64,000 bases of DNA from positions 785,001 to 849,000 of the forward strand of contig NZ_OY776414.1 of the NCBI RefSeq assembly GCF_963675585.1, given 5' to 3'. A model generated the notes under the pieces. That model had not been told where the DNA came from, did no database searches, and was given only the letters and a program-made list of their open reading frames with translations. Shown here one piece after another: positions 1 to 64,000 of this stretch. Position 1 is the stretch's first letter. Each line of letters begins with the position of its first letter. Made by a program: the position numbers and the translations under genes. The DNA is from an uncultured Draconibacterium sp. GTDB taxonomy: Bacteria > Bacteroidota > Bacteroidia > Bacteroidales > Prolixibacteraceae.

Positions 1-703
1 CGAAGTTTTTTGGCCACTGAATAATTTGCATTGCTGCGTTGTCAACAAACATGTATTCTGTTTTTATTTCAGGATAATTCGGAGCCATTTCCTGGGCCAC
101 TTCGCGCCATAAACGCGAGCTTTCCAAAACATTTGCTTTATCAACCACAGTTAGTTTTTTATTACGTTTTGCTGCAAACTCATAACCTAACTTCAGGATA
201 CGCTCCACTTCCATGCGCGTGTAAATACATGTGTCATAAGCCGTGTTGCCATCATCTTTGCGTCCTTTGTCGCCAAAATACATTCCACCGGTTAATTCAC
301 GGATACAAACAAAATCGGCACCTTCAACCAACTCGCGACGAAGCGGAGACTTGTGCAACAAAGATTCGAAAGTTTCAACCGGACGAATATTGGCATACAA
401 TCCCAATTTTTTACGCATGGCAAGCAAACCTTGCTCGGGGCGAACTTTTGCTTTTGGATTGTTGTCGAATTTTGGATCGCCAATGGCACCAAACAAAACA
501 GCATCGGCTTTCATACAAAGTTCGTGTGTTGTTTCAGGGTAGGGATCGCCTACCGCATCAATGGCACAAGCACCTGTAATTCCTTCTGTATATTCTAATT
601 CGTGGTTGAATTTTGTAGCTACGGCTTTAACCGCTTTCATTGCCTGATCAACAATCTCAGGTCCGATCCCGTCGCCGGGAAGTAATGCAATATTTAGTTT
701 CAT
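1..703 (-). CDS. leuB: 3-isopropylmalate dehydrogenase (partial, C-terminus off window)
   Basis: Catalyses the NAD-dependent oxidative decarboxylation of 3-isopropylmalate in leucine synthesis, in the cytoplasm. The reverse strand reads [20 protein letters not shown] from an ATG at 703, the family's N-terminal nucleotide-binding signature. It is followed by the usual ELTGGMYFG segment and [10 protein letters not shown], which carries substrate-contacting residues. About 234 codons are present and the frame stays open to the window edge, so roughly a third of the protein (family about 350 aa) is missing. It is the last visible gene of the leuA-leuC-leuD-synthase-leuB operon, 74 bases after the preceding gene. 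Identification is secure. Confidence 0.95.
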
Positions 704-732
704 TTTTTAAAGAAGTTGTCTGAAGCCATAGT

Positions 733-755
733 CCAAAGTTTCAGAAGAACTTTGG
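733..755. repeat. 8-bp inverted repeat (hairpin) in the leuB gap
   Basis: CCAAAGTT and AACTTTGG are separated by 7 bases. The hairpin lies in the gap between the second synthase gene and leuB. On the operon (minus) strand no T-run follows, so it is not an obvious terminator. It could be an mRNA processing or stabilising hairpin (inference). Confidence 0.4.
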
Positions 756-777
756 TTTTTATCTTATGCTTCTATTT

Positions 778-2346
778 TTAGTTTTTATTTAATTTTTCGG
801 TATGGTACTCGTTTTCAATCACGTTCAGCATTCTGATCGTGGCCAGAATGGCAGCCGTATTTTGGTCAGGATGTAATCCTTTTGTTTTAAACTCGTGGTT
901 GTTACGCCATGTAATAACCGTTTCAACCAAGGCATTTGTGCTTCCGCCAGGAGGAATAGTTACCACATAATCGACTAAAACAGGGAATGTTTTTTTGAGT
1001 CGTTTGTATATCTTTTGTAAGGCATTTACAAAAGCATTGTATTGTCCGTCTCCGTCGCTGTATTCTTCATATATTTTTTTGTCGATCTCTAGCGAAACAC
1101 TGGCTACCGGACGCAAGCCCATGGTGTAGTGAACCGAGTAGTTAATTACTCTTACTTTTTGCTCAAAGAAATCATTTTCTAATACATCGGCAACAATATA
1201 TGGTAGCTCGTCGCTTGTAATGGTTTCTTTTTGATCGGCTAATTCAATAATCCGGTCGGTTACTTTTTTCAACGACTCTTTGTCGAGTTCAATTCCAAGG
1301 TCCTCCAGATTTTTTTTGATGTTTGCTTTTCCCGAAGTTTTACCCAGTGCATATTGACGTGTTCTTCCAAAACGCTCAGGAAGTAATTCGTTAAAATAAA
1401 GGTTGTTTTTGCTGTCACCGTCGGCGTGAATTCCGCTACATTGCGTAAATACAAATTCACCAATTAAAGGTTTATTGGTTGGAATTCGAATGCCTGAAAA
1501 AGATTCAACCAGTTTGGAAACCTTGTTTAACTGTGCTTCGTTAACATTGGTTTTCATATGCAGGTGATCTTGTATGGTTGCAATAACACTCGAAAGCGGT
1601 GCATTTCCTGCCCGTTCGCCCAAGCCATTAACAGTAGTGTGAATACAACGTATTCCAGCTTTAATGGCGTGAAATACATTGGCTATGGCAAGGTCGTAGT
1701 CGTTGTGTGCATGAAAATCGAAATCTACATCCGGAAACGTTTCAATCATGTCCAGGCAAAAATCATAGGTCTCATCCGGATCTAAAATGCCGAGCGTATC
1801 GGGGAGCATAATTCGTTCTACATTTTCATTTTTCAGGTTTTCCACCATAAAATGAACATAGTCTTTTGAATTACGCATGCCATTCGACCAGTCTTCAAGG
1901 TAAACATTAACCTTGATACCCATTTCGGTGGCATTGTTGATTACCTGTTTGATGTCTTCAACATGTTGTTCCGGCGTTTTACGAAGTTGCTCGGTTACAT
2001 GTTTGTACGAACCTTTGCAAAGTAAATTAATTACTTTTCCACCGGCATCGGCAATCCATTGAAGCGATATTTTTCCATCGACAAAACCCAGAACCTCCAC
2101 TTTATCGAGATGTCCTTTTTGCGCTGCCCATTGCATTACTTTTTGTGTACCCTTAAATTCACCTTCCGATACACGCGCCGAAGCAATTTCAATTCGATCC
2201 ACTTTTACATCTTCGAGCAATACTTTTGCCACACTTAGTTTTTCACCTTCGCTAAACGAAACTCCCGAAGTTTGTTCCCCGTCGCGAAGTGTTGTATCCA
2301 TTATGGTCAGACGTTTGCCTGAAATTTCTACTGTTTTGCCTGTCAT
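778..2346 (-). CDS. Alpha-isopropylmalate synthase/citramalate synthase family protein
   Basis: A DRE-TIM metallolyase of 522 aa that condenses acetyl-CoA with a 2-oxo acid. The N-terminal catalytic domain has the signature [20 protein letters not shown] and a metal-binding HAHND motif, followed by GERAGN. The C-terminal third is a LeuA-type regulatory domain. It is clearly different from the 501-aa LeuA upstream, so the operon carries two synthases. Specificity is not resolved: it could be a citramalate synthase feeding isoleucine or a second isopropylmalate synthase. The ATG at 2346 is chosen because an upstream in-frame start at 2409 would place a palindromic intergenic repeat (2371-2445) inside the protein. 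A similar synthase lies between leuD and leuB in Bacteroides, as I recall. Confidence 0.85.
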   Translation of the reverse strand: MTGKTVEISGKRLTIMDTTLRDGEQTSGVSFSEGEKLSVAKVLLEDVKVDRIEIASARVSEGEFKGTQKVMQWAAQKGHLDKVEVLGFVDGKISLQWIADAGGKVINLLCKGSYKHVTEQLRKTPEQHVEDIKQVINNATEMGIKVNVYLEDWSNGMRNSKDYVHFMVENLKNENVERIMLPDTLGILDPDETYDFCLDMIETFPDVDFDFHAHNDYDLAIANVFHAIKAGIRCIHTTVNGLGERAGNAPLSSVIATIQDHLHMKTNVNEAQLNKVSKLVESFSGIRIPTNKPLIGEFVFTQCSGIHADGDSKNNLYFNELLPERFGRTRQYALGKTSGKANIKKNLEDLGIELDKESLKKVTDRIIELADQKETITSDELPYIVADVLENDFFEQKVRVINYSVHYTMGLRPVASVSLEIDKKIYEEYSDGDGQYNAFVNALQKIYKRLKKTFPVLVDYVVTIPPGGSTNALVETVITWRNNHEFKTKGLHPDQNTAAILATIRMLNVIENEYHTEKLNKN

Positions 2347-2370
2347 AATTCTATCTGTCTGTTTTTTATT

Positions 2371-2445
2371 GTCATTTCGAAGAAGGTACGACTGAGAAAT
2401 CTGTTTCAATGTGAGAGATTTCTCATCCTACGTCTTCGAAATGAC
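2371..2445. repeat. REP-like palindromic intergenic element
   Basis: The outer arms GTCATTTCGAAGA (2371-2383) and its exact reverse complement (2433-2445) enclose an inner 9-bp inverted repeat, GAGAAATCT (2394-2402) with AGATTTCTC (2416-2424). It lies between leuD and the second synthase. Related sequences occur at 4608-4686, 17589-17630 and 51056-51209 in this window, which marks a dispersed family. Confidence 0.7.
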
Positions 2446-2459
2446 AGCTAAACGAAAAG

Positions 2460-3047
2460 TTATGCAACTTCAAATTCTGCAATCTTTTCTTTCATTTCAA
2501 CCAGGTAGTCGATATCGTCTAATCCGTTTTGCAAACAATGTTTTTTATACGGGTTGATCTCAAAATCAGTTGTTTCGCCCGTTGCTGAAATGGTAAATGT
2601 CTGTTTCTCAATATCCACATCAAAAGTTGTATTTGCATCCTTTTCAATTGCTGCAAAAATCTTTTGAAGGAACTCAGGAGAAACAACAACAGGTAGGAGT
2701 CCGTTGTTCAATGCATTACCTTTAAAAATATCGGCAAAGAAACTTGAAACTACCACACGGAATCCATAATCGTAGATTGCCCAGGCAGCATGCTCGCGGC
2801 TCGAGCCACTTCCAAAGTTTTTTCCACCCACCAGAATTTTACCTGAATAGGTTGGATCATTTAACGGAAAATCAGCTTTTGGACTTCCATCTTTTTCATA
2901 TCTCCAGTCGCGAAAAAGGTTGTCGCCAAAGCCTTTACGTTCAACAGCTTTTAAAAAGCGAGCCGGAATAATCTGGTCGGTATCTACGTTCTCGATGGGC
3001 AGCGGCACTGCCGGAGAAGTTATTTTATTGAATTTATCGTATGCCAT
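2460..3047 (-). CDS. leuD: 3-isopropylmalate dehydratase small subunit
   Basis: Small (swivel) subunit of isopropylmalate isomerase, which pairs with LeuC to interconvert 2- and 3-isopropylmalate. The 195 aa match the usual length of about 200. The N-terminal half contains [17 protein letters not shown], and the typical active-site loop [10 protein letters not shown] follows near residue 80, with [13 protein letters not shown] after it. The ATG at 3047 is the natural start. It is separated from leuC by 144 bases that contain a large palindromic element. Cytoplasmic; identification secure. Confidence 0.96.
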
Positions 3048-3084
3048 TTTATTGAATATTTTTTATTGACTATTTATTAAGACG

Positions 3085-3182
3085 ACCACCCCGTCCCGGA
3101 TTTCCGGGACACCCCTCCTAATGGAGGGGAAATTTCTCCTCCTTTTAGGTGGAGTACTCCGACTTTGTCGGAAGGAGGTGGT
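3085..3182. repeat. Multi-hairpin palindromic repeat between leuC and leuD
   Basis: The ends ACCACC (3085-3090) and GGTGGT (3177-3182) are inverted. Inside are further small hairpins: GTCCCGG/CCGGGAC, CCCCTCC/GGAGGGG, CTCC/GGAG and CTCCGAC/GTCGGA. The 98-bp element could fold like a cloverleaf. This kind of ACCACC...GGTGGT intergenic element is common in Bacteroidota genomes (recollection, not a search). It is a different family from the GTCATTTCGA element. Confidence 0.7.
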
Positions 3183-3191
3183 TATATTTTT

Positions 3192-4592
3192 TTATAACAT
3201 TTCTCTTGGATCGCTGATTACGCCGTTAACCGCAGCTGCTGCTGCTGTTAATGGGCTTGCCAGCAATGTTCTTGCTCCGGGGCCCTGACGTCCTTCAAAG
3301 TTTCTGTTCGATGTTGAAACCGAATATTTACCTTCCGGAATTTTATCGTCATTCATGGCCAAACATGCAGAACATCCGGGTTGACGTAATTTAAACCCTG
3401 CTTCTTCCAGAATTTCAACCAATCCTTCTGCTATAATCTGGTTTTCCACTTGTTTCGATCCGGGAACCAGCCAGGCAGTAACGTTGTCGGCTTTTTTCTT
3501 GCCTTTAACAAAGGCTGCAAATTCTCTGAAATCTTCAATTCTACCGTTGGTACAGCTACCCAGAAAAACGTAATCTATTGTTTTGCCTTTCATGGCTTCA
3601 CCTTGCTGGTATCCCATGTATTGCAACGATTTTTCGTAGGTTGTTTTGTCGCTGCCTTCCATTCCTTCTGTAGTTGGAATCGTTTGCGAAACGCCAATTC
3701 CCATACCCGGATTTGTTCCGTAGGTAATCATTGGCTCAATGTCGGCTGCATCAAATGTAAGTTCTGTATCAAATACCGCTCCGTCATCCGATTTTAGATC
3801 AGACCAGGTTGCAACTGCTTTGTCCCAGTCATCACCTTTTGGTGCAAACTGACGGCCTTTAATATAATCGATTGTAGTTTCATCAGGGGCGATCATTCCT
3901 CCACGGGCACCACTTTCAATACTCAGGTTACACAAGGTCATACGACCTTCCATTGTTAAACTGGTAATTGCCGAACCTGCATATTCAATAAAATGACCTG
4001 TTCCACCACTGGTAGAAATTTTTGAGATAATGTAAAGTGCAATGTCTTTTGCAGTAACACCTTTTCCCAATTCGCCATTTATGGTAATTTTCATTTTTTT
4101 AGGTTTTGGCTGCATAATACACTGGCTGGCCAAAACCATTTCCACTTCGCTGGTACCAATTCCAAAGGCAATGGCACCAAAAGCACCGTGAGTAGAAGTG
4201 TGACTGTCGCCACAAACGATGGTCATTCCCGGCTGGGTTAATCCCATTTCAGGTCCAATAATGTGAACCACGCCGTGTCCTTCAGAACCCAAATCGTGAT
4301 GAGTAATGTCATGTTCAGCACAATTCGCCTTTAACATTTCAAGCTGATGACGCGAAAGTTCATCTTTAATCGACATGTGCTGGTCGATTGTTGGAACGTT
4401 GTGGTCGGGAGTAGCCGTGGTTTTTTCCGGACGGAATACTTTTAACCCGCGGTTTTTTAATCCTAAAAAGGCTACCGGACTTGTTACTTCATGTATAAAG
4501 TGACGATCGATATATAATACGTTTGGTCCGCCTTCAACCTGTTTTACAACGTGTGCATCCCAAATTTTATCAAATAATGTTTTTGCTGTCAT
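3192..4592 (-). CDS. leuC: 3-isopropylmalate dehydratase large subunit
   Basis: Aconitase-family large subunit carrying the [4Fe-4S] cluster that isomerises isopropylmalate together with LeuD. At 466 aa it has the family length. Cluster ligands are visible in [10 protein letters not shown] and in [13 protein letters not shown]. The N-terminal part has [15 protein letters not shown], and [13 protein letters not shown] is the conserved aconitase segment. The ATG at 4592 is clear. It is followed by leuD and preceded by leuA, each time with a palindromic repeat in the gap, so it belongs to the attenuated leu operon. Confidence 0.97.
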
Positions 4593-4607
4593 ATTTATAA
4601 TCTTCTT

Positions 4608-4686
4608 GTCATCTCGATCCGTCAGTTGACGGAGAGAAATCTGTTCCTTTTTGTAACAGATTTCTCCTCCTGGCTCGTCGAAACAA
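4608..4686. repeat. REP-like palindromic element between leuA and leuC
   Basis: A strong inner hairpin, GAGAAATCTGTT with AACAGATTTCTC, is flanked by GTCATCTCGA (4608-4617) and an imperfect inverted partner ending near 4686. It has the same layout as the element at 2371-2445 (GTCATTTCGA outside, AGAAATCT inside), so it is a diverged copy of the same family. Confidence 0.65.
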
Positions 4687-4704
4687 CAGCGTTAAACTCT
4701 AATC

Positions 4705-6210
4705 TTAGTTTGCTACCGGTAATTTGTTAATGGCATCTAAAAATGCTTCTACCGATGCAGTAATAATGTCGGTGTGTGCTCCAAAACCATGGAACATTTG
4801 ATCTTCGTATTCAACCTGCATATGAACTTTTCCAATGTCGTCGCTACCACGAGTGATGGCTTGCACCAAAAACTCTTCGATTACAACCTGGCGGTGAATG
4901 ATTTCTTTTACAGCTTTAATGGCTGCATCAACCGGTCCGTTTCCTGAAGTGGTTGCATCAAACATTTCGCCGGCAATATTTAATCGAACCGAAGCCATTG
5001 GTTTCAGATCTTTTCCGGTAACCACCTGCAAATAATCCAGTTTAATACGGCGTTCCTGGCGGGTTGCATCTCCAACCAACAAAGCGATATCGTCGTCGCG
5101 GATGTCTTTTTTCTTATCAGCCAGTTTTAAGAACTGTTCGTATACTTTGTCTAATTTTTCTTTGTCAAGTGTAAATCCAAGCAACTCCAAACGGTGTTTT
5201 AATGCAGCACGTCCGCTACGGGCAGTTAACAAAATAGCCGATTCGTTAATACCCACATCGGTTGGATCCATGATTTCATAATTCTCGCGGTTTTTCAAAA
5301 CACCGTCCTGGTGAATACCCGATGAGTGCGCAAATGCATTACGTCCAACCACTGCTTTGTTAGGTTGTACCGGCATGTTCATTAAGGTTGAAACCAAACG
5401 GCTTGTACCGTAAATCTTTTTGGTATTGACGCCTGTATCGATTCCCAACGCTTTGTAATGTGTTTTTAAAGTCATTACAACTTCTTCCAGCGATGTATTA
5501 CCGGCACGTTCGCCAATTCCGTTAATGGTAACCTCGGCCTGGCGGGCGCCATTTAAAATACCCGAAATGGTGTTGGCAGTTGCCATACCCAAATCGTTGT
5601 GGCAGTGTGTAGAAATTACGGCTTTATGGATATTTGGAACATTCTCCATTAAGTATTTAATTTTTGCACCAAATTCGTGGGGCAGGGTATATCCTGTTGT
5701 GTCAGGAATATTTACCACAGTAGCACCGGCTTTGATAACCGCTTCAATTACACGGGCAAGGTATTCGTTTCCTGTACGCCCGGCATCTTCGGCATAAAAC
5801 TCCACATCTTCAACGTATTTTTTTGCGTATTTTACAGCTTCAACTCCACGCTCAATAATGGCATCCGGATTTGAATTGAGTTTGTGGTAAATGTGAAAAT
5901 CTGATGTTCCGATACCGGTATGAATACGACCTTTTTTAGCGTATTTGAGTGATTCGGCGGCTACATCAATATCTTTTTGTACTGCGCGGGTTAAGGCACA
6001 AATGGTTGGCCATGTTACCGCTTTCGAGATCTCTACTACCGATTCAAAATCGCCGGGGCTTGAAATTGGAAATCCTGCTTCAATTACATCCACTCCCAAA
6101 TCCTGCAATGCTCTGGCAACTTCAATCTTTTCTACCGTGTTCAACTGACAACCCGGAACCTGTTCTCCGTCCCTCAACGTTGTGTCGAAAATGTAAAGTC
6201 TGTCTGTCAT
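4705..6210 (-). CDS. leuA: 2-isopropylmalate synthase
   Basis: Committed step of leucine synthesis: acetyl-CoA plus 2-oxoisovalerate gives 2-isopropylmalate. The 501-aa protein starts with [20 protein letters not shown], carries the metal-binding HCHND segment and [11 protein letters not shown], and ends in a C-terminal regulatory domain from about residue 360 that is expected to bind leucine. The ATG at 6210 is clear. It is the first structural gene of the operon, about 300 bases downstream of a Leu/Ile-rich leader peptide with an attenuator, so transcription is probably controlled by the charging of leucine and isoleucine tRNAs as well as by enzyme feedback (inference). Confidence 0.95.
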
Positions 6211-6253
6211 GTCAATTTATTTATCAATTGTTATTATTTCTTCTTTTTCTATT

Positions 6254-6371
6254 TACCCCCTGTTTCGGTCTTGCTTCGTAACACGGAGCTTGCGGCCTCA
6301 ACTGTCCCCCTTCTTATAGGGGAACAATCGTTCTAACAATCGCTTGTGGTTGTTAGATAAGATAGGGGGTA
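6254..6371. repeat. Multi-hairpin palindromic repeat in leu leader
   Basis: The ends TACCCCC (6254-6260) and GGGGGTA (6365-6371) are inverted, with inner hairpins TCCCC...GGGGA and CTAACAA...TTGTTAG. It is built like the element at 3085-3182 and lies between the attenuator and the leuA start, so it is transcribed in the leuA 5' UTR. Confidence 0.6.
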
Positions 6372-6373
6372 CT

Positions 6374-6445
6374 AAAAAAGCCACCCTCAATTATGAGAAT
6401 GGCTTTTCATTTTTTCCTATATCGTTTTTCAACATACCACTCTCA
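6374..6445 (-). terminator. Transcription attenuator (terminator plus antiterminator) of leu operon
   Basis: On the minus strand, AAAAGCCA and TGGCTTTT with an inner TCTCA/TGAG pairing form a stem (6376-6407) followed by a run of T (6374-6379), an intrinsic terminator before leuA. The alternative partner TGAGAGTGG (6437-6445) pairs over 9 bp, with one G-U, to CCATTCTCA (6394-6402). That segment is the left arm of the terminator, so the two folds exclude each other. The antiterminator arm starts in the stop codon of the leader peptide, the geometry expected for ribosome-mediated attenuation. Confidence 0.8.
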
Positions 6446-6511
6446 ATTCAGTCTTGTAAGAAGAAGAATACCAATGAGTAGGCTAAGAATAGATATGTTG
6501 ATGTTTTTCAT
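6443..6511 (-). CDS. Leu/Ile-rich leader peptide of the leu operon
   Basis: A 22-codon reading frame from ATG at 6511 to TGA at 6443. It begins MKNINISILSLLIG and continues with a run of three CTT leucine codons. Twelve of 22 residues are leucine (7) or isoleucine (5). It ends exactly where the antiterminator arm begins and is followed by an intrinsic terminator before leuA. A weak ribosome site (AGGAAAT) lies about 13 bases upstream. Ribosome stalling on Leu or Ile codons would favour the antiterminator. This is the classical logic of amino-acid operon attenuation, read here directly from codons and structure but not tested. Confidence 0.8.
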   Translation of the reverse strand: MKNINISILSLLIGILLLTRLN

Positions 6512-6531
6512 TATTTACTTACGATTTCCTG

Positions 6532-6539
6532 CAAATATG
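6532..6539 (-). promoter_or_regulatory. Candidate -7 box of leu operon promoter
   Basis: CATATTTG on the minus strand matches the Bacteroidota -7 consensus TAnnTTTG except for the first base. It lies about 20 bases upstream of the leader peptide ATG, which would give a transcript starting near 6525. No convincing -33 TTTG was seen. Confidence 0.4.
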
Positions 6540-6643
6540 AAAAAATAATTTTAAAATGAAAATAAATAAGAGGTTTTTGTACGAAAATTTTAGAATAATA
6601 CCGAAAACTCCTATTTTCCTTAACGTTGGAGTAACTTTGGAAA

Positions 6644-6804
6644 AGCATCAAGCATCAAGCATCAAGTATCAAGCATCAAGCATCAAGCATCAAGTATCGA
6701 GTATCAAGAATGCAGTATCAAGTATCCAGTATCAAGTATCCAGTATCCAGCATCAAGTGTCAAGCATCAAGTATCCAGTACCAAGCATCGAGTATCCAGT
6801 ATCA
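6644..6804. repeat. Heptamer tandem repeat, 23 units
   Basis: Exactly 161 bases form 23 consecutive units of 7 bp with consensus AGYATCM (mostly AGCATCA, AGTATCA or AGTATCC). The first units are nearly identical and later ones vary, with unit 10 (AGAATGC) the most diverged. It lies between the 3' end of the OstA-like gene (minus) and the leu promoter. The unit length is not a multiple of 3 in DNA turns or codons, so reading frames through it are incidental. The flanks 6805-6885 hold nothing recognisable. Confidence 0.9.
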
Positions 6805-6885
6805 AATTGCTCTAACAATCCAAAAGTCCGACTATCCGACCATTCGGGAATCGAACTCAAACCACAAACAATTCATCCCTAATCT

Positions 6886-8493
6886 CTATTCTTTTGAGCG
6901 CTTGTTGGCTGCCGGTTTTTCTTTCGCTTCCTCTTCCGGCTGAACAGATTGTTTTGTAGGATATCTGAAAATATCGTGTTTTGACAAAGGACGTAATTTT
7001 ATTTTCCACTCGAAACCGGAAAGTGTTTTATCGGCTTCGGTTAAGTCAACCAGTGGTTTTAGTTCTCCTTCGGGTTGCGTTAAAAAGGAAATTTTATGAA
7101 TCTGGCCCTCTTTAAAACGAATGGCAATTTTGCTGCTTTCGGCATGGTTCAATCCAATTATAGCTTCTTTGTCGCGAGCATAATAAAGGGTTTGCCCGTT
7201 TCCGTCCACATCCACATTGTTGAGCTTGCCATTAATTACAAAACCAATCATGTCTTTCCCTTTTATCTGGTCGAAACGTGCCGAATCCATTTTTGAAATG
7301 ATAAAGCTGTTCTTTTTCAGATGCATTTCATCGGGCGAATTACTGAATTGCCGCAGTTCAATGTAATCGGCATTTAACTGGTGGTTCTCCGACCAGATTA
7401 CCGGATTACTGTGCAACTGAACCAGCGAGTCTTTCGAGAAATAAATCAAAGAGTCGCAAACGCCCTGGATGTCGTTTCTGAAAAAGCGAACGCCGTAAAA
7501 TGCCTTAACCACGTTGGCTCCTTCAATGGTGTCGGGTAGTGTACGCAGGGTATCGGCATGTAAATACAAACTGTCGGCATCGTTGTACACAATAAAAACC
7601 GCAGAGTCGGTAGCTGTGGCAATTTCTGTTAATTCATTAAAAATGACTTTGTTTCCTTCTACAATGGTTCGGTTTTCGTAATCTTCCATGTGCACAGCAC
7701 CGGTTGCCATTCCATCGCCATTTTCTTTGTTGTAGCTGATATCGTTTGCAGTAAGTAGCTGCGTGTCATTGTACACTTTCGGATTAACCGATAGATTGGC
7801 TTCTCCGGTTTGGGTGTTGTACCAGCCGTCTTCGGCATACAAGGTATTTGTCGAATCCTGAATGGTGGTTGGCCCATCGAGATAAATGACCTCGGTTGTG
7901 GTGTTGTATCGGATGTCGTCGCTGGAAAGTGTATAATTTTTATCGAAGCCTTTTACACTGTCGGTAAAATGAATAACATCGTCGTTTAAGTAGTATTTTC
8001 CTATCTGGCTCGTTAAGGTATTTGTGCTATCCACAATCGTTCCTTTACAGTCGTAGTAACCAATTCGCTGCTCAATATCGTAATCCAGCGTGTCGGTGGT
8101 AAGTGTTATGTCTTTGTTTTTAAGAATAACATTGTGAATGGCTTGTGCAAAATTGTTATCGCCATCGTAAAATGCCTTTTTAGCATACAAATGAAGCGTG
8201 TCGCCCTGGTTTATGTGCACGTGTCCAAATGCATCAACGCGGTTGGTTCCATTGTATGTGTATGCACTGTCGCAATACATCAAAATATCGTTGTGCTTTA
8301 TTATTACACTGTCGATTAAACGCTGTGCATTGGCAATGGATGCGTTTTCCTGCAACGATCCTGCCTGAATAATTTCTACTTTTTTCTTTTCCTGCGATAC
8401 GGCACTAAAAGCAAGAATCGATAGAAATAGTACAAGCGTAAACCGAAACTGAGAGTTTGATAAGGATTTTATTTTATACACAAAAGAATGCAT
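6886..8493 (-). CDS. OstA/LptA-like outer-membrane assembly protein
   Basis: A secreted 535-aa protein. The N-terminus has a signal peptide (hydrophobic stretch FTLVLFLSILAFSAVS, about residues 18-33). The body repeats a beta-jellyroll pattern of the OstA/LptA type, for example VDAFGHVHINQGDTLHLYAK and later ATGAVHMEDYENRTIVEG, which in LptA-family proteins binds the lipid part of LPS in the periplasm. The C-terminus is charged (EEEAKEKPAANKRSKE). Its ATG shares one base with the stop of the MoxR gene (TAATG), so the two are co-translated. A role in LPS transport is inferred from the family. Confidence 0.75.
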   Translation of the reverse strand: MHSFVYKIKSLSNSQFRFTLVLFLSILAFSAVSQEKKKVEIIQAGSLQENASIANAQRLIDSVIIKHNDILMYCDSAYTYNGTNRVDAFGHVHINQGDTLHLYAKKAFYDGDNNFAQAIHNVILKNKDITLTTDTLDYDIEQRIGYYDCKGTIVDSTNTLTSQIGKYYLNDDVIHFTDSVKGFDKNYTLSSDDIRYNTTTEVIYLDGPTTIQDSTNTLYAEDGWYNTQTGEANLSVNPKVYNDTQLLTANDISYNKENGDGMATGAVHMEDYENRTIVEGNKVIFNELTEIATATDSAVFIVYNDADSLYLHADTLRTLPDTIEGANVVKAFYGVRFFRNDIQGVCDSLIYFSKDSLVQLHSNPVIWSENHQLNADYIELRQFSNSPDEMHLKKNSFIISKMDSARFDQIKGKDMIGFVINGKLNNVDVDGNGQTLYYARDKEAIIGLNHAESSKIAIRFKEGQIHKISFLTQPEGELKPLVDLTEADKTLSGFEWKIKLRPLSKHDIFRYPTKQSVQPEEEAKEKPAANKRSKE

Positions 8494-9455
8494 TAAAGCA
8501 GTTTATCGATGATTTCTTCGATGGTTTTATTTTCGGCTTCAGCCTTGTAGTTTTTAATAATACGGTGACGCAAAATTGACGGCGCTATCGCCTGTACATC
8601 TTCAATGTCGGGCGAATATTTTCCGTGAAGAGCAGCATGGGTTTTTGCTCCAAGAACCAGGTACTGCGATGCACGCGGCCCGGCTCCCCATTTTAGGTAC
8701 TGGTTTGCCACTTCTGCTGCGTTTTCTTTTCCCGGACGTGTTTTGGCCGCCAGATTTACCGCATACTTTAATACGTTATCGTTAACCGGAATTTTAAGAA
8801 TTAAATTCTGGAATTCTATAATTTCTTTCCCCGAGATAATCGGTTTTAATTCGATGTTCTGCGTTGTTGTTGTATTTTTTACAATCGTTAACTCGTCGGC
8901 AAGTTTTGGATAATCTAACCACACCGAGAACATAAAACGGTCGAGTTGCGCCTCGGGCAGTGGGTAGGTACCTTCTTGCTCAATCGGGTTTTGTGTAGCC
9001 AATACAAAAAACGGGCGGTCGAGATCGAAATGTTGCCCGGCGGCAGTTACCGAACGTTCCTGCATGGCTTCAAGCAAAGCCGACTGCGTTTTAGGTGGTG
9101 TTCGGTTAATTTCGTCGGCCAGAATTATATTCGAGAACAAAGGCCCTTTTATAAATTTAAACTGACGTTCCTTGTCCAGAATTTCGGTCCCAATTATGTC
9201 CGAAGGCATTAAATCGGGTGTAAACTGAATGCGGTTGTATTTTAAACCCAGTGTTTTTGCAATGGTAGTTACCAACAGTGTTTTTGCCAAACCCGGAACA
9301 CCAATTAATAAAACATGGCCACGGCTAAAAAGCGAAATCAACACCTGGGTCACGACTTCATCCTGACCGTAAATAACTTTGGTAATTTCTTTTTTTAATT
9401 CTTCAAATTTCGCGCGCAGGGCGTCAAGCGCTTCAACGTCGTTTTTATATTCCAT
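8493..9455 (-). CDS. MoxR-family AAA+ ATPase
   Basis: A cytoplasmic AAA+ ATPase of 320 aa. Walker A is GVPGLAKT (residues 52-59), Walker B IILADEINR (D114, E115), followed by TPPKTQSALLEAMQE and sensor 1 in FVLATQNPIEQEGTYPLPEA, all typical of the MoxR branch. MoxR proteins usually work with von Willebrand A and DUF58 partners in maturation of other complexes. None is next to it here; it sits between a SurA-like chaperone and the OstA-like gene. The start at 9455 follows the surA stop by 15 bases. The substrate is unknown. Confidence 0.88.
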   Translation of the reverse strand: MEYKNDVEALDALRAKFEELKKEITKVIYGQDEVVTQVLISLFSRGHVLLIGVPGLAKTLLVTTIAKTLGLKYNRIQFTPDLMPSDIIGTEILDKERQFKFIKGPLFSNIILADEINRTPPKTQSALLEAMQERSVTAAGQHFDLDRPFFVLATQNPIEQEGTYPLPEAQLDRFMFSVWLDYPKLADELTIVKNTTTTQNIELKPIISGKEIIEFQNLILKIPVNDNVLKYAVNLAAKTRPGKENAAEVANQYLKWGAGPRASQYLVLGAKTHAALHGKYSPDIEDVQAIAPSILRHRIIKNYKAEAENKTIEEIIDKLL

Positions 9456-9470
9456 GGGGCGTTTTGCTAA

Positions 9471-10814
9471 TTATTTAATCCAGTGGTCGAAATTAAAGTT
9501 ACAGTTGGCGTAAGTATTGTCAATGCGAATGTAAGTTTGCGACTGACGTTCAGCGATCCATTTCTGTAAGGTTTCTTCTTTCTTTTTTGTCAGATACATT
9601 TCGGCCAGCGTTTGGTAATCGTTTTGCAGGTCGGCTTTGTGTGCTTCAATTTTATTGGTAAGCATCACAATTTTATATATCTGTTGCTGGTTTTCCATAT
9701 CAATGGTTTCGAATGGTTTCGAAATCTCATTTAAATTCATGTCGGCCAAAATCTTACTCACATCGCCATCCAGCTCTTCAATCGAAAATTTCGACGACAT
9801 GGTATTGGGATTAATGGTTATACCACCGTTGTTTCTTGTGTTTTTATCAAACGAGAACATCATGGCTGCCTGTTCGAATTCAATTTCGTCTTTACGAATC
9901 AGGTTGGCCAGACTATCCAAACGGTTAAACGCTTCTTCTTTGGCTTCAACCGATACTTTTGGTTTCATTAAAATATGGCGGGTGTTTACTTTCGATCCCT
10001 GTTTATCAACCAACTGAATAATGTGATATCCAAAAGCACTTTTTACCACGTTCGATACTTTGTCGCCTTTTAAGTTAAAGGCTGCCGATGCGTAAGCGGG
10101 GTCGAGTTGCGCACGTCCAGAATAACCAATTACACCACCATCTTTTGCCGATGGACCTTCGGAATAGATTACAGCCATTGCCGCAAAACTGGAACCGTTT
10201 TCAACACGTTTTTTTATGTCACGTAACTTTGCTTTTACGCGGTTTTCTTCTTCCAGTTCAACTGTTGGCTGAATGGTAATTTGTGCGTATTCAAATTGAG
10301 TTGGAATGGTTGGTACTTCTTCCGGTTTTAAGCTGCGGTAGTTGTAGCGTACTTCCGAAGGAGTTACCGTAACGTTTTCAACAATTTTAGATTTCATTTG
10401 CTGACTCAACAGTTGTTCTCTGATGGCTTCCTGCATATCGGATTTTATCAAAGCGATAGGCTTTTTAAAGTATGCTTCAACGGCTTTTTCGGTTCCAAAA
10501 TGCGACATGTACATTTGCAACTGTCCGTCCATTTGCTGGTTAATCTGGTTTGGAGTTACTGTAATTAAAGTGTCTTGTTCGGCTTCGGCAACCAATAATT
10601 TGTTGATTAAAAAGTCTTCCAGAATTTCGCATTTCATGTCACCGTCAGATGTAATTCCCTGCGCTTGTTGGTTCATGTGCATGTTTTCAATGTCCGATTT
10701 CAGGATAATGTTTCCTCCAACAATTGCCACAATCTGGTCGATAACTTTATCTTGAGCTTTTACTCCGCCACTTACAAAAAGCAGAATTAAAAGTAGTCCC
10801 GGTAATCTATTCAT
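9471..10814 (-). CDS. surA: SurA-like peptidylprolyl isomerase
   Basis: A periplasmic chaperone of 447 aa for outer-membrane proteins. It has a signal peptide (LLLILLFVSGGVKAQ), a SurA N-terminal region beginning VIDQIVAIVGGNIILKSDIE, and two parvulin-type domains. The first contains GGVIGYSGRAQLDPAYASA and SAFGYHIIQLVD; the second begins at NTRHILMKP. The start at 10814 is preferred because it follows the upstream stop directly (TAATATG); an ATG at 10826 would overlap it by 11 bases. It is the third of three consecutive PPIase-type genes. Family membership is secure; the gene name is by analogy. Confidence 0.88.
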   Translation of the reverse strand: MNRLPGLLLILLFVSGGVKAQDKVIDQIVAIVGGNIILKSDIENMHMNQQAQGITSDGDMKCEILEDFLINKLLVAEAEQDTLITVTPNQINQQMDGQLQMYMSHFGTEKAVEAYFKKPIALIKSDMQEAIREQLLSQQMKSKIVENVTVTPSEVRYNYRSLKPEEVPTIPTQFEYAQITIQPTVELEEENRVKAKLRDIKKRVENGSSFAAMAVIYSEGPSAKDGGVIGYSGRAQLDPAYASAAFNLKGDKVSNVVKSAFGYHIIQLVDKQGSKVNTRHILMKPKVSVEAKEEAFNRLDSLANLIRKDEIEFEQAAMMFSFDKNTRNNGGITINPNTMSSKFSIEELDGDVSKILADMNLNEISKPFETIDMENQQQIYKIVMLTNKIEAHKADLQNDYQTLAEMYLTKKKEETLQKWIAERQSQTYIRIDNTYANCNFNFDHWIK

Positions 10815-10815
10815 A

Positions 10816-11688
10816 TTAATTTTCATTTGTTTCCTTGTTATATATTCTAAACTTGTTTTGTCGTATTCCTTCTGTATAAATGTTTTCTTCAATGTCTTTT
10901 AAGAACTTAATTTTCCGCTGGTTCAAAATTAAATTTTTTATGTTGTTTTCCACAAATTCAATTGGAGCCAGGTCGTTTGTTAACTTATAATCCTGAATGC
11001 TGACAAGATAATAATATTTTGAATCATTCATTTCTTTTAAGGTATTCCGGCGCAGAAACTGTTCCGGACTCTCCACTTCAACAGGGAAGTTTTTTTGTAA
11101 AACCTGAAAGTCGATCCAGTTATCGGTTGATATTTCTACCGTTTTTGCGTAACGACTTCCGTATTCACGAAGTTCGGCCAGTCCTTCCTCCGAAGTGTCT
11201 TCCACCAACGCTTTAACTAAATCGGGGTTCGCCAAATCCTCAGGTATTTTCAGAAATATGGCTTTTACAATGCACCGATTTAAATTAAAATCGGAGTTGT
11301 GGGCGTTGTAATAGTTTTCAATTTCAGATGCAGAAACCACCGTGTCGAGACGCTGTTTTATCAATTCGTTTTTGTATTTGTATATAATCAGCGAGTTTCG
11401 GTACGCCAACAATTCCGCATCCACATTTTTTTGTTCCGGACTAAGGTTTTCATCTGCCTTTTGAATCAGCAACTGTTGTTTTACCCATTTGTTAATGTAG
11501 TCGTTTACCAATAAAATGCTGTCCTCTTTGCTGCTGTTTTTAGGAAGTATTTCCAAAATAGCGGATTCGTAGAGTACCTTGTCGCCAACTTTGGCCACAG
11601 GAGTATCATTTGTTTCCGAAACGCAACTACCCAAAACAAGGAGGGCGGCTACAATTAATCCATATTTTAGAAAATGCTTAAATGGCAT
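10816..11688 (-). CDS. PPIase-like periplasmic lipoprotein
   Basis: A 290-aa lipoprotein with a signal ending VLGSC (lipobox; Cys about residue 22). It then has a SurA-like N-terminal region (VAKVGDKVLYESAILEILP) and a helix-rich middle part, but I see no complete parvulin catalytic domain, so it may be a chaperone without isomerase activity. The ATG at 11688 is used; the TTG one codon upstream is less likely. It overlaps the preceding PPIase gene by 11 bases and abuts surA, so all three are translationally coupled. Confidence 0.75.
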   Translation of the reverse strand: MPFKHFLKYGLIVAALLVLGSCVSETNDTPVAKVGDKVLYESAILEILPKNSSKEDSILLVNDYINKWVKQQLLIQKADENLSPEQKNVDAELLAYRNSLIIYKYKNELIKQRLDTVVSASEIENYYNAHNSDFNLNRCIVKAIFLKIPEDLANPDLVKALVEDTSEEGLAELREYGSRYAKTVEISTDNWIDFQVLQKNFPVEVESPEQFLRRNTLKEMNDSKYYYLVSIQDYKLTNDLAPIEFVENNIKNLILNQRKIKFLKDIEENIYTEGIRQNKFRIYNKETNEN

Positions 11689-13573
11689 CAATCGATTTTA
11701 ATAGTTTTTTATTGATTTTGACTTTGTATTTACTGCGTAATTCTTTAATCCAGTTTTCTTCCAGGTAGTTCTGGTATTCCGAAATGTACAAACCGCGGGC
11801 CTCGTCAAGTAACTTTTGCGACGGAAGTATTTTGTCGCCCCTGATAAAGGTAGTGGCACTGTCGAAATCTTTTGGCTCGCTGCCGTTCCAAACATAATAA
11901 TCAACAATGTGATTGCGGCCTTCTTCCCAGGCACCGTTTTCAAAAGTAATCACTTCCTTTTCGGTATTTAACTGGTCTGCAATTTCTTCAATGGTCATTT
12001 CTTCGGCAAACATGTTTTCGGCTTGTTCTCTAACTTCAGCGCTTTCGCAGGTTATAATAGTACCTTTAAAACGTTCGCCCCAATGAAATTTGTTTTTATT
12101 TTTCTGATAAAAAGCTTCTAACCCGGTTGAATCTTCCGAAGCAAAGTTCCAGATTTTATCCTGCGAAATGGCAAACAATAAAATCCCGTCGTGGTACTCA
12201 TTCATTAAATAGCGGAATTCCGGGTATTTCGTCTCCAGTTTTGAGTCTTCCAGCTTTGTAATTTCATCGTCAACCCAGATATCGTAAACCGAAAGATAAG
12301 CGCCTTTTGAAATCTTTTTTTCCTGAAGGTATTTGCTTAGCTCACTTGTACCATAGGTTTTATTGTCGATGCTAAAAAGTGAAAGCTCCGGAATGGCTTG
12401 TTCGTCCTGAATGTTTTTTCCGGCCAGACTGTTTTTTGCCTCCGAATTTTCGCTGAAATTATATTCCTCTTTTAATTTCTCAACAAAGGCTTTTTTGCTT
12501 GAAGTTCTGCGTTCCGGATCTCTTTTTATCTTGTTTTCTATTTCTGCTTTCGATTCCTCAAACGACGCAACCGGCCTTTCGTTCAGCTTTTTTATAATGT
12601 GATATCCAAAAGCAGTTTCAACAGGTTCCGAAATATCGCCACTATTTTTCAGCGCAAAAGCTGCATCCGAAAACTCTGCAACAATTCTGCCGGCTGCAAA
12701 CCAGGGCATTTCTCCGCCTTTCACCGCCGAACGTTTGTCCTGCGATTCTTTCTTAGCCATGTCGGCAAAATCGGCCCCGTTTAAAAGCAGCTTGTAAATG
12801 GCGTCAATTTCAGCTTTGGCTTTGGCTTTAACTTCCGGTGTAGCATCTTTGGGTACATTTTTCATAATGTGGGCCACCTGAATTTCGCCCTTGTTTTCGC
12901 GGATGTCGTGCACCTGAATCAAGTGGTAGCCAAACGAGGTACGCACCGGCTCCGAGATTTCTCCAACAGGAGTTGAAAACGCAGCATCTTCAAAAGGTGC
13001 TACCATCATAAATGCTGAAAAATAACCCAGCTTTCCCTTGTTGTTTACGGCCGATGGATCTTGTGAATGCTCAGCGGCTGCTTCACCAAAATCTTTTCCG
13101 TTTCTTATTTCTTCCTTAATTGCCTTTAGGCGGTCAAGTACTTCTTTCTCTTTTCCGGGTGATGCCTTTTGGTCGAGGCTGAGTAAAATATGGCTGGCAC
13201 TTACTTCGTGTGTCATCCGTCGGTAGATTTCATGCACCAGTTGGTCGTCGAATTTTACATCGGTTAAATAAGGAGCTGCAATTTCTTTTCTGTATCCGGC
13301 CAGTTCATTGATAAAAGCCTGGCTGGTATCCATTTTAAGATTTTCTGCCTCAACTACCTTTAATTTGAAATCGATAAAAAGATCGAGGTATTCTTTTGGT
13401 GTCTTTTTTTCTGTTTCGTTGTACAGGTTCGAATTGTTCTTTTTGTAAATGTGTTCAAATTCCTGCGCGTCAATTTGTTGATTGTCGATACTAACAATAA
13501 CATCATCGGTTTGGGCGTGTATTTGAAATGCGAAGGCAATAAAAAGTATAAGCGAATATATAATCCGATTCAT
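11678..13573 (-). CDS. Periplasmic peptidylprolyl isomerase with two parvulin domains
   Basis: A secreted chaperone/isomerase of 631 aa. A signal peptide (IIYSLILFIAFAFQIHAQ) is followed by an N-terminal helical region and two PpiC-type domains: one from about residue 115 (ASHILLSLDQ to SFGYHLIQVHD) and one from about 225 (VAHIMKNVP to AFGYHIIKKLNERP). The C-terminal 290 residues are not recognised. The start at 13573 follows weak spacing; ATG at 13582 is an alternative. It is the first of three PPIase-type genes after guaB, a group expected to serve outer-membrane protein folding. Confidence 0.85.
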   Translation of the reverse strand: MNRIIYSLILFIAFAFQIHAQTDDVIVSIDNQQIDAQEFEHIYKKNNSNLYNETEKKTPKEYLDLFIDFKLKVVEAENLKMDTSQAFINELAGYRKEIAAPYLTDVKFDDQLVHEIYRRMTHEVSASHILLSLDQKASPGKEKEVLDRLKAIKEEIRNGKDFGEAAAEHSQDPSAVNNKGKLGYFSAFMMVAPFEDAAFSTPVGEISEPVRTSFGYHLIQVHDIRENKGEIQVAHIMKNVPKDATPEVKAKAKAEIDAIYKLLLNGADFADMAKKESQDKRSAVKGGEMPWFAAGRIVAEFSDAAFALKNSGDISEPVETAFGYHIIKKLNERPVASFEESKAEIENKIKRDPERRTSSKKAFVEKLKEEYNFSENSEAKNSLAGKNIQDEQAIPELSLFSIDNKTYGTSELSKYLQEKKISKGAYLSVYDIWVDDEITKLEDSKLETKYPEFRYLMNEYHDGILLFAISQDKIWNFASEDSTGLEAFYQKNKNKFHWGERFKGTIITCESAEVREQAENMFAEEMTIEEIADQLNTEKEVITFENGAWEEGRNHIVDYYVWNGSEPKDFDSATTFIRGDKILPSQKLLDEARGLYISEYQNYLEENWIKELRSKYKVKINKKLLKSIDAI

Positions 13574-13668
13574 TTTAATCATTTGTTTTGTTCTAATCCT
13601 ACATTTTTTCGAATAGCACTTTTTTCTACTATTCATTAAATCGTTTTTAATTGATAGTGTTCACCACA

Positions 13669-15144
13669 TTATTGTCTGCTGCTGTAGTTTGGCGCCTCGC
13701 GAGTTATACTAACATCGTGCGGATGGCTTTCCTGAACACCGGCATTGGATATACGTGTAAATTTTGCTTGTTGCAAAGCTTCTATGTTTTTTGCCCCGCA
13801 ATACCCCATTCCTGCGCGTAAACCTCCAATAAGCTGGTAAAGTACTTCGTACAACGAACCTTTGTAGGGTACACGAGCGGCAATTCCTTCGGGTACAAGC
13901 TTTTTAATATCTTCTTCCATATCCTGAAAATAGCGGTCTTTCGATCCTTTTTGCATGGCCTCAACCGATCCCATTCCGCGATACGATTTAAATTTTCGTC
14001 CCTGGTACAAAATGGTTTCACCGGGCGATTCTTCAACACCGGCAAACAAACCACCTGCCATTATTGAATCGGCTCCTGCAGCCAAACCTTTTACTATGTC
14101 GCCAGAATAACGAATTCCGCCATCGCCGATAACCGGAACTCCGGAACCTTTAATTGCTTTTGAAACATTATAAATGGCCGAAAGTTGCGGAATACCTACT
14201 CCGGCAATAACGCGGGTTGTACATATCGACCCAGGACCAATTCCAACCTTTACAGCATCGGCACCAGCTTTTACCAGTGCGATAGCGGCTTCTGCGGTTC
14301 CAATGTTTCCGGCAACCACATCTTTTTCAGGATATTTAGCTTTAATTTTTTTTAGCACTTCAATTACTCCACGGGTGTGGCCGTGAGCAGTGTCGATCAC
14401 CAATGCATCGGCCTGAGCCTTAATCAACTCATCCACTCTGTCCATGGTGTCGCCGGCAATTCCAACTCCGGCAGCAACACGCAGGCGGCCTTTTTCATCT
14501 TTACAGGCCAGTGGTTTATCTTTTGCCTTGGTAATGTCTTTGTAGGTTACAAGTCCAATAAGTTTATTGTTATTGTCAACTACAGGTAATTTTTCAATTT
14601 TATAATGCTGAAGTATGTCTGCTGCTTTTTCGAGGTTGGTCGATTCTTTGGTAGAAACCAGGTTGTCTTTGGTCATCACTTCCGAAATCGGACGTCTCAT
14701 ATTTTTTTCGAAACGAAGATCGCGGTTGGTAACAATTCCTACCAAAAAACCATTTTCGTCAACAACAGGAATTCCTCCAATTTTATATTTCGACATCAAT
14801 TCAAGCGCATCTTTCACTTTTTTGTCGGGAGTAATGGTAATCGGATCGTAGATCATCCCATTTTCCGCACGTTTTACCGTAGTCACCTGGTGTGCCTGTT
14901 CCAAAATCCCCATGTTTTTATGAAGTACGCCAATGCCGCCTTCGCGTGCAATTGCAATGGCCATTTTATTTTCGGTTACCGTATCCATGGCAGCCGATAA
15001 AATAGGAGTATTAATAATAATATTACGTGTGAATTTTGATGAGAGATCAACCTCGCGTGGCAAGAGTTCTGAATATGAAGGTATTAAAAGGACATCGTCG
15101 AAGGTTAAACCCTCAAATTGAATTTTGTCTTCCAGAAACGACAT
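13669..15144 (-). CDS. guaB: IMP dehydrogenase
   Basis: Oxidises IMP to XMP with NAD, the committed step of guanine nucleotide synthesis. At 491 aa it is full length. The TIM barrel begins FEGLTFDDVLLIPSYSE, two CBS domains occupy about residues 93-210, and the catalytic loop GPGSICTTR places the active Cys at residue 308. The flap and later motifs (YRGMGSVEAM) are present. It is transcribed divergently from recQ and followed by the PPIase genes. A second, unlike IMP dehydrogenase is encoded at 61077 in this window. Confidence 0.97.
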   Translation of the reverse strand: MSFLEDKIQFEGLTFDDVLLIPSYSELLPREVDLSSKFTRNIIINTPILSAAMDTVTENKMAIAIAREGGIGVLHKNMGILEQAHQVTTVKRAENGMIYDPITITPDKKVKDALELMSKYKIGGIPVVDENGFLVGIVTNRDLRFEKNMRRPISEVMTKDNLVSTKESTNLEKAADILQHYKIEKLPVVDNNNKLIGLVTYKDITKAKDKPLACKDEKGRLRVAAGVGIAGDTMDRVDELIKAQADALVIDTAHGHTRGVIEVLKKIKAKYPEKDVVAGNIGTAEAAIALVKAGADAVKVGIGPGSICTTRVIAGVGIPQLSAIYNVSKAIKGSGVPVIGDGGIRYSGDIVKGLAAGADSIMAGGLFAGVEESPGETILYQGRKFKSYRGMGSVEAMQKGSKDRYFQDMEEDIKKLVPEGIAARVPYKGSLYEVLYQLIGGLRAGMGYCGAKNIEALQQAKFTRISNAGVQESHPHDVSITREAPNYSSRQ

Positions 15145-15172
15145 GCTTGTTTTTTTAGTGTTTTATAAGCCG

Positions 15173-15180
15173 CAAAACTA
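15173..15180 (-). promoter_or_regulatory. -7 box of guaB promoter
   Basis: TAGTTTTG on the minus strand matches the Bacteroidota -7 consensus TAnnTTTG exactly. It lies 28 bases upstream of the guaB ATG. No clear -33 box was seen. Confidence 0.55.
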
Positions 15181-15277
15181 CAAAAAAATAGCGGACTACT
15201 ATAGAATAATTTGGGCTTACAGCGTTTTAGAACAATAAAAATTGTTAAAGCATAAAATGATTTCTTAATTTGTATTA

Positions 15278-17182
15278 ATGGAAGATTACAAACAACTGTT
15301 GGTTAAGTATTGGGGCTACCCCGATTTCCGTCCGCTGCAACTCGATATTATCGAGTCGGTGGCTGCCGGTAATGATACGCTTGGTTTAATGCCAACAGGA
15401 GGTGGAAAATCCATTACATTTCAGGTGTATTCCTTATCAAAACCGGGTATTTGTATTGTTGTTACTCCCTTAATTGCCTTAATGAAAGACCAGGTGGAAA
15501 GCCTGAATAAAAAAGGAATTAAAGCACTGGCAGTTCATAGCGGAATGACGGGCCGAGAGATAAAGCTAACGCTTGACAATGCGGTGTGGGGCGAGTACAA
15601 ATTTTTGTATGTATCGCCCGAACGTTTAAACTCTGAGCGTTTTCTGGAGCGTTTAGCGCAAATGAATGTGAATCTGCTCACTATCGACGAAGCGCATTGT
15701 ATTTCGCAGTGGGGCTACGATTTCCGACCGAGTTACCTAAACATCGTTCAGGCACGAACAATTTTGAAAGACGTGAGGGTGCTGGCTTTAACAGCAACTG
15801 CAACTCCAAAAGTGGCCGACGATATTCAGGATATACTCGGATTTAAAAAGAAGAACCTGATACAGATGTCGTTTTTCCGCGAAAATTTGAATTACCTGGT
15901 TCGAAATGTGGAGAATAAGTTTTCGTACTTAATTGATACCATTCAGAAAGTAAAAGGCTCGGGTGTGATTTATGTGCGCAACCGAAAAGCTACCCGCGAA
16001 GTATCGGATGAATTACGAAAAAATGGAATTTCGGCCAATTATTACCACGCCGGATTAAGTAATTTGATACGTAGCACACGCCAGGACAGCTGGTTGAGCG
16101 GACAGACACGTGTGATTGTGGCCACCAACGCATTTGGAATGGGGATTGACAAACCTGATGTACGGTTTGTTATTCACATTGATTCGCCCGATTCGCTGGA
16201 AGCCTATTACCAGGAAGCGGGCAGGGCAGGCCGCGACGGGAAAAAAGCAGCAGCCGTGCTTCTTTTTAACAACAGCGATAAAACAAAACTGAAAAAACAC
16301 ATTTCAGTTGCATTTCCTGAGGTTTCGAACATAAAACGGATTTATGATGCTCTGTGCAACTATTTTCAAATAGCCGTTGGCTACGGAAAAGGGAAGGTGC
16401 TGGAGTTTAGTTTGCAGGGATTTTCGCAGGCTTACAAATTTCAGCAGGCAATGGTTTACAATAGTCTTAAAATATTACAACGCGAAGGTTATGTTGAATT
16501 TACTGAAGAAGTGGATAGCCCGTCGCGGATTTATTTTACCGTTTCGCGTGAAGAGTTGTATAAGTTTCAGGTGGCAAACGCCAAACTCGATGATTTTATA
16601 AAATTGCTTTTGCGTTCGTATACAGGGCTGTTTACGGGTTACGTTACCATCGATGAAGAATTACTGGGAAAACGTTCGGGTTTAAACCACGAGCAAGTGT
16701 ACAACTATTTAAAACATTTGCGGCAATCGAATGTGGTGGATTATGTGCCCAAAAACCGCACGCCTTTTGTTTATTTTAGTAAAGAACGAGTTACCATTGA
16801 ACGTTTAAAAATATCGAAAGAGAATTACGATGTGCGGAAAAAAGATTACACTGCACGAATTGAATCGGTAATTGAATATGCGTCAAGTACTTTGAAATGC
16901 AGGAGCCAAATGTTGTTGGCTTACTTTGGCGAAACCGATGCGCCTCCGTGTGGTACTTGTGATGTGTGCAAAGCAAAAGAGTCGCTTCAAATGACTGATT
17001 TTGAGTTTGAAACAATTAGTAAACGAGTGAGGAAAATTATTGAAGTGCCGTGCTCTTACGAAAAATTACTAATTAAATTAGAAGGCGATCAGCAAAAAAT
17101 GCGGCAGGTAATTAAATGGTTGCTCGACAATAAAAAGATCATTTACCGGGTGGATAATAACCTGGAGTGGAATGCGAAGTAG
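15278..17182 (+). CDS. recQ: ATP-dependent DNA helicase RecQ
   Basis: A 3'-5' superfamily 2 helicase of 634 aa acting in recombination and repair. The helicase core has Walker A PTGGGKS (about residues 39-45), the DEAH box in TIDEAHCISQWGYDFRPSY, TATATPKV (motif III) and QEAGRAGRDGK (motif VI). The zinc-binding part of the RQC region is present: LKCRSQMLLAYF then CGTCDVCK near residues 541-568. The C-terminus is short and I see no HRDC domain. The ATG at 15278 is clear. It is divergent from guaB. Confidence 0.95.
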   Translation: MEDYKQLLVKYWGYPDFRPLQLDIIESVAAGNDTLGLMPTGGGKSITFQVYSLSKPGICIVVTPLIALMKDQVESLNKKGIKALAVHSGMTGREIKLTLDNAVWGEYKFLYVSPERLNSERFLERLAQMNVNLLTIDEAHCISQWGYDFRPSYLNIVQARTILKDVRVLALTATATPKVADDIQDILGFKKKNLIQMSFFRENLNYLVRNVENKFSYLIDTIQKVKGSGVIYVRNRKATREVSDELRKNGISANYYHAGLSNLIRSTRQDSWLSGQTRVIVATNAFGMGIDKPDVRFVIHIDSPDSLEAYYQEAGRAGRDGKKAAAVLLFNNSDKTKLKKHISVAFPEVSNIKRIYDALCNYFQIAVGYGKGKVLEFSLQGFSQAYKFQQAMVYNSLKILQREGYVEFTEEVDSPSRIYFTVSREELYKFQVANAKLDDFIKLLLRSYTGLFTGYVTIDEELLGKRSGLNHEQVYNYLKHLRQSNVVDYVPKNRTPFVYFSKERVTIERLKISKENYDVRKKDYTARIESVIEYASSTLKCRSQMLLAYFGETDAPPCGTCDVCKAKESLQMTDFEFETISKRVRKIIEVPCSYEKLLIKLEGDQQKMRQVIKWLLDNKKIIYRVDNNLEWNAK

Positions 17183-17183
17183 G

Positions 17184-17219
17184 CAGTTACAGTCACAGTC
17201 ACAGTTACAGTCACAGTTT
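17184..17219. repeat. CAGTYA hexamer array, 6 units
   Basis: Six units of 6 bp (CAGTTA or CAGTCA, last one CAGTTT) start two bases after the recQ stop codon. A shorter array of the same hexamer follows another gene at 20219-20242. Confidence 0.8.
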
Positions 17220-17818
17220 TTTTGATTTATAAAGATTGAAAATAGATTGAATAAGATTGATAAAAAACACCAAATTATTAGCAATCATCGCTGAAGACAA
17301 AAGACACATCCTTTTTAGTTTGAATCATTACTGCCCGGTTAAAACACAGTTCTAAAACAGATTACTTCGTTACGTTGCCAATGACAGATTATTCTTTTAG
17401 ACCCAGATCGTCGGTTGACTGACAGAGTGACGTTCTTAACTTACACTGAAGTTTCCCTGAAGCGTCATGCTGAACTTGTTTCAGCATCTCTTTCATTTTC
17501 TCATTTTGCGCAAAATTTTGGGTGGATCTTCGCGACGGCATCAGAACGGAGTGTTTGAAAATATGAGAGGGGGGATACACATTAGCCAGTCATTTCGAAC
17601 CGCGAGGATCGAAGCGGGAAGCTATCTCCTAAATTTAACCATACACCAATGATCTTGAAAATCAGGATTGGATCTTTCAAACATCAATCCTCCTCAATCC
17701 CTGCAATCTCCATCCATCTTCTAACATTTCACAGTTTCACATTTTATCAATCTTTCGTCTTCAGGCTTCCGTCTAAAAAAATTACTACTTTTGCACGAGT
17801 TTTTTATTCAGGGACAAA
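17220..17818. other. Gene-free interval with REP-like remnants
   Basis: No convincing coding region. It contains ATGCTGAA/TTTCAGCAT at 17464-17488, part of a GTCATGCTGAAC-type element, and GTCATTTCGA at 17589-17598 followed by TTCGA/TCGAA inversions to about 17630. Both resemble dispersed palindromic repeats of Bacteroidota. The promoter of the downstream DUF5063 gene lies at the right end. Confidence 0.55.
17786..17793 (+). promoter_or_regulatory. -7 box of the DUF5063-exonuclease-methyltransferase operon
   Basis: TACTTTTG followed by C is an exact match to the Bacteroidota TAnnTTTG box, 26 bases before the ATG at 17819. The -33 position has TTTCG rather than TTTG. Confidence 0.6.
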
Positions 17819-18442
17819 ATGAGTGATTCAGGTACAAATCAAATTGTATATTCAAAAAATGTTGTGGAGTTTGTTACAGTTGCTAATGAATTTTGCTCTA
17901 CAATGGAGAACGTAGCACATTTTTCAGCTGAGGATAATCTGAAAAGATTACAAAAGCTAATGCCACTTCTGTATCTGAAAATTGCAGTTCTACCAAAATT
18001 CGATCGAATTATGGATGATGAACTGGAGAAATTTATCTCGGAGCTGGATTACAATATGTTGCACCAAAAATGGTTGCAGCTGTTGGGCGAAAACGATAGC
18101 TTTTATGAAGTTTTCGATCCGAATATTCAGTTTGGAGAAGAAACGGTTAGGGCCAGTATTTCGGAAAATTTGCTGGATGTTTATCAGGATTTGAAAGATT
18201 TTATTACTGCTTATAGTATTGGTAACGAGGATGTGATGCATGATTCGCTGTCGGAATGTATTTTTCATTTTGAGGAATTTTGGGGGCAGCAGCTTTTAAA
18301 TGTATTACGCGCAGTTCATATGCTATTATTCAGTAATGCTGATCTTTCAGGCGAAACCAGCACAGACGATGATGTTGTGCCCGGAAGTGGTAACCCAAAA
18401 TGGTTGGATAATTTTTGGGGAACAAATGAGGAGGAGATGTAA
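17819..18442 (+). CDS. DUF5063-domain protein
   Basis: A cytoplasmic, mostly helical acidic protein of 207 aa, recognised as a DUF5063-type protein (VVEFVTVANEFC near the start, MPLLYLKI, and FHFEEFWGQQLLN near residue 150). The function of the family is unknown. Its TAA is followed directly by the ATG of the exonuclease gene, and that gene overlaps a methyltransferase gene, so the three form one tightly coupled unit. The ATG at 17819 has a well placed promoter box upstream. Confidence 0.75.
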   Translation: MSDSGTNQIVYSKNVVEFVTVANEFCSTMENVAHFSAEDNLKRLQKLMPLLYLKIAVLPKFDRIMDDELEKFISELDYNMLHQKWLQLLGENDSFYEVFDPNIQFGEETVRASISENLLDVYQDLKDFITAYSIGNEDVMHDSLSECIFHFEEFWGQQLLNVLRAVHMLLFSNADLSGETSTDDDVVPGSGNPKWLDNFWGTNEEEM

Positions 18443-19027
18443 ATGTTTAAAGAAAGTATTTCAAACGAAGATTTAACTCAAATGCCATTACGGTGGTTCG
18501 AAGGCGAGATTGTAATGGTTGATTCGCCCTTTCAGGTAAAACAGGCAGTACAGGAACTTAGCGGTCAGGAAAGTATTGGATTCGATACAGAAACAAAACC
18601 GTCGTTTAAAAAAGGAGTTGTAAATAAGGTTGCTTTGTTGCAGTTGTCGACAAAAGACCGTGCTTTTTTATTTCGCATAAACCGCATTGGTTTACCACGC
18701 GAAATTATTGCTCTTTTATCGGACGAAAACATAAAAAAACCGGGAGTTGCCATTCGCGACGACATTAAAGGTTTACAGGAATTTAAAAAATTTAAACCGG
18801 CCGGATTTGTTGAATTGCAGGATGAAGCCAAAGACATGGGAATTCAGAATTTCAGTTTGAAAAAACTGGCGGCCATTGCCTGTGGATTCCGAATTTCGAA
18901 AGGGCAACAACTGACCAACTGGGAAGCCGATAGTTTAACTGAAGCACAACAACGATATGCAGCCACAGATGCCTGGGCTTCGCTCGAAATTTTCGAAAGT
19001 TTTCAAAGAATAAGTTATGATGTCTGA
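18443..19027 (+). CDS. 3'-5' exonuclease (RNase D/DnaQ-like fold)
   Basis: A DEDD-family exonuclease of 194 aa. Motif Exo I is IGFDTETKPSF, Exo II lies around VAIRDDIKGL, and Exo III is RYAATDAWASLEIF, with a Tyr four residues before Asp as in the DEDDy group (RNase D, WRN type). Only the exonuclease domain is present; there is no HRDC domain. It probably trims RNA or DNA 3' ends. It starts immediately after the DUF5063 gene and overlaps the methyltransferase gene by 11 bases. The neighbouring rRNA methyltransferase favours an RNA substrate (inference). Confidence 0.88.
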   Translation: MFKESISNEDLTQMPLRWFEGEIVMVDSPFQVKQAVQELSGQESIGFDTETKPSFKKGVVNKVALLQLSTKDRAFLFRINRIGLPREIIALLSDENIKKPGVAIRDDIKGLQEFKKFKPAGFVELQDEAKDMGIQNFSLKKLAAIACGFRISKGQQLTNWEADSLTEAQQRYAATDAWASLEIFESFQRISYDV

Positions 19028-20207
19028 TTTTGTAAAGGTTGTATTGAAATCGGGGAAAGATCAATCTCCAAAACGTTTTCATCCCTGGGTTTTCTCGGGT
19101 GCAATCAAAAAAATGTACGGAACTCCTGCCGAAGGAGATTTGGTGACGGTGTATTCAAACCACGATGAGTTTCTTGGTATTGGACATTACCAGGTGGGAT
19201 CAATTGCCATTCGAATTGTTTCGTTCGAAGAAGTTGTTCCGGATTATGATTTCTGGAAAAGTAAAATTGAAAGTGCCTGGAATTTGCGAAAATCACTGGG
19301 ATTTACTGAAAATACGGAGACCAATGTTTATCGTTTGATTCATGCCGAAGGGGATGGAATGCCGGGATTGGTGGTTGATTTTTACAACGGAACTGCGGTG
19401 ATGCAAATGCACTCCATCGGGATGTTTCAAATTCGCGAAGAACTGGTAAAAGCCATGCGCGAAGTGATGGGAGATAAACTAAAAGCCGTTTACAATAAAA
19501 GCGAAAAAACACTTCCTTTTAAAGCCGATATTCAATCGGAAGATGGTTACCTGTTTGGCGAAGATTCGGAAAACGAAGTGCTGGAATACGGTTTGAAATT
19601 TAAAGTTGACTGGGAACAAGGCCAGAAAACAGGTTTTTTTGTCGACCAGCGCGAAAACCGGATGTTGGTACAACAGTACGCAAAAGACCGCGACGTGCTG
19701 AATATGTTCTGTTACACCGGAGGCTTTTCGTTTTATGCAATGAAAGGTGGAGCAAAATCGGTTCATTCGGTTGATGCTTCGGCAAAAGCAATCGATTTAA
19801 CCGACGAAAATGTGGAATTGAATTTCCCGGGCGATGAACGACACAAGTCGACTGTAATTGACGGTTTTGAATATTTAAAAGAAATACAGGATAAATACGA
19901 TTTAATTATACTTGATCCGCCGGCATTTGCAAAACACCGAAATACCTTGCCACAAGCACTAAAAGGTTATAAACGAATAAATACACGTGCTTTCGAGCAA
20001 ATCAGAAAGGGTGGAATTTTATTCACTTTTTCGTGTTCGCAGGTGGTTTCGAAAGAGCGCTTCCGCGAAGCTGTGTTTTCGGCTGCTGCAATATCAGGTC
20101 GTAAAGTGCGTATATTGCACCAGATGAGCCAGCCAACCGATCATCCTGTAAATATTTATCACCCCGAAAGTGAGTATTTAAAAGGACTGGTGTTACATGT
20201 AGAATAG
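19017..20207 (+). CDS. Class I SAM-dependent rRNA methyltransferase (RlmI-like)
   Basis: A protein of 396 aa with an N-terminal PUA domain (about 1-80: PWVFSGAIKKM) and a C-terminal Rossmann methyltransferase. The SAM motif is VLNMFCYTGGFSFYAMKGG, the catalytic motif LDPPAFAK, and FTFSCSQ a further conserved motif. This arrangement is that of RlmI, which makes m5C in 23S rRNA, and of its relatives. Two ATGs (19017 and 19020) overlap the end of the exonuclease. A CAGTYR hexamer array follows it. Confidence 0.9.
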   Translation: MMSDFVKVVLKSGKDQSPKRFHPWVFSGAIKKMYGTPAEGDLVTVYSNHDEFLGIGHYQVGSIAIRIVSFEEVVPDYDFWKSKIESAWNLRKSLGFTENTETNVYRLIHAEGDGMPGLVVDFYNGTAVMQMHSIGMFQIREELVKAMREVMGDKLKAVYNKSEKTLPFKADIQSEDGYLFGEDSENEVLEYGLKFKVDWEQGQKTGFFVDQRENRMLVQQYAKDRDVLNMFCYTGGFSFYAMKGGAKSVHSVDASAKAIDLTDENVELNFPGDERHKSTVIDGFEYLKEIQDKYDLIILDPPAFAKHRNTLPQALKGYKRINTRAFEQIRKGGILFTFSCSQVVSKERFREAVFSAAAISGRKVRILHQMSQPTDHPVNIYHPESEYLKGLVLHVE

Positions 20208-20218
20208 AAGAAAGTAAA

Positions 20219-20242
20219 CAGTCGCAGTCGCAGTTACAGTTT
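20219..20242. repeat. CAGTYR hexamer array, 4 units
   Basis: Four 6-bp units (CAGTCG, CAGTCG, CAGTTA, CAGTTT) begin 11 bases after the methyltransferase stop. This is the same hexamer type as at 17184-17219, again directly behind a gene. Confidence 0.7.
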
Positions 20243-20275
20243 ACCGTTGAACAAGTTTAATGCAATTTAAAAGTT

Positions 20276-20989
20276 ATGCAACTACAACAACTTACCGAAA
20301 AATACAACAAAGAGTTAAGCGAAAAAACAATTGTTGAAAAATTGCAATACATGGTTGAGCAGCATCCCGAAAAAGTAGTTTTTACTACCAGTTTTGGATA
20401 CGAAGATCAGGTAATTACCGATGTAATTTTTAAAAACGACCTGGATATTAAAGTAGTAACTTTAGATACCGGACGTATTTTTCCTGAGACTTACAAAGTA
20501 TATCGTAGTACGCTTGAGCGTTACAAGAAACCGATTAAAGCTTATTTTCCTCCAACCGATAAAGTGGAAGAATTGCTGGATAAAAAGGGCCCGTTTAGTT
20601 TTTACGATTCGTTGGAAAACCGCAAAGAATGTTGTTTTATACGGAAAGTAATTCCTTTAAAACGTGCTTTGGAGGGTAATGATATCTGGATTACCGGACT
20701 ACGTGCTTCTCAATCGAATAACCGAAGCGATATGCAGGAGTTTGAATTGGATGAAGGCAACAATATTATTAAATACAATCCTTTGATGGAATGGAGCCTG
20801 GAAGAAACTATTTCGTATGTGAAAGAGTACAATGTTCCGTATAACGTGTTACACGATAAAGGATTTGTGAGCATTGGCTGCCAGCCGTGCACACGTGCTA
20901 TTCAGCCCGGCGAAGATTTTCGTGCCGGACGTTGGTGGTGGGAACAAGGTTCTGGAAAAGAATGTGGTTTGCATTCGCTTAAAAAGTAA
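20276..20989 (+). CDS. cysH: Assimilatory adenylylsulfate (APS) reductase
   Basis: Reduces activated sulfate to sulfite with thioredoxin, in the cytoplasm. It has 237 aa. The cysteine pairs RKECCFIRK and GCQPCTRAI are those that bind a [4Fe-4S] cluster in the APS-type (not PAPS-type) enzymes. The C-terminal ECGLH supplies the catalytic Cys. TSFGYEDQVI near residue 40 is the nucleotide-binding region. No cysD, cysN or sulfite reductase gene is adjacent, so the rest of the pathway must be elsewhere. An intrinsic terminator follows. Confidence 0.92.
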   Translation: MQLQQLTEKYNKELSEKTIVEKLQYMVEQHPEKVVFTTSFGYEDQVITDVIFKNDLDIKVVTLDTGRIFPETYKVYRSTLERYKKPIKAYFPPTDKVEELLDKKGPFSFYDSLENRKECCFIRKVIPLKRALEGNDIWITGLRASQSNNRSDMQEFELDEGNNIIKYNPLMEWSLEETISYVKEYNVPYNVLHDKGFVSIGCQPCTRAIQPGEDFRAGRWWWEQGSGKECGLHSLKK

Positions 20990-21010
20990 GCAGATAAAAA
21001 TAAAATACAG

Positions 21011-21041
21011 AAAGGCATGAATTTGAATTCGTGCCTTTTTT
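21011..21041 (+). terminator. Intrinsic terminator after cysH
   Basis: AAAGGCATGAATT pairs with AATTCGTGCCTTT (one G-U) and is followed by a T-run. Confidence 0.85.
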
Positions 21042-21176
21042 GTTTTTGGATATTCTGTGTAAACCATTGTTGTGATGTGCGGAATGGGTGTTTTTAGAAA
21101 ATTTATTTGAGGCGAGCTAAAGCAATTCTGAAAGAAAAATTTTACTTTTAACGGTTTTGAAAAATTTAAAAGAAAT

Positions 21177-21710
21177 ATGGAAGAATTGACAGTTGGTACA
21201 CGCGTTGATCATCCGCGTTACGGAGAAGGAATTGTAAGTAAAAATAACCTGACTGCCTACGAGATTTTTTTTGAACGAGGCGGAAAAATAGAGATTACAA
21301 AAAGAAACACCGATTTAACTGTTCTTGAGGCGAATACAGATGCACCTAAAAACAGTCTTTCTCTGAAAGAGATCGAAAAAGTGATGAGTTATGTACTGGA
21401 TAAATACGGTGCATTAAACGAAGTAGTTCCTTTGGGTGAGAAGTGGGAAGGTGGAACAATGCTTTTACAACCTGCTAATCCGGATTTAAAACCCAAAGAA
21501 ATTCCGATTGAAACTTTCTTCCATAAAATTGTAATGTTGCGCGACCGTTTGCGTGTGCTTGAGCAAAACATCAACAGTAGCTCATCGTTAAGCGACGAAG
21601 AAAAAGTTAATATTCAGCAGTACATAACACGATCGTACGGTTCATTAACCACCTTTAATATTCTTTTTGCAGAGAAGGAGCATTATTTTGTTGGCGCAAA
21701 AACAAAATAA
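21177..21710 (+). CDS. Conserved protein with N-terminal Tudor-like/UvrD-tail-like fold
   Basis: A 177-aa cytoplasmic protein. The first 45 residues (GTRVDHPRYGEGIVSKNN, then IFFERGGKIEI) resemble the small barrel found at the C-terminus of UvrD/PcrA helicases and in related RNA-polymerase-binding modules. The rest is helical (LSLKEIEKVMSYVLDKYG, IETFFHKIVMLRDRLRVLEQ). I do not recognise a named family, and an interaction role is only a guess. No operon partner: terminators lie on both sides. ATG at 21177. Confidence 0.6.
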   Translation: MEELTVGTRVDHPRYGEGIVSKNNLTAYEIFFERGGKIEITKRNTDLTVLEANTDAPKNSLSLKEIEKVMSYVLDKYGALNEVVPLGEKWEGGTMLLQPANPDLKPKEIPIETFFHKIVMLRDRLRVLEQNINSSSSLSDEEKVNIQQYITRSYGSLTTFNILFAEKEHYFVGAKTK

Positions 21711-21729
21711 GTGAAGACCTAATAATTAT

Positions 21730-21771
21730 AGATCGGATCTGTATATTATAGTATGAATACAGATCCGATCT
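21730..21771 (+). terminator. 15-bp perfect palindrome, probable terminator
   Basis: AGATCGGATCTGTAT (21730-21744) and its exact reverse complement (21757-21771) flank a 12-base loop, followed by TTTC. The T-run is weak, so termination is likely but not certain. It lies between the 177-aa protein gene and the esterase. Confidence 0.55.
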
Positions 21772-21800
21772 TTCACTTAGATTCTAAAAAATCAAATAAA

Positions 21801-22703
21801 ATGAAAAACCTACAATTACTAATTATTCTGATGTTTATTTCTACAAGCCTGATGGCACAAACCAAAGTATTAAAAGTATGGCCTGACGGTGCACCCAATG
21901 ATAACGGAATGACAGAGCCGGAGGAGAAGTACGATGGCATTCGTGTACGGAATGTTTCGGAAGCCGAAATGTATGTGTACTTGCCTGAAAAGGAGAAAAA
22001 TACCGGAGCAGCAGTTGTAATTTGTCCGGGTGGTGGTTATATGATTGAAGCTATGGACCATGAAGGACACGACATCGCCACATTTCTTCAGGAAAAGGGA
22101 ATTGCAGGAATTGTTCTGAAATACAGGTTGCCTTATTCGCATCATGAGATTCCATCGTGCGATGCACGGCGTACAATTCGTACCGTTCGAAACAACGCAA
22201 AAGAGTGGGGGATAAATCCCGATAAAATTGGAATTGCAGGTTCTTCTGCCGGAGGACATTTGGCTTCCACTGCCGGAACTGTATTTGATGCTGGTGACAA
22301 GGAAAATTCCGATCCGGTTGAGCAGCAAAGTTGCCGACCCGATTTTATGCTCTTGCTTTATCCGGTTATTTCAATGGACGAAGAATTTGGCCACATGGGC
22401 TCGCGTACAAATCTGATTGGCGAAGGACATGATAAAACTCTGATCCGGAAATATTCGAACGAATGGAATGTAAATGAACAAACACCTCCAACCTTTCTGA
22501 TTTTGGCCGACGATGATAAATCTGTTCCTCCGCGTAATTCAATTGAATTTTATTCGGCCTTAAAACGATACGATGTGCCTGCCGAAATGCATATTTTTCA
22601 GCAAGGTGGCCATGGATTTGGAATTCGCAAAAATGATATACCTGCTGACCAGTGGCCCGAACTTTTTTATACCTGGCTGAAAGCAAGAAAAATTGTTGAA
22701 TAA
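21801..22703 (+). CDS. Secreted alpha/beta-hydrolase (esterase, probably carbohydrate esterase)
   Basis: A 300-aa exported enzyme with a signal peptide (LLIILMFISTSLMAQ). The oxyanion region is CPGGGY (76-80), the nucleophile elbow GSSAG (Ser149), Asp lies in LADDDKSVPP, and the catalytic His in QGGHGFG. This layout is found in BD-FAE/acetylxylan-esterase-like enzymes, so it may deacylate plant or algal polysaccharides in the periplasm. An earlier in-frame ATG at 21753 lies inside the upstream palindrome and is rejected. Its stop touches the start of the Nudix gene. Confidence 0.85.
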   Translation: MKNLQLLIILMFISTSLMAQTKVLKVWPDGAPNDNGMTEPEEKYDGIRVRNVSEAEMYVYLPEKEKNTGAAVVICPGGGYMIEAMDHEGHDIATFLQEKGIAGIVLKYRLPYSHHEIPSCDARRTIRTVRNNAKEWGINPDKIGIAGSSAGGHLASTAGTVFDAGDKENSDPVEQQSCRPDFMLLLYPVISMDEEFGHMGSRTNLIGEGHDKTLIRKYSNEWNVNEQTPPTFLILADDDKSVPPRNSIEFYSALKRYDVPAEMHIFQQGGHGFGIRKNDIPADQWPELFYTWLKARKIVE

Positions 22704-23255
22704 ATGAGTAACACTCATCCTTTAAAAGTTTTAAATTATTGTCCCAAATGCGGCTCGTCTGATTTTAAAGCATCGGGTGAACGGTCGTTAAAATGTAACA
22801 GCTGTGGCTTTCATTATTTTATTAATTCGGCTGCTGCCGTTGCTGCATTGGTAACAAATGAAAAAGGTCAGTTAATGTTGGTTACCCGTGGTGTTGAGCC
22901 CAACTATGGAAAGCTGGATTTGCCGGGTGGATTTATCGATCCTTTGGAATCGGCAGAGCAGGCTGTGGCGCGTGAATTGTCGGAGGAACTGGGTTTAGAA
23001 GTTAAATCGATGAAGTACCTGGGATCAGCGCCAAATGAGTATGTTTTTTCTGAATTTACCGTTTTTACATTGGACATGGCTTTTGAAGTAAAAGCAGAAT
23101 CACTTGAGAATTTAAAGCCAATGGACGATATTTTGGGGTATCGGTTTTACTCGGAAGCGGAACTGGATTACGATGATATTCCTGCACCTTCGATCAAACA
23201 ATTTGTAAAACACTTTTTTGAAAAAATCCGGCAATCCAAAAATCCGGTAATCTAA
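22704..23255 (+). CDS. Nudix hydrolase with N-terminal zinc ribbon
   Basis: A 183-aa cytoplasmic hydrolase of nucleoside diphosphate derivatives. A zinc ribbon (CPKCGSSDF ... CNSCGF, residues 13-37) precedes the Nudix fold. The Nudix box runs over about residues 74-96 with GGFIDPLESAEQAVARELSE then EL, matching GX5EX7REUXEEXGU. The zinc ribbon recalls NudC-like proteins, but the protein is shorter. The start is directly after the esterase stop, and the aminopeptidase follows after 10 bases. Confidence 0.88.
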   Translation: MSNTHPLKVLNYCPKCGSSDFKASGERSLKCNSCGFHYFINSAAAVAALVTNEKGQLMLVTRGVEPNYGKLDLPGGFIDPLESAEQAVARELSEELGLEVKSMKYLGSAPNEYVFSEFTVFTLDMAFEVKAESLENLKPMDDILGYRFYSEAELDYDDIPAPSIKQFVKHFFEKIRQSKNPVI

Positions 23256-23265
23256 AAATCGAATA

Positions 23266-25050
23266 ATGATTAAAAATACAATATCAAATCGTCTTTCAGC
23301 TTTGCGTGCCGAAATGCACAAATTAAATATTGATGCCTGGTACATTTCCGGAACCGATCCGCATTCGAGCGAGTATTTGCCGGCGAGGTGGCAAACCCGC
23401 ATGTTTATCTCCGGCTTTACCGGATCGTACGGAATGGTGGTAGTTACAAAAGACGAAGCTGCTTTGTGGACCGACTCACGTTATTTTTTGCAGGCTGCCG
23501 AACAATTGGAAGGTACAGGTATTCAAATGATGAAATTGCGCATTCCGGATGCTGTTTCGCCTGAAATGTGGCTAGGCAAAAAATTGAAAGCCGGAAGCCG
23601 CGTTGGAATGGATGCCCAAACCGTTTCGGTTGCCGGATTTAAAAGTTTTGAAAATACACTGGCAAAATATGAAATAGAAACCGTTGAAACGCCCGATCTG
23701 CTCGACAATATATGGTCTGACCGTCCTTTGGATTCGGCAGAAAAAGTGTTTGAACTGGGCCTTGAATATTCCGGAGTTTCACGAAAAGAAAAACAAGAAA
23801 ATATTGCTGCCGATCTTCAAAAGTCAGGAGCCGATTACCAGGTGGTTTCCATGCTCGACGAACTGGCATGGTTGTACAATCTGCGCGGAAACGACATAAG
23901 TTACAACCCGGTTTTTAATGGTTTTGCCTGTATTGGTAAAAACGATAGTTACCTGTTTGTCGAAAGTTCGAAAATTGAGGCAGGCTTAAAATCTATACTC
24001 GAAAAAGACGGCGTGACCTTATTGCCGTACGCTCAGTTTTATGATTTCCTATCCGGAGTCTCGGGAAAGAAAATTTTGGTTGATCCAGCTACTTTAAATT
24101 ATGCTGCTTACAGCGCGTTAATTCAAAACAACGAGTTGATTGAAAGCACTTCGTTGGTTTCGTTGCTGAAATCCAGAAAAAATGAAACTGAAATTGCCGG
24201 TTTTAAAGAAGCCATGAAAAAAGACGGGGTGGCTTTGGTTGAATTTCATTACTGGTTAAAAAATCACATTGGTAAAGAAACTATATCGGAATACAACATT
24301 GGTGTAAAACTGAAAGAATTCAGGGCAAAGCAGGCTGATTTTAAAGGAGAAAGTTTTCCTCCCATTGTGGGTTACAAAAGCCACGGCGCCATGGTTCATT
24401 TAATTGTTGGACCCGATGATGCTTTTCCGGTTGAAGCCGACGGAATTTTACTTTTCGATTCGGGAGGACAGTATTTGCAGGGAACCACCGATATTACGCG
24501 TACGGTTGCCCTGGGTGCTGTTTCGGAACAGCAAAGAACTGATTTTACCATTGTATTAAAAGGAATGATTGGCCTGACAAATGCCGTATTCCCTTTTGGA
24601 ACCAAAGGTTGTCATTTAGATATTCTGGCACGCAAACCAATGTGGGAAAACGGAATGAACTATGGACATGGAACCGGACACGGAGTTGGGCACTTTTTAA
24701 ATGTGCACGAAGGCCCGATGGCAATCAGACAGGAATACAACGAAAATAGAATTGAACCCGGAAATGTAATGTCGAACGAACCCGCCTTTTACCGCGAAGG
24801 TTTGTATGGAATTCGTACCGAAAATATGATTGTTTGTGTGGAAAAGGAAGTGACCGAATTTGGACGTTTCCTTGGTTTTGAAACACTTACTCTTTGTCCG
24901 ATAGATACCACTTTGATTCGTGTTGAATTGCTGACGACAGAGGAAAAAGACTGGATGAACAACTATCACAAAAAAGTAAATGAGGCATTAAAACCTTTGC
25001 TCTCAGATAATCTTCACCTGTTTCTTGATCAATTAACAGCAGAGATTTAG
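23266..25050 (+). CDS. Xaa-Pro aminopeptidase (M24B)
   Basis: Removes N-terminal residues linked to proline. The 594 aa consist of two creatinase N-terminal-like domains (to about 310) and a C-terminal pita-bread catalytic domain. Metal ligands are visible: first Asp in LFDSGGQYLQG, second Asp in TTDITRTV, His in GHGTGHGVGHFL, and Glu in MSNEPAFYREG and IRTENM. The length fits the large cytosolic aminopeptidase P type. No signal peptide. ATG at 23266. Confidence 0.93.
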   Translation: MIKNTISNRLSALRAEMHKLNIDAWYISGTDPHSSEYLPARWQTRMFISGFTGSYGMVVVTKDEAALWTDSRYFLQAAEQLEGTGIQMMKLRIPDAVSPEMWLGKKLKAGSRVGMDAQTVSVAGFKSFENTLAKYEIETVETPDLLDNIWSDRPLDSAEKVFELGLEYSGVSRKEKQENIAADLQKSGADYQVVSMLDELAWLYNLRGNDISYNPVFNGFACIGKNDSYLFVESSKIEAGLKSILEKDGVTLLPYAQFYDFLSGVSGKKILVDPATLNYAAYSALIQNNELIESTSLVSLLKSRKNETEIAGFKEAMKKDGVALVEFHYWLKNHIGKETISEYNIGVKLKEFRAKQADFKGESFPPIVGYKSHGAMVHLIVGPDDAFPVEADGILLFDSGGQYLQGTTDITRTVALGAVSEQQRTDFTIVLKGMIGLTNAVFPFGTKGCHLDILARKPMWENGMNYGHGTGHGVGHFLNVHEGPMAIRQEYNENRIEPGNVMSNEPAFYREGLYGIRTENMIVCVEKEVTEFGRFLGFETLTLCPIDTTLIRVELLTTEEKDWMNNYHKKVNEALKPLLSDNLHLFLDQLTAEI

Positions 25051-25120
25051 CGGCATAAGGTGTTCAGTAAAAGCAACTGTTCGGCTCAAATAAGTTAAAC
25101 CGTTTTTTAAGCGATTGGAT

Positions 25121-25456
25121 ATGGAAAAACTGACTATTTTATGGACTACCGATAACAAGGACACCTTTTTCAATATGCTGGCAATGTATGCCACTAACTC
25201 GGTGCAGAAAGCATGGTGGGACAATGTTACTGTAATTATCTGGGGCGCTTCGGCCAAACTTGCAGGCAACGATGCTCAGGTACAAAGCGAACTAGTGCAG
25301 ATGATTGCCACCGGTGTTACAATTGAAGCCTGTAAAGCCTGTGCCGATAATTTAGGAGTAAGCGGCGAACTGGAAAAATTAGGTGTAAATGTTCGTTATA
25401 TGGGAGTGCCTTTGACCGAATGCCTGAAGAGCGGTGAGAAATTTATTAGCATATAA
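25121..25456 (+). CDS. DsrE/DsrF-like family protein
   Basis: A small protein of 111 aa with the DsrE-like fold: ILWTTDNKDTFFNMLAMY near the start, VTVIIWGASAKL, then a Cys pair in EACKACADNLG near residue 77 where active-site Cys occurs in sulfur-carrier relatives. A role in sulfur transfer is possible, and cysH lies 4 kb away, but neither is proven. The ATG at 25121 is preferred to TTG at 25115. A strong terminator begins at its stop codon. Confidence 0.78.
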   Translation: MEKLTILWTTDNKDTFFNMLAMYATNSVQKAWWDNVTVIIWGASAKLAGNDAQVQSELVQMIATGVTIEACKACADNLGVSGELEKLGVNVRYMGVPLTECLKSGEKFISI

Positions 25457-25499
25457 AGGAAGCAGGTAAAACGATTCGTTTTACCTGCTTCCTTTTTTG
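25456..25499 (+). terminator. Strong intrinsic terminator
   Basis: AAGGAAGCAGGTAAAACGA and its exact inverted partner form a stem of about 18 bp followed by TTTTTT. It starts in the stop codon of the DsrE-like gene and separates it from the converging kinase gene. Confidence 0.92.
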
Positions 25500-25567
25500 T
25501 ACTTGCGATATATCTTAATTCGGTTTTTTAATCAAAAATACTGGAATTGAGTTAGCAACAGACTGTT

Positions 25568-26752
25568 TTATTCCTCCGCTTTTGGAAGTGTAAAACAAAA
25601 GGTACTTCCTTCGTTCATCTTACTTGTAACCGAAATTCCACCTTTGTTTTTTTCAACAAACTCCTTGCATAAGATAAGACCTAAACCGGTACCGCTTTCT
25701 TTTGATGTTCCGGTACGTTGCGATTTATTACTTAAAGTAAACAACTCTTTTTGCGTTTCTTTGTCCATTCCTATGCCATCATCCTTTATACAAAAAGAAT
25801 AGAAACCATTCTTTTCAGAAGATGAAATAATAATCTTTCCATCGGGATGGGTGAATTTGATTGCGTTCGAAATTAAATTCCTAAAAACAGTAGAAATCAT
25901 ATTCTTATCGGCGTAGCACAAAAAGGTATTATCCACATTGTTTTCAATGGTAATTTTTTTCGACTCGGCGTGTTGCCGTAAAACTTTAAAGTTTTCGTCA
26001 ACAATTTCTGCCGGATAAAATTTGTCGGGTTCTACTTTTATTCTACCGGTTTGCGAGCGAGTCCATTCCAGTAGGTTTTTAAGTAAGTTGAACGTACTTT
26101 TCGACGACTCGTTGATGTCCTTAATAAACTCCATTTTGTCTTCGTCTGGTAATACTTCCCAGTTTTCAATCATTATTTCCGAAAGGCCCAATAAGGCATT
26201 AAACGGGCTTTTTAAATCGTGTGCAATAATCGAAAAGAATTTGTCTTTCGAAGCATTTGCCAGTCGTAATTCTTCAGTTCGTTTTGCCACCTGGTCTTCC
26301 AGCGAAGCATTTAAAATCAGAAGTTCTTCATTTTGTTTACGTATTTTAATTTCCTGAAGAAAACTTTTAATGGCTTCTTTTACCGTAAGAACAAGGTCGT
26401 CTTTGTCCCAGGGTTTAGCAATGTAACGGTACAACTGGGCGTTATTGATGGCGTTACTAATACCTTCAATACTTGCTTGTCCGGTTAGTAATATTTTAAG
26501 CGAACCGGGCGATAATTCATGAACTCTTTTTAGCAATTCATCGCCTTTCATTCCCGGCATAATGTAATCCGAAATAATAACCGGAACCTGTTGTCCTTCC
26601 GCTATTAATTCTTCAAAATACTCCAGCGCGTCTTCGCCACTGTCTGAAGTTTCGATATTATATTCTCCGTCGAAACAAGAATCCAATTGTTCTTGCAAAG
26701 CTTCAAGGATTATCTCCTCGTCATCGACGCATAATATAGTTTGCTTTTCCAT
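25568..26752 (-). CDS. Response regulator-histidine kinase hybrid (REC-HisKA-HATPase)
   Basis: A 394-aa cytoplasmic hybrid. The receiver domain (1-125) has acidic pocket DDEE and phosphoacceptor Asp62 (ISDYIMPGMKG), with Lys in IAKPW. A coiled coil (130-165) leads to HisKA with His178 in FSIIAHDLKSPFNALLGLSE and to the HATPase with N box NLISNAIKFT, DDGIGMD and GTGLGL. The ATG at 26752 follows the upstream stop (TAGA then ATG). It is the last gene of a three-gene phosphorelay; there is no transmembrane or DNA-binding part. Confidence 0.9.
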   Translation of the reverse strand: MEKQTILCVDDEEIILEALQEQLDSCFDGEYNIETSDSGEDALEYFEELIAEGQQVPVIISDYIMPGMKGDELLKRVHELSPGSLKILLTGQASIEGISNAINNAQLYRYIAKPWDKDDLVLTVKEAIKSFLQEIKIRKQNEELLILNASLEDQVAKRTEELRLANASKDKFFSIIAHDLKSPFNALLGLSEIMIENWEVLPDEDKMEFIKDINESSKSTFNLLKNLLEWTRSQTGRIKVEPDKFYPAEIVDENFKVLRQHAESKKITIENNVDNTFLCYADKNMISTVFRNLISNAIKFTHPDGKIIISSSEKNGFYSFCIKDDGIGMDKETQKELFTLSNKSQRTGTSKESGTGLGLILCKEFVEKNKGGISVTSKMNEGSTFCFTLPKAEE

Positions 26753-26753
26753 T

Positions 26754-27158
26754 CTACTCTTTATTTTCAATTTTGCTTAGTCCGGTACGAATCACTTTTT
26801 CCAAATCATCCGAATTCCAGGGTTTACTAATGTAGGCGTGTAATTTTGCATTTTCAATTGCGTTTTGAATTGCTGATTCATCGGCCTGACCAGTAAGCAT
26901 AACTTTTACAATTTTAGGAAATTTGTGATGTACATCGATTAAAAATTCATCGCCTTTTTTTCCGGGCATTAACCAATCCGAAACGATAACCAAAACATCA
27001 ATATTTTCTTCCGAAAGTTCTTTGATAACTTCCATCCCTTCCTCTGCATTTTCTGCCGATTCGTAGATAAACTCATCACCGAACATATTTTTTATTTGCT
27101 CACCTAAACTTTCGAGAATAATGTTTTCGTCATCAACGCAAACAATTGCTTTTTTCAT
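26754..27158 (-). CDS. Single-domain response regulator
   Basis: A 134-aa stand-alone receiver. DD at 9-10, phosphoacceptor Asp61 (IVSDWLMPGKKGDEF), Thr in MLTGQAD and Lys in YISKPW are all present. It has no output domain, so it probably passes phosphate within the relay between the PAS kinase and the REC-kinase hybrid that flank it. The last ten residues are charged. Confidence 0.9.
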   Translation of the reverse strand: MKKAIVCVDDENIILESLGEQIKNMFGDEFIYESAENAEEGMEVIKELSEENIDVLVIVSDWLMPGKKGDEFLIDVHHKFPKIVKVMLTGQADESAIQNAIENAKLHAYISKPWNSDDLEKVIRTGLSKIENKE

Positions 27159-27248
27159 AGTGGTATTAGTTTCGTTATAAAGATATTAATTGTAGTTAAC
27201 TATATATGAATGACTATAAGTATTTTAATAATTTAATTTTATTATAAA

Positions 27249-29192
27249 TTAGTTTACAGGCAGGGTAATTTTGAAAGTTGTACCAACACCCACCGTACTT
27301 TCAAGATCGAGTGTGGCACTGTGTTTTTCAATTATTTTCGCTACCAAATCGAGTCCGATTCCGGTTCCTTCTCCGGCCTTTTTGGTTGTAAAAAACGGTT
27401 CAAATATTTTTTCTTTTATATCATCCGGTATCCCAATTCCTGTATCGCTAATGCTTATCTGAACTTTTTCGCCCAGATTTTTCGCAGTTATGGTTAGCTC
27501 GCCTTTGTTGTCCATTGCCTGAATCGAGTTGGAAATCAGGTTGGTCCAAACTTGTACCAATTCGTCGGGATAACAATTCACCAACGGAATTTCATCGTAA
27601 TTTTTAGTTATCTCAATTCCTTGTTTTAAACGGTTGTGCTGAAGTATTAATACCGTTTCGATATTGTCTAATAAGTTGGCTTTTTCTTTTGAGCCACCTT
27701 GATCTTTGTGCGAGAATTTTTTTAATGCAAATACAATTTTAGATGCTTTATCGACCGCTAATTTTATGTTTTCCGAGTTTTTTCGAACCGAATAAATATC
27801 TTTTATTGATTTTAAAATGAATTCGGGATTCTCAACGTTTAGCAGAGGCATTACCTGGTCAACTTTTTCGTATAAATTAAGGTAAATAAGCATCTCGGTA
27901 ACTTCAAAAGCATTCTCAAATCCAGCTTCCGTAAGTTTTAATTTTATTTCTTTTTTATACTGTCTTTTTTCTTTCGAAGTGAGCGTATATTTCTGACGGT
28001 CGATTAATTCCATGATCCGTAAAAAAGCCACCAAATCAGATTTGGATAGTTTTGTAAATAATATATAGATGTTTTGTAATGAGGCATCTAACGAAGCTGA
28101 AATATTATCTACCGACGCATTAATTGCGCCAATTGGAGTATTGATCTCGTGTGCAATTCCGGCAATTAAATGACCCAGTGCTCCCATTTTTTCCGACTGA
28201 ACCAGTTGGTTTTGGGTGTTTTTCAAATTCTGAATGGTGTCTTCCAATTCAAGTTTGGTTTTGGTCATTTCTTTTAAGTTCCGGCTCAGCTCTTTTTCAT
28301 GCGATTTTAATTCTTCATTGAGTACTTTTAATTTCGACTCACTTTTTCGAATTTGAGTAATATCAATTTGAATTCCGAGGATTCCTTTTGTGTTTAAATA
28401 GTCCAGCTTAAAAGGTTGTATTCTCGATTTTACAATCAGTCCGTCTTCTTTGTCAAAATCACCTTCTTCATGTGTAATCCCAATACCGCTATCAAGAATT
28501 TGTTTTTCACGATCGAGTTTTTCCTGAGCAAATTCTTTGGGGTAAAAATCAAAATCAGATTTACCGATCAATTCCTCGGGTGTGAGGCCATAGTTTTTTG
28601 CCACAGGAGTATTGGCAAGAATAAATCTTCCCTTGTCATCTTTTAAAAAAATCTTTTCAGGAATTTCGTTAATAATATTTAGCAGAAGTTGTTGTCTGTC
28701 GTCAACCTCTTTTTTTAATTTGCTGATGTATTCGTTGTTTACTTGCATTTCCTCGAGGTTCTTACGTAGTTCTTCCTCTTGTTTTTGCAATTCAGCGTTT
28801 TGGCTTTTTATAAGTTCTTCCTGTCTTTTTCGTTCGGTAATTTCGTGTGCCACACCTTCAATTGAAATCAAATTTCCACTATCGTCAAAAAGTGGAGATT
28901 CAGTAATTTCAATAACCTTAATCTTTTTATTTTTTGTATAAAGTTCGAGTTCAAAGGTTTTTTGTTTGTGTCCGCTTGCACTTTTCCGAAGCGTCTCAAG
29001 CGTTTGTTTGTTCAACTCGCTGTCGGTCATGTGTTTTACCAGTCCGCCGTAGGCTTCTTCAACACTGTAGCCTAATACTTTTTCAACAGATGGACTTATG
29101 TACAAGTACTCTCCTTGCAGATTGTGCGAGTAGAAAAAATATTCATTTTCCAAACTCTCAATTAGCCTTTTATATTTAGTATTATCTTCCAT
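27249..29192 (-). CDS. PAS-PAS sensor histidine kinase
   Basis: A soluble kinase of 647 aa. PAS domain 1 spans about residues 10-125 (YLYISPSVEKVLGYS), followed by a coiled coil of 125-170, PAS domain 2 about 170-285 (GRFILANTPVAKNYGLTPEE), and a long coiled coil 285-335. The phosphoacceptor is His348 in GIAHEINTPIGAINAS, and the C-terminal ATPase has NLISNSIQAM, DTGIGIPDD and GTGIGLDL. No membrane segments, so it senses a cytoplasmic signal, possibly through a PAS cofactor. The two regulators follow. Confidence 0.92.
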   Translation of the reverse strand: MEDNTKYKRLIESLENEYFFYSHNLQGEYLYISPSVEKVLGYSVEEAYGGLVKHMTDSELNKQTLETLRKSASGHKQKTFELELYTKNKKIKVIEITESPLFDDSGNLISIEGVAHEITERKRQEELIKSQNAELQKQEEELRKNLEEMQVNNEYISKLKKEVDDRQQLLLNIINEIPEKIFLKDDKGRFILANTPVAKNYGLTPEELIGKSDFDFYPKEFAQEKLDREKQILDSGIGITHEEGDFDKEDGLIVKSRIQPFKLDYLNTKGILGIQIDITQIRKSESKLKVLNEELKSHEKELSRNLKEMTKTKLELEDTIQNLKNTQNQLVQSEKMGALGHLIAGIAHEINTPIGAINASVDNISASLDASLQNIYILFTKLSKSDLVAFLRIMELIDRQKYTLTSKEKRQYKKEIKLKLTEAGFENAFEVTEMLIYLNLYEKVDQVMPLLNVENPEFILKSIKDIYSVRKNSENIKLAVDKASKIVFALKKFSHKDQGGSKEKANLLDNIETVLILQHNRLKQGIEITKNYDEIPLVNCYPDELVQVWTNLISNSIQAMDNKGELTITAKNLGEKVQISISDTGIGIPDDIKEKIFEPFFTTKKAGEGTGIGLDLVAKIIEKHSATLDLESTVGVGTTFKITLPVN

Positions 29193-29408
29193 TCGTTCGT
29201 AAGTTAAAGTTGTTGTTAAAATCAGTGTCGTTCACCAGATTGTAACTTGTAAAAGAATGTCCGTTAGTATTTATTTAATGGTTATTGCAGGTTTGCTGGT
29301 ATAACGAACATTGCATCAAAAATATAATTTTATTGGAATTGACAGTGGTTGAGATGCTGATTTAATTGGAACAACAGATGATTTTGCACTAGGCAAATTT
29401 AGAGGCCA

Positions 29409-30746
29409 CTATAACTCACCGGAATTTGTATTTGGCTTTTTATAGTTCCACAGAATGGCTGCATTTAAAATGTAGCTTGAAATAATGATTGTATTTCCCG
29501 CAAGTTCAGAACCGGCAGTCTGGATTATTTTACCTGCTAAGGCAGTTGTACCGCCAATTAGAATTGCTGTAGCTACCCGTTTTTTATTCACCTTAATTTT
29601 TAAAAGGCCGGCCAGTGTTGGAACTACAAATGCTCCCGAGAAAAACGTTAAAGCAAGCAAAAGTGCCTGAATAATTGAAGTAACAAAAAGTGCAATTAAC
29701 AGACTTGCTGCTCCTGTAAATAAGATGAAATACCGGGTAAGTTTTAACGAATTGCTTTTATTCAGGTTGCCGGTTATCAGTTCGCTAACAATTATCGATG
29801 ATGTTAAAAGCGTTGTATCTGCCGATGACATAACAGCCGATAACAAGGCTGCAATAAAGAGTCCGTAGGCCCAGCCGGGTAAAAGATGTTCGGCAAATGC
29901 CACAATCCCTGCACCTGTTTCGTTGGCATAAATTCCAAGATAGGTTAGTACAAATGAGGTGGGTATAAGAATAAGCGCAACAAGTAAAATACTCCGCGAA
30001 GCTGTTTTTTCGTTTTTTGCACAAAATACCCGCGAATAAATATCGGGGCCAACCACAAAAGTTACCGAGTAGGTGAGTATTAAAATGAGCAAATCGATAA
30101 GCGAAAATTTGGTATTAAAAAGCAGCGAAAACTGAAATGTTTCGAAAGTATGTTCCATCGGATTCATTCTGGCGAACACAAATAAAAATACGAGGCCTCC
30201 AATAATCAGAACAGCTTGTAAAGTATCTGTTTTTAAGATACTGTGTTGACCACCCAATAAGGTGTACGAAATAAAAACAAGCCCCGAAACAATAGCCGCA
30301 TTCTGGTACGATATAAAACCTAGCCCATTGAGAATTTTAGCTGCAGCAATAATTTGCGCAGCCACAATTCCGATCCAGGCAATCGGAATAATTACCGATG
30401 AAATGGTTTCTGCTTTTTTCCCGTAAAAAGTACCTAAAAGTTCGGGCAAGGTGTAGTTTCCGTAACGTCGCACATATTTTGAGATTGGAATAAGTACAAA
30501 CAATCCGAGGGCAGCAGAAAATAGAAACCACAAACCCGGCCAGCCTAATTTTTGGCTGAGTTCGATTGTTCCTAAAATAGCTGAACCTCCTAAAATTGTG
30601 GCGAGCAAACTTCCTGAAACCGGAATTAATCCGGCCTTTTTACCGGCTACAAAATAGTCGTCAGGTGTTTTAATCCGAAAAGCAGAATAAACACCTATTC
30701 CGACAATAAAAACGAAGTATATTAAAATTGTAATTTCAGCTTGCAT
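29409..30746 (-). CDS. Sodium:solute symporter family transporter
   Basis: An inner-membrane transporter of 445 aa with about 13 hydrophobic segments. The N-terminal ILIYFVFIVGIGVYSAFRIK then DDYFVAGKKAGLIPVSGSLL is the sodium/solute symporter signature, and SSADTTLLTSSIIVSEL is the segment usually involved in sodium binding. The substrate cannot be read (proline, sugar or other). It is a single gene, divergent from the GNAT/ATP-grasp gene. Confidence 0.88.
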   Translation of the reverse strand: MQAEITILIYFVFIVGIGVYSAFRIKTPDDYFVAGKKAGLIPVSGSLLATILGGSAILGTIELSQKLGWPGLWFLFSAALGLFVLIPISKYVRRYGNYTLPELLGTFYGKKAETISSVIIPIAWIGIVAAQIIAAAKILNGLGFISYQNAAIVSGLVFISYTLLGGQHSILKTDTLQAVLIIGGLVFLFVFARMNPMEHTFETFQFSLLFNTKFSLIDLLILILTYSVTFVVGPDIYSRVFCAKNEKTASRSILLVALILIPTSFVLTYLGIYANETGAGIVAFAEHLLPGWAYGLFIAALLSAVMSSADTTLLTSSIIVSELITGNLNKSNSLKLTRYFILFTGAASLLIALFVTSIIQALLLALTFFSGAFVVPTLAGLLKIKVNKKRVATAILIGGTTALAGKIIQTAGSELAGNTIIISSYILNAAILWNYKKPNTNSGEL

Positions 30747-30786
30747 AATTAAGTCGACAAATATCGGAATTAATGTTTCAATATAG

Positions 30787-30794
30787 TATTTTTG
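30787..30794 (+). promoter_or_regulatory. Candidate -7 box of the GNAT/ATP-grasp-SET unit
   Basis: TATTTTTG matches TAnnTTTG exactly; a start near 30801 would give a 5' UTR of about 137 bases. No -33 box was seen, so confidence is limited. Confidence 0.35.
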
Positions 30795-30937
30795 TTCGTC
30801 AATAAAATAAAAAACGGCATCGTATAATTTTGTTTATTGATCCTGTAAACAAGTGCGCAGCAAGGAAGCTGTAAACTGATACAAGGGGAGTTTAGTGATA
30901 ATAATGTAACAATTGTGTTTGATTTATATCGCAATAA

Positions 30938-32896
30938 ATGGAATTAAATATTAGAAAGTCGCAATCTGGTGATTTTCATTTTCTCGAAAAGTTAGAAAAA
31001 GATTCTTTCCCAAACTTTCAACAAAGTTCACGAAAAAGTATTCAACGTAGCCTGACCAGTAAATTTCAGGAAGTATTAATAATTGAAACAAAAGGCAATA
31101 AACGGGTTTCGATAGGCGCAGTGGTTTTGTTTAAATACAAACAGGCCTTGCGCATTTACTCCATTGCTGTTTTGCCGGAATACCGTAACAAAGGACTCGG
31201 TACCATTGCAATGAACCATGTGAAAAATATGGCCCTCGCCAAACAATACAAAAAAGTATTGATTGAGGTTCATGTTAAAAACAAAAGTTTGATTGATTGG
31301 TACAAAACAAACGGATTTAAGGAAACCCATGTAATTAAGGACTATTACACAAACGGTGAGGATGCCTTAAAAATGGAATACATTTCTGAATTAGTGGACA
31401 TACCCAAAAAAACAAACAACATTATTGTTATCAATCAACCGCATAAATGGACTTTTAGCGATGCGAATGCCAAAGTTATTTCTGTAAAAGAATACATAAG
31501 TAATCCGGTTTATCATACCAGCAGCGACATGCGGGTTTTTAATTTGTGCAGCTCGTACAAATACCAGAGTTATGGTTATTATGTATCCTTGCTGGCCTCG
31601 GCGCGTGGTCACCGGGTAATTCCTAGCACCATTACCATCCGCGATTTTAAATTGCTGAATGTGATTCATTCGGCTTCATACGACCTGGAAGAGCTTATAA
31701 ATAAAGAGCTTGAAAAAGTTCCTGCTGATAAATTTAAGCTTAACATTTATTTTGGACAAACCGCAAAAAAGGGATTTAGTTTGCTGGCAAACCGGCTTTA
31801 TCAGTTGTTTGAAACTCCTCTGTTTGAAATTGAATTTATAAAGCAGGATAAATGGATTATTAAAGGAATTAAGGTTTTAACACTGAATAAACTGCCGGAA
31901 AGCGAAATCGAGTACATCAATGAATTTGCCCGGAAATATTTTAACAAACGACGGTTTAACAAAACCAAAATCATCAATTACAAGTACGACATTGCAATTC
32001 TGATCGATCCGGAGGAACAAACACCTCCATCGTGCAAGCGGGCGTTGCAAAAGTTTAAAAGTGCTGCCAACCGAAAAGGACTCTACGCCGAATTTATTAC
32101 AAAGGCCGATTTTGATAAACTGAATGAATTTGACGCGCTGTTTATTCGCGAAACCACAAGTGTAAATAATCATACCTACGAATTTTCGCGAATGGCTTAC
32201 GCCGAAGGCCTCGTGGTTATTGATGATCCGTGGTCGATACTAAGGTGCTCGAACAAGATTTTTCAGAATGAGATTTTTAGAAAACATAAAATACTAACGC
32301 CTCAAACGGTTGTATTTACCAAGAATATTTTTGAGAAAAAAGACCTGGATAATATGAATTATCCGCTGGTTTTAAAACAGCCCGACAGTGCCTTCTCGCT
32401 GGGGATTACGAAAGTAGAAAACAGGGAAGAAGCGTTAAATGCAATAACCGAATTGTTTAAAAAATCGGATATGATTGTTTGTCAGGAGTTTCTGTATTCC
32501 GAATTTGACTGGCGAATTGGCATTCTGGACAACAACCCTATTTTTGCCTGCAAATACTACATGTCGAAAGGGCACTGGCAAATTTACAACTGGGCGGGCG
32601 AAGCAGAAGAGAACTCCGGAGATTCTGAAACAGTAGATATTGAGGAGGTTCCGGAAGAAGTAATTCGAATAGCGCTTAAAGCTGCTGCCTTAATTGGTGA
32701 CGGATTGTACGGAGTGGATTTAAAATTGGTAAACGACAAGGTGTATGTGGTTGAAGTAAACGACAATCCAAACATCGACGTTGATATTGAAGATTATGTT
32801 TTGAAGGACAAACTTTACGACCGGATTATTGAATCGATTTATAACCGGATCGAAATTTCGAAAAACATTCAAAAAATAAATTTCAGAAATAATTAA
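30938..32896 (+). CDS. GNAT acetyltransferase fused to RimK-like ATP-grasp ligase
   Basis: A 652-aa fusion. Residues 1-150 are a GNAT domain (acetyl-CoA motif IAVLPEYRNKGLGTIAMNHV; later VHVKNKSLIDWYKTNGF). Residues about 155-330 look like the RimK-like N-terminal (RLAN-type) domain (FNLCSSYKYQSYGYYVSLLA). Residues about 430-640 are an ATP-grasp ligase with YPLVLKQPDSAFSLG (Lys of the ATP site), VCQEFLYSEFDWRIG and the metal-binding end VYVVEVNDNPNID. ATP-grasp enzymes of this type join amino acids or peptides by amide bonds, and fusion to GNAT suggests ligation plus N-acylation of a product. A SET methyltransferase follows after 48 bases. Product and substrate are unknown. Confidence 0.87.
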   Translation: MELNIRKSQSGDFHFLEKLEKDSFPNFQQSSRKSIQRSLTSKFQEVLIIETKGNKRVSIGAVVLFKYKQALRIYSIAVLPEYRNKGLGTIAMNHVKNMALAKQYKKVLIEVHVKNKSLIDWYKTNGFKETHVIKDYYTNGEDALKMEYISELVDIPKKTNNIIVINQPHKWTFSDANAKVISVKEYISNPVYHTSSDMRVFNLCSSYKYQSYGYYVSLLASARGHRVIPSTITIRDFKLLNVIHSASYDLEELINKELEKVPADKFKLNIYFGQTAKKGFSLLANRLYQLFETPLFEIEFIKQDKWIIKGIKVLTLNKLPESEIEYINEFARKYFNKRRFNKTKIINYKYDIAILIDPEEQTPPSCKRALQKFKSAANRKGLYAEFITKADFDKLNEFDALFIRETTSVNNHTYEFSRMAYAEGLVVIDDPWSILRCSNKIFQNEIFRKHKILTPQTVVFTKNIFEKKDLDNMNYPLVLKQPDSAFSLGITKVENREEALNAITELFKKSDMIVCQEFLYSEFDWRIGILDNNPIFACKYYMSKGHWQIYNWAGEAEENSGDSETVDIEEVPEEVIRIALKAAALIGDGLYGVDLKLVNDKVYVVEVNDNPNIDVDIEDYVLKDKLYDRIIESIYNRIEISKNIQKINFRNN

Positions 32897-32944
32897 TTGC
32901 CAAATTTTATAAGTCAATAACAAGAACAACAAAACGAGTTTAAA

Positions 32945-33559
32945 ATGATACATCCTAAAACTGAACTTCGGTTTATTAACGATATTGTGGGCTACGGAGT
33001 TGTGGCTACGGAGTTTATTCCGAAAGGAACCATAACGTGGGTTTTTGACAAACTCGACAGGGAGTTTTCTCCAGCCGAATTTGAATCGATGGAAGGTGTT
33101 TACAAAGACTTACTTTGTAGTTACACTTTTCGGAACAACAAAGGGAATTATGTTTTGTGCTGGGACCATGGTCGGTATGTAAATCATAGTTTTAAATCAA
33201 ATTGTTTGTCTACGGCATATGACTTTGAAATTGCCATAAAAGACATTTTGTCGGGAGAACAGTTAACCGATGATTACGGTTACCTGAACATCATTGAACC
33301 TTTTAGAGCCTTTGATGAAGGTACCAAAAGAAAAACCGTTTATCCCGACGATTTGGTTCGCTATTCAAAAGTGTGGGATAAAAAAATTACCGGAGTTTTT
33401 GGTAAAATTCCAAACCTGAATCAACCCTTAAAAGAACTGATCTCAGAAAATACCTGGAATGAAATACTTATGGTTTGCGAACAAAAGAAAGAAATTGAGT
33501 CTATATTTAAGAATTATTACAACGACAAGGAAAATTTGCGTAATTACCAGCTGGCATAA
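32945..33559 (+). CDS. SET-domain methyltransferase
   Basis: A 204-aa protein. The SET fold is visible in order: GYGVVATEFIPKGTITWVFD (residues 16-35), then GRYVNHSFKSNC (NHS at 80-82, pseudoknot motif) and IKDILSGEQLTDDYG (DDYG at 109-112, matching the ELTYDYG-type motif). It has no pre- or post-SET zinc domain. The family methylates lysines with SAM. The C-terminal third is helical and charged. It lies 48 bases after the GNAT/ATP-grasp gene and is probably co-transcribed. The substrate is unknown; a peptide or product of the upstream ligase is possible (inference). Confidence 0.87.
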   Translation: MIHPKTELRFINDIVGYGVVATEFIPKGTITWVFDKLDREFSPAEFESMEGVYKDLLCSYTFRNNKGNYVLCWDHGRYVNHSFKSNCLSTAYDFEIAIKDILSGEQLTDDYGYLNIIEPFRAFDEGTKRKTVYPDDLVRYSKVWDKKITGVFGKIPNLNQPLKELISENTWNEILMVCEQKKEIESIFKNYYNDKENLRNYQLA

Positions 33560-33695
33560 CATTTACGGAATTGAAGATCGACTGAACTTTCTCATCGTTA
33601 ATTGGTTATAGTATTCAAAATTGCCAAAAACCAATTGAACCCGGAATCGAATCAATGTTCGCAAAATACATATATGCATCTTTCAAATTAATTCT

Positions 33696-35807
33696 ATGAA
33701 TATGAATAAGTTACTATTTCTAAGCATCTTTTTAGTTCTGTTTATTGCCGCCTGTACAACAAACGAAAAAATTGTACCACCGGTAGCAAAAAAAATATCT
33801 AAAGAACTTACCACACATGGTGATACCCGAATTGACAATTATTACTGGATGAACGAACGTGAAAATCCGGAAGTGATTGCACATTTAGAAGCTGAAAATG
33901 CCTATAAGGATGCGGTTATGAAACACACCGAACCTTTACAAACAAAGCTTTACGACGAGATTAAATCAAAAATCAAACAGGAAGATGAGTCGGTACCCTA
34001 TAAAAAAAACGGGTATTATTATTACTACAAACAACTTCCCGGTAAAGAATACGATGTAAACTGCAGAAAAAAGGGTAGTCTGGAAGCCGAGGAAGAAGTA
34101 CTCATTGATGAGAACGAATTGGCTGAAGGACATGATTATTTTGCACTTGGCGGCTTGTCAGTTAGCCCCGACAATAAACTTGTAGCTTATGGTGTTGATG
34201 TGGTGAGCCGCCGCAAGTACACCATCTATTTTAAAAACCTCGAAACCGGAGAAGTACTTGCCGATACAATTCCGTTAACCACGGGAAGAGCAACCTGGGC
34301 AAACGACAATAAAACGGTGTATTATGTGCTAAAAGACGATGTTACACTGCGTTCCGAAAAAATTATGAAACACACGCTGGGAACCTCGTCCGATAATGAT
34401 GAGGAAGTCTTTTTCGAAGAAGATGAAACCTTCTCTACCTTTATATTCAAAACCAAATCGGAAAAATACCTGATTATTGGAAGCGAAAGTACACTGACTT
34501 CCGAGTACCGGTTTTTAGATGCCGATAATCCGGTCGGAACATTTCAAGTAATCCAGCCACGCACACGCGGATTGGAATATTCTGTTGATCATTTTGGAAA
34601 CGATTTTTACATTCGTACCAACCTCGACGCGCAGAATTTCAGGTTAATGAAAACCCCCGTAAGCAAAACCGAAAAGGAGAACTGGACCGAAGTTATTGCT
34701 CATCGCAAGGACGTATATTTAGGCGGATTCAGTTTATTGAAGGATTATTTGGTGGTTTCTGAACGAAAGGAAGGAATAAATGGTTTGCGTGTCATGCCTT
34801 GGAATGGCGAAGCTTATTCCATTGAATTTGATGAAGAGGTGTACACCGTTTATCCTGATGTGAATCTGGAATTTGATACCGATATTTTCCGTTTTAGTTA
34901 CACCTCGATGACAACACCTAACTCGATTTTTGATTTCAACCTGAAAACAAAGGAACGAACACTTTTAAAGCAAATGGAAGTGTTGCGTGGATTTAATAAA
35001 GATGATTACGAAACCAAACGTATTTATGCAACAGCCGGCGATGGAACTAAAATTCCGATGACGATTGTATACAAAAAGGGCATGATGAAAAATGGTGATA
35101 ATCCCACATTACTTTATGGGTATGGGTCGTATGGAGCAACTATGGATCCAAGATTCCGTTTGTCAATACTTCCTTTGTTAGACCGAGGTTTTGTGTATGC
35201 CATAGCGCACATTAGGGGTAGCCAGATTAACGGCCGTGCCTGGTACGAAGACGGTAAATTATTGAACAAAATGAACACTTTTACCGATTTTAACGACTGC
35301 GCACAGTTTTTGATTGATGATGAATACACCAACTCTGAAAAACTTTTTGCCATGGGTGGAAGTGCAGGTGGTTTGTTAATGGGCGCTTGTATAAATCTTC
35401 GTCCCGAATTGTACAAAGGTGTTATTGCTGCTGTTCCATTTGTTGATGTGATAACTACCATGCTCGACGAAAGTATTCCTTTAACAACAGGTGAGTTCGA
35501 TGAATGGGGCAATCCTAAAATTGAAAAGTATTATTACTATATGAAAGCGTATTCGCCTTATGACAACGTGGTTGCAAAAGATTATCCGGCTTTGCTGGTT
35601 ACTACAGGTTTGCACGATTCGCAGGTACAGTACTGGGAACCAGCCAAGTGGGTGGCCAAACTTCGGGAGCTTAAAACCGACGATAATCTGCTGATTTTCC
35701 ACATAAATATGGATTACGGACACGGAGGTGCCTCCGGACGTTTTGAGTGGATAAAAGAAACCGCATTGGAGTACGCATTTATATTTGATCAATTGAAAAT
35801 GGAATAA
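33696..35807 (+). CDS. Oligopeptidase B-like S9A peptidase (lipoprotein)
   Basis: A 703-aa prolyl-oligopeptidase-family serine peptidase. A lipoprotein signal ends LFIAAC. The beta-propeller is followed by the hydrolase domain with nucleophile motif GGSAGG, the preceding GSYGATMDPRF and AHIRGSQINGRAWYEDGK, Asp in GLHDSQVQYWEP and His in DYGHGGASG. The match with oligopeptidase B (VPFVDVITTMLDESIPLT) is strong; these cleave after basic residues. The family is usually cytosolic, so the lipoprotein signal places this one in the envelope. ATG at 33702 is an alternative start. A terminator follows. Confidence 0.92.
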   Translation: MNMNKLLFLSIFLVLFIAACTTNEKIVPPVAKKISKELTTHGDTRIDNYYWMNERENPEVIAHLEAENAYKDAVMKHTEPLQTKLYDEIKSKIKQEDESVPYKKNGYYYYYKQLPGKEYDVNCRKKGSLEAEEEVLIDENELAEGHDYFALGGLSVSPDNKLVAYGVDVVSRRKYTIYFKNLETGEVLADTIPLTTGRATWANDNKTVYYVLKDDVTLRSEKIMKHTLGTSSDNDEEVFFEEDETFSTFIFKTKSEKYLIIGSESTLTSEYRFLDADNPVGTFQVIQPRTRGLEYSVDHFGNDFYIRTNLDAQNFRLMKTPVSKTEKENWTEVIAHRKDVYLGGFSLLKDYLVVSERKEGINGLRVMPWNGEAYSIEFDEEVYTVYPDVNLEFDTDIFRFSYTSMTTPNSIFDFNLKTKERTLLKQMEVLRGFNKDDYETKRIYATAGDGTKIPMTIVYKKGMMKNGDNPTLLYGYGSYGATMDPRFRLSILPLLDRGFVYAIAHIRGSQINGRAWYEDGKLLNKMNTFTDFNDCAQFLIDDEYTNSEKLFAMGGSAGGLLMGACINLRPELYKGVIAAVPFVDVITTMLDESIPLTTGEFDEWGNPKIEKYYYYMKAYSPYDNVVAKDYPALLVTTGLHDSQVQYWEPAKWVAKLRELKTDDNLLIFHINMDYGHGGASGRFEWIKETALEYAFIFDQLKME

Positions 35808-35820
35808 TTTTCTATATTTG

Positions 35821-35847
35821 AGCCTCGATTTTATCGGGGCTTTTTTT
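35821..35847 (+). terminator. Intrinsic terminator after the S9 peptidase
   Basis: AGCCTCGAT pairs with ATCGGGGCT over 9 bp with one G-U, followed by TTTTTTT. The ATG of the sigma factor gene follows the T-run directly. Confidence 0.85.
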
Positions 35848-36423
35848 ATGACTAAACCGAAAAATACTAGCGCAAGAACATACCCACTACTTGAACATGC
35901 CTTTAAACAATTGCATGAGCCGCTGTATTTTTATGCACTCAAATTTGTCGACAGTCCCGATGTTGCAAAGGATATTATACAAGATGTTTTTTTAGGTATT
36001 TTAAATTCGCAGGGCAGGTCTGATATTGATAATCTGAAAGCATATCTTTTCAGATCGGTGCGAAACAACTGCTTAAATTACATTAAACATAGCGAAGTAA
36101 AAAGTGAGTTTGCCAGGTTGGAAAAAGAGCGAATAAAACGCGAAATAGAATACTACGATATTCATCAAACGCTGGTGGAAAAAGAGCTGCAACAAAAATT
36201 GAACGAAATAATTGAAGAACTTCCCGAAAAATATAAAACTCCGTTTAAGCTAAGTCGTTTCGAAGACCTGAGCAATAAAGAAATTGCTGATAAACTGAAT
36301 TTACAGGTTCGAACCGTGGAAACACAAATTTACAGGGCTCTGAATATGATTCGTGAAAAGATTGAAAATAAGGGTCTTACCTTGCTGCATTTATTTTTTT
36401 TGAAAAAAGAACGATTTTTTTGA
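35848..36423 (+). CDS. ECF-type RNA polymerase sigma factor
   Basis: A 191-aa extracytoplasmic-function sigma factor. Region 2 has DVAKDIIQDVFLGIL and region 4 the helix-turn-helix LSNKEIADKLNLQVRTVETQ with IYRALNMIREKI. It is followed by a FecR anti-sigma and an STN-containing SusC, the usual trans-envelope signalling set in Bacteroidota: substrate binding outside activates this sigma factor, which transcribes the Sus genes. The ATG at 35848 lies directly after the terminator of the previous gene; a TTG at 35818 is rejected because it lies before the terminator hairpin. Confidence 0.92.
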   Translation: MTKPKNTSARTYPLLEHAFKQLHEPLYFYALKFVDSPDVAKDIIQDVFLGILNSQGRSDIDNLKAYLFRSVRNNCLNYIKHSEVKSEFARLEKERIKREIEYYDIHQTLVEKELQQKLNEIIEELPEKYKTPFKLSRFEDLSNKEIADKLNLQVRTVETQIYRALNMIREKIENKGLTLLHLFFLKKERFF

Positions 36424-36468
36424 CGTAGACAGCTGCTAACAATTGTCTACTTGGATATCACTGTAACT

Positions 36469-37575
36469 ATGAATATAGAAGATATCTACATTAGCCTTAT
36501 ACTTCGACACTTAAAAAAGGAGATTTCGGAGTCGGAAAAGCAAGAACTGTTTCATTGGGTTTATAGCAAAAAAGAAAACGAGAAGTTTTTTTATAACCTG
36601 AAAGATATATGGGAAACTGCCCAATATCAAAGTATTGCCAAAACTGCCGATACAGATGCCGAGTGGCAAAAACTGGTTTTTAAAGCCATCCAACAGGAAA
36701 CAGATCACTTTCATAAGAAGAGCGTAAATACACGCACGATTTACCGTGCCATACAGATTGCTGCTGTTGTTGTTATTACCTTCGGAATTGGTTTTTTTGT
36801 TCAGAAGTACATCCCTGAAGAAACAAATTATGCCAGTGTAAATGTGCCTTACGGAGCCAAATCGGAACTGGAATTACCTGACGGAAGCAAAGTATGGGTA
36901 AATTCAGGATCAAAAATCAAATACCCAACCAATGTTAATAACAAAGATGTAACGCTTTATTTGGAAGGAGAGGCCTATTTTGATATTGTAAAAAATCCAA
37001 AACGCGTATTAACCGTAAAAACTTCTACCATCAATATCCAGGTTCATGGTACTTCGTTTAATGTTAAGTCATACAACGACGAAGAAATTGTTGAAACAAC
37101 TTTACTGGAGGGATCTATTTCGATAACAGGGAAAGTGGGGAATAATGTGATAAAAGAGCCAATTTTTCTGAAACCTAATGAACAGGCCACTCTTACCAAA
37201 AGCAAGCAAAGTATAGAAGTTGGTCAGCAAAGTCAGGCGTTGAAAAGTACCAAAGAAGTGGCAAATGAAACTAAAAAAAATCCATCCTCTGTTATTCCTA
37301 AAATTCAGATCAAGGAGGGAATTGATGTGGAATCGTTTGTGATGTGGAAATACAATATGCTGGTGTTTAAAAACGAACGTTTTGAAGATTTAGCCATTAA
37401 GCTGGAACGTTGGTATGATGTGGAAATTACCATTAAAAACGAGGAACTAAAAAATTCACGGTACACGGGTACCTTCGAGAAAGAAACGGTTGAACAGGCA
37501 ATGAAAGCGCTCAGTATTTCTCTCCCTTTTAAATACCACATTGATAAAAATCAAATTTCAATTCAAAAAATATAA
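36469..37575 (+). CDS. FecR-family anti-sigma factor
   Basis: A 368-aa inner-membrane regulator. The N-terminal cytoplasmic part binds sigma. A transmembrane helix is about residues 84-104 (IQIAAVVVITFGIGFFVQ), followed by the periplasmic FecR domain (YGAKSELELPDGSKVWVNSG, VTLYLEGEAYFDIVK) and a C-terminal DUF4974-like part (LKNSRYTGTFEKETVEQAMK). It is expected to hold the sigma factor until the SusC STN domain signals. The ATG at 36469 is used; the TTG at 36451 is rejected. It follows the sigma gene by 45 bases. Confidence 0.93.
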   Translation: MNIEDIYISLILRHLKKEISESEKQELFHWVYSKKENEKFFYNLKDIWETAQYQSIAKTADTDAEWQKLVFKAIQQETDHFHKKSVNTRTIYRAIQIAAVVVITFGIGFFVQKYIPEETNYASVNVPYGAKSELELPDGSKVWVNSGSKIKYPTNVNNKDVTLYLEGEAYFDIVKNPKRVLTVKTSTINIQVHGTSFNVKSYNDEEIVETTLLEGSISITGKVGNNVIKEPIFLKPNEQATLTKSKQSIEVGQQSQALKSTKEVANETKKNPSSVIPKIQIKEGIDVESFVMWKYNMLVFKNERFEDLAIKLERWYDVEITIKNEELKNSRYTGTFEKETVEQAMKALSISLPFKYHIDKNQISIQKI

Positions 37576-37647
37576 AATAGTTCTACTAACACTAACAAAC
37601 TAAAACTTTTATTGCCTATGAATAAACAACACTGATTGTATAAAATA

Positions 37648-37677
37648 AATCGGGAAATGCGCCAACATTCCCCGATT
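37648..37677 (+). promoter_or_regulatory. Hairpin in the SusC 5' region
   Basis: AATCGGGAAATG (37648-37659) pairs with CATTCCCCGATT (37666-37677) over 12 bp with one mismatch. No T-run follows, so it is not a terminator. It lies 66 bases before the susC start and could be an RNA control or processing site (inference). Confidence 0.4.
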
Positions 37678-37742
37678 CAGAATTCTTAACCGCCCACCAG
37701 CGGAAAATAACTTATTTATTAATTTATAAGCACGTTAAAACT

Positions 37743-40700
37743 ATGAAAAAAAACTATGAATCTGCAGGCTATTATAAAAAAAGAAGCCTGTTTAAACTTT
37801 TGATAGTTATGAAATTTACTCTGCTCTTATTTTTACTAACTACAGTCCAGGTTTTTGGAACAGCGTATTCTCAGGGTACCAAATTGTCGCTAAACCTTCA
37901 GAATGCCACTACTGTACAGATTTTCGATAAAATAGAAAATCAAAGCAATTTTAAATTTTTGTACAACAACGACTTACTTGAAAATAAAAATCATGAAAAT
38001 GTACTTTTTGATAATCAAACTGTAGAGCAAATTCTTGATGTTGTTTTAAACGGTTCGGGTAGTAAGTATTCGGTACTGGAAAATAACCTAATCGTAATTT
38101 CTCCGGATGAAAATCAAACACAGCAAGGAACAATTACAGGAACAATAACCGATCAGCGAGGAGAACCTCTAATTGGAGCAAGTGTGGTTGTAAAAGGTAC
38201 AACCATCGGAACCGTGGTTGATGTAAACGGTAATTACATGCTGTCCGGAGTTCCTTCGGGTGAAGTTGTTTTGGTCATCTCTTTTATTGGATATTCCACA
38301 CAGGAAATTGTGGCTACAGGAGAGACACTAAACGTAATTCTAAAAGAGGATGTAGTTGGTTTAGATGAAGTTGTGGTTGTAGGATATGGTTCGATCAAAA
38401 AGAGTGACTTAACCGGATCCGTATCGCAGGTAAAAGCAGAAGAAATTGCTGCTTACCCATCATTGGGCGCAACACAGGCTTTACAAGGACGCTCGGCAGG
38501 TGTTCAGATTCAGGCAAATAATGGTGAGCCGGGTGCATCATTTAACGTTCGTATACGTGGTGTATCTTCCATCAATTCATCATCAGATCCATTGTATGTT
38601 GTTGATGGTTTTCCGGGAGCATCGGCTCCTCCGGCAGAAGATATTCAATCCATCGAAATTTTAAAAGATGCTTCTGCCACTGCAATTTACGGTTCGCGTG
38701 GTGCAAACGGAGTTATTCTTATTACAACAAAACGTGGTTCTGTAGGGAAAGCACGAATTGAAATTAATTCATCCTATTCTGTTCAAAACGAAATTAGCAG
38801 ATTGGATTTGTTGAATAAAGATCAGTTTACCGATTATGTAACCGAAGTTGATCCAAACGCTTTGAATGGAACAATAATTGGCCCCGGTACCGATTGGCAG
38901 GAAGAAATATTCAGAACCGGTCAGATACAAAATCACCAACTTTCAATATCAGGTGGTAACGAAGGTTTAAAATATTATGTTTCGGGCGGTTTGTACGATC
39001 AGTCAGGAATTATTATAAACTCAAATTTTAAACGGTATTCGATTACCAGTAACCTTGACATTAAAGCAACTGATAAATTGGATATGGGCGTTAATTTATT
39101 TGCCCGACGCACAATTAAAGACGGAATTCGTACCCAGGAAAGTAGCGGGGGGACTTCGAATACCGGTGTAGTATCGGCCGCATTTCAGGGAGAGCCAACT
39201 TTACCGGTTTACAACGAGGATGGAACTTATGCAATTTCGTGGTTGGGCGATCCGAACGATAATCCGGTTGCCATTGCCAGAGAACAAGCAAATGAAAGAG
39301 TGGACGACCGGGTTCAGGTGAATTTTTTTGGTCAGTATGAATTTATTAAAGACTTAAAACTTAGAGTTGTTCTTGGTGCCAGCAGTAATAATCACCGCGA
39401 AGGAACGTATACTCCTACTACCTTAAATGCAGGTTCAAATATTGGTGGTTATGGTGCTATCGGATCAGGACGATATACAGCTTTAATAAATGAAAATTAC
39501 CTGACTTACACCAAACAACTCGGAAACCATACTATTTCGGGTATGGCCGGATATTCGTACGAATCAACTTCCAGCGAATATTGGTTTGCAAGTAGCCAAA
39601 CGTATCTTACCGATGCATTCCTTTGGTGGGATCTTGATGGTGGTTCAACCTACAATCAACCAAATTCAAGTATCACTAAAACCGAATTGTCATCGTATTA
39701 CGGTAGAGTAAATTATAAATTGTTCGACAGGTACATGATTACACTTAACGCGCGTTATGATGGTTCTTCGAAATTTGCGAAAAATAATAAATGGGCATTT
39801 TTCCCGTCAGGAGCAATTGCATGGAATGTAGCCGAAGAGTCGTTTATGGATGAGGCAGAAAAAATCAGCCAGTTAAAACTGCGTGCCAGTTATGGTGTAA
39901 CGGGAAATCAGGCCATTGGAGCATATCAGTCGCTGGCTAAACTGGGTACTGTACATTCCATCGAAAATTCGTCGATTGTGAACGCTGTTCGACCAACTAC
40001 GGTTGCCAATGATAATCTTACCTGGGAAACTACCGCACAAACAAACGTAGGTTTCGATCTTGGTATGTTTGACCAAAGAGTATCACTGATCGCTGATTTT
40101 TATTTGAAAAAAACAACCAATTTATTGTTTAGTAGTCCCTTACCGGAGTATTCGGGATATAGTTCTTTGCTGAAAAACATTGGAAGCTTACAGAATAAAG
40201 GTTTTGAGTTAACCCTGACTACGGTTAATACAAATGGTGCGTTAAAATGGACAACTGATCTTAATTTCTCATTAAACAGAAATAAAATTCTTGAACTGCC
40301 CGACGGAACTGATATTTTCTATCAGGTAAGTCCGGGGCACATGGTAGGATTCAGTAACACAAATGTATTGCGTGAAGGAGAGCCTGTTGGTGTTTTTTAT
40401 GGTTATACTTATGATGGTGTTTATCAGGAAGGTGAGACTATTTTACCCGGAAACTTTGATCAGTATGCCGGTGGAGAGAAATACAGAGATATTGACGGTG
40501 TTAAAGATGAGGATGGTAATTTAAACCGGCGAAACCGATGGTAAAATCAATGGCGATGACCGTTCAATAATCGGTGATCCAAATCCTGATTTTATATGGG
40601 GTTTAAACAATACATTTGAGTATAAAAATTTCGATCTGAACATCTTCTTTCAGGGGTCTCAGGGCAACGATATTTACAGTTTTACGCTTCAGGAACTTGA

Positions 40701-41079
40701 AATTATGCGTGGTACAAGTAACTCAACAACCGAAGCCTTAAAAAGATGGACTCCATCCAACACCGATACCGACGTTCCTGTGGCATCTGCTGCCCGCGGA
40801 TATCATTCATCTTCGCGTTTTATTATGGATGGAAGTTACATTCGCTTAAAGAATGTTGCTCTTGGATATAATCTTCCAAAATCAACTGTAAATAAAATAG
40901 GTTTGAGCAAAGTTCGAGTTTATTTGAGTGCTCAGAATATTTTCACTTTTACAAAATACAGAGGATATGATCCTGAAGTAAATTACCGTGGTTCAGGCTC
41001 GAGTACAAGACTTGGATTTGACTACGGTAGTTATCCAAATGCTAAATCAGTGACTCTTGGATTAAATGTTGCGTTTTAA
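37743..41079 (+). pseudogene. SusC/RagA TonB-dependent outer-membrane protein, frameshifted
   Basis: A TonB-dependent transporter for glycan uptake. The signal region is about 20-45, the STN domain 46-120 (LSLNLQNATTVQIFDKIENQ), the carboxypeptidase-like domain 128-205, then VVVVGYGSIKKSDLTGSVSQ, plug motifs LYVVDGFPG and ASATAIYGSRGANGVILIT, and a barrel. The first frame ends at 40544. Removing one A from AAA at 40523-40525 joins it to a second frame through GETDGKINGDDR to the stop at 41079, giving about 1111 aa, normal for the family. The loss affects the last ~180 residues of the barrel. It is either a real mutation or a sequence error. Confidence 0.93.
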
Positions 41080-41108
41080 GCCTAACCGGTTAATCTTATA
41101 AATTGAAA

Positions 41109-42617
41109 ATGATGAAAAATATAAAAATACTTACTCTTATATTTCTGGCGATGGGCATTTTTGCCTGTACTGATCTGGCTGAAGATCCTGTTGGTGTTTT
41201 AGCTCCTGACGGTTTCTTCAAAACTGAAAATGATGTTGAGGCAGCTCTTTACGGGGCTTACGGACATATGGCATCAGAATCGTATTGGGGAAGAAAATTA
41301 TCTGTAACAATAATGTTACGTAGCGATATGGTTGATATTGGTAACCCCGGTACACCTGCACGACGTATTGAAATGAACACTTTCTCTGATGATGCTTTTA
41401 GCGGAATGGTGTCTGCTTTCTGGCCACGTGCTTACGAATGTATAAGTGCTGCCAACACAGCAATTTATGGTGCCGAAATTATTGATGGCGTTAGCGAAGA
41501 GGAAAGAAACGCTTTGATTGCAGATGGAAAATTTGCTCGCTCGTCGGTGTATTTTAACCTGGTTCGCCTTTTTGGTGATATTCCGTACATAACCGAAGCA
41601 GTTAGCGATCCGGAAGCATTGAAAGAAATTTCAAAAACTTCGGCCGCCGATGTTTACGCAGGCATTATCGAAGATCTGGAATATGGAAAACAATACCTGC
41701 CAATGACCCAGTCATCACGTTCGCGTCCCTCAGCAGGGGCAGCCGCAACCATGCTCGCCGATGTTTACCTTACTTTGGGTAACTACACCGAAGCTTATGC
41801 AAACGCAAAATGGGTGATTGACCATGCAGCCGAACTTGAATACGCATTGGAGCCCGACTACCAGGTATTGTTTGATGGCGCGCAACAGGATGGTCAAAAG
41901 GAGCATATTTTTGTTCTTGACTTTTTAGGTCTTCAATCGGGTGGAAGTAGTGAAGGAGATGATTTGCTGGGACCTTTAACCGGCATAAGAAATGCTGATA
42001 TGTTGGGATGGGGAGTTGCAGTTCCGTCCATGGCAGTTTACAATAGTTTCGACGATCGCGATTATCGTAAGGCAGTGTCGTTTGATGCTGAAGCTTTACA
42101 TGGCGGAGTGATGAAACCGTATACCGAATTTGCTTTTGAAAAACGTCCACACATCGCAAAATATACCCGTTATCCGGGTAATGCAAGTGCCGAAAGGCGT
42201 TACACCGATTTTAACTATGCATTTTACCGTTATGCCGATGTATTGTTAATGGCTGCCGAAGCCGGTAACGAACTAACCGGGCCAAATGCTGAGTTGGAAG
42301 GATATGTGAATCAAATTCGTGAACGTGCGCGTAACGCGGCAGGAACAATGAATTCGTATCCTGAGGATGTGCAAACAGGTTTATCGAAGGACGCTTTCCG
42401 GACCATGGTTTTGGAAGAAAGAAGAATTGAGCTTTGTTTCGAAATGAAAAGATGGTGGGACATTAAACGACGTAATTTAGGCGACGAAGTTTTTAAGGGA
42501 GCCAATTCTCTGGAGCCTCAAAGTAATTTTAATGCCGCAAAAAGTTATTTGATGGCGTTGCCGCAGGATGAACTGGACAGAAATCCAAATTTATTACCTC
42601 AAAATTCGGGGTATTAG
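41109..42617 (+). CDS. SusD/RagB glycan-binding lipoprotein
   Basis: A surface lipoprotein of 502 aa partnering SusC. The lipobox is in LIFLAMGIFAC, then TDLAEDPVG and FFKTENDVEAALYGAYG. TPR-like repeats include YTEAYANAKWVID, and ALPQDELDRNPNLLPQNSGY ends the protein as typical of RagB/SusD. ATG at 41109 or 41112 is chosen over TTG at 41103. It follows susC by 29 bases and ends the unit, with a terminator 20 bases after. Its frame is intact, unlike susC. Confidence 0.95.
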   Translation: MMKNIKILTLIFLAMGIFACTDLAEDPVGVLAPDGFFKTENDVEAALYGAYGHMASESYWGRKLSVTIMLRSDMVDIGNPGTPARRIEMNTFSDDAFSGMVSAFWPRAYECISAANTAIYGAEIIDGVSEEERNALIADGKFARSSVYFNLVRLFGDIPYITEAVSDPEALKEISKTSAADVYAGIIEDLEYGKQYLPMTQSSRSRPSAGAAATMLADVYLTLGNYTEAYANAKWVIDHAAELEYALEPDYQVLFDGAQQDGQKEHIFVLDFLGLQSGGSSEGDDLLGPLTGIRNADMLGWGVAVPSMAVYNSFDDRDYRKAVSFDAEALHGGVMKPYTEFAFEKRPHIAKYTRYPGNASAERRYTDFNYAFYRYADVLLMAAEAGNELTGPNAELEGYVNQIRERARNAAGTMNSYPEDVQTGLSKDAFRTMVLEERRIELCFEMKRWWDIKRRNLGDEVFKGANSLEPQSNFNAAKSYLMALPQDELDRNPNLLPQNSGY

Positions 42618-42636
42618 TTTAGTTAGATTAGTAGAT

Positions 42637-42669
42637 AAGCTTTCCGTCAATTGGCGGAAAGCTTTTTCT
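42637..42669 (+). terminator. Intrinsic terminator after susD
   Basis: AAGCTTTCCG (42637-42646) and CGGAAAGCTT (42655-42664) pair exactly and are followed by TTTTTCTT. Confidence 0.9.
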
Positions 42670-42703
42670 TCATCACTTATATTAATACATAACAATTTTG
42701 AAA

Positions 42704-43564
42704 ATGAAACGATGTTCTATCTTGTTGCTTTTCATTGTTTTATCCATGGTGTCTTTTGCACAGGAAGTTGCGCGTCCACAGATGTGGGGAATTGCAAAAA
42801 TGACATTCCTGGTTAGTAATTACGAAATGGCACGCGAATATTATGGTAGGTTTCTCGGCTTCGATGTGGCTTTTTCTTATAATTCAGAGTTGGGTACCGT
42901 TCTATCATTTAAAGTAAACGACAGGCAGTTTCTTGAGTTTGTTGAAGATGATGCCGCAGAGAATAAACAACGTTTGATTTCCTATTCCATTGAGACTGAT
43001 AATGTGGAACAAATGCGAATGTATCTTCAGCAAAAGGGAGTTGAAGTACCCGAAAAAATTACGGTAGATGGCGCGGGCAATGAAGTGTTTTTGGTACATG
43101 ACAATTCAGGTGTTCCGCTGGAGTTTATAAAATTGACCAACCGTTCGCTTCATAAAAATTCGAAGGGGAAATACCTTTCCGAAAACCGGATTTCAAAACG
43201 AATTCACCATGCCGGTTTTTACTGCGACGAAGTGCTGGATAACGACTCTTTTTATGTTGGAATATTAGGTTTTAAAGAACTTTGGCGATACCCTGAAAAC
43301 AGGGATGAAAAAGTGATGATGAATTATTATCAGATTCCCGACTGTGTGGAAAATATTGAACACTACCGAACAAATGATAAAAATTTTAATCATCCGTGCT
43401 TTTTGGTTGACGACATGCAGGAAACCATTTACACACTAAAAGAAAGAAGGGGAGAGAACAGTCTGGGACGTCCAATGGTTGGAAAAGGAAACCGCTGGTT
43501 GTTGAATATGAAAAACGCAGACGGTACAAAGGTTGAATTTACAGAAATGCATACTGTACGTTAA
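42704..43564 (+). CDS. Exported two-domain VOC-superfamily protein
   Basis: A 286-aa protein with a signal peptide (CSILLLFIVLSMVSFAQ) and two vicinal-oxygen-chelate units. The first spans about 25-145 (AKMTFLVSNYEMAREYYGRFLGF to VPLEFIKL). The second spans about 160-285 (RIHHAGFYCDEVL, FYVGILGFKELWRYPE and VEFTEMHTVR). VOC proteins bind a metal and act as isomerases, dioxygenases or glyoxalase-like enzymes. An exported double VOC protein next to an exported aldo/keto reductase is unusual. ATG at 42704 is used; TTG at 42698 is rejected. It sits after the susD terminator, so it probably has its own promoter. Confidence 0.8.
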   Translation: MKRCSILLLFIVLSMVSFAQEVARPQMWGIAKMTFLVSNYEMAREYYGRFLGFDVAFSYNSELGTVLSFKVNDRQFLEFVEDDAAENKQRLISYSIETDNVEQMRMYLQQKGVEVPEKITVDGAGNEVFLVHDNSGVPLEFIKLTNRSLHKNSKGKYLSENRISKRIHHAGFYCDEVLDNDSFYVGILGFKELWRYPENRDEKVMMNYYQIPDCVENIEHYRTNDKNFNHPCFLVDDMQETIYTLKERRGENSLGRPMVGKGNRWLLNMKNADGTKVEFTEMHTVR

Positions 43565-43579
43565 TCTAAATCATTCAAA

Positions 43580-44563
43580 ATGGAAAAACGAGAACTAAAC
43601 CGCAGAGAATTTATAAAAGGTACTATTGGTGCAGGAATTGCAGTTTCAGCTGCCCCGCTTTTTGTTTCGTGCAATCCGTACAATACAAAAGGACTACCAA
43701 CTTCCATTCTCGGAAAAACGGGTGTTGAAATTCCCAAAATAGCATTGGGATTGGGGAGTCGTTTTTGTACGATTGACTCGGAAGAAGAATCGTTTGAATT
43801 ACTCAGCTTTGCCCTTGATAATGGTTTCTATTATTGGGATACAGCCCATATTTACGAGAATAAAAAGAATGGCGTAATCAGCGAAGAACGATTGGGTAAA
43901 GTGCTGAAGGAAAGAAGGGATGAAGTTTTCCTGTCAACCAAAGTAACCAGCCGTGATCCGGATGAAGCAATGAAACAAATAGAATTAAGTTTGAAACGTT
44001 TACAAACCGATAAACTTGATATTCTGAAAATTCACTCCATTGAATCGCTTGAAGACATTGATATCATGAGCAGGAAAGGAGGCTTGATTGAAATTGTTCA
44101 AAAAATGAAAGAGCAGGGAGTGGCTCGTTTTATTGGTTTTTCGGGACATGGAAATGCTGAAGCGATGAAGGAAATGGCTCTTCGAAATAATTTTGATACT
44201 ATGTTAATTGCCATGAATCATTGGGGAAATAACGCAAACGACCGAAAAAATATTACAATACCTGCAGCTCTGGAAAAAGGAATGGGAGTAATGCTGATGA
44301 AGGCAGTACGCCCCAAAGACCAAAATCCTGATTTTAACGGCAACGAACTAATTCGTTTTGCGCTGTCGTTAAATGGCCCTGCAGGATTAGCGCTCGGAAT
44401 GGACAGCAAAGAAATTGTGCAAAAGAACCTGGATTTATTGCGCAACTTTACACCCATGACAAGCCAGGAAAAATCGACCATGGCAAAATCATTGTCACCT
44501 TTTTTCGATCACAAAAACCTGGAGTGGATGCAGTCTGCTTACCAGGATGGAAACTGGGCATAA
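43580..44563 (+). CDS. Aldo/keto reductase with twin-arginine-type signal
   Basis: A 327-aa enzyme starting ELNRREFIKGTIGAGIAVSA, a Tat-like signal ending near VSC, so it is exported and perhaps a lipoprotein. The TIM barrel follows: GKTGVEIPKIALGLGSRF, catalytic-region ASP and TYR in WDTAHIYENKKN, Lys in FLSTKVT, and His in LKIHSIE. It would reduce or oxidise a carbonyl compound with NADP. It follows the VOC gene by 15 bases, suggesting one operon. Confidence 0.87.
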   Translation: MEKRELNRREFIKGTIGAGIAVSAAPLFVSCNPYNTKGLPTSILGKTGVEIPKIALGLGSRFCTIDSEEESFELLSFALDNGFYYWDTAHIYENKKNGVISEERLGKVLKERRDEVFLSTKVTSRDPDEAMKQIELSLKRLQTDKLDILKIHSIESLEDIDIMSRKGGLIEIVQKMKEQGVARFIGFSGHGNAEAMKEMALRNNFDTMLIAMNHWGNNANDRKNITIPAALEKGMGVMLMKAVRPKDQNPDFNGNELIRFALSLNGPAGLALGMDSKEIVQKNLDLLRNFTPMTSQEKSTMAKSLSPFFDHKNLEWMQSAYQDGNWA

Positions 44564-44694
44564 AAGTTTTAGTTTGCCATCTTGATTGTCCGTTTATAGC
44601 AAAGCCATATTAACTTATTAATTGCTAATTTTTCTAGTATCCTATTGAAAGGATGGCATGGAAGATTACTGAATTTATTTAACACAAATCAATC

Positions 44695-45939
44695 ATGAAA
44701 ATAGTAAAAATAAAAATAATCATATCTGCCTTGTTTTTGGGAAGCATTTTGTTCTTATCGTGCAATTCAAAACAAAATCAGGTGCAAAACCAGATTCCAT
44801 TTTCCAAAACTCTAAATAACATAGAACAACAACTTCGTTTTTCGGAAGACATTATAAGTTCAGAAATAAGTAAATCTGAAAAGGACCTGGTTAGTCCGAG
44901 ATCAGTAAATGAAAATGGGAGCATAAGAATGGTGCCTGCAAAAGATTGGTGCAGTGGTTTTTATCCCGGTGTGTTCTGGGAAATGGCAAAACTTACCGGA
45001 GATGATGAATGGAAAGAGATGGCCGAAAAATATACTGCGCCTTTGGAAGCGGAAAAATGGAATGGAAACACGCACGATATGGGATTTAAAATGTTTTGCA
45101 GTTTTGGAAACGGATATCTTCAAACCTCCGATCCTGTTTATCGCGACATTCTCATACAATCGGCAAAAACGCTTGTTACAAGGTACAACGAAAAGGTAGG
45201 TTGCATTCGTTCCTGGGATTTTAATTCCGATGAATGGGATTTTCCGGTTATTATCGACAACATGATGAATTTGGAATTGCTCTTTTGGGCTTCCTCTGCA
45301 ACCGGCGATTCGCTGTTTGCTCAAATAGCTGCTAAACATGCCGAAACTACTTTGAAACATCATTTCCGGGCCGATAATTCCTGTTATCATGTGGTTGATT
45401 ACAATCCTGAAACCGGTGAGGTGCAACACAAACAAACACATCAGGGATTCTCCGATGAAAGTTCATGGTCGCGTGGCCAGGCATGGGCATTGTACGGATA
45501 CACCATGTGTTACAGGGAAACAAAAAATCCTGTTTTTTTGAAACAAGCCGAGAAAGTTGCCGCCTTTATTATGGATCATAAAAATATGCCTGATGACAAA
45601 ATTCCTTACTGGGATTTTGATGCACCAAATATTCCGGATGAGCCCAGAGATGCTTCTGCTGCCGCTGTAATTGCTTCTTCGTTGTATGAGTTAAGTACTT
45701 ATTCCAATAGTGGAAATGCCTTTAAAAATTATGCAAATCAAATTACAGAAAGTCTATGTTCAGATACTTATCTGGCTAAAGCAGGTACTAACAATGGTTT
45801 TATTCTGAAACATTCAACCGGTTCTAAACCACATAACAGCGAAATTGACGTTCCGCTCATTTATGCGGATTATTATTTTGTGGAGGCTTTAAACAGAAAG
45901 AATGCGCTTAGCAGTTTAAATGACCAGAAAGTAGACTAA
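44695..45939 (+). CDS. GH88 family unsaturated glucuronyl hydrolase (lipoprotein)
   Basis: A 414-aa lipoprotein (lipobox ends at Cys23: SILFLSC). The GH88 fold follows with DWCSGFYPGVFWEMA, catalytic Asp128 in HDMGF and Asp188 in VIIDNMMNLELLFWAS, and SSWSRGQAWALYGY. The family releases 4,5-unsaturated uronic acids from oligosaccharides made by polysaccharide lyases, by vinyl-ether hydration. It is therefore the best clue to the SusCD substrate: a uronate-containing glycan. A 131-base gap precedes it, with no terminator seen. Confidence 0.92.
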   Translation: MKIVKIKIIISALFLGSILFLSCNSKQNQVQNQIPFSKTLNNIEQQLRFSEDIISSEISKSEKDLVSPRSVNENGSIRMVPAKDWCSGFYPGVFWEMAKLTGDDEWKEMAEKYTAPLEAEKWNGNTHDMGFKMFCSFGNGYLQTSDPVYRDILIQSAKTLVTRYNEKVGCIRSWDFNSDEWDFPVIIDNMMNLELLFWASSATGDSLFAQIAAKHAETTLKHHFRADNSCYHVVDYNPETGEVQHKQTHQGFSDESSWSRGQAWALYGYTMCYRETKNPVFLKQAEKVAAFIMDHKNMPDDKIPYWDFDAPNIPDEPRDASAAAVIASSLYELSTYSNSGNAFKNYANQITESLCSDTYLAKAGTNNGFILKHSTGSKPHNSEIDVPLIYADYYFVEALNRKNALSSLNDQKVD

Positions 45940-46245
45940 GAAAGTTTGCCCGAATAAGAAGTCAATGTAATAGTTCCTATAATCACGAATAAATAGTATC
46001 GGCGAAGGAATGATTTATAAGGATTGAAAGTTTATGTGCCTAAATTATTAAAAGTATAAAAATTGGTTAAATTTGTGTGGCTTGCTCTTTTGGGCATGCA
46101 AACCTAAAGCAAAATTATTTACCTAATTTAACTCGGGTCTGTGGCAAATTTAGCTTCCCCAAAAAGCGTATTCGGTAGCAGTACTCAGTTTAATTCAAAA
46201 TAGAACCAACAAAGAAAATTTTAAAACCTTTAATTTTTCAAGCAA
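45940..46245. other. 306-base gap with promoter, no gene
   Basis: No coding region. TAAATTTG at 46068-46075 (plus strand) matches TAnnTTTG exactly and could start the transcript of the Gfo/Idh gene about 170 bases downstream. No other structure was recognised. Confidence 0.4.
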
Positions 46246-47691
46246 ATGACCTCAAGAAGAAAGTTTATAAAAAAATCGGCTGCAACTTTAGGCGCCATAA
46301 CAATTGTTCCTTCACACGTTCTTTTTGCAAAAGATGAAATTCGTAATTCAGCCGGAGAATTAATTCGTTCGCGTGTTGTAGCACCAAGTGATAAAGTAAA
46401 TATGGCTTTTTGCGGAATCGGAAACCGTGGTGGCCAAATATTCCGCGAATTCAATAACACCGGATTGGTAAATACAACGGTTTTGTGCGATGTGGATATG
46501 GGGGCAAAACATACGCTTGAAAATATGAATGCGCATCCGGATGCGAAAAAATTTCAGGATTTTAGAGAAATGTTTGATAAGGCTGTAAAAGATTTTGATG
46601 CTGTTAGTATTGGAACACCTGATTTTTCGCATTTCCCGATCACCATTCTGGCCATGTCATTGGGTAAGCACGTGTATGTTGAAAAACCATTGACACGTAC
46701 TTTTCACGAATCGGAATTGCTGATTAAGGCTGCAAAAAAATACAAGGTTGCCACACAAATGGGAAACCAGGGCCATTCTGAAGGCAATTATTTTCAGTTT
46801 AAAGCATGGGTGGATGCAGGAATTATTAAGGATGTAACTAAAATTACTGCCCACATGAACGGGCAACGTCGCTGGCACGGTTGGGATACGAGCATGAGCG
46901 AATATCCGGTTAATCCAACTATCCCCGATACACTGGATTGGGATACCTGGTTAATGACCGCAAAAGAACACGGCTACCACGAAGATTTTGTAAACGGACA
47001 ATGGCGGTGCTGGTACGAACATGGTATGGGCGCTTTGGGCGACTGGGGAGCACATATTATGGATACCGCACATGAGTTTCTTGACTTGGGATTGCCTTAC
47101 GAAGTTGATCCTGTTAAAATTGAAGGACACAATAAATTATTCTTCCCGCAGGCTTCAACGCTGGCTTTTAAATTTCCGGAACGCAAAAAAATGCCGGCGT
47201 GTACAATTACCTGGTACGACGGCATGAATAACATACCTCAGGTACCAAAAGGTTTTGGCGAACTGGAAGTTGATCCGAATATTCCGCCTGCAAGTACCGG
47301 AGCAGTGCAACCTGCAAAACTTGGTCCGGGTAAAGAAATATATGGTAAAGACCTTACTTTTAAAGGAGGTTCGCACGGTAGCACACTGAGTATTATTCCT
47401 GAAGAGGCTGCAAAAGATATGGAATCGAAATTGCCGGAAGTGCCTAAAAGTCCTTCAAACCATTTCGAGAATTTTGTAAAAGCCGCAAAAGGAGAGGAGA
47501 AAACACGCTCACCATTTGAAGTTTCGGCTCCGTTAAGCCAGGTTTTCTGTTTGGGTACTATTGCTCAACGTTTGAACACTAAAATTGAATTCGATCGTAA
47601 AACCAAAACAATTACCAATAATAAAGTGGCAAACGATTTATTGGTTGGAACTCCTCCACGAAAAGGTTGGGAAGAGTTTTATAAATTGTAG
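46246..47691 (+). CDS. Gfo/Idh/MocA-family oxidoreductase, exported
   Basis: A 481-aa enzyme with a Tat-type signal (TSRRKFIKKSAATLGAITIV). The Rossmann domain begins VNMAFCGIGNRGGQIF and continues to the catalytic segment HVYVEKPLTR. The C-terminal half is the alpha/beta substrate-binding domain (GMGALGDWGAHIMDTAHEF). Such exported dehydrogenases oxidise sugars or sugar acids with a tightly bound NAD(P). Its neighbours, a second Gfo/Idh gene and a DUF6807 gene, suggest a periplasmic sugar-oxidation route (inference). A terminator follows. Confidence 0.9.
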   Translation: MTSRRKFIKKSAATLGAITIVPSHVLFAKDEIRNSAGELIRSRVVAPSDKVNMAFCGIGNRGGQIFREFNNTGLVNTTVLCDVDMGAKHTLENMNAHPDAKKFQDFREMFDKAVKDFDAVSIGTPDFSHFPITILAMSLGKHVYVEKPLTRTFHESELLIKAAKKYKVATQMGNQGHSEGNYFQFKAWVDAGIIKDVTKITAHMNGQRRWHGWDTSMSEYPVNPTIPDTLDWDTWLMTAKEHGYHEDFVNGQWRCWYEHGMGALGDWGAHIMDTAHEFLDLGLPYEVDPVKIEGHNKLFFPQASTLAFKFPERKKMPACTITWYDGMNNIPQVPKGFGELEVDPNIPPASTGAVQPAKLGPGKEIYGKDLTFKGGSHGSTLSIIPEEAAKDMESKLPEVPKSPSNHFENFVKAAKGEEKTRSPFEVSAPLSQVFCLGTIAQRLNTKIEFDRKTKTITNNKVANDLLVGTPPRKGWEEFYKL

Positions 47692-47716
47692 AAACGATTT
47701 TATTTATAAGTTTATA

Positions 47717-47749
47717 AACTCTCTGGTAGTAATAATCAGGGAGTTTTTT
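47717..47749 (+). terminator. Intrinsic terminator after first Gfo/Idh gene
   Basis: AACTCTCTG (47717-47725) pairs with CAGGGAGTT (47737-47745), 9 bp with one G-U, followed by T-rich sequence. Confidence 0.8.
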
Positions 47750-47785
47750 ATTTTTACTATTTCTTACTAAACAGATCAATAATTC

Positions 47786-48712
47786 ATGTCGGATCCTATC
47801 ATTTTTAGCGATACATTTTTAGCCATGGGGGCACCATGTGACGTAGTTTTACCAAATGTTGAAGAATCGTTTGCCAAAAAGGTTTTTCAGCAAATAAAAA
47901 ACGAGGTCGAACAAATTGAAAATGCCATTAGCCGCTTTAGTGCCGTATCATCTATTTGGGAAATTAATGCAACACCTGCTAATACATGGGTTTCGGTATC
48001 GGATGAGTTGTGGGAGATTCTTTCCATTTGCTCCGATTTTTATGAAATGAGTAACGGAGCCTTCGATGTAACAATAGCTCCGCTTTCTTTGCTTTGGAAA
48101 GAAAATGAATTACCAACTGAGGCAGAGATCGGGCAAGCATTGAAAAAATGTGGATTTGATAAATTGGAGCTGGATTTAGAAAAACATCAGCTAAAGTTTA
48201 CCGAAGAAGGAATGGAACTTGATTTTGGTAGCATCGAAAAAGGATTTGTTCTGGATCTGTTAAAGCCCATGTTGTTTGATTTGGGTATAAGCAATGCCAT
48301 AATCAGTTTTCAGGAAGACGTTGTCCTTGCTGCCGGAACTCATCCTAGTGGAGAATCATGGCCACTTGGAATTCGAAACCTTCGCAATCCGGTAGAATTT
48401 AATCATGTTTTTGCTGTAAGCGATCAAATGGTAACCACTGCCGGTACTGTGTTTATTCGTGATGACGGCGAGGGAATTAAAAAACGACAGATTATTAGTC
48501 CTGCTGATGGATGGCTGATTGATGGCGATAAAACCGTTTCAGTAAAAGCCGATTCGGCAACAATGGCTCAGTTTATTTCTCATATCTGGCTGATTTTACC
48601 AGAGGAGGATAAATCGATTTTATCTGATCAATTTAAAAATATAGAAATACTGGAAGTAGAGTATTTGGATGATGATATTCGAACCCGGCTTTCGATATTG
48701 GAAGGGGAATAA
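47786..48712 (+). CDS. Divergent ApbE-like (FAD:protein FMN transferase family) protein
   Basis: A 308-aa protein with no signal peptide. The ApbE-like order is seen: AMGAPCDVVLP (start), SRFSAVSSIWEIN, FDVTIAPLSLLW, LDFGSIEKGFVLDLL, and a weak VTTAGTVF/RQIISPADGW block. Canonical ApbE has GGI-K-G, GG(D/N) and T-SG motifs that bind FAD and metal. Here several are changed (GSIEKG, FQEDVVLAAG, TAGTVF). Activity may be lost or altered. It lies two bases before the DUF6807 gene. A cytosolic ApbE homologue with these neighbours is odd; fold assignment is fairly good, function unsure. Confidence 0.75.
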   Translation: MSDPIIFSDTFLAMGAPCDVVLPNVEESFAKKVFQQIKNEVEQIENAISRFSAVSSIWEINATPANTWVSVSDELWEILSICSDFYEMSNGAFDVTIAPLSLLWKENELPTEAEIGQALKKCGFDKLELDLEKHQLKFTEEGMELDFGSIEKGFVLDLLKPMLFDLGISNAIISFQEDVVLAAGTHPSGESWPLGIRNLRNPVEFNHVFAVSDQMVTTAGTVFIRDDGEGIKKRQIISPADGWLIDGDKTVSVKADSATMAQFISHIWLILPEEDKSILSDQFKNIEILEVEYLDDDIRTRLSILEGE

Positions 48713-48714
48713 CT

Positions 48715-49644
48715 ATGAAACTAAAACTTATAAGCGGAATTTTTTTGTTGATGTCGTTTGCATGGGTAAGTCCTGCTCAACTTACCATGAAAAAACGTGA
48801 GGGTGGTATTTTGATTGTGGACGGGAAGGAGAATGTTCTTATGTATCAAACTGCGCCCAAAAGCAAAGATGGCAGGTTTTCCCGATCGAACTACATTCAT
48901 CCCTTGTATGGGCTGAATGGACAAATATTAACCGAAGATTTTCCGGCTGATCATTTGCATCATCGGGGTGTTTTTTGGGCCTGGCATCAGGTTTGGATTG
49001 GCGACAAACAAATTGGCGATCCCTGGGAATTGGTAGATTTTGAACAGGATGTGGTGGAACTTGAATTTATGAAAGGTGCTTCCGAATCGGTAGAGATTCG
49101 CACTGAGGTGGATTGGAAATCACGCCAATGGAGGTTGGATGGCAGGATTGTTCCCTATTTGAAAGAGCACGCGAAAATTACCGTTCATCCATCAACAGGC
49201 ACTTATCGAAAAATTGATTTCGAAATTAGTCTTTTGGCATTGGTTGATGATTTAAAAATTGGTGGTTCGAATGATGCCAAAGGATACAGTGGTTTTTCTG
49301 TGCGGATGAAATTACCCGACGATGTTAAATTCTCCGGAAAAAACGGCGAAGTAGTTCCTGAGGTTACGGCCGTAAAATCGGATGGTTTTGTAAATGTATC
49401 CGGAACCATTGGTCAGTTTAAAGGGAAAGGCGGAATTGTTATCGTTGATAATCCCGGGAATCCCGGTTATCCGCAATCCTGGATATTAAGAGATAAAAAC
49501 AGTATGCAAAATGCTGTTTACCCCGGAAATAAACTGGTTCCCTTATCAACTACCGAACCTCTGGTTTTAAAATACTCGTTGCTGGTGTACACCGGAAAAA
49601 TGAGCAGTAACAAAATTGAAAAAATTATTCAGAGAGAATACTAA
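48715..49644 (+). CDS. DUF6807 (PmoA-like) exported protein
   Basis: A 309-aa protein with a signal peptide (LISGIFLLMSFAWVSPAQ). The motif NYIHPLYGLNGQILTEDFPA then DHLHHRGVFWAWHQV is characteristic of the DUF6807 family, formerly annotated as a methane-oxygenase PmoA-like protein. This is not a methane monooxygenase. The histidines in HLHHRG suggest metal or active-site chemistry, but the family's reaction is not established. It is translationally linked to the ApbE-like gene and followed by a Gfo/Idh gene, a frequent pairing in sugar-utilisation loci (recollection). Confidence 0.85.
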   Translation: MKLKLISGIFLLMSFAWVSPAQLTMKKREGGILIVDGKENVLMYQTAPKSKDGRFSRSNYIHPLYGLNGQILTEDFPADHLHHRGVFWAWHQVWIGDKQIGDPWELVDFEQDVVELEFMKGASESVEIRTEVDWKSRQWRLDGRIVPYLKEHAKITVHPSTGTYRKIDFEISLLALVDDLKIGGSNDAKGYSGFSVRMKLPDDVKFSGKNGEVVPEVTAVKSDGFVNVSGTIGQFKGKGGIVIVDNPGNPGYPQSWILRDKNSMQNAVYPGNKLVPLSTTEPLVLKYSLLVYTGKMSSNKIEKIIQREY

Positions 49645-49745
49645 TGAACTGTTGAACACAACTGAGTAAATAGAAAGAATTGAATCAACTATTTTCAATG
49701 TTTGCTTTGTAAAACAACATTGATTTAATACCAATTATAACCAAA

Positions 49746-51056
49746 ATGAATACCAATAGAAGAGATTTTATTAAACATTCGGCAATTGCAGCTGCAGCTG
49801 TTGGAGTGGCTCCAACCATTCTGAATGCTTGTGCATCGCCTGCCGATAAAGTCACAGTTGCACTTATCGGTTGCCGGTCGATGGGTTTTAACGACCTGAG
49901 AAGTTTTTTGCGCGAAGAAAATAATGTGGAATGCGTTGCCTTGTGCGACGTTGATACTAAGGTGCTTGAAGGTAAAGCCGCCGAAGTAGAAACATTAACC
50001 GGAATCAGGCCGAAAACATACAAAGATTTTAGGCATGTTTTGGATAACAAAGATGTACAGGCAGTAATAATTGGAACACCCGACCACTGGCACGCCAACA
50101 TGATGATTTCCGCTTTGCAGGCGGGGAAACACGTATATGTTGAAAAACCAATGGGACACAGCATTGAAGAGTGTAATGCCATGGTTGCAGCACAGGCGAA
50201 ATATCCCGAATTGTATTGCCAGGTGGGTATGTGGCAACGCAGTTCGAAGCACTGGTTTGAAGCGTCAGATATTGTTAAATCGGGCGAACTTGGCGATGTG
50301 CATTTGGTAAAAGCCTGGATTTACAAAGGCTACGATACTCCTTATCCGGCAATGCCAGACTCGGAAGCACCTGACTATGTGGATTACGACATGTGGCTGG
50401 GACCGGCGCCCAAAAGAGCTTTTAATTTGAATCGTTTTCATTATAACTTTCGTTGGTGGTACGATTATGCCGGTGGTGCAATGACCGACTGGGGAGTACA
50501 TTTACTCGATTTTGCTTTGCATGCCATGGATGCTGATATGCCGACATCCATTTCGCCCGGAGGTGGTATTTTTTACCACGAAAAAGGAGCGATTGAAACA
50601 CCCGATATTCAACAAGCCATCTACGCGTATCCTAAACATACAATGATTTGGGAATGTGGCTTAAACCCGGGAATCGGACCATATCAAAAAGGACATGGAG
50701 TAGCTTATGTTGGGCAAAAAGGAACACTGGTTGTTACTCGAAGTGGATACGAAGTAATTCCGGATAAAGATGGCAAGCAACAACCTTATTTTGAAGCAAG
50801 GACACAGGCAGAATATGGCGACGGTTTAGACGAACACGTTAAAAATCTGTTGTCGTGCATTCGCGAAGGAGGAACTTTGAATACTCCCGTTGAAATTGGA
50901 GCAAAAACGGCCATTGTTTCTGAAATGGGAAATATTGCGTACCGTGCCGGACAGGTTATTCATTGGGACGACTCGAAAAAACAGTTTAACGAGGAGGTTG
51001 CCAACAATATGGCAAAACTGAATTACAATCCGGATTGGAAATTACCGACTGTTTAA
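49746..51056 (+). CDS. Gfo/Idh/MocA-family oxidoreductase, exported (second copy)
   Basis: A 436-aa enzyme with a Tat-type signal (NRRDFIKHSAIAAAAVGVAP) that could also be a lipoprotein (ILNACAS). The Rossmann region is KVTVALIGCRSMGF with a degenerate glycine pattern compared with the first Gfo/Idh protein (CGIGNRGG). The catalytic EKPMGHS segment and IGTPDHWHANMM are intact, and GGAMTDWGVHLLDFA is in the substrate domain. It probably works with the other dehydrogenase at 46246; partner or sequential steps are not distinguishable. A strong terminator follows at 51121. Confidence 0.9.
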   Translation: MNTNRRDFIKHSAIAAAAVGVAPTILNACASPADKVTVALIGCRSMGFNDLRSFLREENNVECVALCDVDTKVLEGKAAEVETLTGIRPKTYKDFRHVLDNKDVQAVIIGTPDHWHANMMISALQAGKHVYVEKPMGHSIEECNAMVAAQAKYPELYCQVGMWQRSSKHWFEASDIVKSGELGDVHLVKAWIYKGYDTPYPAMPDSEAPDYVDYDMWLGPAPKRAFNLNRFHYNFRWWYDYAGGAMTDWGVHLLDFALHAMDADMPTSISPGGGIFYHEKGAIETPDIQQAIYAYPKHTMIWECGLNPGIGPYQKGHGVAYVGQKGTLVVTRSGYEVIPDKDGKQQPYFEARTQAEYGDGLDEHVKNLLSCIREGGTLNTPVEIGAKTAIVSEMGNIAYRAGQVIHWDDSKKQFNEEVANNMAKLNYNPDWKLPTV

Positions 51057-51093
51057 GAGATTCTTTCACTTCAATTCATTCCGTTCAGAATGA
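51056..51093 (-). repeat. REP-like element, reverse orientation
   Basis: On the minus strand it reads GTCATTCTGAACGG then AATGAATTGAAG, TGAAAGAATCTC, matching the GTCATTCTGAACGAAGTGAAGAATCTC type of dispersed Bacteroidota repeat. It overlaps the stop codon area of the second Gfo/Idh gene and faces another copy at 51183. Confidence 0.6.
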
Positions 51094-51120
51094 CTTTGAA
51101 TGATGAGATTTATTGCTAGA

Positions 51121-51158
51121 AGGGGAGTTATTACAGCACTGCTGTAATAACTCCCCTT
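51121..51158. terminator. Strong bidirectional hairpin terminator
   Basis: AGGGGAGTTATTACAGCA (51121-51138) and its exact reverse complement (51140-51157) form a stem of about 16 bp followed by TTTATACTTTT. It lies between the converging second Gfo/Idh gene and the LytTR gene. Confidence 0.9.
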
Positions 51159-51182
51159 TATACTTTTCGAACTCTCTGCACT

Positions 51183-51209
51183 GTCATCCCAACAAAGTGA
51201 GAGATCTCA
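51183..51209 (+). repeat. REP-like element, forward orientation
   Basis: GTCATCCCAACAAAGTGAGAGATCTC is a second form of the GTCAT...GAGATCTC repeat, the mirror of the copy at 51056-51093 across the hairpin at 51121. Confidence 0.55.
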
Positions 51210-51267
51210 AAAAGATTATGGTATACAAGTGGTTTGAATTGTTCTAAGCAGACTTGATTGAACTTTA

Positions 51268-51993
51268 TTATATCCCAAAAACTTTCATCACATCATCTTT
51301 GTACAATTTACCCACGGGTAGTTTTATGTCGTCCACCTCAATAATGTTGCCTTCCAGCGAGAGTATTTCTTTTATGGAAACGATGTAGGATTTATGAATG
51401 CGAATGAATTGTTTCTTTGGCAACGATTCTTCCAATTCTTTTAACGACGCCAGAGCAGTTATTCGCTTTTTCTGCGTGTGAAAGGTGACATAGGCCTTTT
51501 GTCCTTCGATGTACTTTATGTCGTCGAAATTTATTTTGTAGAATTTGCGGTCGGCCCGAATACTCAGGTACGATTCGGTGTAGGTGGTCTGTACATCTTC
51601 GGGTAATTGTGGTTGTATGTTTTTTTCGCTCTTATCGCCGAGTTTGTCAATTACTTTAATTACCGCCTGAAAAAAACGCTCGAAGGAAAAGGGCTTTAAT
51701 AAATAATCGATGGCACTTAAATTAAAGCCTTCTAAAGCATATTCCTGGTAGGCAGTGGTGAAAATAATTTCAGGTTTCGATTTTAAGCTTTTTACAAATG
51801 CAATACCTGTTATATCGGGCATTTGAATATCGATAAAAAGTAAATCTACTTCTCCTTTTTTTATCAGTTCGGTAGCTTTTAAAGGCGAATTAAAATCGCC
51901 CAACAATTCCAACTCCGGAATTTTACTGATGTAATTTTTCAGGTATTCGCGAGCCAGACGTTCATCATCAATTACCAAACAATTTATTTTCAT
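51268..51993 (-). CDS. LytTR-family response regulator
   Basis: A 241-aa transcription regulator. The receiver domain (1-120) has DDE at 9-11 and phosphoacceptor Asp55 (LLFIDIQMPDITG). A C-terminal LytTR DNA-binding domain (about 140-241) includes IKYIEGQKAYVTFHTQKKRI and FIRIHKSYIVSIKEI. It follows the LytS-like kinase with a 108-base gap and is transcribed divergently from the RND efflux operon, which is its most likely target (inference). Confidence 0.93.
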   Translation of the reverse strand: MKINCLVIDDERLAREYLKNYISKIPELELLGDFNSPLKATELIKKGEVDLLFIDIQMPDITGIAFVKSLKSKPEIIFTTAYQEYALEGFNLSAIDYLLKPFSFERFFQAVIKVIDKLGDKSEKNIQPQLPEDVQTTYTESYLSIRADRKFYKINFDDIKYIEGQKAYVTFHTQKKRITALASLKELEESLPKKQFIRIHKSYIVSIKEILSLEGNIIEVDDIKLPVGKLYKDDVMKVFGI

Positions 51994-52101
51994 TTCGTTT
52001 TACTAGATTGGAAAGTAAAGCTTTTCCGGTTTTCTGTTCTTTTTAATCCTCTGTAATTTCTTGCTTTTTGTACCATCAAAAACGTACCACCAAGATACAA
52101 A

Positions 52102-53109
52102 CTATATGTTCAGCTTCAAATTAACGCTAAACAACTCATCCTGCTCATCTATTTTCAGTTCGTACTGGTTTGGATAAATAATGTCAAGCCGGTGTCGTAC
52201 GTTTTTAATTCCCATTCCGCTTCCGGGAGCAGGTTTTAAATTCGCCTGAAAACTGTTTTCAATCTGAAAATGAAGTTTGTTGTCACGGCTTTTTATATCA
52301 ATGCGAACAAAGGCATTTTCATTTTCTTCGATGCGGCTGTATTTAAAGGCATTTTCAATAAATGGAATAAACAACATTGGAGCAATTTCCACTGTTCCTC
52401 CGTTTATATCTGTTTTTATGCGAATGTTTTGTATGTATTCCGACTTCATCTGCTGAAATGCCGTAAAGTTTTCAATGTAGGTTAATTCAGCCGAAACGGG
52501 CACCCGGTCTTTGTTGCAATCGTAAAAAACATAGCGCAACATTTCCGAAAGTTTTAGAACACTTTCAGGCGCATTTTTCGATTGCATGTAAGTTAAGGAG
52601 TAAATATTATTTAAAGCGTTAAAAATAAAATGCGGATTAATCTGGGCTTTCAGAAGTTTTAACTCGGTTTGTAATTTTTCTTCGGTAAGCAATTTTTCGT
52701 TGGCTTGTAACTGCGTGGTTTGATTCATTAAACTTATTGATGTGGCTACAAAAAATACAAATCCCAAACTAAAGAAATAGCGGAAAAAATGAAAAAATTC
52801 CGGTGGTTTATTTTCGCCTGCAATTCGGTATTCGGTAAGTAAATACTGATCGATGGAAAGAAAAATAACAGCAAGAATAATAATGGTAAGAGAGGATATC
52901 AGGAAATATTTCCGCCCTTTTTTATGAAACCTTGGAAATAAAAAAAGGTAGGTAATGTAGTACATTAAACAACTTACAATTGTTTCGTAAGTGGCATTAA
53001 TTAAGGCAAACTTTGTTCCGTGAAAAAAGTTGGTGGTATTAAAAATAAACAGGAAAAGTGCCGCCCAGGCTACTAATGGTACCCATATTTTTCGTTTTAT
53101 CTTAATCAT
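52102..53109 (-). CDS. LytS-like sensor histidine kinase
   Basis: A 335-aa kinase. Four hydrophobic helices fill about residues 10-130. The short signalling helix leads to LKLLKAQINPHFIFNALNNI, with phosphoacceptor His160, the signature of LytS/YehU-type kinases. The C-terminal ATPase domain has FIPFIENAFKYSR and GSGMGIKNVRHRL. It phosphorylates the LytTR regulator encoded next to it. Confidence 0.92.
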   Translation of the reverse strand: MIKIKRKIWVPLVAWAALFLFIFNTTNFFHGTKFALINATYETIVSCLMYYITYLFLFPRFHKKGRKYFLISSLTIIILAVIFLSIDQYLLTEYRIAGENKPPEFFHFFRYFFSLGFVFFVATSISLMNQTTQLQANEKLLTEEKLQTELKLLKAQINPHFIFNALNNIYSLTYMQSKNAPESVLKLSEMLRYVFYDCNKDRVPVSAELTYIENFTAFQQMKSEYIQNIRIKTDINGGTVEIAPMLFIPFIENAFKYSRIEENENAFVRIDIKSRDNKLHFQIENSFQANLKPAPGSGMGIKNVRHRLDIIYPNQYELKIDEQDELFSVNLKLNI

Positions 53110-53403
53110 TGTTTAGCCTTTCTATTTGAAGTTCTGGCAGAAAAATCAATTTTCTTGTAATCGCACATTTTTAACAAATTTATCCACCCTTTTTTGAATT
53201 CCTGAAATTATATAAACGAAAATACAAAATTCAATAACCAACTGGTGGTTTATATAAATCAACGTATTTTTTGTATAAAAAAGGCTTAAATCCGTAATTG
53301 GTTCATGATCTCATCAATTTGGTGCATTCTTTTTCATTAGTAATGCGAGTGTTTACATTTTTGTTGTTGAAATTCAGATTGAAAACAAGGAAAACAAATA
53401 ATC

Positions 53404-54519
53404 ATGAAAAAGAAAATCTTATATGGATTGGTGAGTGTGGTGCTTATTGTAATAGCATTTGGAGTATCGGGTTTTTTAATTAACTCGAAACCCGAACCCC
53501 GTAAAGACAATGCAACGCACAATGTAATGTATGTAAAAGCCGAAAAGGTTGAAATGGTGGAAACCGAATCGGAAATGATGTACAGAGGACGTATTATTGC
53601 TTTTGATAATGTTTCGCTGGCCGCCGAAGTAAGCGGCAAAATTATGCAAGGTGATGTTCGGTTTAAAGCTGGGCAGAGCTTTAATAAAGGCGATGTTTTA
53701 ATTAATATTTACAGCGAAGATGTAAAAGCTGCATTAAAATCGGGAAAGAGTAGTTTTTTACAAACCCTTTCAAAAATTTTACCCGATTTAAAAGTCGACT
53801 ACACTTCTGAATTTGATAAGTGGAATACCTTTTTCAATTTGGTTGGTCCCGAAAAACCACTACCTCGTTTACCCGAAATGAACTCGGATAAGGAGAAAGT
53901 ATTTTTGGCTGCCAACAATGTTTTGGCAAGTTATTATACCTTGCAACAGCAGGAAATTAATCTGGAGCGTTATACAATCAGAGCACCGTTTTCAGGTATT
54001 TTTAAAACAGTTAACAAAGAAATTGGCGCGGTTGCAAATCCCGGAACCGAACTGGCCAACCTTATTCGTTCCGATAAACTCGAGGTAATTGTAGCCGTTT
54101 TTCCAAAAGATTTAAAGTGGATTACAAAAGGCGAAAAAGTAGAAATTACAGGCAACAACGGCTTTGTGCAAACTGCAACCGTTTCGCGTATATCCGGCTT
54201 TGTGGATGAAGAATCGCAGTCGGTGAATGTGTATCTTACCTATCTTGCGGCGGGCGATAAAACATTTCTTGAAGGCGAATATGTAAACGTTGTTTTTGGA
54301 AATACAAAAGTTTCAGGATTTGAAATACCGCGCGAAGCTGTTGTTAACGATAGTTTTGTGTATGAAATTATAGATGGTAAACTTGAGAAAAATCCTGTTC
54401 AGATTGTTCGCCGCTTAAACGATACATACATCATTTCGGGAATCGATACTGAAAAGACAATTGTAACAGAGTCGCTGGCTTCCATTCATCCAAATATGGA
54501 ATACCTGGCCCGGCCATAA
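53404..54519 (+). CDS. RND efflux periplasmic adaptor subunit
   Basis: Membrane-fusion protein of 371 aa linking the RND pump to TolC. An N-terminal anchor (ILYGLVSVVLIVIAFGVSG) is followed by the barrel-sandwich domain (LAAEVSGKIMQGDVRFKAGQ), a coiled coil around 90-170, and RAPFSGIFKTVNKEIGAVAN. The C-terminal part is FEIPREAVVNDSFVYEI. No lipobox was seen; the anchor is a transmembrane segment. It is the first gene of a three-component pump operon. Confidence 0.93.
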   Translation: MKKKILYGLVSVVLIVIAFGVSGFLINSKPEPRKDNATHNVMYVKAEKVEMVETESEMMYRGRIIAFDNVSLAAEVSGKIMQGDVRFKAGQSFNKGDVLINIYSEDVKAALKSGKSSFLQTLSKILPDLKVDYTSEFDKWNTFFNLVGPEKPLPRLPEMNSDKEKVFLAANNVLASYYTLQQQEINLERYTIRAPFSGIFKTVNKEIGAVANPGTELANLIRSDKLEVIVAVFPKDLKWITKGEKVEITGNNGFVQTATVSRISGFVDEESQSVNVYLTYLAAGDKTFLEGEYVNVVFGNTKVSGFEIPREAVVNDSFVYEIIDGKLEKNPVQIVRRLNDTYIISGIDTEKTIVTESLASIHPNMEYLARP

Positions 54520-54521
54520 CA

Positions 54522-54587
54522 TGATTTTGAGTGCCCGTTTACAACAGAATGATTATTCGCTGTTACGGTTATCTCTTCTCAAAATCA
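54522..54587 (+). promoter_or_regulatory. Inverted repeat in the adaptor-permease gap
   Basis: TGATTTTGAG (54522-54531) and CTCAAAATCA (54578-54587) pair exactly, with smaller inner inversions. It lies in a 184-base gap inside an otherwise compact pump operon and may be an RNA processing or attenuation site (inference). Confidence 0.4.
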
Positions 54588-54703
54588 ACAAAAAATGAAA
54601 CAAGCATGAAATTGTATTAATGGTTTCAACAACTATTAATTCCGATGGCGATCGGTTCATGTGCGTTTAGTCTTATTTACACAAAACAATCATTTTTAAT
54701 AAG

Positions 54704-57700
54704 ATGAAAAAGATTTTAGCACAATTTGTAAAATATCCCTTCTACGGGAAAATGGTTATCATTATTTTCCTTCTCATTGGCGGAATTTCTCTGTACAACA
54801 TGAGAAAAGCAACCTTTCCCTTAATCGAATCTAAAATAATATCGGTTTCGGTTATGTACCCGGGTGCAACTCCAAAAGAAATGGATGAGGGAATCACATC
54901 GCTGGTGGAAAACAGTATTCGGGGTATTTCCGGTATTAAGGAGTTTTCGTCGCAGTCGAGAGAAAGTTCGGCAAGTATTACCATTACCGCATTAAATGGC
55001 TACGATATGGACGAGCTGCTGGCGGAGGTGAAAAATGCTGTTGACGGAATATCTAATTTCCCTGCAGCTGCCGAGCGTCCCATCGTTTCTAAATCGCGGT
55101 CGCGCGATATGGCCATGTTTATGTCGCTTGTCTCCGAATCGAACGATATTCTGGAATTAAACCGGATGGCAAACCTTATTGAGGACGATTTACTGGCCAC
55201 TGGTAAAATTTCGCAGGTAAGTATTATGGGATTGCCGCGCAACCTCGAACTTGCCATTGAGCTGAACGAAACCCAAATGCGTCGCTACAATCTAACATTT
55301 AGCGAAATTCAACAAGCCATTTCCAGTAACAATCTCGATATTTCAGGAGGTACAATTCGCAGTCCACGCGAACAAATAAAGGTAATCAGCCGTCAGCGGT
55401 CCATCGATCCTGAAAAGATAAAAGAGATCGTTATCAGAGCCAACACAAACGGACAACTGATAAAAATTGGTGATGTTGCAACGGTAAAATTACAGGGGCC
55501 CGAAGATCCCAGCAATGGTTATATCGATAAAAAACCTGCAGTAACTTTTCTTGTGCAGAAATTGGTGAGCGAAGATTTGGAAGCCATTTCGAAAGAAGTA
55601 AATGCTTACATCAACGAATTTAACGCAAAACACAAAGATTTCAGAATTGAAGTAAAAATGGATTTTCTGGAACTGATCGACGGTCAGCTTTCCATTCTGA
55701 TAAGTAACGGAATACTTGGAGTTGTATTGGTTATTCTTTTACTTTCCTTGCTTTTAAATGTCCGCTTGTCGCTTTGGGTGGCGTGGGGTATTCCTGCTTC
55801 TTTCCTCGGAATGTTTATTGTTGCCAATATTACCGGCGTTACCATCAACTTAATCAGTTTGTTTGGTATGATTCTGATTATTGGAATTCTGGTTGACGAT
55901 GGGGTTGTTATTGGTGAAAACATTTTTACACACTTCGAAATGGGGAAATCACCTCGCCGTGCAGCCATCGATGGAACATTGGAAGTACTGCCTGCTGTGT
56001 TTACATCGGTAATTACCACGGTAATTGCATTTTTACCGCTGCTGTTTATCGAAGGACAAATGGAGATGATGTACGAAATGGCATTTGTTGTGATCATCTG
56101 CCTCTTGTTTTCACTACTCGAAGGAATGTTTGTATTACCGGGGCACCTTGCAAATCCTAAGGTGCTAAAACCTCAAAACGAAAAATCGGTATATGGTAAA
56201 ATCCGTATTGCAGTAGATAAACTCATTTTTGGTTTCAGAGACAAAATTTATGCACCTTTTTTAAACTGGATTTTAAAGCACAAAGGACTTTCATTGGCAG
56301 CCATTACATCCATGTTTATCTTAACCTTTGGATTGGTGGGCAGTGGAAAAATTGCATTTACTTTTTTCCCGCAGGCTCCTTCCGATATGTTTTCAATCGA
56401 CCTGGCACTTAAACCCGGAATAAACGAACAAATAACAAAGGAAAAGCTGTTTTACATTGAGGATAAAGTGTGGGAAGTAAACAACGAATTAATGGAGAAA
56501 TATGGCGATACCATTTCTTATGTTTCATCATTAAGTGTGAATATGGGTAGTGCTTTTAGCGGTGCCGAATCGGGAACAAATGCCGGTATGATTCGTGTTT
56601 TCTTAAATCCACTGGATAAAACTCAGGTTTCGGATGAACTTTTAAAACGTGAAATTTCGGCTAAAATTGGCAAAATTCCGGAAGCATATAAATTTGCAGT
56701 AGGAGCTTCAAACCGCTTTGGGGCACCGGTTTCAATCAGTCTTTTAGGTTACGATCCTGACGATTTGGAAGATGCAAAAGATGAACTCGAAGCCGAGCTG
56801 GAAAAAATGCCCGCTCTTTTTAATATCACCAACAACAGTCAGATTGGTAGTCAGGAACTGCGACTGAGTTTAAAACCGGAAGCTTATGCATTGGGAATTA
56901 CCGAGCAATCGCTTATGGCTGAAGTTCGGCAAGGATTTTATGGAGCACTGGCACAGCGTGTTCAGGAAGGGAAAGACGAAATTTGGGTGTATGTACGCTA
57001 CACACACGATAACCGTCAGAACATTGGACAGCTCGAAAATATGTTGATTCACACACAAAGTGGCAACTATCCTTTGGGCCGTATTGCCGACATTTCAACA
57101 GCACGAAGCCTGAGTACCATCAACCATTACAACGGTCGCCGTGAGATTCGTGTTGACGCGTATCAGAAAGATCAAAGCCAGTCGGTACCTGATATTTTAA
57201 GCTACATTGAAACCGAAATATTACCGCAGATTGAAAAGAACCATCCGCAGCTTACTTATATGCACCAGGGGCAGCAAAAAGATACCCAGGAACAAATGGG
57301 AAGTATGATGCTGTATTTTGGCCTGGCTTTTTTGGTAATTGTTTTGGTGATTATGATTTATTTTAAATCCTTCCGTCAGGGGGTTCTTGTAATTGCCATG
57401 ATTCCACTTGGTTTTATCGGAGCAATTTGGGGGCATGCCATTCACGGACAACCCATTTCGATGATGAGTTTGTGGGGAATGGTTGCACTTTCGGGAGTAA
57501 TTATTAACGATGCCATTGTATTTATTGCCAAGTACAATCAAAACCTCGAAAGAGGAATGAAGATTCTGGATGCAGTTAAAAATGCAGGAACTTCACGTTT
57601 TAGGGCAATCTTTTTAACCACGGTTACTACAACCGCCGGATTAATGCCTCTTATTCTTGAAAACAGTCCGGATGCAAGAATGCTGATTCCTATGGCAATT

Positions 57701-57904
57701 GCGCTGGCTTATGGTATTTTATTCGGTACAGTATTTATTCTGATTATACTTCCTGTTTTGGTAGTACTAACCAACAAAGCAACGGTTGTTTTGCGCAGTA
57801 TCAGCACAAAAGAAACAATTGTACCCGAATCGGTTGAAACGGCAGTAATAAACGCAAACATTGAACAAACGCTGAGTAGAAACATGGCAAAGGAATTTGA
57901 ATAA
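54704..57904 (+). CDS. RND-family multidrug efflux permease (AcrB-like)
   Basis: Inner-membrane proton-driven pump of 1066 aa, the usual 1000-1060 range. The first transmembrane helix is VIIIFLLIGGISLYNM. The TM4 motif GILVDDGVVIGENIF carries the paired Asp residues of the proton relay. Two large periplasmic loops follow TM1 and TM7, and later segments include GFIGAIWGHAIHG and VALSGVIINDAIVFIAKYNQ. Substrate range (drug, bile acid, other) cannot be read. It lies between the adaptor and the TolC-like gene. Confidence 0.96.
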   Translation: MKKILAQFVKYPFYGKMVIIIFLLIGGISLYNMRKATFPLIESKIISVSVMYPGATPKEMDEGITSLVENSIRGISGIKEFSSQSRESSASITITALNGYDMDELLAEVKNAVDGISNFPAAAERPIVSKSRSRDMAMFMSLVSESNDILELNRMANLIEDDLLATGKISQVSIMGLPRNLELAIELNETQMRRYNLTFSEIQQAISSNNLDISGGTIRSPREQIKVISRQRSIDPEKIKEIVIRANTNGQLIKIGDVATVKLQGPEDPSNGYIDKKPAVTFLVQKLVSEDLEAISKEVNAYINEFNAKHKDFRIEVKMDFLELIDGQLSILISNGILGVVLVILLLSLLLNVRLSLWVAWGIPASFLGMFIVANITGVTINLISLFGMILIIGILVDDGVVIGENIFTHFEMGKSPRRAAIDGTLEVLPAVFTSVITTVIAFLPLLFIEGQMEMMYEMAFVVIICLLFSLLEGMFVLPGHLANPKVLKPQNEKSVYGKIRIAVDKLIFGFRDKIYAPFLNWILKHKGLSLAAITSMFILTFGLVGSGKIAFTFFPQAPSDMFSIDLALKPGINEQITKEKLFYIEDKVWEVNNELMEKYGDTISYVSSLSVNMGSAFSGAESGTNAGMIRVFLNPLDKTQVSDELLKREISAKIGKIPEAYKFAVGASNRFGAPVSISLLGYDPDDLEDAKDELEAELEKMPALFNITNNSQIGSQELRLSLKPEAYALGITEQSLMAEVRQGFYGALAQRVQEGKDEIWVYVRYTHDNRQNIGQLENMLIHTQSGNYPLGRIADISTARSLSTINHYNGRREIRVDAYQKDQSQSVPDILSYIETEILPQIEKNHPQLTYMHQGQQKDTQEQMGSMMLYFGLAFLVIVLVIMIYFKSFRQGVLVIAMIPLGFIGAIWGHAIHGQPISMMSLWGMVALSGVIINDAIVFIAKYNQNLERGMKILDAVKNAGTSRFRAIFLTTVTTTAGLMPLILENSPDARMLIPMAIALAYGILFGTVFILIILPVLVVLTNKATVVLRSISTKETIVPESVETAVINANIEQTLSRNMAKEFE

Positions 57905-57947
57905 AAAAATTGCCGGTGTAAAATTCAACAATTAAAAAGAATACAAA

Positions 57948-59246
57948 ATGAAACGTATAAAATATATAATACCGCTGCTTATTCTGTTAATTTCAGCGAG
58001 TGTGCAGGCGCAACAGGATTTAACACTTTCCGATGCCATAACACGTGCGCTCGAAAACAATTACGATCTTCAGATTACGCGGAAAAGCGAACAAATAGCT
58101 GCAATAAACAACCACTGGGGAAATACCGGGTTACTGCCGAGTGTGAATTTCAATTTAAACGGCCGTGAAACATTTAATTTAAACGAGAATGAAAACTACC
58201 GTTCGCAAACTGTGTCTCCTGATGTGTCGTTAAATTGGGTGTTTTTTAACGGATATTCTGCAAAAATCACAAAACAAAAGTTTGAGGAAATGGAGCAACA
58301 ATCGCAGGGAAATACTGTGATTTTGGTGGAAACCACCATTCAGAATATAATTGTGGCTTACAATGCATGTTTGCTGCAAAAACAAATGGTTGATGTTTAC
58401 AAAGAGCTGGCCGTTTTGTCGGAAGATCGGTACCGAAGAACAGAGGACAGCAAGAACATTGGAGCAAGTACAAGTTACGAAATGTTACAGGCCAAAACTT
58501 CGTGGCTCGAAGATGAGTCGAATTACCTGCAACAAAAAGTGAACTTCGAAAATTCGATACGTAACTTAAACTACAACATGGCAGTTGAGGACGATGCACA
58601 ATGGAACCTGGTGTCGCCACTTGAAGTTAACATGCCCGACTACCAGTTGGAAGATTTGTCGGCAAAACTTATGTCTAACAATCAAACGCTAAAAAATCAA
58701 TACCTAAACCAGAGTTTGCTGGCAAAGGAAACAGCTTTGGCCAAGAGTAATTTTTACCCAACCCTGAGTTTAAATACCGGTGTTGGAAGTTCGTGGCTCG
58801 ATAATTATTATTCGAAGAGCACACCAAATTATAGTCAAAAATCGGCAGATGCTTACATCGGTTTAAGTTTGTCGTTTAATATATTTAATGGTGGAATAAC
58901 ACGCAGAAGCATTCAGATTGCTCAAATAAATGAAGAGTCGGCGCAGGTCCAAACAAACCAGATGACGCACAGTTTAAACAACCAGCTTTTGCAAATGTAC
59001 AGCAATTTTAACGTGCAAAAAGCTCTGCTGGAGCTGGCGAATGAAACCGAATCAACTGCAAAACTGAATCTCGATTTATCGGCAGATAAGTTAAAAAGCG
59101 GAGTTATTAATTCGTTTAATTACCGCGATGTACAAATCATTTATATGAATGCTGCCATTGCCAGGTTTCAGGCAATTTACATTTTGATTTCAAGCAACAC
59201 TGATCTCCTGCGTATTACAGGTGGTATTATTAGTGAATATGAATAA
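57948..59246 (+). CDS. TolC-family outer-membrane efflux protein
   Basis: A 432-aa outer-membrane factor. The signal peptide (ITPLLILLISASVQAQ type, near residues 5-21) is followed by LTLSDAITRALENNYDLQI and two homologous halves of long helices with short strands (GLLPSVNFNLNGRE; KSNFYPTLSLNTGVGSSW). It completes the RND tripartite pump begun at 53404. The length is typical for Bacteroidota TolC proteins. A terminator with a GAAA loop follows. Confidence 0.93.
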   Translation: MKRIKYIIPLLILLISASVQAQQDLTLSDAITRALENNYDLQITRKSEQIAAINNHWGNTGLLPSVNFNLNGRETFNLNENENYRSQTVSPDVSLNWVFFNGYSAKITKQKFEEMEQQSQGNTVILVETTIQNIIVAYNACLLQKQMVDVYKELAVLSEDRYRRTEDSKNIGASTSYEMLQAKTSWLEDESNYLQQKVNFENSIRNLNYNMAVEDDAQWNLVSPLEVNMPDYQLEDLSAKLMSNNQTLKNQYLNQSLLAKETALAKSNFYPTLSLNTGVGSSWLDNYYSKSTPNYSQKSADAYIGLSLSFNIFNGGITRRSIQIAQINEESAQVQTNQMTHSLNNQLLQMYSNFNVQKALLELANETESTAKLNLDLSADKLKSGVINSFNYRDVQIIYMNAAIARFQAIYILISSNTDLLRITGGIISEYE

Positions 59247-59292
59247 GAATATTCTATTTGTTATTGGTAGATAAATAGAAATTTGAAAATGT

Positions 59293-59318
59293 GTCCGCTG
59301 GAAACAGCGGACTTTTTT
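59293..59318 (+). terminator. Intrinsic terminator of the RND operon
   Basis: GTCCGCTG (59293-59300), loop GAAA, CAGCGGAC (59305-59312), then TTTTTT. The stem is perfect with a GNRA tetraloop. Confidence 0.95.
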
Positions 59319-59510
59319 ATTGCTATTTTAAATGGATTTGAATGAAACCTGAAGAAAGTTTCAGATAAGTTTCGCCGGATTAAAAATCAATTGAAATGCA
59401 GGATAATCAGTATTCGCTTGCTTTTTTAAAGCACTGTTAATTGTCGGGTGCAAACACTGGCTTTCAAAACAAAATGTATTGTGGTCTTTTATTAAGAATT
59501 ACTTTTGAGC

Positions 59511-60719
59511 ATGACAATAAGCAGAACAAGCAAAATATTTTTTCCTACCCTTACTATCGCCCTGGCAGCCTTGGTAGCCATGTCGCCTTTTGCAATTGAT
59601 ACTTACATTGCAGCCTTGCCGGTAATGGCTAGCTTTTTTGGAGTGGAAATTCATGTGGTTGAACTCACCATTACCTTGTATTTTTTCGGATTTGCACTTG
59701 GTAATTTTATTGGCGGACCCATTTCTGACTCCTTCGGAAGAAAAACAGTAGCACTTACCGGAATTGCGTTGTACGGTTTTTCGGCACTGCTTATTCCGTT
59801 TTGTCCTAAAATAGAATACATACTCCTTTTGCGGGTAATTCAGGCATTTGGAGGTGGATTTGCAACCGTTACAGCCAATGTTTTTGTGCGCGATTGGTAC
59901 AGCGGGAAACAAGTGGCCAGGTTTGTAACCATACTAAGTATGATTATTATGCTGGCACCGCTTTTTGCTCCAATTATTGGTGCCGGTTTAATTCACTGGT
60001 GGGGCTGGAAAAGTATCTTTGTTTTTCTGACCCTGTTTTCTGTTGTTCTTTTTATTTCGTTTTGCTTCCTTATTCCCGAATCGCGGGATAAGGAACTAAT
60101 AACGCGAAAGTTTACCACAAAACAACTGTTCGAAAAATACCGGATTTTCTTTTCGAACCGGCAATCAACAACCATGCTTTTTGCCATTAGTCTGCCCATG
60201 TCGGGCATGTATATTTTTATTACTTCCGCTTCGTTTATTTACATCGAATATTTTAATATCGACCAGCTGCGCTTTCCTATATTTTTTGGGGCAAATGTAG
60301 TTCTGAATATTTTATTGTCGCTTTTAAATACCTATTTACTGCGGAAATACAAACCCGGCCAGATATTGCGGGTAGGATTGCTAATTCAGTTGCTCGCCGG
60401 TATTGCACTGGCAGTTGCCGTTCGTTTACCTGAACCTCAATTGTGGGCCGTATTTGCTTCGATCGTACTTTTTATTGGCAGTTTAGGTTTGGTTTTTGGT
60501 AACGGAACTGCGGCCATTTTAAACCATAATCCTGAAGTGGCCGGTTCGGCAAATGCTACCATCGGAATTGCCCGTTTTGCTTTAAGTTTCCTGATTGGCA
60601 GTATAATGGCTTTGTTTCATACCGGCGATTTAATACCATTTGGTACCATTTTATTGCTTTGTTCATTAAGCGGAAATGTGCTTTTTTCAGTAGCTTTGAA
60701 GATGGAACCAAAAAACTGA
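59511..60719 (+). CDS. MFS multidrug transporter, Bcr/CflA type
   Basis: A 402-aa inner-membrane transporter with 12 predicted helices. The start LALAALVAMSPFAIDTYIAALPVMA is characteristic of the Bcr/CflA drug-efflux group, followed by FGFALGNFIGGPISDSFGRKT, the MFS motif A loop. The ATG at 59511 is used; TTG at 59505 is rejected. Substrates are not readable. A small protein gene follows after four bases. Confidence 0.9.
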   Translation: MTISRTSKIFFPTLTIALAALVAMSPFAIDTYIAALPVMASFFGVEIHVVELTITLYFFGFALGNFIGGPISDSFGRKTVALTGIALYGFSALLIPFCPKIEYILLLRVIQAFGGGFATVTANVFVRDWYSGKQVARFVTILSMIIMLAPLFAPIIGAGLIHWWGWKSIFVFLTLFSVVLFISFCFLIPESRDKELITRKFTTKQLFEKYRIFFSNRQSTTMLFAISLPMSGMYIFITSASFIYIEYFNIDQLRFPIFFGANVVLNILLSLLNTYLLRKYKPGQILRVGLLIQLLAGIALAVAVRLPEPQLWAVFASIVLFIGSLGLVFGNGTAAILNHNPEVAGSANATIGIARFALSFLIGSIMALFHTGDLIPFGTILLLCSLSGNVLFSVALKMEPKN

Positions 60720-60723
60720 AAAG

Positions 60724-60909
60724 ATGGCTGAACCAACATGCGAAAACTGCAAATTACGCGAGAAGTACGACAATAATCCAAAGTCGTTTTTAGGACGGTT
60801 TTGGCGCTGGCACATTGGATTTTGTCCGGGCTGGAAAGCTTTTATGAAATCGCTCGACGAAGACAAAAAACAAGAGTTGCGTGTAAAGTATAATCTGAAA
60901 ACAAAATAA
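60724..60909 (+). CDS. Small conserved Cys-rich protein
   Basis: A 61-aa soluble protein. CENCKLREKYD near the start and FCPGW with a third Cys give a possible metal site. The pattern W-x3-FCPGWKxFMKSL and a charged end with KYNLK are visible. I recall similar short proteins annotated as conserved hypothetical in anaerobic bacteria, but I cannot name a function. It follows the MFS transporter by 4 bases and is presumably co-transcribed. Confidence 0.7.
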   Translation: MAEPTCENCKLREKYDNNPKSFLGRFWRWHIGFCPGWKAFMKSLDEDKKQELRVKYNLKTK

Positions 60910-61044
60910 ACAAAACTGAAATACCGGTTTTGTTGTTCATTAACTCTTTTTGTTACTCCGGATAAAACTGAATATTTCGGGTTAAATTTTGAATCTTTAA
61001 CCATGATTTATGAGTATTATTAATTCGGAGCGGGTATTTTTATA

Positions 61045-61052
61045 TAAATTTG
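61045..61052 (+). promoter_or_regulatory. -7 box of second IMP dehydrogenase gene
   Basis: TAAATTTG followed by C matches TAnnTTTG exactly, 24 bases before the ATG at 61077. Its presence also shows that the in-frame TTG at 61050 is not the start. Confidence 0.6.
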
Positions 61053-61076
61053 CAAAATTTTTTACGTAAAAGGATT

Positions 61077-62528
61077 ATGGCGAAGATCATCAACGAAGTA
61101 TCAAGAACATTCAACGAGTATTTGATTATCCCTGGTTTAACCTCGAAAGAGGATACACCCGATAATGTAAGTTTAAAAACTCCGCTCACCCGGTTCACAA
61201 AAGGGCAGTCGGCAAAAATCGAATTAAAAACACCTTTTGTTTCGGCAATTATGCAATCGGTTTCCGATAGCGGAATGGCCATTGCTCTGGCTAAAGAAGG
61301 AGGTGTTTCTTTCATATTTGGGTCGCAAACCATTAAAAACCAGGCTAAGATGGTGCGCACTGTTAAAAAGCATAAAGCTGGTTTTGTTGAAAGTCGAGCC
61401 AACATTAAGCCGGAAGAAACACTATCTGATGTTATTGCTGTAAAAAACAGAACCGGTTTTTCTACCATTGGTGTAACCGATGACGGCACACCTAACGGAA
61501 TTTTTGTGGGAATTGTTACCGGTCGCGATTATCGAACCAGCAAAGACAGCCTCGATAAAAAAGTAGAAGATTTTATGACTCCGTTGTCGGCCCTGGTAAC
61601 CGGAGAACTGGGAATTTCGTTAACGGAGGCGAACGACATAATCTGGGATCACAAATTAAACCAGTTGCCAATTATTGATAAAGACGGAAGACTTCAATAT
61701 TTTGTTTTCAGAAAAGATTACGACAACCACAAACAAAATTCAAACGAATTACTGGACGAACACAAACGTTTGATTGTGGGAGCCGGAATTAACACACGCG
61801 ATTATGACGAACGTGTGCCTGCCTTGGTTGAAGCCGGAGTAGATGTGTTGTGTATCGATTCTTCCGACGGTTTTTCGGAATGGCAAAAGGAGACCATTGA
61901 ATACGTAAAAAGTAATTTTAAAGATGTATCTATAGGAGCGGGTAATGTGGTTGATCGCGATGGCTTTTTGTATTTGGCCGAAGCCGGTGCCGATTTTGTA
62001 AAAGTTGGTGTTGGTGGCGGTTCGATCTGTATTACACGCGAGCAAAAAGGAATCGGACGTGGCCAGGCAACTGCTTTAATTGATGTGGCAAAAGCCCGCG
62101 ACGAATATTTCGAGAAAACCGGAGAATACATACCAATTTGTTCCGACGGTGGTATTGTACAGGATTATCATATGACACTGGCATTGGCAATGGGAGCCGA
62201 CTTTTTAATGATGGGCCGCTATTTTGCCCGTTTTGATGAAAGCCCGACACAGAAGTTGATGGTAGGTGGCAATTACGTAAAAGAATACTGGGGCGAGGGA
62301 TCAAACCGTGCAAGAAACTGGCAGCGCTATGATATGGGCGGCAACAGCAGTCTGAAATTTGAAGAAGGAGTTGACAGTTACGTGCCTTACGCGGGAAAAT
62401 TGAAAGACAACCTGGAAATTACATTGGGAAAAATCAAATCAACCATGTGTAGTTGTGGGGTTACCACTCTTGGCGAATTACAGGCTGAAGCAAAAAATTA
62501 CACTTGTATCATCAACCAGTATTATTGA
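61077..62528 (+). CDS. Second IMP dehydrogenase, Tritrichomonas-like, C-terminus frameshifted
   Basis: A GuaB homologue unlike the one at 13669. As read it is 483 aa. The N-terminus reads [10 protein letters not shown] and [23 protein letters not shown]-type insertion covers about 110-215. The catalytic loop [19 protein letters not shown] puts Cys at 318, and the flap dyad lies in [12 protein letters not shown]. From memory this closely resembles IMP dehydrogenase of Tritrichomonas foetus (catalytic Cys319), not the usual bacterial GuaB. The reading frame stops at 62528 after a shifted tail; removing one A from the A6 run at 62492-62497 restores the family C-terminus to 62571. The start is ATG at 61077, with AGGA three bases upstream. 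Confidence 0.9.
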
Positions 62529-62571
62529 AGGTGGAGCACACGATGTAATGGTAAAAGATACGAACGGTTAA
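62492..62571 (+). other. Out-of-frame C-terminal remainder of second IMP dehydrogenase
   Basis: In the +1 frame this reads [18 protein letters not shown] then MVKDTNG and a stop at 62569-62571. The segment [14 protein letters not shown] is the family C-terminus. It is interrupted by an extra A in a six-A run. Confidence 0.85.
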
Positions 62572-62594
62572 ATATTCAAATGCTTAAAATATAG

Positions 62595-62637
62595 AAGCCT
62601 CTTTCTTGCTAAACAACAGTGGGAAAGAGGCTTTTTT
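62595..62637 (+). terminator. Intrinsic terminator after second IMP dehydrogenase
   Basis: AAGCCTCTTTC (62595-62605) pairs with GAAAGAGGCTT (62623-62633) followed by TTTT. Confidence 0.92.
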
Positions 62638-62809
62638 ATGACCTGACTTTTTATGGTTACCTTTTGTTATTTAAACCTACAAAATTTGTTGCGTGAATTT
62701 TAATTGAATGCAGATTGTTAATAAGCAGGAATAGTTTTTATATTTAGGCTACCTTTTATTGTTCTTGAACTATTTCAGAGCGTATTATTAACATCAACTA
62801 AAACTAAGA

Positions 62810-63772
62810 ATGAAAAAAATCCTGATCTTTTTAAGTCTATTTCTAATTCTTGCAAGTAACATCGAAGCAAAAAAAATTAAAGTATTAATTGTAGATGGAC
62901 AGAACAATCACCAGGTTTGGCCGAAGTCTACAATCATGATGAAACAATATCTTGAAGAAACAGGTTTATTTAAGGTGGATGTCGACCGAACCATTTTTAC
63001 CTGGAATGCAGAACGCGAAAAAGCCTTTTTACCGCTCGCCGGTGTGGGAGAAACACAGGATTTGAAAGAACCAAAAACAGATCCTGATTTTGCACCCAAT
63101 TTCAAAAAATACGATGTTGTAATTTCCAATTTTGGTTGGAAGGCTGCCGATTGGCCGGCAAATACACAAAAAGCATTGGAAGATTATATGGAAGCCGGTG
63201 GTGGATTTGTTTCAGTTCACGCAGCCGATAATTCTTTTCCTGAGTGGGAAGAATACAATAAAATGATTGGTCTTGGTGGCTGGGGAGGACGAAATGAAAA
63301 TAATGGGCCGTATGTTTATTATACCAACGAAGGCGAATTAAAGCATGATCACACCCCGGGCGATGCCGGATCACATGGTCCGCAACATATTATTCCAATT
63401 ACCATTCGTGTTCCCGATCATCCAATAACCAAGGGGATGCCAAAGATTTGGTTAACCGCCAAAGATGAGTGTTATGCCAAGTTGCGTGGACCGGGAGAAA
63501 ATATGGTTATTTTGGCCACCGGTAAAGACATGTCTGGAAAAGCTCCAACAGACAGGCACGAGCCAATGTTAATGGTATTAACGTATGGGAAAGGACGCAT
63601 TTTTCATACCACTTTAGGTCACGACGATTATTCGTGCGAGAGTGTAGGTTTTATCATTTCCTTGTTACGCGGTGTTGAATGGGCTGCAACAGGTAAAGTT
63701 ACTATTCCGGTTCCTGATGACTTTCCAACTGCCGAAAAATCAACTAGCAGAGAATTTATATTGAAAAAATAA
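62810..63772 (+). CDS. Exported ThuA-domain protein
   Basis: A 320-aa protein with a signal peptide (ILIFLSLFLILASNIEA). The ThuA fold, a flavodoxin-like class-I-amidotransferase-type domain, is visible: KKIKVLIVDGQNNHQVWPKS, YDVVISNFGWKA, GGGFVSVHAADNSFPEW, and DHPITKGMP, TYGKGRIFHTTLGHDD. ThuA proteins occur with Gfo/Idh oxidoreductases in sugar-utilisation loci, and the Gfo/Idh genes here lie 12 kb away. The reaction is not established for this group. ATG at 62810, with a terminator upstream. Confidence 0.9.
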   Translation: MKKILIFLSLFLILASNIEAKKIKVLIVDGQNNHQVWPKSTIMMKQYLEETGLFKVDVDRTIFTWNAEREKAFLPLAGVGETQDLKEPKTDPDFAPNFKKYDVVISNFGWKAADWPANTQKALEDYMEAGGGFVSVHAADNSFPEWEEYNKMIGLGGWGGRNENNGPYVYYTNEGELKHDHTPGDAGSHGPQHIIPITIRVPDHPITKGMPKIWLTAKDECYAKLRGPGENMVILATGKDMSGKAPTDRHEPMLMVLTYGKGRIFHTTLGHDDYSCESVGFIISLLRGVEWAATGKVTIPVPDDFPTAEKSTSREFILKK

Positions 63773-63862
63773 GTCTATCTCTTCTGAATAAATTGAATAA
63801 CTATATTCAATAGTCATCTTTTATTTTGACTTTGGGTATTGGTTGTTTTTTTGTCAGAATTT

Positions 63863-64000
63863 TTATTTGATAAATCCTTTCGAACCACCGGTGCTGCTTA
63901 CCAATTCAAAAACCTGTTTTGGTTTTAATCCCGGTTCTTTGCGGTGCGACACATAAATAATGGTTGTTTGGCCTTCTTCTGCAATTTTATTAATGAGTGC
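63863..64000 (-). CDS. ABC transporter ATP-binding protein (partial, C-terminal 45 residues)
   Basis: The last 45 codons of a minus-strand gene, cut by the window end. It reads ALINKIAEEGQTTIIYVSHR then KEPGLKPKQVFELVSS. TTIIYVSHR carries the switch-region His typical of ABC ATPases. A ModF/PhrA-type ATPase is possible but not decided by such a short piece. The stop is at 63863. Confidence 0.65.
   Translation of the reverse strand, partial: ALINKIAEEGQTTIIYVSHRKEPGLKPKQVFELVSSTGGSKGFIK

Follow-up and report, generated by a model that had tools for sequence, protein, structure and literature searches.

A gene for a three-domain ligase stands directly before a gene for a SET-domain protein in an uncultured Draconibacterium sp., which raises two questions: What does the ligase make, and does its neighbour take part? 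The window (the whole stretch of DNA that was analysed, 64,000 nucleotides of contig NZ_OY776414.1) had been read as holding a two-gene modifying system, in which a ligation product is acylated and a substrate methylated. I give about an even chance to a different reading, in which the two genes are functionally separate and were brought together by a local rearrangement, and in which the first encodes a GNAT-carrying RLAN ligase that makes an N-acetylated small peptide.

The fusion protein and its SET neighbour

The first gene (30938-32896, forward strand, ATG start) encodes a 652-aa protein with three regions, all read from the forward strand: a GNAT domain (Pfam Acetyltransf_1, residues 16-127, 30983..31318; 47.8 bits against a cut-off of 20.7), an RLAN domain (PF14401, residues 184-326, 31487..31915; 150.3 bits against 25, E 4e-44), and a pre-ATP-grasp and RimK-like ATP-grasp region assigned with Pfam and curated models (residues 368-615, 32039..32782), in which RimK PF08443 covers residues 438-615 (37.7 bits against 21). 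After a gap of 48 nt on the same strand follows the second gene (32945-33559, ATG start), whose 204-aa product has a SET domain (PF00856, residues 16-112; 43.3 bits against 22.4) and a C-terminal extension past it. These are the sole RLAN and the sole SET gene in the genome. Two flanking genes served as syntenic markers, a sodium/solute symporter (SSF) upstream of the fusion (29409..30746, reverse strand) and an S9 oligopeptidase-B-like protein (33696..35807, forward strand).

The ATP-grasp residues K480, R526, D594, E606 and N608 are invariant in all 76 aligned RLAN-family rows (78 minus the aberrant L230 and L182). So are E20, R72, E110, Y122 and Y136 in 43 of 43 aligned partner GNATs, with E110 and Y122 spaced, presumably, as the catalytic Glu and Tyr of RimI. 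The NHS and DDYG motifs of the SET protein are intact, and their seven residues (N80, H81, S82, D109, D110, Y111 and G112) are invariant in 35/35 aligned sequences, namely the window's own and 34 chosen from 80 relatives. The original prediction thus described the open reading frames, domains and motifs correctly. Predicted structures of the fusion and the SET protein were too poor to use, with mean pLDDT of 38 (2-row alignment) and 57 (35 rows).

The original prediction had also placed a promoter-like box before the gene pair. If, as I assume, TANNTTTG was meant, it does occur upstream of the fusion, at 30787 and 30825, but the window as a whole holds 57 copies where chance would give 82. The two-box pattern TTTG-N17..22-TANNTTTG does not occur at those upstream sites, and sigma-70-like sites in 30700-33720 number 14 against 10.1 expected (sd 2.7). 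A box no better than chance was rejected on these grounds.

Acetyltransferase-coupled RLAN ligases

Its domains place the fusion among the RimK-like carboxylate-amine ligases of the RLAN family. These are reportedly the predicted RLAN/RimK-like ATP-grasp amidoligases (PF14401) of Iyer et al. in 2009, and they are widely distributed, predicted and, to my knowledge, biochemically uncharacterised peptide ligases. The fusion resembles them in having RLAN and ATP-grasp domains over cut-off, invariant catalytic residues and GNAT as a recurrent partner. It differs from the unfused members, which neighbour GCS2, FGase and C39-like genes, in that these are missing and a GNAT domain forms its N-terminus. 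Among the literature matches listed, by title and start of abstract, I recognised neither a GNAT–RLAN fusion nor a bacterial SET protein with an ATP-grasp.

The fused GNAT–RLAN form accounts for 22 of 33 loci in a hand-picked family and order set and for 11 of 40 in a phylum set. A tree of 78 RLAN rows places the 33 fused ones in two groups, of 31 and 2, and nine with a separate, adjacent GNAT in a third clade. The fused rows L268 and L269 sit on long branches, and a second origin of the fusion is not secure. In Azospirillum, a GNAT-DUF3335 (C39-like) fusion precedes RLAN.

Unfused RLAN loci of the phylum set carry GCS2 (29/29), a C39-like peptidase (24/29; the DUF3335 profile PF11814 matches none of the cassette peptidases and misses C39 genes in seven genomes) and N-formylglutamate amidohydrolase, FGase (20/29), versus 0 of 11 fused loci for each. 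All three are likewise absent from the 22 fused and the 9 separate-GNAT loci of the family and order set. Across the Bacteroidota loci that were compared, RLAN ligases fall into distinct set-ups without mixing, one with GCS2, often accompanied by the hydrolases, and one with an acetyltransferase fused or adjacent. The window fits the latter, since no adjacent GCS2, FGase or C39-like gene was found in its positions 22001-44000, nor GCS2 anywhere in the genome. Of 27 genomes with the fused form, 12 have some GCS2 match elsewhere, strong in four (G238, G263, G234 and G557). No third gene common to the fused loci of the family and order set was found beyond near relatives.

The best reading, by analogy, is that the fusion is a bifunctional N-acetyl-peptide synthetase, Ngg-like in its working yet not Ngg. 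Its ATP-grasp domain would activate a carboxylate with ATP and couple it to an amino acid through the latter's amine; glutamate, the amino acid used by most named RimK-family enzymes, is a candidate. The RLAN domain may aid acceptor binding, the GNAT domain would add an acetyl group to the alpha-amine, either of the substrate or of the finished product, and what emerges would be a small N-acetylated peptide that serves as an osmolyte or metabolite. I infer the whole of this chemistry. The union of ligation and acylation that had been proposed survives as the best reading, given the recurrence of GNAT–RLAN coupling (two fused groups, adjacent in a third); the addition of SET does not.

Instead of synthesizing a metabolite, the same domains might act on a protein terminus, acetylating and glutamylating it in the manner of RimI and RimK. 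Among curated models, the ligase part matches rimK_fam best and the GNAT part rimI, and the solved sequences nearest the GNAT domain are N-terminal acetyltransferases. However, both scores fall under cut-off (TIGR00768, 67.9 bits against 143.4; TIGR01575, 57.3 against 86.4). RimK (the S6 glutamate ligase), LysX and MptN are the top-scoring curated ligase models, and the fusion differs from them in scoring below cut-off with all 25 curated models listed and in its extra GNAT and RLAN domains. The unfused forms, moreover, adjoin GCS2 and a gene of the N-formylglutamate amidohydrolase family, both named for small-molecule enzymes, and the lack of a shared third gene at fused loci beyond near relatives also argues against protein modification, which I consider rather unlikely.

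That the fusion is Ngg itself, the N-acetylglutaminylglutamine (NAGGN) synthetase, is very improbable. Both proteins combine a GNAT domain with an ATP-grasp, which forms the ligase part of Ngg, but Ngg is not known to contain an RLAN domain. PMC8070244 describes Ngg as carrying out both the N-acetylation of glutamine and the formation of the peptide bond; a single polypeptide that acetylates and ligates, as proposed here for the fusion, would be common to the two. The Ngg profile TIGR03103 (cut-off 569 bits), however, matches the genome weakly at four places at E 0.001, none of them the fusion gene. NAGGN synthetase was rejected on this ground, and the proviso of the original prediction, that the fusion might already be assigned to this product, does not apply. 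Four window genes scanned by profile included no asparagine synthase, and the S9 peptidase lies two genes downstream of the fusion. A phage or defence system was also rejected: PADLOC gave 0 matches, PHROGs matched the fusion to acetyltransferases and an S6-modification family and the SET protein to nothing, and a phage collection held one partial SET match (51% of the query, E 1e-12).

The SET gene with and without the fusion

SET was found at 3 of 144 RLAN-bearing loci from 89 genomes (flanks of at least about 1.5 kb where contigs allow), and these three represent two genomes, the window's and that of Draconibacterium aestuarii (G232). Conversely, RLAN was found at 2 of 98 SET-bearing loci (the window's own excluded), both in D. 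aestuarii, where an MgtC gene lies between fusion and SET and overlaps the latter by 4 nt. The nine closest relatives (L101-L109; 81–83% identity) keep the order SSF–fusion–S9 peptidase, with the peptidase directly 3' of the fusion and no SET alongside, and none was found in their genomes. In two further genomes, G250 and G248, SET lies near the orthologous SSF (70-72% identity), and in G250 also near the orthologous S9 peptidase (79%), while their fusion genes are on other contigs; SET thus occupies the window's chromosomal region there without the fusion.

A neighbourhood search across relatives had been proposed as a check on the pairing, and side-by-side conservation is not what it found: the genes adjoin in 2 of the 89 genomes, one of them with an intervening gene. 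I therefore rejected a paired system as the main reading, on the 3/144 loci, the SET-less relatives and the synteny of G250 and G248. Gene order suggests that the adjacency is a local accident and that the SET protein, which in other bacteria usually occurs without the fusion, lies outside its system; I infer that a local rearrangement made them neighbours. Against independence, SET has stayed by the fusion in both the window's species and D. aestuarii, whose fusion proteins are 78% identical, which means that the linkage is of some age.

A true two-gene system, in which the fusion produces a peptide bearing an acyl group and a lysine, either of that peptide or of the fusion enzyme itself, is methylated by SET, has a slim chance. 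The 48-nt spacing on one strand, the shared locus in D. aestuarii and a weak co-occurrence of SET and RLAN genes (below) are in keeping with it. So are other SET homologues that adjoin ATP-grasp ligases, notably a PGM1-related one in Streptomyces (4 nt away in Streptomyces sp. SAT1), besides a GARS-like ligase in Sphingomonas daechungensis (convergent and overlapping) and an ATP-grasp protein read as cyanophycin synthetase at locus L023. Yet the nine closest relatives have the fusion and no SET, G250 and G248 have SET at this chromosomal region and the fusion elsewhere, the MgtC gene intervenes in D. aestuarii, and the other four genomes of the phylum sample with clear SET and RLAN (G560, G652, G505 and G703) carry the two on separate contigs or at a distance of 328 kb. 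TTL has the ATP-grasp fold. TTLL12, according to PMC3520985, is a SET-like and TTL-like protein and so also combines SET-like and ligase domains; it differs from the window's pair in being eukaryotic and a single polypeptide.

By family, the SET protein would be a methyltransferase, presumably of protein lysine. Like bacterial SET proteins such as those reviewed in PMC3980110, it has a SET domain whose NHS and DDYG motifs are invariant, and it differs from them in belonging to a compact family of Bacteroidota and a few Planctomycetota (63-77% identity among the best 80 of 263 loci), for which no solved relative was found by sequence at E 0.1. A recent horizontal gain by the window's lineage was considered. 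Outside D. aestuarii the closest SET proteins are in Flavobacteriales (up to 73% among the best 80 of 263 loci), and those of other genus members are 51-57% identical. However, an AU test, with six long or partial rows dropped beforehand, does not reject one clade for the SET genes of the genus (p 0.47), and SET has conserved synteny in G250 and G248. One clade is thus compatible with vertical descent at the locus.

Co-occurrence across genomes and its meaning

Within the family, all eight genomes with a clear SET carry an RLAN gene, versus 50 of 140 overall (naive p 1.8e-4); with the weak SET match of G280 included the count is 8 of 9 (p 0.001), and p is about 0.03 when counted as three lineages outside the window's own. 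Size control leaves 6 of 6 SET genomes of at least 5.0 Mb with RLAN (p 0.015; 127 of the 140 family genomes listed). Where both are present in the family, the genes are mostly unlinked. In the phylum sample, RLAN occurs in 5 of 18 clear-SET genomes compared with 43 of the 395 genomes sampled (p 0.035; 0.095 if the window's genome is left out), and with SET taken at E 0.001 in 9 of 42 (p 0.031, or 0.062 without it). The co-occurrence speaks against independence, weakly once kinship is allowed for, and what remains of it allows, with low probability, for a link in trans. RLAN ligases might, for instance, make small N-capped peptides while several lineages use SET in trans to act on the ligase or on what it makes, which I regard as improbable. 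If true, the window and D. aestuarii would be cases in which in-trans SET and ligase genes became linked, and bacteria would have a route where a SET enzyme methylates a ligase-built peptide.

On the preferred reading, that of separate genes and an acetylating RLAN ligase, a probable false lead, the SET pairing, is removed and a testable one, the GNAT-coupled RLAN ligase, is gained in exchange. A comparison of the products of the GCS2-type and acetyltransferase-type set-ups would then point to what the RLAN family makes.

The fusion, its SET neighbour and their co-occurrence

The window carries on its forward strand a 652-aa ORF (30938-32896), the fusion, followed after 48 nt by a 204-aa ORF (32945-33559). 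Pfam places a GNAT domain (residues 16-127), RLAN (PF14401, residues 184-326, scoring 150 bits where the cut-off is 25) and a RimK-like ATP-grasp domain (residues 438-615) in the former and a SET domain (residues 16-112) in the latter; RLAN and SET are each single-copy in this genome. The ORFs, spacing and domains of the original prediction are thereby borne out, coordinates included. The promoter-like signal that it saw upstream of the pair is no more frequent than chance, and its proposal of a peptide- or metabolite-modifying pair drew a partly wrong conclusion from what was correctly observed.

Comparison of gene neighbourhoods shows that the pair is not conserved side by side in relatives. 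A scan of genome contigs found 263 SET stretches, and among the best 80 (63-77% identity) the fusion lies close to SET only in L003, from Draconibacterium aestuarii (G232, whose SET is at zero tree distance from that of L003, is counted as this species). Profile scans placed SET at 3/144 RLAN-bearing loci, equal to two genomes (89 genomes were covered, some genes being represented twice), and RLAN at 2/98 SET-bearing loci, both D. aestuarii. The top recurring families in the two nearest genes on each side of SET occur at 11 of those best 80 of 263 loci, mostly in Arenibacter. Most likely, then, SET stands beside the fusion as an independent gene.

Do the two genes nonetheless share genomes? 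In the family sample, where a clear SET has E below 1e-69 and RLAN is a match across the RLAN and ATP-grasp parts, 8/8 clear-SET genomes carry RLAN, versus 50/140 overall (naive p 1.8e-4; 5.0e-4 minus the window's genome), or 8/9 (p 0.001) counting a weak ninth SET match in G280, which has no RLAN match. For the three lineages of this sample outside the window's own, p is about 0.03, and within the genus RLAN occurs in 6/6 SET genomes versus 25/37 (p 0.076). Across the 395 phylum-sample genomes RLAN accompanies SET in 5/18 at E below 1e-40 (p 0.035; 0.095 minus the window's genome) and 9/42 at E 0.001 (p 0.031; 0.062), and in the order sample in 1/3 other clear-SET genomes (p 0.16) or 1/5 at E 0.001 (p 0.25). 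This co-occurrence could be a product of genome size and kinship, with a small chance of a link in trans. In the four further phylum-sample genomes that have a clear SET as well as RLAN, the genes are unlinked, 328 kb apart in G560 and on different contigs in G652, G505 and G703.

Proposed history of the adjacency

In the window the fusion lies between an SSF symporter (29409-30746, reverse strand) and, beyond SET, an S9 peptidase (33696-35807, forward strand). The nine closest relatives (G238, G263, G262, G257, G266, G261, G236, G240 and G234), with fusions 81-83% identical, all have the order SSF – fusion – S9 without SET (9/9, L101-L109), and a genome-wide search found no SET match in any of them; in the three of them retrieved with more flanking sequence (L138-L140) the gap between fusion and S9 measures 126-127 nt. 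The SET gene of G250 has as its neighbours orthologues of SSF (72%), S9 (79%) and the window gene at 23266-25050, which reads as an aminopeptidase; that of G248 is near those of the response regulators, the histidine kinase and SSF (70%), with an intervening gene in both that reads from its sequence as ABC-F-like. The fusion sits on another contig in both genomes, so SET is bound to this part of the chromosome whether or not the fusion is there. On the simplest account, the fusion would have moved beside SET in the ancestor of the window's group, and the nine relatives would have lost SET afterwards.

The two genes of D. aestuarii are separated by an MgtC gene that overlaps SET by 4 nt, and no S9 gene follows the pair within the fetched stretch. 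The window's SET pairs with that of D. aestuarii on the tree (SH-aLRT 96), and monophyly of all genus SETs was not rejected (p 0.47) once six long or partial rows had been dropped.

An MgtC-family gene lies directly 3' of the RLAN ligase in D. aestuarii (L141:8463-8936, 33 nt gap) and in the distant Aeromonas caviae (L182:5471-6007, 18 nt); G232 holds the only case among 144 scanned RLAN loci. SETs of the Bacteroidota family also occur in Gimesia and another Planctomycetaceae MAG (L011, L017, L027; 67-68% identity), nested among Bacteroidota on the tree, through either transfer or binning of foreign contigs. Three genomes of one taxonomic family (f131) carry SET genes of this kind as tandem pairs (G345:C43:59652-60832; G350:C21:610322-611502; G335:C3:199719-200884).

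SET homologues also neighbour other ATP-grasp ligases, which, like the sharing of genomes, counts against the independence of SET. That of Streptomyces sp. SAT1 adjoins a PGM1-related ATP-grasp peptide ligase, starting 4 nt past it (L183:3662-5564). Biosynthetic genes, among them one for a lysine 2,3-aminomutase, lie nearby, and this SET protein is possibly an enzyme of a peptide natural-product cluster. In Sphingomonas daechungensis a SET homologue and a GARS-like ATP-grasp ligase are convergent and overlapping, and at L023 the adjacent ATP-grasp ligase reads as cyanophycin synthetase.

Fused and unfused RLAN loci

RLAN exceeded the cut-off in 43/395 phylum-sample genomes (44 at E 0.001), and 40 of the 44 loci were fetched, the window itself, G489, G691 and G701 being left out. 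The GNAT fusion is present at 11 of these 40; the other 29 are unfused and have no GNAT profile match nearby. Whereas GCS2 lies within the fetched stretch at 29/29 unfused loci, a C39-like peptidase at 24/29 and N-formylglutamate amidohydrolase (FGase) at 20/29, each is found at 0/11 fused loci (L235 and L239 were shortened by contig end or chosen borders). A tight run recurring in Bacteroidota, C39-like peptidase – RLAN/ATP-grasp – GCS2 – FGase (L236:3294-7392; L261:3187-7313), was confirmed by Pfam in both these loci (in L236 successive genes overlap or are separated by 3-4 bases) and is a candidate pathway of small-peptide synthesis and turnover.

In a hand-picked order/family set (L165, a fragment, excluded), 22/33 RLAN loci are fused and 9/33 adjoin a separate GNAT gene; GCS2, C39 and FGase are found at none of these 31, while L159 has all three and L158 FGase alone. 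Among Proteobacteria, a GNAT–DUF3335 fusion immediately precedes RLAN in Azospirillum, and the arrangement in Legionella adelaidensis is RLAN–GCS2–FGase. The window's genome has no GCS2 match, and 12/27 fused genomes searched have one elsewhere, four of them strong. PF11814 matched 0/41 genomes, missing seven with a C39-like gene in the cassette, so this result carries no information on C39.

On an RLAN/ATP-grasp tree of 78 rows, 31/33 fused rows form one clade (SH-aLRT 100) and the nine separate-GNAT rows their own. The other two fused rows (L268, L269), on long branches outside the main fused clade, are possibly an independent fusion; these GNAT–RLAN–ATP-grasp proteins come from another family (f148). 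The GNAT domain of a 718-aa fusion (L263) contains an inserted low-complexity repeat with many Q, P, E, D and T residues.

Residues and proposed chemistry

The core ATP-grasp residues K480, R526, D594, E606 and N608, whose roles are those known for the fold, are invariant in 76/76 rows (L230 and L182 dropped). GNAT residues E110 and Y122 are invariant in 43/43 and lie 12 residues apart, as do the catalytic Glu and Tyr of RimI. The solved sequences closest to the GNAT part are N-terminal acetyltransferases; for the ATP-grasp part the top match is to a phosphoribosylglycinamide-synthetase entry (E 1e-7), ahead of D-Ala ligases, and RimK entries match less well (E 6e-4 and above).

Ngg, the N-acetylglutaminylglutamine synthetase, was considered as an identity for the fusion and rejected, its profile TIGR03103 being without a match at the fusion gene. 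By analogy, the likeness would lie in pairing acetylation with peptide-bond formation: according to PMC8070244, Ngg acetylates glutamine and also forms the peptide bond, and it is a real precedent for a single-chain acetyl-peptide synthetase. Within a ligase family already predicted, the fusion is a variant that bears an acetyltransferase, and I propose that it may be an N-acetyl-peptide synthetase.
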